A stretch of DNA of 39,166 bases, taken from contig JAIOIK010000203.1 in NCBI GenBank assembly GCA_019912545.1, positions 1 through 39,166 on the forward strand, in the 5' to 3' direction. Of this stretch, positions 1 through 39,166 are shown piece after piece. Source of the DNA: Ignavibacteria bacterium (GTDB lineage: Bacteria; Bacteroidota; Ignavibacteria; Tepidaquicellales; OLB5). Within the stretch, counting starts at the first letter, position 1; each line of letters starts with the position of its first letter. The notes under the pieces were generated by a model. It made no database searches, was not told where the DNA came from, and was given only the letters and a program-made list of their open reading frames with translations. Position numbers and translations under genes: made by a program.

Positions 1-44
1 TTTTTTTTTGTTTTCCTTTTTTTGCTTTATACTTTTTAACTTGG

Positions 45-181
45 GAGGCTGTCTTAAAACCAGTGGGAGAGACCCGCCTGTACGGGCAAGCATTCCTGTC
101 TGTCGAAAACCTCATTTATGTTTATCGATCACAGACAAGAATGTCTGTGGCACTGAAAAATGGTACTTTTGAGACAGCCTC
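45..181. mobile_element. 137-bp MITE-like palindromic repeat, copy 1
   Basis: The element begins GAGGCTGTCT and ends AGACAGCCTC, so its ends are inverted repeats of about 15 bp with one mismatch. Read on the minus strand it is homologous over its full length to 26148-26284. The inside also folds on itself, because forms of ACAGACAAGAATGTCTGT occur on both arms. A GC-rich mini-palindrome (CCCGCCTGTACGGGC) sits near the left end here but on the opposite arm in the other copy. It lies 14 bp past the stop of the serine hydrolase and has no coding capacity. A non-autonomous miniature transposable element or REP-type element is the best reading. No target-site duplication is evident. Confidence 0.75.
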
Positions 182-195
182 AAGCTTTAGACATT

Positions 196-1515
196 TTACT
201 TCTTCTGCAGTTTTTCAAGCATTTTTTTTGCATTCGGATTATCCGGCTGCATATCAAGCACCTTCTTATACAAAGATATTGCCTTTTCGTTATCGCCTTT
301 GTTCATATATGCTTCTGCAAGGCTATCCCAAACATTCGGGAAATCGGGAAACAGCCTGGTATTGAGCAGGAATACTTCTAAAGCAAGGTCAATTTTACCG
401 TTTCCCATCAACGAGTAGCCAAACATATTAAGATGAAAAGGCCTGTATTCCATATCGTTTTCTTCAACAAGGCTTTTCAACTGACTACCTAGCTCATCGG
501 CGCCTTTTTTAGTGAGGATAGCATAAAAAGTCATATCTAATGAAATGCGCGGTTCAGGATAGCTTTCCCCTTTGAGTATTTTGCTGAATCTCATTTCAAC
601 TTCTTCAGCGGCATGGGCAAAGTTTGAGAGTATCAGCAGGGAGTAACCGTCATCATATTGTGCCACTATGGAATTCCATGCCTCTGTTCCGCCGGCTCTT
701 ATGCCAAGTCCCATAATCTTTGTGCTCCGGAGTTCGTTATCAAATTTCAGTAAATCACCTATACTCATGAAAATCCCGCCTGCAGGTGATGGCATATAAT
801 GAAACGGCTGTGATCTTTTGGTGCCGTCATAGTTTATGAACGTTCCTGCTGCAGTTCCCTTTATAACATCGCCTATCTGCCTGTAGTAACTGTCTTTCAT
901 CCCCAGTGGTATAAAAAAGCGCTCCTTCAGGTTTTCAGGATATGGCTTCCCGGTAACTTTTTCAATTATTGCGCCAAGCACTACATAGCCTGAGTTTGAA
1001 TACTCCTGTCCCGTACCCGGTTCAAAAAGAAGCGGTTCGTCTTTTATTATTTCCAGAAAATCATTGACCGTCTTAAATCTTTCTAAGTTTTCATTGAATT
1101 CAGGATTTCGGGTATAATCATTCAATCCTGCCTTCATTTCGATCAGCATGGCAATTGTGATCTTATCATCGCGCTCATCATTATAAAGCTTAATGTACTT
1201 TCCCAAATTGTCGGATTTATTCAGCTTACCTTCTTTTTCAAGCTGGTTAATCATCGATTGGGTGAACATTTTGTTGATAGATGCGATATTGAAAAGTGTT
1301 GAAGTTGTTACCGGTATTTTATTTTCCCAGTCAGCGTAACCATATGATTTTTCAAAAAGAGAGACGCCGTCTTTTGCAAGCAAAACGACTCCCGAAAACA
1401 AGCCCACCTTATCATATTTGTTCATTAACTCATCAAGTTTACCGGCATACTCGTTGCTGTTGGAAATTGATGAAAGAAGCAGTAAAAAGAGGACTCCGGA
1501 GAGAATTTTTTTCAT
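196..1515 (-). CDS. Secreted serine hydrolase (beta-lactamase/PBP-like fold) with C-terminal TPRs
   Basis: The 439-residue protein starts with a signal peptide (MKKILSGVLFLLLLSS) and so acts outside the inner membrane. The class C beta-lactamase/esterase signature is visible: S79-I-N-K82 is the SxxK nucleophile motif and Y172-S-N174 is the YxN motif. The third motif, normally HxG or KTG, reads RAGG near residues 273-276, so its first residue is not canonical. The stretch between LLKFDNEL (about 255-262) and this motif is much shorter than in typical relatives, which have about 40-50 more residues including a YGYG strand; this suggests an internal deletion. Residues about 395-438 form a TPR pair (AEAYMNKGDNEKAISLYKKV). 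Substrate cannot be assigned; esterase or D-aminopeptidase are options. It is divergent from the kinase gene at 1773. Confidence 0.85.
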   Translation of the reverse strand: MKKILSGVLFLLLLSSISNSNEYAGKLDELMNKYDKVGLFSGVVLLAKDGVSLFEKSYGYADWENKIPVTTSTLFNIASINKMFTQSMINQLEKEGKLNKSDNLGKYIKLYNDERDDKITIAMLIEMKAGLNDYTRNPEFNENLERFKTVNDFLEIIKDEPLLFEPGTGQEYSNSGYVVLGAIIEKVTGKPYPENLKERFFIPLGMKDSYYRQIGDVIKGTAAGTFINYDGTKRSQPFHYMPSPAGGIFMSIGDLLKFDNELRSTKIMGLGIRAGGTEAWNSIVAQYDDGYSLLILSNFAHAAEEVEMRFSKILKGESYPEPRISLDMTFYAILTKKGADELGSQLKSLVEENDMEYRPFHLNMFGYSLMGNGKIDLALEVFLLNTRLFPDFPNVWDSLAEAYMNKGDNEKAISLYKKVLDMQPDNPNAKKMLEKLQKK

Positions 1516-1772
1516 ATAAATTTTGAGCTTTATGTTTTATGAAGTTAGGTTTATAATCTAATATGATGTATATCTGCTTCAAAAAGTCGCATTCAGTATC
1601 GAGTTAATTCATAATTTTTTTGATTTCGTTATTGTTATTTTACCCGGTTGTATCAAAGAAATCTATGAAACTGCGCCGTCAGATACTGCTTAAAATTAAA
1701 GATGTAGATAGTGAAGATTTGTATTTTTATATTTAGATTATTAATAAATCTAAACAGATCTGACCGGGCAGC

Positions 1773-4700
1773 ATGTTCTACCAAAACCGAAAATTTCATT
1801 TTCGAGTGATTTATACAGCATTTCTGCTGCTTTTTACAATTACAGTAAATTCACAACACCGCCAGATCGATTTCCAGAAGCTGACTATAGATAATGGTTT
1901 ATCACAGAATACAGTGCTTTCCATTATGCAGGATAAAAAGGGCTTTATGTGGTTTGGAACCCAGGACGGGCTGAACAGGTTTGACGGTTATGAGTTCAGG
2001 GTTTTCAGAAATGATCCTTCAGATAAGAATACTCTCAGCAATAATTATGTTTGGGATGTATTCCAGGATTCGGAAGGAATAATATGGATTGCGACCTTTG
2101 GAGGCGGGCTTAATTTTTTCGATCCGCTTACCGAGAAATTCGGAAAATATGCCGCAGTACCGGGTGATAATAATTCACTTTCCAGTAACCGGCTGTTTGC
2201 AATTGCAGAATATCCTTTGGGAGTGATTTGGGCAGGCTCAAATGACGGGCTAAACAGACTGGAAAAATCAACCGGAACTATCAACTCTTTTTTTAACAGA
2301 CATGAAAGAAATGATGAACTTACCGGATACTTTATTGGCTCGGTTGTGAGTTCAGAAGATGGTAATATCTGGTTTGCAGGCGATAGCTCCCTGACACGCT
2401 TTAACACCAAAGATAATAGTTTTGTACAACTCACGGCCTCTCCCTATGGCTCAGGTATAGATTATTCAGGCGCATATAACCTCTCATATTTAAATAAGAA
2501 ACTTTTCTTCACATGCAATCAGGGTGTTGTTTCAATAGACCTGTTGAAGAATAAAGATACACTTTTGCTCAAGATTGCTGATCTTCATTTCAACAGCCCT
2601 ATAACTTCGTTTACTTCATTTTTGCCCGATAGCGAGTTTCATTTCTGGATAGGCACTACCGAAGGACTTGTTTTTGTTGATATACTAACCGGAAAGAAGG
2701 AGTTATATTCACACAAGGCGGATAATCCCAAGAGCATTTCATACAATCTTTTGGTTTCCCTGTACCGCTCATCTGATAAAGTTTTATGGGCCGGGACGAG
2801 GATGGGCTTAAATGCTGTTTATAAAACCGATCCCGGTTTTAAATCGCCGGTGTTTAATCCTGATAGTGAAAACCGCAGGCAGCAAAGCACTCTATCAATA
2901 ATCGAAGACCAAAACGGTGTAATCTGGGAGGGTACTTCCGGTGGAATAAATTTATTTGAGAGAAGAAACGGTGTTCTTACCAAACTAAATGTAACCATTG
3001 GAAATGCCGGGGATAATGAGTTGTATATACTTTCATTAAAAGCTCTCAAAAACGGTTCTATCCTTGCAGGAACGAGGAGAAAAGGACTGTTCGAGATCAA
3101 ACTATCTCAAAATTCAACTCGATATAAGGCTGTAATTAGCAAGGTCAATCTTCCCGGTATTGATACAGAAAATCTTTCGGTACACAGTATATTCCAAACC
3201 AGGGATGGCAGGATATGGCTTGGCACAGGCGGCGCAGGACTCATCATATATGAGCAGGGAAACAAAATTGCAAAACAATACTACAGGGGAGAAAAGAACA
3301 AAGTACCTTCACATTCGTATATTTTTTCAATTTTGGAGGATTCGTTTGGAAATATATGGCTGGGTACAGCAAGCGGGGGTTTGAATTTATTTGATGAAGT
3401 ATCCGGGAGATTCTTGTACCTCCAGCATGATCCTTCAAATGAATTCAGTTTATCAAATAATTTAGTCTTATCACTCTTCGAAGATGACAAAGGCAGCTTA
3501 TGGGCGGGGACATCAGCCGGTCTGAATAAATTCACCCTCGATCTCAAAGAAAATATTATGAGCCATTTTTCAGTTGATTCCGGCCAGAAGCATGATTCAT
3601 TGTTTATCAAATACGGAATTAAAAACGGCTTCCCGAATGAAGTCATATACGGCATTATACAGGATGAAAATAGTGAATTTTGGCTGAGTACTAACAAAGG
3701 GCTTGTGTGTTTTAGTAATGCTGCAGGTACAGTAATAAAGAGCTATGATGTTTCAGACGGGCTTTTGAATAACGAGTATAACCAGAATGCATATTTCAGG
3801 TCTCTAACAGGAGAAATATTCTTTGGAGGCTCTGGCGGAGTGAATTATTTCAGTCCAAATGAGCTTTACCCGAATTTAAAGGGACCGCAAGTAGAGATAA
3901 CAGGATTCAGATTATACAATGAACGGAATGAAGGACTTTCAATCGGCAAATACGGATTCATTCTTCCCGGCAGTATAAGTTATCTTAATGAACTTGAGCT
4001 TGAATATTTCCATAAAGTTTTGACTTTTGAATTTGCGGCTTTGGGCTACCAGAATCCTGAGAAGAACACTTATAAGTATATGCTTGAGGGATTTGATAAT
4101 GATTGGGTAAATGCAGGCAATACACGAACAGCAACTTATACAAATCTTGATGCGGGTGAATACACTTTCAGGGTAATTGCGGCAAATAATGACGGAGTTT
4201 GGAATGAAAACGGGACTTCGATAATTCTAAGGGTAGGTCCTGCACCCTGGCTGAGCTGGTATGCTTATACTTTTTACGTGTTGTGTTTTTTGTTTGCAGG
4301 GTACGGTTTCATCAGGTACCGGGTAAAAGCTGCGACAAGGGAGCTTGTAGTGAAGTCAAGAATCGAAAAAGCAAAAACAGAAGAACGCGAGAGATTCAGA
4401 AAAGAAGCATCCGGTGATTTTCATGATGAAGCCGGCAGTAAACTGACAAAGATCAATTTGTATGCCGAGCTTGCAAAAATGAATTCAGGAAAAGATGAAA
4501 CGGTTGAGGAGTACCTTCAGAAGATCGAACAGAATTCAAAAGAACTGTCATCGGGAATGCGTGATTTTATATGGGCAATGGACCCTGAAAAAGACACTTT
4601 GTTTGATACAATTATGAGGCTGAAGGATTTTGGGGATGATTTGTTCAAAGCAAGGGGCATAAATTTCACCGTAAGCAAGGTGGAGCGCAGATTGTCAGAA

Positions 4701-5027
4701 ATTCCTTTCCCAATGGATGCCAGAAGAGCAGTGACCCTGATATTTAAAGAAGCAATGAATAATTGTTTTAAGCATGCCTCTGCTAAAAATGTTGAACTTT
4801 CGGTGAACTTGAGTGAAAATATTATTGAGATAATACTCAAAGATGACGGTAAAGGCCTATCAACATCGGAGAATATTTCCGCAGAAAGGAATGCAGTAAA
4901 GGGGTATGGATTGAAAAATATGAAAACCAGGTCAGATAAGTGCAAAGCTGAACTCAGCATAACGGGTTCTGAAGGCCATGGTACTGAAATATGTTTTAAA
5001 TACAGAATACAACAAATGGGTAATTGA
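1773..5027 (+). CDS. Sensor histidine kinase with two-component-regulator propeller sensor
   Basis: The 1084-residue protein has the layout of periplasmic propeller sensor kinases. It has an N-terminal signal sequence to about residue 27, then many Reg_prop repeats (patterns such as GFMWFGTQDGLNRF and GNIWLGTASGGLN) to about residue 700. A Y_Y_Y domain follows (about 750-820: YKYMLEGFDNDWV, TNLDAGEYTF). One transmembrane helix lies at about 828-848. The dimerisation helix carries the phospho-acceptor H884 in DFHDEAGSKL, and the ATPase domain has an N box (FKEAMNN, about 992-998), DDGKGL and GYGLKNM. This is HisKA_3 (NarL-type) rather than AraC hybrid architecture. The response regulator starts 24 nt after the stop, so the pair forms one system. 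The ligand is unknown; a saccharide or other polymer fragment would be usual for propeller sensors. Confidence 0.93.
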   Translation: MFYQNRKFHFRVIYTAFLLLFTITVNSQHRQIDFQKLTIDNGLSQNTVLSIMQDKKGFMWFGTQDGLNRFDGYEFRVFRNDPSDKNTLSNNYVWDVFQDSEGIIWIATFGGGLNFFDPLTEKFGKYAAVPGDNNSLSSNRLFAIAEYPLGVIWAGSNDGLNRLEKSTGTINSFFNRHERNDELTGYFIGSVVSSEDGNIWFAGDSSLTRFNTKDNSFVQLTASPYGSGIDYSGAYNLSYLNKKLFFTCNQGVVSIDLLKNKDTLLLKIADLHFNSPITSFTSFLPDSEFHFWIGTTEGLVFVDILTGKKELYSHKADNPKSISYNLLVSLYRSSDKVLWAGTRMGLNAVYKTDPGFKSPVFNPDSENRRQQSTLSIIEDQNGVIWEGTSGGINLFERRNGVLTKLNVTIGNAGDNELYILSLKALKNGSILAGTRRKGLFEIKLSQNSTRYKAVISKVNLPGIDTENLSVHSIFQTRDGRIWLGTGGAGLIIYEQGNKIAKQYYRGEKNKVPSHSYIFSILEDSFGNIWLGTASGGLNLFDEVSGRFLYLQHDPSNEFSLSNNLVLSLFEDDKGSLWAGTSAGLNKFTLDLKENIMSHFSVDSGQKHDSLFIKYGIKNGFPNEVIYGIIQDENSEFWLSTNKGLVCFSNAAGTVIKSYDVSDGLLNNEYNQNAYFRSLTGEIFFGGSGGVNYFSPNELYPNLKGPQVEITGFRLYNERNEGLSIGKYGFILPGSISYLNELELEYFHKVLTFEFAALGYQNPEKNTYKYMLEGFDNDWVNAGNTRTATYTNLDAGEYTFRVIAANNDGVWNENGTSIILRVGPAPWLSWYAYTFYVLCFLFAGYGFIRYRVKAATRELVVKSRIEKAKTEERERFRKEASGDFHDEAGSKLTKINLYAELAKMNSGKDETVEEYLQKIEQNSKELSSGMRDFIWAMDPEKDTLFDTIMRLKDFGDDLFKARGINFTVSKVERRLSEIPFPMDARRAVTLIFKEAMNNCFKHASAKNVELSVNLSENIIEIILKDDGKGLSTSENISAERNAVKGYGLKNMKTRSDKCKAELSITGSEGHGTEICFKYRIQQMGN

Positions 5028-5051
5028 AACATATTTGTAAAGGAATTATTA

Positions 5052-5696
5052 TTGAATTCAAAAATGGAAGAAAATAAAAATATTGAAGTTGCAATTGTAG
5101 AAGATGATGATGAGATCAGGCTTTCATTGCAGAAGATCATTGATGGATCGCAGGGATTCAGTTGCAGATCTGTTTTTACAGACTGTGAAAGCGCAGTCAA
5201 ATTCCTGGAGTCATCCCCGCCTGATGTTATTCTGATGGATATAGAGCTTCCGGGAATGAACGGTATTGAAGGGGTTAGAAGGCTGTACAGAAAAGAAGGC
5301 ACTTCAGATTTTATCATGCTAACTATAAAGGATGATGATGAGTCAATCTTTCAATCTCTATGTTCAGGTGCAGTTGGCTACTTATTGAAAGACACTCCGC
5401 CTGCAAGGATTCTTGAATCCATCAGGGAAGTCAGGGAAGGCGGGTCACCAGTATCACCTTCAGTAGCCAGGAAGATCACCAGGTCATTTATGCCCTCAGA
5501 TGAAAGCCCATTATCACAAAGAGAAACGGAAATACTCGAAAAGCTCTGTGACGGGCATAATTATAACGTAATTGCTGATAATTTGTTCATAAGCGGCCAT
5601 ACAGTGCGGGCGCATATTAAGAATATATACCGCAAACTGCAGGTAAACTCCAGGGCGGCAGCCGTAAAAAAAGCGTTGCAGGACAAATTAGTTTGA
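5052..5696 (+). CDS. NarL/LuxR-family response regulator
   Basis: This 214-residue protein is the evident partner of the upstream kinase. Its receiver domain (about 11-125) has the acidic pocket VEDDDE, the phospho-acceptor D63 in LMDIELPGMNG, and the conserved lysine in GYLLKD. The C-terminal LuxR-type helix-turn-helix (about 150-206) reads LSQRETEILEKLCDGHNYN and continues through HTVRAHIKNIYRKL. The start is taken as TTG at 5052 because an AAAGGA ribosome site lies about 7 nt upstream. The ATG at 5064 would leave that site about 19 nt away but would lose only four residues. It likely activates transcription in response to the propeller sensor. Target genes cannot be read from the sequence. 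Confidence 0.93.
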   Translation: MNSKMEENKNIEVAIVEDDDEIRLSLQKIIDGSQGFSCRSVFTDCESAVKFLESSPPDVILMDIELPGMNGIEGVRRLYRKEGTSDFIMLTIKDDDESIFQSLCSGAVGYLLKDTPPARILESIREVREGGSPVSPSVARKITRSFMPSDESPLSQRETEILEKLCDGHNYNVIADNLFISGHTVRAHIKNIYRKLQVNSRAAAVKKALQDKLV

Positions 5697-5734
5697 AATT
5701 GATTGAATTGCACTATTTTACCTCATATGGGTAA

Positions 5735-5765
5735 TTGTTCGGTATTTTAATGCCTCATATTTTTG
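5735..5765 (+). promoter_or_regulatory. Bacteroidota-type promoter for the lipoprotein/OmpA pair
   Basis: TTG at 5735-5737 is followed after exactly 20 bp by TATTTTTG (5758-5765), which fits the Bacteroidota -33/-7 pattern TTTG...TAnnTTTG. Transcription would begin about 5-8 nt downstream, giving a leader of about 35 nt that contains the AAGGA ribosome site before the ATG at 5805. Prediction only. Confidence 0.55.
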
Positions 5766-5804
5766 TTATAGAAAAATTTACCAAATAATAAAATATGAAG
5801 GAAT

Positions 5805-6377
5805 ATGAAAAAATCAACAATAATTATCCTGCTGTTATTTTTTGCTTTCATTCTTGCCTCATGTGATAATGCTTCAACCAACAATAATCCTAACGGCAAT
5901 AATAATACTCTTCCGGATGCGGTATTCAATGCGAGCGTATCGGGTGATTACTCCGAACAGTGGAATTTACTGGTTACCGGTAATTACCTTAATACGCAAA
6001 CATCCCAGATAATCAATGGCGGTTATACAACAAGCAGCAACCTTATGATACTGACTGCAACAAAATCCGCCGGTGCATCAATCACAATAAATGCTCACAC
6101 AGGCGGAGTTGATACAGGTTCGTTCAGTTTGAACACCAGCAATATGGATATCGGCAGTTATAACAATCCTGGAATCGGTGCCAGCGGCTTTGTTTCCACC
6201 GGCGGGAATATCAGGATAACAAAAAAGGAATACCTGCAGACAGTGGGTAATGATTTTGACTGGTTTGTTGACGGGACTTTTTTCATGACGATGCAGAACC
6301 AGGACAATCCACCTAAGACAGTCGCAATTTCCGGAAGCTTCACCTCAATGCATATTTCTCCTGAGTCTGCGCCATGA
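5805..6377 (+). CDS. Putative lipoprotein, unknown function
   Basis: This is a 190-residue protein with a lipoprotein signal peptide. The hydrophobic stretch IIILLLFFAFI runs into the lipobox LASC, so C20 would be acylated. A short Asn-rich linker (STNNNPNGNNN) follows. The rest is a beta-rich domain with patterns such as SGDYSEQWNLLVTGNYLN and a late VAISGSFTSMHI, which resemble small periplasmic beta-sandwich domains. I do not recognise a family. AAGGA lies 6-8 nt before the ATG. Its TGA overlaps the ATG of the next gene (ATGA at 6374-6377), so the two are translationally coupled and probably act in the same envelope process. Confidence 0.8.
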   Translation: MKKSTIIILLLFFAFILASCDNASTNNNPNGNNNTLPDAVFNASVSGDYSEQWNLLVTGNYLNTQTSQIINGGYTTSSNLMILTATKSAGASITINAHTGGVDTGSFSLNTSNMDIGSYNNPGIGASGFVSTGGNIRITKKEYLQTVGNDFDWFVDGTFFMTMQNQDNPPKTVAISGSFTSMHISPESAP

Positions 6378-7372
6378 ATGTAAACAGAAATCTAATGCTG
6401 ATAAAACTTTTCGGACTCTTTTTTGTTCATATGTTAATCTCAGCTGAGATAATTTCCCAGGATTTGCCCGGGAGTAAAGATTACCCTGTAATTTCCAGGT
6501 TTCCGGGAAGTTTGATAGAATATTACGAAGAACAAAAATACAGCATATATACTATTGCCGAAGGCCCGGTTACGGGCTACAAAACAATAACAGACCAGGA
6601 AAAAGTTGAAGGAGAGTTTACGAGGATCTATTATTCTTTGAAAGGGACCATAACTTTAACTGAGATCTATCGGAATTACATTACTGCATTCAATGAAAAA
6701 GGGTTCACTTACCTTGCCGAAGGAGTAGACGATAAAAGAAATGTTTCAGGGAAAGTGGGAGGAAAGATGTTTCTTGATGCAGCATATATGAATAACCCGT
6801 TCCCTTCAAGCAGCGGAATAAAACTGCTGCATAATTCAGCAACATCGGGAGGTTCCTTTTATATTGCGGCTTCACAAAAACGTGATAATTCTGTACTGTA
6901 TATAATTATTTCGGGTAATCATTACTCAAATGATGAAAAAGTACTTTTGATGGATGTAATTGAAACAACAAAGATGGATGACGGCCAGGTGGTTATTGAT
7001 GCCCGCGAAATGCTTAAAGGCATAAAGGCCGAAGGCAAAATTGCACTTTATGGAATACATTTTGACGTAAACAGATATGAGGTTAAACCTGATTCCAAAC
7101 CGGCATTAGATGAGATCGCAAAGCTGCTTCAGGAAAATACCGGGATGAACATTTATATTGTTGGCCATACAGATATGGATGGCACATTTGAGCACAATAT
7201 GCAGCTATCCCAAAATCGTGCGGAATCAATTGTAAACGAACTTGTTTCAAAATACAGCGTTGATCCTTCAAGAGTCACAGCAAAAGGAGTAGGTCCGCTT
7301 GCGCCAGTATCAAGTAATTCAAACGATGCAGGAAAAACGCTTAATAGGAGAGTTGAGCTTGTGGAAAAGTGA
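6374..7372 (+). CDS. OmpA-family protein with C-terminal peptidoglycan-binding domain
   Basis: This is a 332-residue exported protein. A signal peptide covers about residues 1-28. The middle (about 30-200) resembles DUF4892-type regions that precede OmpA domains, with VISRFPGSLIEYYEEQKY and later patterns. The C-terminal OmpA domain (about 222-330) is clear: GIHFDVNRYEVKPDSKPAL, then VGHTDMDGT, and LSQNRAESIVNELV with the Asp and Arg expected to bind diaminopimelate. It probably anchors the envelope to peptidoglycan. It is coupled by an ATGA overlap to the lipoprotein gene. A strong terminator follows at 7408-7437, so this is the last gene of a two-gene operon. Confidence 0.9.
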   Translation: MNVNRNLMLIKLFGLFFVHMLISAEIISQDLPGSKDYPVISRFPGSLIEYYEEQKYSIYTIAEGPVTGYKTITDQEKVEGEFTRIYYSLKGTITLTEIYRNYITAFNEKGFTYLAEGVDDKRNVSGKVGGKMFLDAAYMNNPFPSSSGIKLLHNSATSGGSFYIAASQKRDNSVLYIIISGNHYSNDEKVLLMDVIETTKMDDGQVVIDAREMLKGIKAEGKIALYGIHFDVNRYEVKPDSKPALDEIAKLLQENTGMNIYIVGHTDMDGTFEHNMQLSQNRAESIVNELVSKYSVDPSRVTAKGVGPLAPVSSNSNDAGKTLNRRVELVEK

Positions 7373-7407
7373 CTTTTGGTTATCACACTTAAACTGCTTT
7401 TTCTTTG

Positions 7408-7437
7408 GGTGAAACTGATGAAGTTTCACCTTTTTTC
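7408..7437 (+). terminator. Intrinsic terminator after the OmpA-family gene
   Basis: A perfect eight-pair stem, GGTGAAAC (7408-7415) with GTTTCACC (7423-7430), closes a seven-base loop and runs straight into six Ts. It ends the lipoprotein-OmpA transcript. Confidence 0.9.
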
Positions 7438-7494
7438 TTTCCTGTTAATTCATCTCAATACTCATTATTTTACGTTTAATTATCGTATGTTGAA

Positions 7495-7632
7495 ATGGAT
7501 AGTGCTATATTAGTATTTGCCGTCATTGGAGTTTTGATGTTTGCAGCCTACCTTTTTTTTATCATAAAAACATCTTATGATGACGAAAAGAAAAAAAAGC
7601 AGGATAAGCTTAAACTTAACGGCAAAGGATGA
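7495..7632 (+). CDS. Small membrane protein (45 aa) coupled to YjbQ
   Basis: A short gene encodes a single-span protein. Residues about 3-25 form one transmembrane helix (ILVFAVIGVLMFAAYLFFI). They are followed by a highly charged cytoplasmic tail (DDEKKKKQDK) ending LNGKG. The layout resembles small CcoQ-like subunits, but there is not enough sequence to assign a family. The case for a real gene is the ATGA overlap: its TGA (7630-7632) interlocks with the yjbQ ATG (7629-7631), as in other coupled pairs in this window. The helix-plus-charged-tail composition also supports it. There is no obvious ribosome site. An upstream ATG at 7487 is in another frame and soon stops. Confidence 0.65.
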   Translation: MDSAILVFAVIGVLMFAAYLFFIIKTSYDDEKKKKQDKLKLNGKG

Positions 7633-8051
7633 AGGTTTTTCAAAAGGAGTTTTCCCTAAAGCCCAGGCCGAGAGGATTTCACATAATAACAGATGAAATC
7701 TTAAGCCACATTCCAGAGCTGAAGGAAACAGCCGTTGGTTTGTGCAGCGTTTTTATCAAGCATACTTCTGCATCGCTATCTATAAATGAAAACGCTGATC
7801 CCTCTGTTCGTACTGATATGGAAACCCATTTCAATATAATGGTACCCGAAGATGCTGATCATTATGAGCATTCGTTTGAAGGCCCTGACGATATGACATC
7901 GCATATTAAGACTTCAATACTCGGAAGCAGCCTTAATATTCCGGTCACAGGCGGTAAGCTAAACCTAGGCACATGGCAGGGCATCTATCTATGCGAACAC
8001 CGCAATCACGGCGGGAGTAGGAAATTGGTTGTAACTTTAATGGGAATATGA
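7629..8051 (+). CDS. yjbQ: YjbQ/UPF0047 family protein
   Basis: The 140-residue length is typical of the family (COG0432, TIGR00149). Conserved blocks are present in order: FIKHTSASLSINENADPSVR, the acidic-histidine stretch MVPEDADHYEHSFEGPDD, SSLNIPVTGGKLNLGTWQ, and the C-terminal LCEHRNHGGSRKLVVTLMG. The conserved histidines and acidic residues are those proposed to form the metal or phosphate site. Members are annotated as secondary thiamine-phosphate synthases because some rescue a thiE mutant weakly; the physiological role is unsettled. Its start overlaps the stop of the small membrane protein gene, implying a coupled pair. Confidence 0.93.
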   Translation: MKVFQKEFSLKPRPRGFHIITDEILSHIPELKETAVGLCSVFIKHTSASLSINENADPSVRTDMETHFNIMVPEDADHYEHSFEGPDDMTSHIKTSILGSSLNIPVTGGKLNLGTWQGIYLCEHRNHGGSRKLVVTLMGI

Positions 8052-8059
8052 TATTTTTG
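8029..8059 (+). promoter_or_regulatory. Candidate promoter with long leader for the T9SS protein at 8234
   Basis: TTG at 8029-8031, inside the end of yjbQ, is 20 bp upstream of TATTTTTG (8052-8059). This is the same spacing as at 5735 and 37888. If used, it gives a leader of about 170 nt before the ATG at 8234, containing two hairpins (8055-8085 imperfect, 8183-8202 perfect). Prediction only. Confidence 0.4.
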
Positions 8060-8182
8060 TGGTGAAGCAAAACATTTCACACAAACCCTCACTTTAATAA
8101 TAATAAAAGCCTTCTGTTCCGTTTTTGATACAAATTCTCAATTAATAAGGATATTAGTCCGTTAATTGAATATTTCGATATT

Positions 8183-8207
8183 TCCCAAAAGCTTTTTTGG
8201 GATATTT
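8183..8207 (+). terminator. Hairpin in the leader before the T9SS protein gene
   Basis: TCCCAAAA (8183-8190) pairs perfectly with TTTTGGGA (8195-8202) around a GCTT loop, followed by TATTTTAT. The T-tract is interrupted, so it may be a weak terminator for the yjbQ transcript or a leader element of the next gene. Confidence 0.45.
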
Positions 8208-8233
8208 TATAAACTAATAATTAAAGGAAAATC

Positions 8234-10102
8234 ATGAAAAAATTAGTTTACATTTTTATTTTGTTTTTTGCTGTGCTTTTACTCCGGGAAAGCATTTACG
8301 CTCAAAATATCAATAAAAATGTTACTGAAGAAAAAGCCCTCAATTCAGAACTAATTAAATCTGATAAACAAAAAAGCATCGAAGCTGAGCTGACGCGTTT
8401 AAAGCATGAAGATAATTCTGCGAATCTTGGAAGGATGCTTCAGTTAAACACTGAGCTTGAACAATTAACAGGAAATAATTCAACCTTGCCATCGCCAGTT
8501 TCCGGGGGCGTTCTGCGCTATGTTGAAAAACCGGAAGTATTTTCCAACAGCACTGAATTTATTAACAATAAATTAATATACAATAATGCCGGGCAGGTCA
8601 GAGTGATTGCCGGGGCCGTTGAGCAAAGGGGAAGTACTGCGGGAAAGATATGGGCTATTGTAATGTATTCCGCAGATACCCTGAGTCCTGATACCCTTAA
8701 GGTCTATTATTCGGTAAACGGAGGATCAAGCTGGGTTCAGTATGTATCTGGGAATATTAACCCGGGAGATGAGCTATCATTTGACGATATGGATTTAGAA
8801 CTTATCGAAAATGTAAGCGGACAAAAATATCTTTGGGCAACATTTGGCTATAAAAGATATCATACTGGACTTGGCAATGTATCCAGATATGCAGTTGGCT
8901 CATTTGTGCTGCAGGTACCTTCGCTAAACGGGAACTTTGCCAATATAATGGTATGGCCAGGGGCTGATTCACTTAAGCGATATTATGATCTGAGAATTAC
9001 TTCCGATAATGCGAGATATCTGAATACTCCGTACCTTTATTTTGCATGTTCGTTTGATTCACTGGACGGACTTGGCAACAGGGTTTATTCACAAAAGTAT
9101 GCAAGATGCTTGACCCCATATTCGCCTGCTGTGCCCTCGATCTCTTTCATGGATCCTGTATTTTTCAGGAAAGAAGTATCACCAAATCCAAATTATTTAA
9201 GTACCGTATATACTGATATTGCATATTTCTATAATGGCTTAGATTCTGTTATAGTTTCTTACTCAGGGGGACTGGACAGCAGCAAGCTTTATTTTGCAAA
9301 AGCCGATATAAACGGCAATCCGCCAGTAACTTCAATAGGACCCGCCGGCGGAAGCGAGCCGGGTGCATTTAAAACTTATGGCAGGCTGTCATCAAACGGA
9401 AATGATAACGGTTCAATTGTCTGCGTCTTCAGGCAGTTTAATGCAGGCCAATGGAATGTTAAATGGTTCCGTTCATCTGTATTTGGAAATTTCGGAGCAG
9501 TGTTTAATGAAAGCGTGCTTTGGGGCAGTCCGGTAAATGTGAACTACCATCCTGAGATAGTTGGTGTCAGAAACGGAAATACACATTATGTATCATTCTT
9601 AACGGATGCGGCGACTGACAGCATTCATTACATATCGGTGAATTCAGCAGGCACTACTACGCATAATTCAAAGATGAATTTCTTTTCATCCGCAAATGAA
9701 ATTGCCCCAAAAGCTCTGTTCAGATATGTTGATAATGACAGCTGCCTTTTATTATACTCTGAAGAAGGCCCTGATAACATTTACTCGGCAAGCGGATGTT
9801 CAGGCGACCCGATCGGCCTGGTAAATAATCAGTTACCGGTCAGGTTTGAACTTTCGCAAAATTATCCAAATCCTTTTAACCCGGTTACGAATATCGGATT
9901 TTGGAATGCGGATTTCGGATTGGTGTCGTTAAAAATATATGATATTACTGGAAGAGAAATCGCAATACTTCTAAATCAGGAATTAAAACCGGGCGCTTAT
10001 AACGTGGATTTTGACGGTGGAAATTTGGGCAGCGGTGTATATTTTTACAGACTGGAGACTGAGAGTTTTAGTGATACCAAGAAGATGGTGCTTGTTAAGT
10101 GA
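8234..10102 (+). CDS. Secreted protein with T9SS C-terminal sorting domain
   Basis: This is a 622-residue protein with a signal peptide (MKKLVYIFILFFAVLLL, cleaved near YAQ). A charged, probably coiled-coil segment covers about 30-80 (ALNSELIKSDKQKSIEAELT). The central part is beta-rich with no catalytic motif that I recognise; patterns such as KVYYSVNGGSSWVQYVS resemble repeats seen in Ignavibacteria cell-surface beta-propeller or sandwich proteins. The last about 85 residues are a T9SS type A sorting domain: FELSQNYPNPFNPVTNIGF, then SLKIYDITGREIAIL and final SDTKKMVLVK. It should be exported across the outer membrane and anchored or released. AAAGGAAAATC precedes the ATG. Confidence 0.85.
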   Translation: MKKLVYIFILFFAVLLLRESIYAQNINKNVTEEKALNSELIKSDKQKSIEAELTRLKHEDNSANLGRMLQLNTELEQLTGNNSTLPSPVSGGVLRYVEKPEVFSNSTEFINNKLIYNNAGQVRVIAGAVEQRGSTAGKIWAIVMYSADTLSPDTLKVYYSVNGGSSWVQYVSGNINPGDELSFDDMDLELIENVSGQKYLWATFGYKRYHTGLGNVSRYAVGSFVLQVPSLNGNFANIMVWPGADSLKRYYDLRITSDNARYLNTPYLYFACSFDSLDGLGNRVYSQKYARCLTPYSPAVPSISFMDPVFFRKEVSPNPNYLSTVYTDIAYFYNGLDSVIVSYSGGLDSSKLYFAKADINGNPPVTSIGPAGGSEPGAFKTYGRLSSNGNDNGSIVCVFRQFNAGQWNVKWFRSSVFGNFGAVFNESVLWGSPVNVNYHPEIVGVRNGNTHYVSFLTDAATDSIHYISVNSAGTTTHNSKMNFFSSANEIAPKALFRYVDNDSCLLLYSEEGPDNIYSASGCSGDPIGLVNNQLPVRFELSQNYPNPFNPVTNIGFWNADFGLVSLKIYDITGREIAILLNQELKPGAYNVDFDGGNLGSGVYFYRLETESFSDTKKMVLVK

Positions 10103-10126
10103 CTTAAATAGATTGATGTTTGTACT

Positions 10127-10462
10127 ATGAAAATGATATTTGTTCTTGCTTCATTGACTTTGTTTCATTTTCTATATTCTCAAAACTCAAAATTTCCGGA
10201 TGGCCCTCTATTATCCCTGAAACTTGGCTATCACACAAAAGATAGGAGTCCTGTTAGCTATTACTCAGCAGATAATCCATTATTATACTTTGCATTTAAG
10301 ATAGGTTATGGTTTCGTCATTAACCTAAATTTCCTGGTCTCAGCAGAAGCAGGGTATCTTGGATTTTCCGAATTCAAAATTCAAGGGAGCACCGGAACCA
10401 GCAAGTTTTTTCAGTTCAGGACAGGTATTAACTATGTTTTCGAAAGTAGACAGTCGAAATAA
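10127..10462 (+). CDS. Small exported protein, probably beta-barrel fragment-like
   Basis: This is a 111-residue protein beginning 24 nt after the previous stop. It has a signal peptide (MKMIFVLASLTLFHFLYSQ) and then alternating hydrophobic and polar strands with many aromatic residues (YFAFKIGYGFVINLNFLVS, FFQFRTGINYVF). It ends in an aromatic-rich strand, as outer membrane barrels do, but is too short for a full barrel. It could be a small four-strand protein or the remnant of a larger one. No family is recognised. It may be cotranscribed with the T9SS protein upstream. Confidence 0.6.
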   Translation: MKMIFVLASLTLFHFLYSQNSKFPDGPLLSLKLGYHTKDRSPVSYYSADNPLLYFAFKIGYGFVINLNFLVSAEAGYLGFSEFKIQGSTGTSKFFQFRTGINYVFESRQSK

Positions 10463-10960
10463 CTTAAAAGTGTTAAAGAATTTTATCGAAATTGGTCAAA
10501 TTTTGGACTAAGTTTTCGTCTTATAATCGATTTTTGCATATATTGAGCTAAGTACACGACACTGAAGATGACGAAAGTGAGATATCAATCAGGATTTAAT
10601 TCTGAAATTGTCTTAAAATTATGAATAAAACACATAATCTTTGTTTTGTGGCATGAGATATCCATCTGATGCACGTCAACCTGTTGCAGCATGTCAAGCA
10701 AATACGTGACGTCACAATACATATTAAACATATGATTTGCTTATATTTATAGCATTTTTGGTGTCATGTACTGAGTATATTGAGACTACTAAAGATTTAT
10801 CCTGATTAATTAGAGAAAAACAATATATATTTGTAATGATGTAATTTTGTTTTTCTTAACATCTGAGCAGACTTCAGGTTTTTTGTCCTCTTCATCCATC
10901 CGGTATATGTTTAATACATTTTTATTGTTTCATATTCTATAACTATCATTTAACATACCA
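10463..10960. other. 498-bp intergenic region without a recognised gene
   Basis: No open frame longer than a few codons looks coding. Two -7-like elements occur on the plus strand, TATATTTG at 10826-10833 and TAATTTTG at 10842-10849, without a matching -33 TTG at 20 bp. If either is used, the M28 peptidase transcript would have a leader of about 105-120 nt. No strong hairpin or tandem repeat was seen. Confidence 0.5.
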
Positions 10961-12511
10961 ATGATGAAGGCTATCGTTACAATTTTCTTCTTACTGGCAA
11001 CCCTTAGCACATTCCCGCAAGTCGGGTTCAGCCCTAAAATTGACTCAATTTCAAATTTAGTAACAACACAATCACTATCTAAATTGACCAGAGAATTATC
11101 CGGAGATACATCAACTATAATCGGAGGATTGACTTACACAATTCTTTCTAGGAATGCAGATTCTCCGCATAATCCAAAAGCTGCGCAGTTCATTCTCGAA
11201 AGGTTCCAAAGCTTTGGTTTAAGTGCCCGTTATATGAACTATCGTGCAACAGGTACAAACGTAATTGCAACTAAGCTGGGTTCGAAGTATCCTGGTAAGC
11301 AATACATAATTTGCGGGCATTATGATAATATGCCAACCGGTGCGCTTGCTCCGGGTGCAGATGATAATGCTTCTGGCACTTGCTCTGTACTTGAAGCAGC
11401 CAGGCTCCTTGCTCCTTATACTTTCGATTATACGCTGATCTTTATAGCTTTTGATGAAGAAGAATCCGGATTAATCGGCAGCCATGCTTATGCGGATTCA
11501 TCTTACTATAAAGGTGATTCAATTCTTGGTGTACTGAATTTTGATATGATAGCATGGGATGGAAATAATGATAACAAAATCAATATTTATTCGAACAATA
11601 ATTCAGTTTCATTTGCAGATATTGCCAGGTTTTCATTTAATGTGTATCAGCCGGTGTTGGATGTTGTTTTTGTTGTTAGCAATATGTCTGGAAGCGACCA
11701 TTATTATTTCTGGCAAAGGGGGTATAAGGCTATTTGTGGAATTGAATTGACCAGCGATTTTAATCCATATTATCATACAGTAAATGATAATTTTTCACAT
11801 GTAAACATGCCATACTTCCTCAAGTTCACCAAAGCTGTTCTTGCTTCACTGATGACTTTTGGATGGGATTATACGATTAATTTCAATCATACCCCTATCG
11901 TTGCAACTCCTGAAACGACACCAAGAGTAGCAACAGTGGTAATAAATTCAATGCATAGAATAAAGAAACTTGTCAATGGTCCCAGGCTGTATTACAGGGT
12001 GAATGGTGGTTCATTCAATTCTCTCAATTTCAACTATAATAATTTAGATACCTTTAAATTTACCATACCGGGGCAAAGTATCGGTTCAATTGTTGATTAT
12101 TATTATGCAGCACAGGATTCTCTAGCCAATTTTGTTGGCACCATGCCGCTTGGCGGCAGAGGCCTGAATCCGCCCGGAACTATAGCCCCGCCGGCTTTTC
12201 TGCAATATACTGTGATTAATGAAATCGCATCAAATAATGAACCGGCTGTGTATAAACTGGATCAAAACTATCCAAATCCGTTTAACCCTAGTACTAATAT
12301 TGAGTTTACTCTGGGAGCCATGAGTAATGTTCGAATTGTCATTAGTGATATGCTAGGTAAAGAGGTAATAGAACTCCTGAATCAAAGATACCCGGCAGGT
12401 TCACATAAAGTGATGTTTGATGGTAAGCATTATTCGTCCGGAGTGTATTATTATTCAATGTTCGTTGAGGGCACTCTGATCGAAACAAAAAAGATGATGC
12501 TGTTAAAATAG
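10961..12511 (+). CDS. M28-family metallopeptidase with T9SS sorting domain
   Basis: The 516-residue secreted zinc peptidase probably acts as an aminopeptidase on the cell surface or outside. A signal peptide covers about 1-20. The two-zinc site of family M28 is complete: H120 in CGHYDN, D134 in PGADDNASG, the E167-E168 pair in FDEEESGLIGS (general base and ligand), D195 in NFDMIAWDG, and H272 in YYHTVND. After the catalytic domain comes a linker domain with a repeated-strand pattern (about 310-415). The T9SS type A domain then follows (LDQNYPNPFNPSTNIEF, ending ETKKMMLLK). Adjacent ATGs at 10961 and 10964 are both possible starts. The last 101 coding bases of the sorting domain core are nearly identical to those of the M14 gene downstream. 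Confidence 0.93.
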   Translation: MMKAIVTIFFLLATLSTFPQVGFSPKIDSISNLVTTQSLSKLTRELSGDTSTIIGGLTYTILSRNADSPHNPKAAQFILERFQSFGLSARYMNYRATGTNVIATKLGSKYPGKQYIICGHYDNMPTGALAPGADDNASGTCSVLEAARLLAPYTFDYTLIFIAFDEEESGLIGSHAYADSSYYKGDSILGVLNFDMIAWDGNNDNKINIYSNNNSVSFADIARFSFNVYQPVLDVVFVVSNMSGSDHYYFWQRGYKAICGIELTSDFNPYYHTVNDNFSHVNMPYFLKFTKAVLASLMTFGWDYTINFNHTPIVATPETTPRVATVVINSMHRIKKLVNGPRLYYRVNGGSFNSLNFNYNNLDTFKFTIPGQSIGSIVDYYYAAQDSLANFVGTMPLGGRGLNPPGTIAPPAFLQYTVINEIASNNEPAVYKLDQNYPNPFNPSTNIEFTLGAMSNVRIVISDMLGKEVIELLNQRYPAGSHKVMFDGKHYSSGVYYYSMFVEGTLIETKKMMLLK

Positions 12512-12524
12512 CGTATTCGTTTTT

Positions 12525-12552
12525 TGCCTGCCAAACTGCTTAAATGCAGGCA
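12525..12552. repeat. GC-rich imperfect palindrome after the M28 gene
   Basis: TGCCTGC (12525-12531) pairs with GCAGGCA (12546-12552) across a 14-base loop. No T-tract follows, so it looks more like a dispersed palindrome than a terminator. The same CCTGCC theme recurs at 37988-38011 and within the two 137-bp elements. Confidence 0.5.
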
Positions 12553-12592
12553 GGAAATCCCGCTAAAGTGTGGCTGATAGAATGATAAAAAT

Positions 12593-12600
12593 TAAATTTG
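12593..12600 (+). promoter_or_regulatory. Candidate -7 element for the M14 carboxypeptidase gene
   Basis: TAAATTTG matches TAnnTTTG. A GTG rather than TTG lies 20 bp upstream (12570-12572). The implied leader is about 85 nt. Weak prediction. Confidence 0.3.
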
Positions 12601-12689
12601 TTTCATTTTCTATATTCTTAAGAGGCATTCTTAATTGGTTAATTTAAGTATGGTATCATTAGCTTGTAATATGTATATTTTATCAGAAA

Positions 12690-14162
12690 ATGAAATGGAT
12701 TATTGTAATATTATTTATCATAACTCCTTATGGCATTATGGGGCAGCTATTATTTGATAAGAACTTTGACGGCGGCTCTTTGGATTCTTCGTACCTTGCA
12801 GAAGGATTCTGGAATGTCAACTACTCTACATCACTGCATTTCAGGGTAATTGGTTGTACATCACTAAACCCTGTTTTCAGAATATGGGTAAACCCTAACT
12901 GGACATGGCACTTCAGGGCAACACACCGGATGGTGTGGAAGTACAATTCATCTTCATCATATTCCTACATGGATACGGCATGGGTAAGCGGCGGGTATTA
13001 TCATTTCAGAAATGATACAGCTTTCAGTTCTGATACAATATTTATTGCTTATCTTTTTCCGTTTTCATACAATGAAATGGTTTATTACATCAATACGATA
13101 CAAACAAACCAATGGATACGCAATGCAGGGGTAAGAGGTCATTCAGTATTAGGAAGAAATATTTACGGCTATGAAATCACAAATCCTTCAATTCCTGATT
13201 CTTCAAAAAAAAGGATTGTGATAACGGCAAGGCAGCACCCTTATGAAACTCTTGGACAGCATATTTGTTTGGGATTAAGCGACTATCTTGTTAATTCAAC
13301 TGATACGTTTGCCGTTTGGTTAAGAAATAACTGCATTTTTTATTTTTACCCTATGGTAAATCCTGATGGCGTATACTTAGGGTTGAATACTGACACTTAT
13401 CAGGGGTATAATCCCAACAGATTTTGGTTTAACGGTGATACGGTTTCAAATCCTTCTCCCTGCAGAGAAACAAATGTTGTAAGGCAGGATATATGGCAAA
13501 GGACAGGAAACAGGGTTTATTACAGTTTTGATATGCACTCAAACGCCGGAAGCCTGATTTATTATTACTGCGGATTGAGGACTGCTCCGGAACCCTTCAA
13601 AAGTATGGCTTTTGATATTGTTGCAAATATTAGAAAAAGCGACAGCCTGATTAATGACGGAAATATTCTTATGCCTTCAGATATGGCATGCGATACTTAT
13701 CAGAGCACAAACTGGTACGCTGATTTCTGGCTGTGGAACAACAGGCAGGCAGTCGCATTTACGCTTGAAAGCGCAACCGTCCCGCCGCAATCATTAACGC
13801 GGACAAGAAACATCGGAATTGCAATTGCTAGAGGAATATATCTCTCCTTAAGAAACCAGCTTACCGGAATTCAAACGGCATCAACTGGAATACCGGCACA
13901 ATTTTCATTATCACAAAACTATCCAAATCCGTTTAACCCAAATACTAATATTGAGTTTACTCTTGGAGCTATGAGAAATATCAGGATAGTAATTAACGAT
14001 GTTCTCGGAAGAGAAGTTATTGAGCTGTTGAATCAAAGATACCCGGCAGGTTCACATAGAGTGATGTTTGATGGTAAGCATTATTCATCCGGTGTGTATT
14101 ATTATTCAATGTTCGTTGAGGGCACTCTGCTTGAAACAAAAAAGATGCTATTGATCAAGTAA
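12690..14162 (+). CDS. M14-family zinc carboxypeptidase with T9SS sorting domain
   Basis: This is a 490-residue secreted carboxypeptidase. A signal peptide covers about 1-18. The N-terminal beta domain includes YLFPFSYNEMVYYI, which resembles the domain preceding the catalytic unit in cytosolic-carboxypeptidase-like (AGBL/CCP) M14 members. Zinc ligands H183 and E186 lie in RQHPYET, the third ligand H283 in DMHSNAG, and the catalytic glutamate E360 in AFTLESATVP. PMVNPDG and NPNRFW are the expected substrate-site motifs. The T9SS domain covers about the last 85 residues (LSQNYPNPFNPNTNIEF, ending ETKKMLLIK). Together with the M28 enzyme upstream it gives exported amino- and carboxypeptidase functions, fitting peptide scavenging. 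Confidence 0.92.
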   Translation: MKWIIVILFIITPYGIMGQLLFDKNFDGGSLDSSYLAEGFWNVNYSTSLHFRVIGCTSLNPVFRIWVNPNWTWHFRATHRMVWKYNSSSSYSYMDTAWVSGGYYHFRNDTAFSSDTIFIAYLFPFSYNEMVYYINTIQTNQWIRNAGVRGHSVLGRNIYGYEITNPSIPDSSKKRIVITARQHPYETLGQHICLGLSDYLVNSTDTFAVWLRNNCIFYFYPMVNPDGVYLGLNTDTYQGYNPNRFWFNGDTVSNPSPCRETNVVRQDIWQRTGNRVYYSFDMHSNAGSLIYYYCGLRTAPEPFKSMAFDIVANIRKSDSLINDGNILMPSDMACDTYQSTNWYADFWLWNNRQAVAFTLESATVPPQSLTRTRNIGIAIARGIYLSLRNQLTGIQTASTGIPAQFSLSQNYPNPFNPNTNIEFTLGAMRNIRIVINDVLGREVIELLNQRYPAGSHRVMFDGKHYSSGVYYYSMFVEGTLLETKKMLLIK

Positions 14163-14179
14163 TTATTGATCTAAACTAC

Positions 14180-14217
14180 AAAGCCCAATTCGATTCGGGC
14201 TTTGTTTCTTTTTTTCT
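14180..14217 (+). terminator. Intrinsic terminator after the M14 gene
   Basis: AAAGCCC (14180-14186) pairs with GGGCTTT (14197-14203), with partial pairing inside the loop, followed by a T-rich run to 14217. It ends the plus-strand peptidase transcript and also lies downstream of the minus-strand gene at 14238, so it may act from both sides. Confidence 0.8.
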
Positions 14218-14237
14218 TCTCCTTAAAATCCACGTAT

Positions 14238-14594
14238 CTACTTCGAAAACGCAACATAGATCGTATCGCTCATTCCGCACTCAAGCTTGGTTTTTGTAAC
14301 GTAGTTTATTGTTTTTGGGTCAATATAATCCGGGTCCAGGTATTCAGCCTTAACTTTTATTCTCTTGCCTGTATCTCCGGCCAAAGTAACAGTGTATGTT
14401 TTATTCTTGCCAACCAGCAAATTTCCTGAAGGGAATCCGTCAATAGTAAGGTTTATTTCAAAAAGCGAATTGTTAGCAATATATAAAAATGCATCACAGC
14501 CTGCTTTATCAGCAGAAGCTTCATTAGGCGTGAAAGCTAAAGTAATTATTGCAGCTGTTAACAGTATAATTGAAGTGTTTATTATTTTTTTCAT
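14238..14594 (-). CDS. Small secreted protein, unknown function
   Basis: This is a 118-residue protein with a clean signal peptide (MKKIINTSIILLTAAIITLAF, cleavage likely after ASA). The mature part is about 90 residues, beta-rich and contains two cysteines (GCDAFLYIANNS and KLECGMSDTIYV) that could form a disulfide. The pattern suggests a small immunoglobulin-like or sandwich domain. No family is recognised. It lies 63 nt downstream of feoB on the same strand and could be cotranscribed, but it has its own -7-like element (14616-14623). A role in iron uptake would be a guess from position only. Confidence 0.7.
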   Translation of the reverse strand: MKKIINTSIILLTAAIITLAFTPNEASADKAGCDAFLYIANNSLFEINLTIDGFPSGNLLVGKNKTYTVTLAGDTGKRIKVKAEYLDPDYIDPKTINYVTKTKLECGMSDTIYVAFSK

Positions 14595-14615
14595 ATATCT
14601 ACAGATTTAATTGTT

Positions 14616-14623
14616 CAAATTTA
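14616..14623 (-). promoter_or_regulatory. Candidate -7 element for the small secreted protein
   Basis: On the minus strand the sequence reads TAAATTTG, a match to TAnnTTTG, about 22 nt before the ATG at 14594. No TTG at the usual 20-bp distance was found. Confidence 0.35.
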
Positions 14624-14657
14624 AGCAATGTAAAATCAATTTGAAACCAAATTACCA

Positions 14658-16730
14658 TTACTGAATACCAAGCAAGTTCAAACCGTTATAAGTAATAAAT
14701 GCCAGAACATATGCCATTACAGTATAAATAACAATTTGCAGCAAAGGGATCTTCCATGAAGCAGTTTCTTTCCTTGCTACGGCTACCGTAGAAAGACACT
14801 GCATTGCGAACATGAAATAAATTATGAGAGAAATAGTACTTGCCGTTGTGAACAGGGAGGCGCCTGAATCAGTCTTAGCGCCCTGCATTGTTGTCAATAG
14901 CGATTTTTGAATATTATCACCATCATCGCCCTCTTCAGTTATGTTAAAAGTGATTGCCATTGCACTGACAAACACTTCGCGGGCGGCGAAAGCAGATATG
15001 AGAGAAACACCAATCCTCCAATCCCAGCCCAGCGGTTTTAATATAGGCTCAAGTACATATTTACCGACTGTTGCGCCATAGGAAGTACTTAATCTTTCGG
15101 ATTCTAACATCCTGCTTACCTGTTCTTCACTGTGTCCGGATTTTTTGCTTTCGGGTAGAACCGGATCAACATTCGGGAAATATGTAAGCGCCCAAAGCAC
15201 TAAAGAAATTACAATAATTATCGGGCCTGCCTGCTTAACGTAAACCAGCGCTTTGTAATATGTGTTTTTCAGAATATTCCTGAATACAGGAATGCGGTAG
15301 GGAGGAAGCTCAAGCATAAAAGTGGATTTCTCGTTAGTCTTCTTAAACTTACTTATAACTCCTGCTGTAAATGCTCCGGCTATAATACTGAACAAATATA
15401 ATGCCCCCATACCAATACCCGCTATCCACGGCTTATCGGGAGGAACAAGAAATGCAAGCAGAAGTGCATAAACCGGAAGCCTCGCGCTGCAGCTCATTAG
15501 TGGAATGACCATAATAGTCAAAAATCTTTCGCGCCTGTTTGAAATAGTCCTTGCCGCCATTATTGCCGGTATTGCACACGCATAACCTGATAGCATTGGT
15601 ATAAATGACCTGCCGTTTAAGCCAAATTTTGTCAGCGGTTTGTCAATCAGCATTGCGGCCCTGGCAAGATACCCGGTATCTTCAAGGAGCCCGAGTAATA
15701 TGAATAAAATTACTATCTGCGGGACAAAAACCATTACCGAGCCAAATCCGTTTATCAATCCATTGGTGATAAGATCACTGTACCATGTCCCTTCCGGCAG
15801 AGAGGAAGAAATAAGTTCAGCAAGACCGCTGAAACCGGTATCAATAATATCCATCAGCGGTTGTGCTATCCAGAATATTGAAGTAAATATTATCCCCATT
15901 GAGATAATGAATATCAATATCCCCCAAACAGGGTGCAAGAATATTTTATCAAGCCGCATTGAGTTCTTATCCGGCTTGCGTGATAGTGTATGGAAATTTT
16001 TCTTGTTTATCTCATCTATATCAAGCTTATGGGATAAATGCTCAATCACATTCCGTTCGGTATCCTCTGTGTAATCATAAAGCTTCGCAACATCTGCTTC
16101 TGTAGGATGATCAAGCTTATGGATTGATGCCTTATAATTTGGAATTGATTTATCTGCGTAAAGTTCTTCAGCCTGTCGGGCTAATTCCTGAATGCCTTCT
16201 CTTTTTGATCCGTTGACCCTAACCGCCGGAACTTTAAGAATACTCTTAAGTTTATCCAGTGAGATCTCAAAATCCTTCTTAGCCAGAAGGTCATTCATAG
16301 TTAGGGCCACAATTGTCTTAAAGCCTGTATCAATAACCTGCTTAACCAAAAAAAGCTGGCGCGAGAGTTGAGTGCAGTCACATGTCACTATCACAACATC
16401 GGGCAAACCAAATTTCGGGTGATTAAATAATCCGTTTATTGTTACTTCTTCGTCAGGTGAGCTTGGATTTAAGCTGATAATCCCCGGAGAGTCCATAATG
16501 TCTGAGTCAAAATCATACTTCTCCATCAGCTTGCCCATAGAATACTCAACAGTTGCGCCCGGATAGTTGGAGGTCTTGAAGTTAGAACCTGTTAAAGCAT
16601 TGAATAAAGTAGTCTTGCCTGAGTTTGGCATTCCAATCAGCGCAATAACAGGACGTTTTATTTCTTTAGATTTTTTGTTTAGGGCCGCTGAATTATCATG
16701 GCAGTTTGCTGCCTTAGTTGTAAATGCCAT
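14658..16730 (-). CDS. feoB: Ferrous iron transporter FeoB
   Basis: This is a 690-residue inner membrane Fe(II) transporter. The N-terminal G domain has G1 (GMPNSGKT, 33-40), the G2 threonine T60 in NYPGATVEY, and G3 (DSPG, 80-83). The G4 motif, normally NxxD, reads TMND (144-147), so the guanine-contacting Asn is a Thr. A helical spacer is followed by the membrane part, starting near FLHPVWGILIFIISMGI, with both nucleoside-recognition gate domains. The conserved cysteine motif SCSARLPVYALLLAF and the late MQCLSTVAVARKET are present. Its start overlaps the 3' end of feoA by 17 nt, so the two are translationally linked. Length is near the family norm of about 700-770. Confidence 0.96.
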   Translation of the reverse strand: MAFTTKAANCHDNSAALNKKSKEIKRPVIALIGMPNSGKTTLFNALTGSNFKTSNYPGATVEYSMGKLMEKYDFDSDIMDSPGIISLNPSSPDEEVTINGLFNHPKFGLPDVVIVTCDCTQLSRQLFLVKQVIDTGFKTIVALTMNDLLAKKDFEISLDKLKSILKVPAVRVNGSKREGIQELARQAEELYADKSIPNYKASIHKLDHPTEADVAKLYDYTEDTERNVIEHLSHKLDIDEINKKNFHTLSRKPDKNSMRLDKIFLHPVWGILIFIISMGIIFTSIFWIAQPLMDIIDTGFSGLAELISSSLPEGTWYSDLITNGLINGFGSVMVFVPQIVILFILLGLLEDTGYLARAAMLIDKPLTKFGLNGRSFIPMLSGYACAIPAIMAARTISNRRERFLTIMVIPLMSCSARLPVYALLLAFLVPPDKPWIAGIGMGALYLFSIIAGAFTAGVISKFKKTNEKSTFMLELPPYRIPVFRNILKNTYYKALVYVKQAGPIIIVISLVLWALTYFPNVDPVLPESKKSGHSEEQVSRMLESERLSTSYGATVGKYVLEPILKPLGWDWRIGVSLISAFAAREVFVSAMAITFNITEEGDDGDNIQKSLLTTMQGAKTDSGASLFTTASTISLIIYFMFAMQCLSTVAVARKETASWKIPLLQIVIYTVMAYVLAFITYNGLNLLGIQ

Positions 16731-17001
16731 TTGTGCTTATCTTTATACATTCGGCTTCGCTGGTTCTAAGTGCTATAATAGTACCTCTAACAGATACTGC
16801 CAGCGGATCTTTAAAAGGGGATTTTGCAACAACTGTAACTTCCTGACCGGGTGTAAAACCAAGTTCCATAAGCCTTAAGCAATGACAATGTATATCCAGG
16901 CAATCATCGCCAACAGAAGTTATGAGAGCTGTTTCACCTATTCCAAGTTCAGCAACCGATTTACCAGATATTTGAGGAATTTCTACCGTTATATTGTTCA
17001 C
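16714..17001 (-). CDS. feoA: FeoA, SH3-like accessory protein of ferrous iron uptake
   Basis: This is a 95-residue cytosolic protein of the FeoA family. The SH3-like core is visible: LRLMELGFTPGQEVTVVAKSP, then DPLAVSVRGTIIALRTSEAECI. Before it is a Cys/His-containing loop (GDDCLDIHCHCL) that could bind metal, which some FeoA proteins have. The start is taken as GTG at 17001. No good Shine-Dalgarno site is visible and no ATG occurs before residue 42, so the start is not certain. It overlaps feoB by 17 nt. A 19-bp perfect palindrome lies 17 bp upstream and may be the operator. Confidence 0.92.
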   Translation of the reverse strand: MNNITVEIPQISGKSVAELGIGETALITSVGDDCLDIHCHCLRLMELGFTPGQEVTVVAKSPFKDPLAVSVRGTIIALRTSEAECIKISTNGIYN

Positions 17002-17017
17002 TATTTTAATATAAGAC

Positions 17018-17036
17018 TAAATATGTCCAATATTTA
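17018..17036. promoter_or_regulatory. 19-bp palindrome upstream of feoAB, candidate metalloregulator site
   Basis: TAAATAT-GTCCA-ATATTTA is a perfect seven-by-seven inverted repeat with total length 19 bp. That is the usual size of Fur and DtxR-family operators, and it lies just before feoA. The bases do not match the E. coli Fur consensus closely, and AT-rich DNA produces such palindromes by chance. Confidence 0.4.
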
Positions 17037-17160
17037 AGATAAATTCAATGCAAATAAAACGTAATATAATCAAAACTTTGCTTTGGTTTAATGGAAAAAA
17101 GCGATACTGGTCACATTTTGAAATAACAGTTATCCCCAAAAATAGAATGAAATCAGTGAT

Positions 17161-17198
17161 AAAATAAACAAAAACCCCGCAGAACTAATCCCACGGGG
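17161..17198 (-). terminator. Intrinsic terminator for the metalloprotease gene at 17297
   Basis: On the minus strand CCCCG (17198-17194) pairs with CGGGG (17179-17175) and runs into TTTTTGTTTATTTT. It resembles the terminator of the paralogue at 19767, which suggests both were copied with their genes. Confidence 0.8.
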
Positions 17199-17296
17199 CT
17201 GATGAATGAAGTTAACTCTTAATATAAGTTACTATTTGTTATTTAGTATTTGACCAAAATTCCCGAAGAATCGGGACTAAAATAAAATTGCTTTCG

Positions 17297-19516
17297 CTAT
17301 TTTATTAGCAGCATTTTCTTGGTATCAGAAAACTTTCCGGCAGTTATGCTGTAATAGTACACGCCGCTGGCAAAACTTGAAGCATTGAACTCGATATTGT
17401 AATAACCTTCGGTTTGAAGAAGATTATCAATCAATGTTGATACAAGTCTTCCCGAAACATCATATATCTTAAGCGTAACATTTGAAGTTTTGGGAATTCC
17501 GTAATTTACAATAGTTACAGGGTTAAACGGATTCGGGAAATTCTGAGAAAGTCCGAATACTATTGGAGTACCTGTCTGGTTCTGTATTCCCACATGCGGA
17601 GTTACTGTAAAGTTTGCGTTCGAAATATCATAGAAGATATTACCAACAGATTCGATCTTAATTCTTGCAGTAGTGTTCGAGATATCAGGCAAAGTAACCT
17701 GTTGAGTCCCGTCATTAGGTGTACTTGGGGCAAGTACTGTTGGCCAGGTGTTACCACCATCTGTTGAAAGAGATATCTTTACATTCGCACAGCTCACAGG
17801 TGCGGCAGTAGTGTTTGCAACATTCCATAGAATAGTCTGATTTCCGCCAATAGAGACATTCGTATTCGGAAATGTCACTAAAAACGGACCTGAAGTATTT
17901 GATACGTTAAATGCTATATCCCCAAAAGCAACTCCACCGCCGCCGGCGCGGTTATCTCTGACGGTCATTCTAAAGTTCAAATTTCTTGTATAAGTTGGAA
18001 GCAGCTCACCAAGTGTTTGAGTATTGTTTAACTGGTCAGAAAGTTTTGGAAAAATCCGTGTTCCATTTGTTGCCGGCGGAAAAGGCCTGAATAACGGAGC
18101 ATTGCCGCTTGGATTAGAAGGATTTCCTTGAGGCCCGGTATCCATTTCTTCCCATGAATATGTCATTGGATCATTATTTGGATCAGTTGCACTCCCGGTC
18201 AGGCTGAAATATGTTGATATTGGTATTGTAAAACCACCTGCAGGTACTGTTGGTGCAGGAGGTGAATTTCCAGTATTTGTAGTAACGGGGCAGAGGGCGC
18301 CGTTTCCTGACACTGTATAAGGAATCATTTCCTGGAACATGTTCCCTCCATGGAAATACGGAATACTATTATTGGCAAGATTTGGGGCGCAAACGCCTGC
18401 ATAACCCATAATAGTTATAGCGCTTCCGGGCTCCCATGCTGTTGGCGGATTAGCATTGCAGTTGGAATTGTTCTGAGTATGGTTACCACCAAACTGGTGT
18501 CCCATTTCGTGTGCAACGTAATCTATAGCCCATGGATCGCCGACGGGATTTGTAGAACCGGTAGCCCCGCGGGCTTTTTGGCTGGATATGCATACTACTC
18601 TAAGCCCTGCAATACCGCCAAATGTACCTGTGCTGAAAACATGCCCGATATCGTAATTTGCACTTCCGATAACCGCTGTCAGGTTGTTTTGGTTCTCAGT
18701 CAATAATGTGCTTCCGTTATTATTTGTATACGGGTCCGGAGCAGTTGTATATATGATTGTGTTATTATTTGCAATAAGAGTCAGTCGAACTGCCAGATCC
18801 TGTTCGTAAACTCCGGTGATCCTGTTGAGTGTTGTATTGATATTTGCTACAGTTCCGGCAAGCCCGCCGCAAACATTTGTATACTCAACTGTTGTAGCTA
18901 TTGCAATTCTGTATGTTCTAAGCTGTTCACCTGTTCTGCTGCCAGTAATCCTTGGTGTGAATACTTCGGCTTCAGAATTTTCATCTACATGGCAAACAAA
19001 CTTTGGATCAATTGCGGGGAAAAAGTCAGATTTATAGTATGAGATATAGTATTCAGTCTCATTCATGCTGTACGGATCAATAAATACAATTCCGTTGGGG
19101 GAAAGTATCATTGCATGAAACCCGAGCGGAGTGTAATCAAACCTTACTGTTGCAAACGGATCGTCTATACCCTGTCCGAGATAAGTTTTAATTTCGGGAT
19201 ATTGAATTGCAAGTCCGGGCTCCATAACCGGCGATTCAACTACTTTAAATCTGCTCATTGTTCCATTTGGCATCGGGAATGAAAAGATTGAATTAGAGTT
19301 GCGTACCTTTACATCAGCTTCCTTCGGGATACTGTTTATTACACCGAAAAATTCATATTTATTCAGGTAAACCGTGCGGAATGCTGAGGCTAATATGTAT
19401 CGTTCGCCTTTTGGCACTATTGATTCTTTGCTTACATCCTGCCAATATGGGGTTTCAGTAAGAGCCGTGGAAGTAAAAACTAGAGCAGTAACACACAACA
19501 AGAGGAAATATTTCAT
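17297..19516 (-). CDS. Reprolysin-like zinc metalloprotease with T9SS sorting domain (paralogue 1)
   Basis: This is a secreted protease of about 739 residues. The start is set at the ATG at 19516, where a signal peptide begins (MKYFLLLCVTALVFTS). The longer reading from 19570 would put 18 polar residues before it. After a propeptide-like region (to about 190), the catalytic domain carries VAHEMGHQFGGNH, the HEXXHxxGxxH zinc motif of metzincins (first His about residue 336). The later NNSIPYFHG and ITIMGYAG supply the Met-turn. Further on are a Cadherin-like or Ig-like segment (SLTGSATDPNNDPMTYSWEE) and a domain resembling Kre9/KNH (GGNQTILWNVANTT). The T9SS domain (LSQNFPNPFNPVTIVNY, ending DTKKMLLIK) closes the protein. 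It is tandem to a close paralogue. Confidence 0.92.
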   Translation of the reverse strand: MKYFLLLCVTALVFTSTALTETPYWQDVSKESIVPKGERYILASAFRTVYLNKYEFFGVINSIPKEADVKVRNSNSIFSFPMPNGTMSRFKVVESPVMEPGLAIQYPEIKTYLGQGIDDPFATVRFDYTPLGFHAMILSPNGIVFIDPYSMNETEYYISYYKSDFFPAIDPKFVCHVDENSEAEVFTPRITGSRTGEQLRTYRIAIATTVEYTNVCGGLAGTVANINTTLNRITGVYEQDLAVRLTLIANNNTIIYTTAPDPYTNNNGSTLLTENQNNLTAVIGSANYDIGHVFSTGTFGGIAGLRVVCISSQKARGATGSTNPVGDPWAIDYVAHEMGHQFGGNHTQNNSNCNANPPTAWEPGSAITIMGYAGVCAPNLANNSIPYFHGGNMFQEMIPYTVSGNGALCPVTTNTGNSPPAPTVPAGGFTIPISTYFSLTGSATDPNNDPMTYSWEEMDTGPQGNPSNPSGNAPLFRPFPPATNGTRIFPKLSDQLNNTQTLGELLPTYTRNLNFRMTVRDNRAGGGGVAFGDIAFNVSNTSGPFLVTFPNTNVSIGGNQTILWNVANTTAAPVSCANVKISLSTDGGNTWPTVLAPSTPNDGTQQVTLPDISNTTARIKIESVGNIFYDISNANFTVTPHVGIQNQTGTPIVFGLSQNFPNPFNPVTIVNYGIPKTSNVTLKIYDVSGRLVSTLIDNLLQTEGYYNIEFNASSFASGVYYYSITAGKFSDTKKMLLIK

Positions 19517-19766
19517 GCTATTTGTTTTTTGATTTATAAATAAATATGAAGACGAACCTAATAATCTCAACCGTAATGTTAATATTTTATTTGTTATTCA
19601 TTTCCCGGTTTAATCTTCTGTTAGACCGATTCTGAATTGCATTATTCTCAAATAAATATTTCGTAAATATAGTGTCAAGTAAACTGCTAATCAATGATAG
19701 TAAAGAAACAAAATGTAGGAGTTATAGTTAGTTACTAAGCAGTATGGTGTGTAAGAAAAAGCCCAC

Positions 19767-19796
19767 AAAAAACCCCGTGTAATTAATGCCACGGGG
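19767..19796 (-). terminator. Intrinsic terminator for the metalloprotease gene at 19825
   Basis: On the minus strand CCCCGTG (19796-19790) pairs perfectly with CACGGGG (19779-19773) across a ten-base loop and is followed by six Ts. It therefore separates the two protease transcripts. Confidence 0.85.
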
Positions 19797-19824
19797 CTTG
19801 TGAATGAGGTCAAATGTGATTCAA

Positions 19825-22029
19825 TTACTTTATCAGTATCATCTTTTTAGAATCAACAAACTTACCGGTTGTTAATCTATAAAAATAAACTCCGCTTGGA
19901 AGGCTTGTAGCATCAAATTCTATGCCGTAATAGCCTTCGGTCTTAACTTCGTTGTTTATCAGAACCGAGACCAGCTTACCCGTTACATCATAGACTTCCA
20001 GTGTTACACCGGCTTTTTCAGGAACTCCGTAATGAATAATTGTTACAGGATTGAACGGATTGGGGAAATTCTGCTCAAGCATGAACTGTGCAGGTACACC
20101 TGTTTGCGGCTGAATACCAATATTAATTGCAATAGTAAAATTCACATTGGATATATCAAAGAACACATTTCCAACAGATTCCACTTTTATTCTTGCCTGG
20201 TTATTATCAATTGCAGGCAAAGTTACTGATTCAGAGCCGTCATTTGGTGTACTTGCGGCAAGAACTGTTGGCCAGGTATTTCCGCCATCTGTAGAGAGTG
20301 AAATCATTACATTAGCGCAGCTAACAGGCGCAGCAGTGGTGCCGGCTACATCCCATGTTGCAGTAATTGCGCCGCTCAATGTATCTGCAATATTCGGAAA
20401 TGTTACAAGGAACGGCCCCGCAGCATCAGTAACAGAAAACGCAATATCCTGAGAAGCAATACCGCCGCCGCCTGCGCGGTTATCTCGGACTGTCAACTTA
20501 AAATTCAGGTCTCTTGTATATGTTGGCAGTAATTCGCCCAGAGTCTGATTGTTGTTAATGATATTAGCAAGTTTCGGGAACAACCTTGTACCACTTGTTA
20601 CCGGCGGGAACGGCCTGAATATAGGTGCATTACCCGAAGGTGAGTTTGGATTACCCTGTGGGCCAATATCCATTTCTTCCCACGAATAAGTTAAAGGATC
20701 GTTTTCGGGGTCGGTTGCACTGCCTGTTAAACTGAAATATGTAGATTTGGGGATAGTAAAACCGCCCGCCGGAACCGTTACAACAGGGGGATTATTACCG
20801 GTATTTGTATTTACCGGGCAAAGAGCACCGTTTCCTGATACTGTAAATGGAACTATTTCAATAAAAATATTTCCTCCGTGAAAATAAGGGATACTGTTGT
20901 TAGCTAAATTAGGGGCGCAAACTCCGGCATAGCCCATAATAGTTATACCACTGCCCGGCTCCCATGCTGTTGGCGGATTAGCATTGCAGTTCGAATTGTT
21001 CTGAGTGTGGTTACCACCAAACTGGTGTCCCATTTCGTGTGCAACGTAATCTATCGCCCAGGGGTCGCCCACCGGATTGGTTGATCCCGTTGCGCCGCGA
21101 CCTTTTTGTCCTGTAAGACATACTACTCTTAAGCCTGCTATTCCGCCAAAACTTCCGGTACTGAAAACATGTCCGATATCATAATTTGCATTACCAATAA
21201 CATTATCAAGGTTATTCTGGTTTTCGGTAAGCATTGCACTGCCATTGTTATTTGTGTACGGGTCAGGGGCGGTAGTATAGATTATTAAGTTATTATTTGC
21301 TATGAGTGATAGCCTGACTGCAAACTCTAACTCATATACTCCTGTGATCCTGTTGAGAGTAGTGGTTATATTACTTGCTGCACCGCCGGCTCCGCCGCAT
21401 ACACCCGTATATTCTACAGTTGTTGCAATTGCAATCCTGTAAGTATGCAATTGTTCTCCGGTCCTCATAAGCATTGGGCCGTTGTAACTTACCTTTTCAA
21501 CCGCTGATTCAGTTAAGCAGTTAAAATAATCCGTCCTGGGACAATCTGATTTGTAATACGAGATGTAATAATCAGTATTGTTCATAGTATAGGGATCTAT
21601 CATTACTGTTCCGTTAGGAGAGTAAACCATTGCATGAAAGCCGAGATATGTATAATCAAATCTAATCGTAGCATATTGATCGTCAATTCCCTGTCCTAAA
21701 TAAGTTTTGATCAACGGGTATTTCCCGGCAAGGCCGGTTTCCATAATCGGTGATTCTACTACTCTGAAGCGCTGCATAGAGCCATCCGGCATTGGGATTG
21801 AGAACACAGCTTCTGAATTCTTAACTTTTACATTTTCTTCTTTCGGAATATCTGCCATTTGCCGGAAAAACTCGCTTTTATTGAGGTACAATGTCCGGAA
21901 AGAAGTCGCTTTAATTAATCTTTCTCCCTGGATAAGCGCTGCATCCATATCCTGCCAGCAAACCTGTGATGAAAATGCAGCAGTTGTCATACCAAGTATT
22001 AATACAATAAATATTTGAAATTTTTTCAT
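19825..22029 (-). CDS. Reprolysin-like zinc metalloprotease with T9SS sorting domain (paralogue 2)
   Basis: This 734-residue protease is collinear with the gene at 17297 over its whole length, including propeptide, catalytic and C-terminal regions. The signal peptide is MKKFQIFIVLILGMTTAAF. The zinc motif HEMGHQFGGNH begins near residue 331 and is identical to the paralogue. The region around it is nearly unchanged, while the propeptide (about 170-185) and the sorting domain differ more. It has a T9SS type A domain: LEQNFPNPFNPVTIIHY, then VTLEVYDVTGKLVSVL, ending DSKKMILIK. The two genes arose by tandem duplication and have separate terminators. They likely degrade extracellular protein, perhaps with different expression or surface location. 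Confidence 0.93.
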   Translation of the reverse strand: MKKFQIFIVLILGMTTAAFSSQVCWQDMDAALIQGERLIKATSFRTLYLNKSEFFRQMADIPKEENVKVKNSEAVFSIPMPDGSMQRFRVVESPIMETGLAGKYPLIKTYLGQGIDDQYATIRFDYTYLGFHAMVYSPNGTVMIDPYTMNNTDYYISYYKSDCPRTDYFNCLTESAVEKVSYNGPMLMRTGEQLHTYRIAIATTVEYTGVCGGAGGAASNITTTLNRITGVYELEFAVRLSLIANNNLIIYTTAPDPYTNNNGSAMLTENQNNLDNVIGNANYDIGHVFSTGSFGGIAGLRVVCLTGQKGRGATGSTNPVGDPWAIDYVAHEMGHQFGGNHTQNNSNCNANPPTAWEPGSGITIMGYAGVCAPNLANNSIPYFHGGNIFIEIVPFTVSGNGALCPVNTNTGNNPPVVTVPAGGFTIPKSTYFSLTGSATDPENDPLTYSWEEMDIGPQGNPNSPSGNAPIFRPFPPVTSGTRLFPKLANIINNNQTLGELLPTYTRDLNFKLTVRDNRAGGGGIASQDIAFSVTDAAGPFLVTFPNIADTLSGAITATWDVAGTTAAPVSCANVMISLSTDGGNTWPTVLAASTPNDGSESVTLPAIDNNQARIKVESVGNVFFDISNVNFTIAINIGIQPQTGVPAQFMLEQNFPNPFNPVTIIHYGVPEKAGVTLEVYDVTGKLVSVLINNEVKTEGYYGIEFDATSLPSGVYFYRLTTGKFVDSKKMILIK

Positions 22030-22227
22030 GAATTATATTTTAGTTATTTGTAAATTTTCATTTATTGTTCCAAAGTTGATGTAATTAGCATAAGATTGCT
22101 GGCAATATAGTTTGTATATCAAAAAATTACAATATATTAAATGCAAAGTACAGAACACAAAAACAATAATTGTGAATTCTGAAACAATAGGAATATTATT
22201 TAGGCTTATATATAACATCAGTTTATT

Positions 22228-22235
22228 TATATTTG
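22228..22235 (+). promoter_or_regulatory. Candidate -7 element just before the nucleoside phosphorylase
   Basis: TATATTTG matches TAnnTTTG and ends only 4 nt before the ATG at 22240. If used, the transcript would be leaderless or nearly so. No TTG is found 20 bp upstream, so support is weak. Confidence 0.3.
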
Positions 22236-22239
22236 TGTT

Positions 22240-23559
22240 ATGAATCCGGTTGAGATAATAAAAAAGAAACGAAATGGAGAAGTGCTCACTGAAGAAGATA
22301 TATTCTATTTTGTTTCACATTATGTTAAAGGGGAGATACCCGATTACCAGAAATCCGCTCTGTTAATGACTATATATTTCAGGGGGTTAAATGATTCTGA
22401 AACTCTTAGTTTTGTCAAAGCTTTTATCAATTCGGGTAAAAGAGTTGATCTCTCACACATCATGAAGCCTAAGATCGATAAACACTCTACCGGAGGAGTT
22501 GGTGATAAAACCTCTATCATCCTTGCCCCTCTTATAGCCTGTTTTGATATAGTGGTACCGATGATGTCGGGCAGGGGACTCGGGCACACAGGAGGAACAC
22601 TTGACAAGCTGGAATCTATCCCCGGATTTAACGTACATCTCAGCATTGCTGAATTTGTAAAAAACCTGGAGAAGCTTAATGTAAGCATGATCGGGCAGAC
22701 CGATGACCTGACACCGGCGGACAAAATGATCTATGCCCTGCGTGATGTTACTGCTACTGTCGAAAATGTAGGTTTGATAACTGCCAGCATTACGAGCAAG
22801 AAAATTGCAGAAGGTTCTGAAGGAATTGTTTTCGATGTTAAGGTTGGTAATGGCTCAACGCTTCCAACATACGAAAAATCGAAAGAACTTGCCTCTAAAC
22901 TTCTGAAAACATCAAGAGATTTCGGGCAGGATGCAATTGCTGTTTTAACTGATATGAGATCTCCACTAGGCTATTCAATTGGTAATTGGACTGAAATAAA
23001 AGAGTGTATTGAGATCATGAATCCTGCCTTAACCACCTCACCGCTCTCGGCTGATCTGATTGAAGTTACTTTATTCCTTGCCGGGGCAATGCTTAAACTT
23101 GCAGGTAAGTGCAATACTATTGATGAAGGTATTAAACAAGCTGGTGAGAAACTTTCCTGCGGAGAGTGCTTTAAAAAGTTTCTGGCTCTTGTAGAAATGC
23201 AGGGTGGGGATTCATCCGTAATTCTATCACCTGATAATTATCCTGCCGCTAAGTATGTTGATAAAATTACTTCCGAGAGCGGCGGATATCTTGAAAAGCT
23301 TGATGCTTTGACTTTCGGGCTTGCTGCGGTTAACCTGGGGTGCGGAAGGAAATCTGTGGTGGATAAAATTGATTATTCAGCATCAATATTGCTTGAGAAA
23401 AAAATAGGAGATGAAACAAGCAAAGGAGATGTTATTTGCAGAATTCTGGGCGAGACAGCTGAAAAAGTTGAATCAACAAAGAAATTGCTTATTAGCGGGA
23501 TCAAAGTCTCAAAATCCAAGCCCCAAAAATTGAGTAGAATAATAGAAGTAATTGATTAA
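22240..23559 (+). CDS. deoA: Thymidine/pyrimidine-nucleoside phosphorylase
   Basis: This 439-residue cytosolic enzyme splits thymidine or uridine with phosphate into the free base and (deoxy)ribose 1-phosphate, in nucleoside salvage. Family motifs are clear: the N-terminal alpha domain, the phosphate loop KHSTGGVGDKTS (about 82-93), the signature SGRGLGHTGGTLDKLESIPG, the substrate-side ITSKKIAEGSEGIVFDVKVG, and the C-terminal lobe from about 345. Length matches DeoA (440) and Pdp (433). Sequence alone does not decide between thymidine-specific DeoA and broader Pdp. The thermonuclease gene starts inside its last codons, so DNA degradation and nucleoside salvage may be coexpressed. Confidence 0.95.
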   Translation: MNPVEIIKKKRNGEVLTEEDIFYFVSHYVKGEIPDYQKSALLMTIYFRGLNDSETLSFVKAFINSGKRVDLSHIMKPKIDKHSTGGVGDKTSIILAPLIACFDIVVPMMSGRGLGHTGGTLDKLESIPGFNVHLSIAEFVKNLEKLNVSMIGQTDDLTPADKMIYALRDVTATVENVGLITASITSKKIAEGSEGIVFDVKVGNGSTLPTYEKSKELASKLLKTSRDFGQDAIAVLTDMRSPLGYSIGNWTEIKECIEIMNPALTTSPLSADLIEVTLFLAGAMLKLAGKCNTIDEGIKQAGEKLSCGECFKKFLALVEMQGGDSSVILSPDNYPAAKYVDKITSESGGYLEKLDALTFGLAAVNLGCGRKSVVDKIDYSASILLEKKIGDETSKGDVICRILGETAEKVESTKKLLISGIKVSKSKPQKLSRIIEVID

Positions 23560-24151
23560 GGCAGCTAAATTTACATTTAAGACCGTAATAACTCTTGTTA
23601 CGCTCTCACTTATTGCGTATTTCGGGTGGAAGTATGCATTGCCAAAGCTTGAGCAAAAAGATAACCGTACTGATGATTCTGCATTATTCCCGGTAACAAA
23701 AGTATTTGATGGCGACACTTTTGAAGTCGAGATTTCAGGCAAAAGGGAAAAAGTGCGAATGCTGGGCATTGATACTCCCGAAAAATATGATTCTGATAAG
23801 CTTGATCGTGATTCCGAGCGCACAAAAAAAGATAAAGAGATAATCCGCAGGCTTGGAAACCTTTCATCGGACTTTACAGTAAGACTAATAGGGGGAAAGA
23901 AAGTTAAACTGGCAGCGGACACAAAAGGCGACCAAACCGATAAATACGGCAGGCTGCTTAGATATGTTTACCTTGAAGACGGAACTTTTGTAAATAAAAA
24001 GATCATAGAAGATGGCTACGCAACTGCTTTCCGGCGGTTCAAAGTATCCAAAGAAAAAGAGTTTATTGAAGCGGAAAAAAATGCCAGGGAAAATAAAAGA
24101 GGACTTTGGGGCGAAATTGAAGGAATGAAATACATGAATACTCCGGAATAG
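23552..24151 (+). CDS. Membrane-anchored thermonuclease (SNase family)
   Basis: This is a 199-residue nuclease with an N-terminal membrane anchor (VITLVTLSLIAYFGW, about 12-26). The staphylococcal nuclease domain covers about 45-190. The catalytic pattern is present: VFDGDTFEVE, then RMLGIDTPE with the first Arg and the Glu, and GRLLRYVYLEDG with the second Arg, ending NARENKRGLWG. It should cut DNA or RNA outside the inner membrane with calcium. The start is a TTG at 23552 that overlaps the phosphorylase stop by 8 nt; no later start keeps the anchor. The overlap suggests translational coupling, so released nucleotides could feed salvage. Confidence 0.9.
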   Translation: MIKAAKFTFKTVITLVTLSLIAYFGWKYALPKLEQKDNRTDDSALFPVTKVFDGDTFEVEISGKREKVRMLGIDTPEKYDSDKLDRDSERTKKDKEIIRRLGNLSSDFTVRLIGGKKVKLAADTKGDQTDKYGRLLRYVYLEDGTFVNKKIIEDGYATAFRRFKVSKEKEFIEAEKNARENKRGLWGEIEGMKYMNTPE

Positions 24152-24267
24152 AATATCATTATAAAATCAAATGATTCATTTTGTATTCCATGATAAACAT
24201 GGTTTTAAATCTCAAAAATATTCAGTATTTTTACATCAAAGAAATCCAATTCTAAAGGAGAACATAA

Positions 24268-24663
24268 ATGAACAAAATTAAACTTTTCGCTGCTTTTGTT
24301 GTCTTATTTTTAGTAGTGGTTTCCTGCTCCAAACTTCAGAATCTGACCGGCGGGGACAGGCTCTACTTCTGTGAAAAATATACAACAAAAGAAGTAGGGG
24401 AAGGCACCAAATTCACAACAGGTACAATAACTGTTATGATGAAGCTTTCAAAGCCGATAGGAGTAACCTCGGTAGATATAAATGTAACCGATGTTGGCTC
24501 AGGTAAGCCGGTGGAGACTTTCCCGTTTACTGTGCAATCAAGCTGGGATTATATCCATTTTGATGACGTAGAGTTCAAAGAACCGGGGAAATATAAAGTT
24601 AGCTGCCTTAAAAAAGACGGGACTGTACTTGCAACAAATGAAGTTGAAATCACAGCAAAATAG
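24268..24663 (+). CDS. Small lipoprotein, unknown function
   Basis: This is a 131-residue protein with a lipoprotein signal peptide (FAAFVVLFLVVVSC, lipobox VVSC, acylated Cys about residue 20). The mature part is beta-rich, about 110 residues, with TKFTTGTITVMMKLSKPIG and a late GKYKVSCLKKDGTVLAT, consistent with one Ig-like or CARDB-like sandwich. No family is recognised. A strong AAAGGAG ribosome site precedes the ATG. A terminator follows directly (24685-24719), so it can be a single-gene transcript. Confidence 0.82.
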   Translation: MNKIKLFAAFVVLFLVVVSCSKLQNLTGGDRLYFCEKYTTKEVGEGTKFTTGTITVMMKLSKPIGVTSVDINVTDVGSGKPVETFPFTVQSSWDYIHFDDVEFKEPGKYKVSCLKKDGTVLATNEVEITAK

Positions 24664-24684
24664 AGTGATTATTCATTGAAATTC

Positions 24685-24719
24685 ATCCGGGTATGGATAA
24701 ATTCCAGCCCGGATTTTTT
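24685..24719 (+). terminator. Intrinsic terminator between the lipoprotein and barrel genes
   Basis: ATCCGGG (24685-24691) pairs with CCCGGAT (24708-24714), followed by a run of Ts ending at 24719, one base before the next ATG. The next gene therefore needs readthrough or another promoter. Confidence 0.85.
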
Positions 24720-25592
24720 ATGACATATATAAAAACAATAAAGATAATACTCATCACGGTCTTTTTTTTCTCTGCTTTTTCAGATCTGCATGCGCAAAAC
24801 AGAAAAAAAGTCAAAAGGCTTATTGATCTTTATGGACAAACAGCCTATTCATATTTCCTTAGCGCTAACCGGCCCGGATTTGGTGTTGATGCTTATACAA
24901 TTCAAAAAGGCAAATACTCCATTTCTTCGGGTGTTTCTTACAGTGATGAGACGATTGAAATTCCCTTATCTATAAGTTACGGGATCTCTAACAGACTTGA
25001 GGTCTTTGCAGGATTTTATCCTTATACTGAATCTTACAATTTTTCCGGTTCTAAAATCAGGGGTTTCGGAGACTCTTACCTAGGAGCAAAATATGTTTTC
25101 CAGAAGTCAGATAAATTTTCACATGCTGTTCAAAGTATCATCAAACTGCCCACAGCCTCGTCACAAACAGAGCTTGGGACCGGCAAATTTGATATTTGTT
25201 TTGGGATCGCACAAGGATTTTATACAGGGAACTTTGGATATGATATTAGCTTAGAACTTAATTTTTTGCAGAGACGGGATATACCAAGCCAAAGGAAGTA
25301 TATAACATTTTTACAGAGCGCAATAGATAGCATCAATAGCATATATGATTACAGGTTTGAACCTGAGCTCATAATATCATTGGGTCCTTCTTACCAATTC
25401 TCTGATAAATTCTCTGTATATGCCGGTGGCAGTTTTTCGCGCAATACCAGGTTAAATTACAACTCTACTTCCATATATAGCGGTGTTGGTTTTATGATCA
25501 CTAAGAAAGTCGGCCTATCTCTGGGAGGCTCTGTTACACTTGACGAATATAACAGTTGGGGTGTCTCTTCAGGCTTTAATATTACTTTGTAA
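24720..25592 (+). CDS. Outer membrane beta-barrel protein (MetA-type transporter-like)
   Basis: This is an exported barrel of about 290 residues. The start is set at ATG 24720, where a signal peptide begins (MTYIKTIKIILITVFFFS, cleavage after HAQ). The in-frame ATG at 24693 would sit in the loop of the terminator hairpin and prepend nine polar residues. Alternating strands run throughout, with motifs such as IKLPTASSQTELGTGKFDI that are typical of the Phenol_MetA_deg-like putative transporter group (PF13557), and a closing aromatic-ended strand WGVSSGFNITL. The cargo is unknown. No ribosome site is visible; the T-run of the terminator occupies its place. Confidence 0.8.
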   Translation: MTYIKTIKIILITVFFFSAFSDLHAQNRKKVKRLIDLYGQTAYSYFLSANRPGFGVDAYTIQKGKYSISSGVSYSDETIEIPLSISYGISNRLEVFAGFYPYTESYNFSGSKIRGFGDSYLGAKYVFQKSDKFSHAVQSIIKLPTASSQTELGTGKFDICFGIAQGFYTGNFGYDISLELNFLQRRDIPSQRKYITFLQSAIDSINSIYDYRFEPELIISLGPSYQFSDKFSVYAGGSFSRNTRLNYNSTSIYSGVGFMITKKVGLSLGGSVTLDEYNSWGVSSGFNITL

Positions 25593-25678
25593 TTCATTAA
25601 GTTACACTAATTCATTTCTTTGAGAAAGGTTGTTAAGCTTAAGTTGTCTTTTAATAATTTTTCTTCAAGGAGGGAAAA

Positions 25679-26101
25679 ATGAAATTAGTACTTTCCACAA
25701 TCATTGTTGGTATTATTCTGTTCCTGCTTGGCTGGCTTTCTTACGGCATGGTTCTTGCCGAGTATTTGAAGCCATATTATGGATTTATGCAGCGCCCCGA
25801 TAGCGATATGAAGATCTGGGCATTTGCTCTTGCAAGTTTTGTTCAGGCACTATTCCTATATGTAATTTATAACCAGGGTTATAAGGGAGGTTCTTCTATT
25901 ATCGAAGGATCAAAATTCGGTATTGTTATCGGATTATTTACATCAATTCCATATGTACTCTTTACATGGGGAGGGATGAAAGTGCCGTACAAAGCAGTTA
26001 TTCCGGATGGTATTGCGGTATTCATAATGATGCTGATTGCGGGAATCATCACGGCATTTATCCACGGCAAAAGAGATGTGAAAGTCCTGGAAGGAAAGTA
26101 A
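25679..26101 (+). CDS. Four-helix inner membrane protein, unknown function
   Basis: This is a 140-residue protein with four predicted transmembrane helices at about 3-24, 48-66, 82-102 and 112-131, a short charged tail (HGKRDVKVLEGK) and no catalytic motif. Layout and size resemble DUF1761-type or similar small membrane families, but I cannot assign one. AAGGAGG sits an ideal distance before the ATG, the strongest ribosome site in the window. The second 137-bp repeat begins 46 nt past its stop. Confidence 0.8.
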   Translation: MKLVLSTIIVGIILFLLGWLSYGMVLAEYLKPYYGFMQRPDSDMKIWAFALASFVQALFLYVIYNQGYKGGSSIIEGSKFGIVIGLFTSIPYVLFTWGGMKVPYKAVIPDGIAVFIMMLIAGIITAFIHGKRDVKVLEGK

Positions 26102-26147
26102 TAAGAAAAAGCTAATTTGATGAACATTTCACCAATGAATAATATGT

Positions 26148-26284
26148 GAGGCTGTCTCAAAAGTACCATTTTTCAGTGGCACAAACCCGCCTGTACGGGC
26201 AGACATTCTTGTCTGTGATCGTTAAACATAAATGAGGTTTTCGACAGACAAGAATGTCTGTCCCACTTGTTTTGAGCCAGCCTC
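26148..26284. mobile_element. 137-bp MITE-like palindromic repeat, copy 2
   Basis: This is homologous to copy 1 (45-181) in inverted orientation. The left end reads GAGGCTGTCTCAAAAGTACC, and the right end is its inverted repeat with one mismatch in the first 15 bases. The 54-bp core with two facing ACAGACAAGAATGTCTGT-type arms around TTAAACATAAATGAGG is shared. The GC-rich CCCGCCTGTACGGGC segment is on the left arm here and on the opposite arm in copy 1. It lies upstream of a disrupted gene. Confidence 0.78.
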
Positions 26285-26375
26285 TTCTGCTTAATTAAAT
26301 AGGCATAACTCTTTCTACGGAATACCAATTATATGATTGCTATATTGCTGATAAATTGAAAGATTTCCATCTTTA

Positions 26376-27187
26376 ATGTCCATTCTTGCCCGTGAAAAGT
26401 TCGAGCTGAGGCTACTTAAAGCTTCTGATGTTTTAAAGTGTGAGGATAGCGGCTCTTCAAGGCTTGTTGAGCGCTTTGAAAGTGAAAAGGTACTTTACAA
26501 TCCGCTAATAGTTGCGCGCTATGATGGTAAATTCATACATATTGATGGTGCAAATCGCTTCGAAGCATTGAAGAAACTTGATTGTAAAACAATCCTTACA
26601 AAGTTGGTCGATTATGCAGATGCAGATGTACAGCTACGTTCGTGGTATCATTTTGTATCCGAGTTTACGATTCAGGAACTTGCCATATATCTTAACGAAA
26701 GCGGGCTCGTGTACCATGTTTGGAACATGACTGAGGTACCTAACGGGAAAAACTGGATAGGGGTTATCTCCACCAATGATGAAGCTATTTGTAACCGATT
26801 CACAAATGATCTTGGAAAAATGCTGCATGCATTAAGCAGTCTTAACAGGTATTATGAGTCCGGATTCAGCTATACCAAGATTGACAGTGGTTCAGACATT
26901 AATGATATTTCTTCGCTTTCTCCGGATGACGTTCTATTGATAGTCTATCCTGAATTCAGAAAAGAGGATATAGTAAAAACATCAGGTTTTAACCAGAAGT
27001 TACAGCAAGTATATCCCGGCATCTTATCTCCAATCGGGTGCTTCACATGAAAATACTGATAGATGCAATGAAAACGGATGAAAACCTTGATAAGCGCAAT
27101 TATGATCTTGAACAGTTTATTCAATATAAGATAGATACGAAAAAAGTAAGACTCTATAAAGAACCAATTTTGGTTTTCGATGAATGA
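26376..27187 (+). pseudogene. ParB/Srx-fold (SbnI/SerK-like) protein, split by a frameshift
   Basis: The first open frame (26376-27050, 224 residues) has the ParB/sulfiredoxin fold N-terminus: FELRLLKASDVLKCEDSGSS, then IHIDGANRFEALKKL, where DGANR takes the place of the family's DGHHR-type motif. It ends abruptly in an unrelated tail (QQVYPGILSPIGCFT). The following frame reads SISRHLISNRVLHMKILID and continues through 27187 to VRLYKEPILVFDE, which matches the C-terminal pattern (TRHxIxxRxL..., RxYxEPxxxFDE) I expect for SbnI/SerK-type proteins. Restoring one base near 27003 would read KLPASISRHL and give about 270 residues. Intact relatives include free L-serine kinases; whether this one had that activity is unknown. 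A sequencing error is possible. Confidence 0.75.
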
Positions 27188-27251
27188 TCAAATATATATT
27201 CCAATTCAATATTACATTATCTCACTATTTCAATAACTCACTGTTTAAAAT

Positions 27252-28484
27252 TTGTTTGAGAGATTTATAGCAAGAAGATATCTTCTTTCGAAACGTAAAG
27301 TGCAGTTTATAACGGTTATTACACTTATTTCTGTTATAGGGCTGTCTGTTGGAGTAACTGCCCTAATAGTTATGCTTTCTGTGTTCAACGGATTCAACAA
27401 ATACCAGATAGATACTTTAACAGGATTTGACCCGCATTTGAGAATTGAGTCCGACTCTGGCGGAGTATTGGCGAATTATACCAATTTGATCGACAAAGTT
27501 AAATCAAGCGGCAATATAAGAGCAATCGCGCCATTTACTATGAATAAGGGTGTCATTTCTTCTAAAAAGAATAATGTTGTTGCATTCGTAAAGGGAGTGG
27601 ATGAAAGCAAGATTGAAGGACTCTCAGATATTAAAGAAAAGACTACGCTTGGTGATTTTGAGTTTAATGATAACGATGAAGTGGGCGGAATAATCATAGG
27701 GGGAAGCCTGGCCGGTAAGCTTGAAGCAAGAGTGCTTGATACAATTTCTGTTATGAGTCCTGTTGGAATGGAACGGGCTTTGACGCAGATAGTCACTCCC
27801 AAAACCCAGAAGTTTATTGTCAGGGGGATCTTTGATGCTAATAACCGGGAATACGATAAAATGTACTCATTTGTTTCTATTTCGAAATCTCAAAGTCTAT
27901 ATGATCTTGGCAGCAATGTCAATGGAATTGAGATGAGGCTTAGCGATATAAACAATTCCGAAAGCGAAAAAGAAAATTTGCAGAAAGTTCTTGCCGGCAA
28001 TCCCGGTCTAAAAATAAGTACCTGGTATGACCTGCATGAAGACCTGTATTCTGTAATGCAGGTTGAAAGATGGACTGCCTTCACAGTGCTTTCTTTAATT
28101 ATTGCTGTTGCATCTTTCAGTATAGTTGGCTCACTTACTATGACGGTTATGGAAAAAAGGCGGGACATTGGAATTTTAAAAGCAATGGGAACAAAAAATT
28201 CCGGAATCCTTAGAATTTTTATGTTTGAAGGAATTTTGATCGGAGTATATGGTACTATCATTGGCTCGATCCTTGGATTTATAATTTGCCTGGCACAGAT
28301 CAAATATAAATTTTACCCTCTTGATTCAATGGTCTATTCAATTGATGCTTTGCCGATTGATATAAGATATACTGATTATATTTATGTGGGAATTTGCGCA
28401 ATGATCCTCGCATTCCTGGCATCATTGTATCCCGCGCTTCGGGCAGCGAGGCAGGAACCAATTAAAGCAATCAGGTGGGAATAA
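27252..28484 (+). CDS. lolC: LolC/LolE-type lipoprotein-releasing ABC permease
   Basis: This is a 410-residue inner membrane permease of the lipoprotein release system. The N-terminal FERFIARRYLLSKRKVQFIT is the family signature, followed by TM1 (about 20-45), a periplasmic MacB-like domain (about 46-265), and the FtsX domain with three helices (about 270-300, 320-345, 372-395), including EKRRDIGILKAMGT. Length fits LolC/E (about 400-415). The start is a TTG at 27252, giving the expected M-F-E-x-F-I-A-R-R. LolD follows 44 nt downstream, and with one permease gene the transporter is probably a homodimeric permease. It extracts lipoproteins for transfer to the outer membrane. Confidence 0.93.
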   Translation: MFERFIARRYLLSKRKVQFITVITLISVIGLSVGVTALIVMLSVFNGFNKYQIDTLTGFDPHLRIESDSGGVLANYTNLIDKVKSSGNIRAIAPFTMNKGVISSKKNNVVAFVKGVDESKIEGLSDIKEKTTLGDFEFNDNDEVGGIIIGGSLAGKLEARVLDTISVMSPVGMERALTQIVTPKTQKFIVRGIFDANNREYDKMYSFVSISKSQSLYDLGSNVNGIEMRLSDINNSESEKENLQKVLAGNPGLKISTWYDLHEDLYSVMQVERWTAFTVLSLIIAVASFSIVGSLTMTVMEKRRDIGILKAMGTKNSGILRIFMFEGILIGVYGTIIGSILGFIICLAQIKYKFYPLDSMVYSIDALPIDIRYTDYIYVGICAMILAFLASLYPALRAARQEPIKAIRWE

Positions 28485-28528
28485 ATCAATTAACAATTAT
28501 CAATTAACTATTAGCAATAACAACTATA

Positions 28529-29218
28529 TTGGACGCTGAAAAAAAAGTAATAATAAAGACAACTGGTTTAATCAAGGAATATAAGATTTCCAAAGACAAA
28601 TCTTTGAGAGTATTAAAAGGAATTGATACCGAAATATTCGAAGGCGAAATTATTACTATTGTCGGTCCATCGGGAGCGGGCAAAAGTACATTCCTTCATC
28701 ATGTCGGCACATTGGATAAACCAACAAGCGGCGATGTCATTTTCGATGGCGAAAATGTCTTCAGGCTTTCAGCTAATGACCTTGCACGATTCCGAAATAC
28801 CCGAATCGGTTTCATTTTCCAGTTTCATCATCTCCTGCCGGAGTTTACTGCTGTGGAAAATGTGTGCATTGCAGCTATGATTTCGGGGAAATCCATGAAG
28901 CAAGTGGAGCCAAGAGCTAAAGAACTTCTTGCCGAAGTCGGTCTGGGTGAGAGGCTTCATCACAAGCCATCGGAGCTTTCCGGCGGGGAAGCACAAAGAG
29001 TGGCAATTGCGCGCGCACTCATAAATTCGCCAAAAGTGATATTGGCCGATGAACCTACAGGTAATCTGGATACAAAGAACAGCGACGAAGTTTTGAATAT
29101 AATATTTGAGCTTCGCAAAAAGTATAACCGGACATTTGTAATAGTAACACATAACGAGAAATTTGCCAGTATGACAGACCGCACACTTAAAATGGTTGAT
29201 GGGCAAATAGTCAATTGA
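28529..29218 (+). CDS. lolD: LolD-type lipoprotein-releasing ABC ATPase
   Basis: This is a 229-residue ATPase partner of the LolC/E-like permease. Walker A is GPSGAGKST (46-54), the Q-loop region FIFQFHHLLPEFTAVENV carries the LolD-type signature, the ABC signature is LSGGEAQR (about 149-156), and Walker B is VILADEPTGNLD with the catalytic Glu. The H-loop is in VIVTHNEKF. The start is TTG at 28529; no ribosome site is clear. Just before it lies a short direct repeat of ATCAATTAAC (28486-28510). ATP hydrolysis drives the release of acylated lipoproteins, of which several are encoded nearby. Confidence 0.95.
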   Translation: MDAEKKVIIKTTGLIKEYKISKDKSLRVLKGIDTEIFEGEIITIVGPSGAGKSTFLHHVGTLDKPTSGDVIFDGENVFRLSANDLARFRNTRIGFIFQFHHLLPEFTAVENVCIAAMISGKSMKQVEPRAKELLAEVGLGERLHHKPSELSGGEAQRVAIARALINSPKVILADEPTGNLDTKNSDEVLNIIFELRKKYNRTFVIVTHNEKFASMTDRTLKMVDGQIVN

Positions 29219-29238
29219 TCCGCCTGATGAAATAGCCA

Positions 29239-31170
29239 ATGACTTTGACACTGAAATATTGTTTTCTAGTTATTTCAATCGCAATATTATTTGCAGTAAA
29301 ATCGTATTCCCAGGATTCAACCAAATCTGTTCCAAAATCGATAACAAAAAAAGACACCGCTTACGTACAGAATTTCATACTCGCAGATCACCGTTACCAG
29401 TACTTAAATCCTTCAAATCCCGATACAATTACTCGAAAGCGATTTCTTTGGTATCCCGCAAAGTCACTAGAGGATATCTTCAATTATGTGCCTGGGTATT
29501 ACCTGTATTACATGGATGTTGGTCAAATAAACTTCCTCAGCTACAATCAATTGAGCTTAAAGAGTACCGGCGTGATGCGCAACGGAAGGCCTATTAATGA
29601 CATGATAGACGGCAGTGTTGATCTGAATCTGCTATCAAGGAACGAAATTTCCGAAATTGAGCTTACTAACGGCTACAGAAATAATATTTATGATTATGCA
29701 AACACTGTGAATGTGATCCAAAGAGAACTTTTCCAGTTCAGGCCCTTTACGGAAATAAGTTTTTACCAGGATAGGTATGAAAATATTTACTTCGATGGTA
29801 ACTTTCACCAGAACTTTTCCAAAAAGCTGAACTTCAATTTCGGAATCACTAAACACTCTTATGATGGTAAGTATTTGAATAGCGGATTTGACAAATGGCT
29901 TGGGAGGTTTAACCTTACTTTTGCTCCAAGTAACAAACTCAATTTCTTTTTAAAAGTCAATTATTCACATATCGAAAGAGACTTAAATGAAGGAATAAAT
30001 CCTGATACTGTCGACATCTCAAATAAAAACGAGTTGTTCGATGAAGAATTAGCTATCCCTTTTTATGTTTTTCAGGATGAAAAAAAAGAACGATTCGATA
30101 TAGATGCCGGCACTGTCATCTTATCCGGAAAACATTCTTTCAGCAAGCTTCAGTTTTACACAAGCAATTCTTTCAGGAAAATCTACCGAAATGGTGTATG
30201 GGATGTAAACAATCATTGGATCAATTACGGCGCAAAAGGACAGCAAAATTTTGGGTTTGAAATGGTTAAACAAATTTCATTAAACACTAACACTGAGGCA
30301 GAAATTTCCCGTTTGTTTACACAAAGTGACGGGAGTTCACAGTCCACTTCCGCAAATAACAGCACCTATTTGCGATTTCTCCAGGAAGTATCATTAAATT
30401 ATAAGAACCTGAACTTACAGGCTTTTCTAAGAGGATATTCGTATTCATTTGTTAACGACTATTATGAGACTAAATTGTTTGACACTTTCTTTCTAAGATC
30501 CGGGTTAACTGCTTCAGTTTTCCATGATATAAACAAAGATTCAAGATTTTTTTTGCGAGGTACTTACAATAATTCCGATAATTACAGTTCAATTTCAGCA
30601 AACTTCATTAATAAGGTTATTTCGTTTGGATCAGAGTTTTACTATTACAGAACTTACCGGAATTACCCATTTTCACTCATCGTGACACCAAAAGTTGTTT
30701 ACAAGGGAATAAACTCAAACATTGATCTCAAACTCTTTAAATTCAGATTAAATGCTCTTCATCAATATGCTTTCAGAAATTCAGCCGATAGCATTTTTCC
30801 TGAACATTCAGGCAGGATAAATCTATCCTTTGAAGATAATGCATTTAAGAACAAACTTGAATATAAGATAGGTCTAGCCACCAGGTTTTGGTCAAAATCA
30901 AAAGCACTTTTTAATTTTGCATATGGAAACTATTTTAAGGATCATTACTATTCACAAAACTCAGGGTCTTATAAATCTATTGACATCCCCGCCAATGCCA
31001 CCTTAGATTTCTACATCATGGGCAAAATAGGTAAAGCTACTTTTGGTTTAACTTTTGAAAATATTCTGGATAGGGTCATTTATAATACTGGAGTTTACCC
31101 CTTTATGGATAGGGGAGGACTCTTCAACTCGCTTTCAAGATTTAACATTACGTGGAATTTCTTCGATTAG
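29239..31170 (+). CDS. TonB-receptor-like outer membrane protein with plug domain
   Basis: This 643-residue barrel protein starts 20 nt after lolD. A signal peptide covers about 1-24 (LVISIAILFAVKSYS). A plug-like domain lies at about 60-145: KSLEDIFNYVPGYYL, then VMRNGRPINDMIDGSVDLNLLS and the following EISEIELTNGY, as in TonB-dependent receptor plugs (VLINGVPI...ERIEVLRG). The rest is a large beta-barrel with many aromatic strands and ends FNITWNFFD. There is no carboxypeptidase-like N-domain and no clear TonB box, so it may be an atypical receptor or a putative porin. Its 3' end overlaps the convergent GT9 gene by 36 nt. Confidence 0.8.
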   Translation: MTLTLKYCFLVISIAILFAVKSYSQDSTKSVPKSITKKDTAYVQNFILADHRYQYLNPSNPDTITRKRFLWYPAKSLEDIFNYVPGYYLYYMDVGQINFLSYNQLSLKSTGVMRNGRPINDMIDGSVDLNLLSRNEISEIELTNGYRNNIYDYANTVNVIQRELFQFRPFTEISFYQDRYENIYFDGNFHQNFSKKLNFNFGITKHSYDGKYLNSGFDKWLGRFNLTFAPSNKLNFFLKVNYSHIERDLNEGINPDTVDISNKNELFDEELAIPFYVFQDEKKERFDIDAGTVILSGKHSFSKLQFYTSNSFRKIYRNGVWDVNNHWINYGAKGQQNFGFEMVKQISLNTNTEAEISRLFTQSDGSSQSTSANNSTYLRFLQEVSLNYKNLNLQAFLRGYSYSFVNDYYETKLFDTFFLRSGLTASVFHDINKDSRFFLRGTYNNSDNYSSISANFINKVISFGSEFYYYRTYRNYPFSLIVTPKVVYKGINSNIDLKLFKFRLNALHQYAFRNSADSIFPEHSGRINLSFEDNAFKNKLEYKIGLATRFWSKSKALFNFAYGNYFKDHYYSQNSGSYKSIDIPANATLDFYIMGKIGKATFGLTFENILDRVIYNTGVYPFMDRGGLFNSLSRFNITWNFFD

Positions 31171-32214
31171 CCCGCAGCAAGCTTCGAAAACCTCCTGTAC
31201 AGAAATAGTTGTTTTGCATTTGAACTCTTCTTCACCAGTAAAAATACAATGAACCGGTTTGGGTGAATTATAAAAACACGGACTGCAAGCGAGTTCTTTC
31301 CTGACACTAACATGCTTATTCTGCCACGGATACAATTCCTTGTAATTAGTGTAGCCAAAGATTGCTACCTGCGGAATTTTAAGTCCGGCAGCAAGATGCA
31401 TCAAAGCCGTATCATTGCTCACAAAGAAATTACAGCGCTGCATAAGTGCCAGGCTTTCCATTATACCGTTTGCCGGCGGTATATAAGAAAAGTCCTTTGT
31501 GGCTTCGTGAATTCTTGAATTAACGTCATTCTCCGTTCCGAAAAGAATTACTCTGGCATCATATTTATTGTAGAGAACTTTTGCAAGCTCAGCATATTTT
31601 TCTGCTGCCCATCTTTTATGGATGTGTCCCTTCAACGTTGCGCTGCCTGCATGAAATCCTACCAGAAAGTTATTCATCAAACCGGCATCAATGAGATGCT
31701 TCCTAGCATTAGTCTTGTCTTCAATTGAAAAATTAACTATAAAAGGGCCAAGTTCTTCTTCGGCTGCATCGGAAATTAATGTTTTAACCAGATCAAAATT
31801 TTCGAGGACATTATGCCTGTTAAGTTCTTCTTTCTTTAAGGTAGTGTTGAGGAAATCCAGGTTCGCACGGGATACGTGATTGTATCTTATTGCTATCCTT
31901 TTTTTTGCGCCAAGCATAAACTGAACAAGATTATATTCCTTCCTGTTGGATGGATATACATTTATCGAAGCATCATACCTGTTCTTCCTCAAAACGAGTA
32001 CTTCTTTCAACGACTTAATCTTAGACTGCTTCATGAAATCAATGAAGTAAACGTTATTCACATTAGGGTTATTGCGGTAAATATCTTCAACCTGGCGGTA
32101 CATAACCAGCATGTCAATTTTAGCTTCAGGCAGATGCTTCTTCAAAACTGCAAGGGCTGGCGAGAACATTATCGCATCACCAATTCCGGATAGAGCGTTT
32201 ATAAGTATTCTCAT
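31135..32214 (-). CDS. Glycosyltransferase family 9 (heptosyltransferase-like)
   Basis: This is a 359-residue GT-B-fold enzyme of the ADP-heptose:LPS heptosyltransferase family. The N-terminal half starts RILINALSGIGDAIMFSPAL, and the C-terminal half has the nucleotide-sugar site: GFHAGSATLKGHIHKRW, then FVSNDTALMHLAAGLKIPQV and AIFGYT. A cysteine group near the end (LACSPCFYNSPKPVHC) is common in this family. It would transfer a sugar to a lipid-linked or LPS core acceptor on the cytoplasmic side. It is the last gene of a three-gene minus-strand cluster (13 nt after the methyltransferase). Its last 36 bases overlap the receptor gene on the other strand. Confidence 0.9.
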   Translation of the reverse strand: MRILINALSGIGDAIMFSPALAVLKKHLPEAKIDMLVMYRQVEDIYRNNPNVNNVYFIDFMKQSKIKSLKEVLVLRKNRYDASINVYPSNRKEYNLVQFMLGAKKRIAIRYNHVSRANLDFLNTTLKKEELNRHNVLENFDLVKTLISDAAEEELGPFIVNFSIEDKTNARKHLIDAGLMNNFLVGFHAGSATLKGHIHKRWAAEKYAELAKVLYNKYDARVILFGTENDVNSRIHEATKDFSYIPPANGIMESLALMQRCNFFVSNDTALMHLAAGLKIPQVAIFGYTNYKELYPWQNKHVSVRKELACSPCFYNSPKPVHCIFTGEEEFKCKTTISVQEVFEACCGLIEEIPRNVKS

Positions 32215-32227
32215 TCTTTATAGACCG

Positions 32228-32908
32228 TTAAGGTTTTTTTAACACCAAAAGATACTTGTCGTTAAAATCAACTTTTGAAAGCACTTCTGTATTTGCTCCG
32301 AATATTCTCAAATATCTATCCAATCCGCGAGGCTTTTCAATTCTGTTTAACCTGAATTTATTGGCTAAGTAAACATTCTTTGCAGGATCCCACATGGTAA
32401 TAATAAGGTAAGCGCCGCTTTTTAGTGACCTCCAGAGATTATCCATTGCTTTATCAAATCTTACATCTTCAGTTATGTGCTGGGTTACATCTATCATTAC
32501 TCCAATATCAAATGTGTTAACAGGCAGCATTACTTCGCTGATATCTCCCTGAATAAAATTATAATCGGGGTACTTTTGCTTTAAGTTAGTTATAGATATT
32601 TCTGCAATATCATTTCCCGTATAAAGTTTAGTCCCCATAGAGCTGAAGTGATCCGTCCAGTAACCAACTCCAATTCCGATTTCAACTATATTGGTATCCG
32701 CGCCGATATTTATTCCTGACTTTTTCAATTCGCTATCAAGAATTTTTTTCTTGGTTTCGTACATTTTCAGGTTTTCTTCGTTGCTCAGCCTATAATGGCC
32801 TACACCTTTAAGATCAAATGAGTTGGTAAGGAGCTCATTCCAGAAGGTCTTAGGTTTATAACTGAACATCATCCTGAAGTAGATCTTAGCATCTTTAAAT
32901 AGTGACAT
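32228..32908 (-). CDS. Class I SAM-dependent methyltransferase
   Basis: This is a 226-residue enzyme with the Rossmann-type SAM site: NIVEIGIGVGYWTDHF (motif I, with E-I-G-x-G-x-G), then GNDIAEISITNLKQ with the acidic residue after beta-2, QGDISEVMLP (motif for the adenine side), and FDIGVMIDVTQHI (motif IV/V). The first about 60 residues are helical. It lies between two glycosyltransferase genes with 13-nt gaps, so it probably methylates a sugar or glycolipid during surface polymer synthesis. The exact acceptor cannot be told. Confidence 0.88.
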   Translation of the reverse strand: MSLFKDAKIYFRMMFSYKPKTFWNELLTNSFDLKGVGHYRLSNEENLKMYETKKKILDSELKKSGINIGADTNIVEIGIGVGYWTDHFSSMGTKLYTGNDIAEISITNLKQKYPDYNFIQGDISEVMLPVNTFDIGVMIDVTQHITEDVRFDKAMDNLWRSLKSGAYLIITMWDPAKNVYLANKFRLNRIEKPRGLDRYLRIFGANTEVLSKVDFNDKYLLVLKKP

Positions 32909-32921
32909 AATATGATCTGAT

Positions 32922-34922
32922 TTATCTTAGTAATTCCGGTGTATATTTCTGAATTTTTTCGATATGCATTTTTGCGCTTGCAGTATCTTTTTGCTGCATG
33001 CTGTTCTGGTACAGGTAATAGTGTGCCATTACATTGTAATCATCAAGCTCAACTGCTTTTTTATAATTGTCTAAAGCTTGATTATTATCCTTAAGCTGCA
33101 TGTAAAGATCACCCAGCATCTGGTATGGAGTGCCCCAGCCGCCCGGACCTTCGGCTATTGCCTGCCTGTACAGATTGATAGCCTCCTGAGTTTTGGATTT
33201 ATCCCTTGATGTATTCATTGCCTGGTTATACAAATTCACAAATGTTTTTTTGTAAGCCGGGTTTGTTGTTAATTGCTGCCTATTTGCATCTTCATCTAAC
33301 TTTCTTTTGTACATAATATCCGTGAAGTCGTACTCCTTTACAGTGAAGTAATATGGGTAATAATAGTTCATGAAATCCTGTGATGTAAATAATCCTCTTT
33401 CGGCATAGGCGCTTGGCTTTATTCCTGTTGAGAAATATATGAAGTCCGGTTTCCTGGAAAGTATGTAATCCACGTTGTAATTTCTTTCCCTCCATCCCAC
33501 CTCACGGCTTGAAATTTCCGGAATTGGCATTGGGTTGTGAGCTACTTCCTTATCAGTTAATCCCAGCATATCAACCAGCACAACCTCTGAATAATACGAA
33601 ACTGCTCCGATAGTTGTTGCCGCAACCACCAGCGGCCTGCCTGCCTGAGTTTGTTTTGCCTTCAGCCAGCCGCCAGATATTTTCATTTTCTCCACTAGTC
33701 CTTTTTCAAGCTCGCTGAACCTCTTTATCTGCTCAAACTCGTTCTTGTATGTATAATATGAATATGACCCAACAAATATTAGACCAATAACAGCTCCATA
33801 TGCAAATGTTTTTTTCTTATCAAGCATTTCTATCAATTGGTTCAGTCCCTCCTGAACAAGGATGAAGAACACGGGCATTAGCGGAACAAAGAACCTGTTA
33901 GGCCTTAGTACATCGCCGCCAACATAAACTATGTATAACAGAAAAACGAAAAAGATCATCACGAGATACAGGTAGTCGTAAAACCTGGTTTTAGATCTTA
34001 AGGTAAAAAGCGCTATTACTCCAAAGATGCCGTAGCCGCCGTATGATCTCAAAAACTCCCAAACATAGTCAACACCGGCTTTGTAATACTCAATAGAAGA
34101 GCCTGTTTTAGCATAAAATGTATTCGGGAATAAGTAACCGTAGTAACTGTATCTCCAGACCATATATGTAAGAGCCGGAAAGACAAATAGTGAGAGCCAT
34201 ATAATATTATTGCGGGCAAGAAGCTGTTTAAACCAGCTTTGATCTGAATTAGCTGAGTGAACCTTGTATGTTACTATTACCTTGTGAATTACTGTTACTG
34301 CAAAGATCAGGTTGCCTTCAGGCCTTGTAAGTGCGGCAAACAGGAATGCAATTGAAGAGAGGGGAAAGGCTGAGTTATTTTCTTTGTTTTCCTTAAGGTA
34401 TAAATACACTCCCAGTGTTACAAGAAAACCGAACAGCCCGGTTTCCATTCCGCTGACTGTCCAGTAGGCAAATGAACCGTTGAATGCAAGAAACATAACG
34501 GCTATCAGGCTGAAAGTTAAATTGTAAAACGGTCCTTTATCTTTAGGAAATATCCTGGATGATATCAGGTAAGTGATCAGCAGTGTCATCATCGAAGAAA
34601 GTATGCCAAGTGTTTGGGATGCAGTTATGAAATTGAATCCAACAGATTTAACAAAAGAAAGAACAATTACCCAAAGAAAGCATGTATAGCCTTCAACTCT
34701 TTCCCCAATATTGAATACAAGCCCGTTTCCTTCTGTAAAATTCTTTACATAGCGGAACGTTATAAACGAATCATCCTGGAGGAAATCAAAACTCCTGCAA
34801 TAGTAATACATTACGATTGCCAGAATCCCCAGCAAACCAAAAGAAATGATCTTCAGGTCAATTTGCGGCTTTACAATTTTCTTTGAATGTATTTGCTGCT
34901 TCGATTGCTTTTTTGATGACAT
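32922..34922 (-). CDS. GT-C glycosyltransferase (AftB-like) with C-terminal TPRs
   Basis: This is a 666-residue polytopic membrane enzyme. The N-terminus is short and basic, then TM1 (about 26-44), and the periplasmic loop carries FLQDDSFITFRYVKNF with the Asp pair typical of GT-C enzymes, plus NGLVFNIGERVEGYT and CFLWV, the pattern of AftB-like arabinofuranosyltransferases (DDAYISFRYARNLADG-type). About ten further helices run to about 400. A soluble periplasmic domain (about 415-570) and TPRs (about 575-660, MLGDLYMQLKDNNQALDNYK) follow. It most likely transfers sugar from a polyprenyl-phosphate donor to a surface glycoconjugate. The arabinose specificity of AftB should not be assumed. Confidence 0.85.
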   Translation of the reverse strand: MSSKKQSKQQIHSKKIVKPQIDLKIISFGLLGILAIVMYYYCRSFDFLQDDSFITFRYVKNFTEGNGLVFNIGERVEGYTCFLWVIVLSFVKSVGFNFITASQTLGILSSMMTLLITYLISSRIFPKDKGPFYNLTFSLIAVMFLAFNGSFAYWTVSGMETGLFGFLVTLGVYLYLKENKENNSAFPLSSIAFLFAALTRPEGNLIFAVTVIHKVIVTYKVHSANSDQSWFKQLLARNNIIWLSLFVFPALTYMVWRYSYYGYLFPNTFYAKTGSSIEYYKAGVDYVWEFLRSYGGYGIFGVIALFTLRSKTRFYDYLYLVMIFFVFLLYIVYVGGDVLRPNRFFVPLMPVFFILVQEGLNQLIEMLDKKKTFAYGAVIGLIFVGSYSYYTYKNEFEQIKRFSELEKGLVEKMKISGGWLKAKQTQAGRPLVVAATTIGAVSYYSEVVLVDMLGLTDKEVAHNPMPIPEISSREVGWRERNYNVDYILSRKPDFIYFSTGIKPSAYAERGLFTSQDFMNYYYPYYFTVKEYDFTDIMYKRKLDEDANRQQLTTNPAYKKTFVNLYNQAMNTSRDKSKTQEAINLYRQAIAEGPGGWGTPYQMLGDLYMQLKDNNQALDNYKKAVELDDYNVMAHYYLYQNSMQQKDTASAKMHIEKIQKYTPELLR

Positions 34923-34961
34923 AATTAGATTGCGAGATTATGGTTAAAGCCGAGGTCTTAA

Positions 34962-34988
34962 AGTAAACAGCCGGTTGATATTCCGGCT
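34962..34988 (-). terminator. Probable terminator after the DUF2723 gene
   Basis: AGCCGG (34969-34974) pairs with CCGGCT (34983-34988) across an eight-base loop. On the minus strand it is followed by GTTTACTTT, a moderate T-tract. This separates the DUF2723 transcript from the downstream three-gene cluster. Confidence 0.6.
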
Positions 34989-35042
34989 GCTTATTTATTA
35001 ATTTACTTGTATTATGTTTAAAAAGAAGATCAAACTTATTTC

Positions 35043-37862
35043 TTATTTGCCCTGCTGTTTCTGTTTCAGCATTTCGATCTTTGCCTTAACATCGGGGCTG
35101 TTTGGCGAAAGTCTATCAAGCTGGTATAATATATCAAGCGCTTTAGCGTAATCTTCGCGAGCTTCGTAAATATCAAGCAGTAATTTATAGGGATTCCAGT
35201 ATGACTGCATGTCATTCGGATTCTTCTTCAGCGCATCAAGGGCTTCTTTTTCCACAGTGGGCGAGAGCTCATTAAACTTCAAAATATTATCCGCTTTCAG
35301 GTACTGCATACAGACATCATATAATATCCTGTAGTCATACGGAATTACGCTCATAGGGAATGCAGCTTCCATCCTGTTGAGTACTTCGTTAACCTTCTTC
35401 TTATCTCCCTGGTTTGCAAATTCATATGCAAAGGTAAGGAACTGTGAACGGTAATTCTGTACGGTATTGGTCTCAACCTGGTTATAGAACATATCGGGGT
35501 TAGAGTAACTGTTAAAGAAATAACCATCCTGCGGTGTCTTTGAAAATGCAGATGGAGTTACCATGAAATTATTCCACATTCTTTCGGTGTTAAGCCTGAA
35601 TTGTGTAGGTACTTCGGGTTTAAACGGAACGATGCGTTTGGCCATTCCTTCCTGTACAACGTATTCATCCAAACCAATATAATTATCTTCTGTAACGGTG
35701 GCAGAAAAATATACAGGCCTCTGCCAATTATTAGTTTTTAAAATATCAAAAATCATCTGGTCCTGAACTTTTACTGCCTTCACGGTTCCTGATGCAAATG
35801 TATAAGGCATCCTCCATGAAAGCTTATCGGGAGTCTGTCCTCTTGTTTTCAGGCTATCCGGATAAGCGCTTTGAGGAACGGCAACATTAACAACTTTAAA
35901 ATCACCCCATTGCACCGGTGATATGCGGCTTATCTCATCATCGCTGAGGCTTATCGGGACCTTCAGGCTGCCGTAAGGCATGGAATTCTTCATCTCTTTG
36001 ATGTACCAGTCGGTATTAAGCAAACTTAAATTTACCACCCTTACATCAGTTCTGTAACCCTCAACTGCCTGTATGTACCAAAGGGGGAATGTATCGTTAT
36101 CGCCATTAGTAAACAGAATGGCATCCTTATCAAGTCCCTGTAAAAGATTATACGCATACTCAAACGGGATCTTATTTTCATTCCGGTTATTGTAATGAAA
36201 ATTAGTTTTGAACATCATGCCGGGTACAAGTACAAGCATTATTGCCAGAACGGCGCCGCATAGTATCTTTTTTGATTGCGATTCTTTAATGCTTTCTTTT
36301 ATCAACTCAACGATACCCATTACGCCTAAGCCTATCCATAATGAATAAACAAAGAATGCACCTGTATAGAAATAATCTCTTTCTCTTGGCTGCGGGTCCT
36401 GCTGGCGTTGGAATAATGCCGTTAAAATTCCCATCAGCAGAAACATCCAGAGGAATATTAATCCAAGCCTCCAGTCTTTCCTGAAATGGTAGAATAGCCC
36501 GAAAAGCCCGATAAGAAAGGGTATTGCCTTAAATGCAGTTGACCAGAAACCGGCCGCCCCTACTGCCAGCAGCAATATAACGCACATCAAACTATATAGA
36601 TATTTCTGAGAAGAATAAAAATACATAGACATCAATAGCAGTGCGCTCAGCGAAATTATTATCAGCATCTTCGTACCGCTAGAGGCTTCCCATCCTATTC
36701 CCGTATCCTGGTCATAGCTTTCTCTGCCGATGTACTGCCATCCAAGATAGCGGTTGAACATCTGGTTGATCTGGTATTTCCATAAGAAGTCCATATCACT
36801 TGTGTAATTTGCCCATGTCCTCTTATGCATCGGTTCCTGCGAGTATCTTCTTGGCCAGAACGGTGCATCACCGTACTGCTCACGGCTTAAGTACGATACA
36901 AGCCCGGGAAGATTCCGCGGATCATTTTCATTGATGGGCAGGTTATCTACCCTTGCCCTGAAAATTACACCTGCATAAATTGAGTATCCAACAAGTACCA
37001 GAAACAGTGAAGCAAAAACAAGCGCCTGGGTTTGCTTTTTATTTTTATGAGCCCAGTAAACTCCATATATCAATGCCGGCGTAATAAGCGCTGCAAAAAA
37101 TGTTACTGCGCCGCTATCTTCTATTTTCAAAGTCTTAATATCTCCCCCAAGCCATGTGGGGAACCATATTACTATTACCGGATAAACTACAATAAATGCC
37201 ACTACTGTGATTGCAAAAGTTATAAGGAAAGTCTTTCGTTCATATTTATGTTTCCTGAAATAATAAACAAATCCGGCCACTAAAATAACCTGTACTACTA
37301 GCAAGTGGATACCAAGCGAGAGTCCGACAATAAATGCTATTAACATTAGTATCCGTTCATTCCCTTTTTCGTCAGCCTTTTCCCACCAGTACATAAGCAG
37401 CCAAGTACATAAGCCAACAAGCATAGTACCTAAAGCGTAAACTTCCGATTCGTTAGCATTGAACCATTCCGCATCACTAAATGCAAAAGAAAGCGCTCCA
37501 ATTGCAGCGGCTGAATATACTAAAACAGCGCTCCAGGTATCTTTAAAATCGCCTTTCCAAGCTTTTATGACTATTACTGTTACCAAATAAAGAAAGAATG
37601 CAGTAAAAGCAGAACTGATAGCCGCCAGTGCATTCATCCTCAAAGCGGGATTTGAACCGATCGGTATGAGCGTCGCCAGCTTTCCAAGCAGTATCCATAA
37701 CGGAGCGCCGGGAGGATGCGGAACAGAGAGTGTATATGCACTCGCAATAAATTCGCCGCAATCCCAGAAAGACAGGGTTTTTTGCATTGTATAGAGGTAT
37801 GTTATTGCCGAAAGCAGCAATACTACCGTTGCAAAGATGTAATTCAGTCTTTTATGATTCAT
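35043..37862 (-). CDS. DUF2723 membrane protein (TMEM260/GT117-like) with C-terminal TPRs
   Basis: This is a 939-residue polytopic protein. The N-terminal signature LSFWDCGEFIASAYTLSVPH, followed by PPGAPLWILLGKL, is diagnostic of DUF2723 (PF11028); the acidic DCGE loop after TM1 is the likely catalytic region of GT-C enzymes. About 12 helices continue to about 540. Then a soluble domain (DKDAILFTNGDNDTFPLWYIQ) and TPRs (about 840-930, LDIYEAREDYAKALDILYQL) follow. The family includes human TMEM260, an O-mannosyltransferase. In Bacteroidota these proteins are linked to protein O-glycosylation, which fits the neighbouring glycosyltransferases. A promoter lies just upstream. Confidence 0.9.
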   Translation of the reverse strand: MNHKRLNYIFATVVLLLSAITYLYTMQKTLSFWDCGEFIASAYTLSVPHPPGAPLWILLGKLATLIPIGSNPALRMNALAAISSAFTAFFLYLVTVIVIKAWKGDFKDTWSAVLVYSAAAIGALSFAFSDAEWFNANESEVYALGTMLVGLCTWLLMYWWEKADEKGNERILMLIAFIVGLSLGIHLLVVQVILVAGFVYYFRKHKYERKTFLITFAITVVAFIVVYPVIVIWFPTWLGGDIKTLKIEDSGAVTFFAALITPALIYGVYWAHKNKKQTQALVFASLFLVLVGYSIYAGVIFRARVDNLPINENDPRNLPGLVSYLSREQYGDAPFWPRRYSQEPMHKRTWANYTSDMDFLWKYQINQMFNRYLGWQYIGRESYDQDTGIGWEASSGTKMLIIISLSALLLMSMYFYSSQKYLYSLMCVILLLAVGAAGFWSTAFKAIPFLIGLFGLFYHFRKDWRLGLIFLWMFLLMGILTALFQRQQDPQPRERDYFYTGAFFVYSLWIGLGVMGIVELIKESIKESQSKKILCGAVLAIMLVLVPGMMFKTNFHYNNRNENKIPFEYAYNLLQGLDKDAILFTNGDNDTFPLWYIQAVEGYRTDVRVVNLSLLNTDWYIKEMKNSMPYGSLKVPISLSDDEISRISPVQWGDFKVVNVAVPQSAYPDSLKTRGQTPDKLSWRMPYTFASGTVKAVKVQDQMIFDILKTNNWQRPVYFSATVTEDNYIGLDEYVVQEGMAKRIVPFKPEVPTQFRLNTERMWNNFMVTPSAFSKTPQDGYFFNSYSNPDMFYNQVETNTVQNYRSQFLTFAYEFANQGDKKKVNEVLNRMEAAFPMSVIPYDYRILYDVCMQYLKADNILKFNELSPTVEKEALDALKKNPNDMQSYWNPYKLLLDIYEAREDYAKALDILYQLDRLSPNSPDVKAKIEMLKQKQQGK

Positions 37863-37887
37863 CTATTTAGTAAAATATTATAAAAAG

Positions 37888-37918
37888 CAAATATATTTAA
37901 TATGTTAGTCAGTTTCAA
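37888..37918 (-). promoter_or_regulatory. Bacteroidota-type promoter for the DUF2723 gene
   Basis: On the minus strand TTG (37918-37916) precedes TATATTTG (37895-37888) by exactly 20 bp. The leader to the ATG at 37862 would be about 20 nt. This is one of three matches with identical spacing in the window. Confidence 0.55.
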
Positions 37919-38188
37919 TGAAAAAGAGCGCAATTTTTAAGGTTTTTTGTTAGATGATAGAGAAGCTCAGCCACGAATTACACGCCTGCCTGCCCGTATA
38001 GGCGGGCAGGCCAGAGCACCGGCGCAGGCAGGGGGGTAGAGCCTAGGTCAAATACAAAATCAAAAATCAAAGGCCTCACCTCCAAGTCGCAAAGCCGCTG
38101 AGAAAAGCAGAAACATAAGCCCCACCCTGAGCACTAAAGTGCTCTTTCCCTCCCCAAAAGGGAGGGAAAGCTGAAAAATCGAAATGCT

Positions 38189-38410
38189 GGATTGTCCATC
38201 AGTTTAGGCTATTTTTTTTGTTGCGCTGGACTGGTATTCGCTGATTGCGTTTTGTTTTCACTATCAGTCCGGTACAAACGGCAGAATCCTACACTTATTT
38301 TCACTCATGAAATGCGATCAGATAGCATTCACACTGTTGTTGATGTTACCGCCAACAACTTCAAAAAAGCGAAACTTCGCTTCGCACTCCGATCAGGCGA
38401 TCGGAGTTAC
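38189..38410 (+). repeat. 222-bp direct repeat, copy A
   Basis: This aligns without net gaps to 38848-39069, also 222 bp. The 3' half (from about 38305) is nearly identical, including GTTGATGTTACCGCCAACAA and the hairpin ACTCCGATC-AGGC-GATCGGAGT. The 5' half is more diverged but keeps a ten-pair stem at 38226-38272 around a 27-base loop. It carries no coding signal and may be a structured RNA or a non-autonomous element. Confidence 0.8.
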
Positions 38411-38434
38411 AATGGATGTGCTTTTATTGTTGTC

Positions 38435-38454
38435 ATCCCCGCGAAGGCGGGGAT
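38435..38454. repeat. REP-like hairpin ATCCCCGC-GAAG-GCGGGGAT
   Basis: A perfect eight-pair stem with a GAAG loop. The motif (CCCGCGAAGGCGGGGATCC) is a dispersed palindrome found in many bacterial genomes. A related one, TCCCGCA-TCAAG-TGCGGGA, is at 38549-38567. Confidence 0.7.
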
Positions 38455-38593
38455 CCAGACATATATTCTTTCCATATCGTACATTTCGCTTTTGAAGTAA
38501 ATCTATTCTCTTTATTCGATTTGCTTTCTTGTTCTTTTTGTCTTGACATCCCGCATCAAGTGCGGGACAGGTGCCTAGAACCAAAAAAGTCAA

Positions 38594-38731
38594 GGCTTAT
38601 GAAAATTACCTAAAATCATCTTCGCTTCTCAGGAAAATAACTCGTCCGATTTGCATCGGACGCTAACAGATTTTCCTGTGCCGTTTCTGCTCGATAATTT
38701 TTTAACGACAATTTTCATAGGCCGTTTTTTT
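38594..38731 (+). repeat. Nested long palindrome followed by a T-tract
   Basis: Three stems are nested around one centre: an outer 14-pair stem (38594-38607 with 38710-38723, one G-T pair), a middle nine-pair stem (CAGGAAAAT 38630-38638 with ATTTTCCTG 38670-38678) and an inner eight-pair stem (CGTCCGAT 38643-38650 with ATCGGACG 38655-38662). GTTTTTTT follows at once on the plus strand. It could be a structured RNA ending in a terminator, or a miniature mobile element. It lies between the two 222-bp repeats. Confidence 0.7.
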
Positions 38732-38847
38732 ATTATCTGATTGAAATTTGAGTGCTATCTTTACAACATTCTCCTTTCCGAAAATGAAATTTGCGAAATT
38801 AGTGAAATTCGTGGCTAATGACTCTTCGCATTTACAAACGAATTGCG

Positions 38848-39069
38848 GGACTATCCAGTAGTTTAAGCTGTTTTTTTTACTGCGCTGGACTGATATTTGC
38901 TGATTCCGCTCTATTTTCAGCATCAGTCTAGAACATACGGCAGAATCCAGTACATATTTTCAACCATGAAATGCGTTCAGATAGCATTCACACCGTTGTT
39001 GATGTTACCGCCAACAACTTCAAAAAAGCGAAACTTCGTTTCGCACTCCGATCAGGCGATCGGAGTTAC
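38848..39069 (+). repeat. 222-bp direct repeat, copy B
   Basis: This is the second copy, starting 659 bp after copy A and in the same orientation. The ten-pair stem is at 38885-38931 with a 27-base loop, as in copy A. Two more perfect hairpins (39078-39096 and 39098-39116) follow directly; copy A is instead followed by the REP-like hairpin at 38435. Confidence 0.8.
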
Positions 39070-39166
39070 ACTTGTAGCTCGAAACGCTGTTTCGAGTGCC
39101 GAATCTGTGATTCGGCGAAAACCTGCATTCTAAATTTATTTTTGAGTCTATAGAAGAATGACTTAC

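Follow-up and report, generated by a model that had tools for sequence, protein, structure and literature searches.

Among the closest known systems to the gene described here is SbnI of Staphylococcus (PDB 6nr6, 5ujd, 5uje; NF033589), an ATP-dependent free serine kinase and regulator in staphyloferrin B synthesis. A second such enzyme, SerK of Thermococcus kodakarensis (TK0378; PDB 5x0b), is an ADP-dependent free serine kinase whose product, O-phosphoserine, goes into cysteine synthesis; this archaeon showed no clear serine acetyltransferase (PMC5120207). The window that we analyzed, a stretch of 39,166 nucleotides, is contig C148 of a draft assembly (3.66 Mb, 206 contigs; genome 99.68% complete) from an uncultured member of the Ignavibacteria, to which the relatives bearing names also belong. 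Its segment 26376-27187 is very probably a pseudogene: a single-copy, vertically inherited SerK/SbnI-like gene (ParB/Srx fold) that was inactivated recently and is still decaying (Table 1).

Table 1. Features at and around the broken SerK/SbnI-like gene.
Feature	Coordinates	Strand	Remarks
DUF1761-like membrane protein, upstream neighbour	25679..26101	+	weak Pfam match; part of the kept gene order
MITE copy	26148..26290	.	inverted ends GAGGCTGTCTCAAAA/TTTTGAG[A/C]CAGCCTC; between the DUF1761-like gene and the broken gene
5' part of the broken SerK/SbnI-like gene	26376..27050	+	224-aa ORF; family match to ~nt 26999 (residue 208), then out-of-frame tail
9-nt in-frame deletion relative to orthologues	26434..26435	+	HEE of the LLHEECEDNR motif gone, and with it the invariant Glu that aligns to SerK E30 / SbnI E20
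Frame-change point	26997..27005	+	one nucleotide fewer than in the nearest orthologue
Detached C-terminus of the same gene, other frame	27002..27187	+	family positions ~215-278; ATG at 27047 opens a 46-residue ORF
LolC/E-type ABC permease, downstream neighbour	27252..28484	+	named from sequence; directly 3' of the SerK-like gene in genus and order
LolD-type ABC ATPase, next gene	28529..29218	+	named from sequence

With the 224-residue protein as query, 42 of 59 related genomes yielded homologues, which, wherever the locus is complete, are encoded in a single open frame of about 273-283 aa; non-detection in two genomes was set aside, since the locus of one lies at a contig end (G011) and the other is only 64% complete (G007). 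The intact orthologues match the SbnI profile at positions 10-274 (E=1e-27), which is nearly full length, and the closest solved structures to an AlphaFold model of the G006 protein (pLDDT 93) are SbnI and SerK. Like SbnI, they possess the LHE and DG(A/V)xR motifs and a C-terminal PAGxxR...R block, and their predicted fold resembles it with a TM of 0.72-0.75; however, they are only ~22-23% identical to SbnI and lie beside lolC/lolD rather than siderophore genes, while the window copy additionally differs from SbnI in having neither the LHE Glu nor an in-frame C-terminus. They also share the fold of SerK (TM 0.70) and an equivalent of its E30, but at 16-17% identity and with sequence similarity mainly in the N-terminal half. 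The core ParB/Srx fold is common to ParB/Noc CTPases and sulfiredoxin (Srx) as well, although the match to these proteins is limited to a core of ~80 residues (TM ~0.25 by query length), and, unlike for ParB/Noc, no parA-like gene was noted beside the SerK-like locus. The intact relatives thus exhibit the overall fold, the full-length similarity, the invariant Glu (SerK E30/SbnI E20) and the DG-motif Asp of the SerK/SbnI kinases, and the family assignment made by the sequence-only reading (SbnI/SerK-like, ParB/Srx) proved right. Nevertheless, the nearest relative scores 80 bits against the SbnI equivalog of NCBIfam (cut-off 350) and 61 bits against that of SerK (cut-off 380), values so far below the cut-offs that we regard the family as a related subfamily and not as SbnI or SerK proper. 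No usable Pfam match to the window ORF was obtained, and intact members gave only weak ParB_N/GmrSD_N matches. The intact relatives are predicted free-L-serine kinases that probably phosphorylate free serine to O-phospho-L-serine. Relatives of the intact family (L135-L179) also occur in MAGs of Chloroflexota, Betaproteobacteria, Eisenbacteria and Armatimonadota.

Alignment with relatives revealed that the similarity of the 224-residue ORF ends near residue 208-212 and that the remaining tail fits nothing, while the frame running from 27002 encodes exactly the C-terminus missing from this ORF, the region in which the family is conserved best. A profile built from 24 intact homologues and run against the window and the genome matched 26376-27002 (profile 1-217, 210.8 bits) and, in the other frame, 26993-27184 (profile 215-278, 92.9 bits, E=5e-26); matches in two frames place the observation of a broken gene far beyond chance. 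The two frames overlap by ATGA at 27047-27050, and the downstream one stops at 27187 in RLYKEPILVFDE. These positions, together with the extent of the 224-residue ORF, had been given correctly by the sequence-only reading, which had also proposed a one-base frameshift and taken the 46-residue frame for the lost C-terminus; the nucleotide alignment and the two-frame profile match bear out both proposals. Its one-base repair, giving KLPASISRHL and about 270 residues, agrees with the length of the relatives, but the junction itself was a guess, and the nearest relative has KLTAGISRHL. A frame break like that of the window is absent from all homologues with a complete locus in the 42 genomes, and in a GTDB set biased by one C-terminal search pattern, 80 of 80 homologues match to the C-terminus in one frame. 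Neither a homologue ending at the 224-residue stop nor the 46-residue piece as a separate gene, for both of which that reading had advised looking, was found among the relatives.

The nearest relative (G006:C80) is 67% and 87% identical to the window over the two protein parts. In the nucleotide alignment with it, the window, as assembled, has one nucleotide fewer at about 27000-27003 and also the 9-nt in-frame deletion, which the earlier reading had missed. Two pairs of residues, H22 and E23 together with D60 and G61, are invariant across 38 homologues from several phyla. The family E23 aligns to SerK E30 and to SbnI E20, the latter of which we take to be the catalytic residue. With its predicted catalytic Glu deleted, the window copy lacks a defining residue of the SerK/SbnI kinases. 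This assignment also draws on SerK, for which PDB titles name crystal structures of the E30A and E30Q mutants with phosphoserine and AMP. The loss extends to other positions: among the 23 residues constant in the 38 homologues, the window copy has lost six (H22, E23, R29, Q79, R171 and G215), whereas intact members, each left out in turn as a control, have lost 0-2. The gene carries at least two coding lesions: the 9-nt deletion takes away the predicted catalytic Glu, and the one-nucleotide loss splits off the conserved C-terminal quarter. At most, a 224-residue protein devoid of both may be made, possibly along with the 46-residue fragment through re-initiation.

The SerK-like gene occupies the same syntenic slot in all members of the genus in which that locus is assembled. 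The genus-wide order, with names based on sequence, is thymidine phosphorylase, nuclease, lipoprotein, outer-membrane protein, (DUF1761-like), SerK-like, lolC, lolD, outer-membrane protein and glycosyltransferase, and the succession of SerK-like gene and lolC is kept across the order. This shared synteny identifies the window gene as the single-copy orthologue rather than a transposed duplicate. The profile search detected no second SerK/SbnI-like copy in the 99.68% complete genome. The gene thus has the features of a unitary pseudogene: its frame is disabled where orthologues in the same position are intact, constraint on it has been lost, and the genome holds no functional duplicate. In another member of the genus (G004), the gene has been cleanly deleted from an otherwise conserved locus (L095, G004:C5:46000-60000, between 6690 and 6849); no trace of it is left at this locus, where the outer-membrane protein gene lies ~160 bp from lolC. 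Two independent losses in one genus, by decay here and by deletion in G004, show that under some conditions these bacteria can do without the gene. In one bin (6% contamination), the entire locus occurs twice (G006:C80 and G006:C129). Given that synteny is the same in both and that the bin is contaminated, the C129 copy was most likely contributed by another organism, hence we did not treat it as a paralogue.

Loss of purifying constraint is evident both against the sister lineage and against the neighbouring genes. At 114 sites invariant in the other genus and family members, 16 changes (two of them due to the deletion) are confined to the window and 2 to the sister G006, while the same count over eight neighbouring genes (1280 sites) gives 20 window-only and 30 sister-only changes (Fisher test, p=3e-4 for 16:2 versus 20:30; when the rates at invariant sites are compared, p=3e-9). 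The dN/dS values relative to the nearest relative are still low (0.10 and 0.05, with dS saturated), and no further in-frame stop is present elsewhere in the ~269 codons; neutral simulation at the observed level of change predicts about 2 stops, with a probability of about 0.14 for none. The lack of additional stops suggests that part of the change may have accrued while the frame was still open, and, together with the low dN/dS, points to a recent decay that followed long selection.

The sequence-only reading had left open whether the locus is a pseudogene, a programmed frameshift or an assembly error. In a 206-contig draft, one might suspect that the gene is functional and its frameshift merely an error of assembly or sequencing, all the more as no other in-frame stop is present, yet we consider this unlikely. 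When 852 proteins from 1.2 Mb of a closed relative (G009) were set against 712 kb of the assembly, 149 conserved genes passed the coverage and identity limits, and the SerK-like gene was the only frame-changed one among them. Moreover, a single wrong base cannot explain the separate loss of catalytic-site and family-invariant residues; correcting the frame would not bring back the catalytic motif. It is very improbable that a new, non-catalytic role has been taken on by the 224-residue protein, either alone or together with the 46-residue piece translated from the ATGA overlap. The open N-terminal frame and the low overall dN/dS would fit such a role, as would the annotation of SbnI itself as both regulator and enzyme, but the strands and helix that the prediction for the intact protein places with good confidence at the C-terminus are gone, the changes are scattered over family-invariant positions, and the gene is wholly lost in G004. 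That programmed ribosomal frameshifting fuses the two open, recognisable and adjacent frames into one active protein is scarcely credible, as every relative encodes the protein in one frame, inspection found no slippery heptamer at the junction, the remaining coding sequence is decaying and the catalytic Glu would be missing even from a fused product. Hence, of the three readings originally left open, the pseudogene is the best supported. The 224-residue and 46-residue ORFs should not be annotated as two real genes.

As a pseudogene, the window gene represents one ordinary case of gene loss; the intact family is of greater interest, as a broadly distributed SerK/SbnI-like clade in bacteria without a recognised serine acetyltransferase. 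Among 19 Ignavibacteria genomes of the order (G000-G014, G016, G018, G022 and G028), none has a CysE (serine O-acetyltransferase, TIGR01172) above the curated cut-off, whereas CysK/CBS-type enzymes are present in all 19. Given these observations and the parallel with SerK, a role of the family in O-phosphoserine supply is plausible but unproven. Tentatively, we speculate that the intact family forms a widespread, uncharacterised clade of bacterial free-serine kinases (Ignavibacteria, Chloroflexota, Betaproteobacteria and other MAGs), which in Ignavibacteria genomes of this kind may provide O-phosphoserine for making cysteine, and which is now disappearing in parallel within one genus. The genome of the window retains a serA-like/serC-like pair (G000:C170), both members of which score below the curated cut-offs. 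Since O-phosphoserine would also be obtainable from 3-phosphoglycerate via this pair, its retention could account for the dispensability of the kinase, whose loss is plausibly tolerated for this reason.

The mobile element that had been noticed next to the broken gene is a genuine MITE; its terminal inverted repeats GAGGCTGTCTCAAAA are ~15 bp long, and a palindrome, CAGACATTCTTGTCTG, lies inside it. A typical copy measures ~120 bp, and the one beside the broken gene is ~140 bp long, with ~20 extra bp and imperfect ends. It lies outside the coding region, and downstream of it follows an 85-bp stretch that is conserved in G006:C80; that relative lacks the MITE at the corresponding place. Sigma-70 scans around the broken gene and the MITE gave only chance-level matches. 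Roughly 30-40 copies of the element are present in the genome of the window and two clear ones in G006; several copies sit at contig ends, hence the MITE probably fragments the assembly. Another copy is found within the window, at 61-181.
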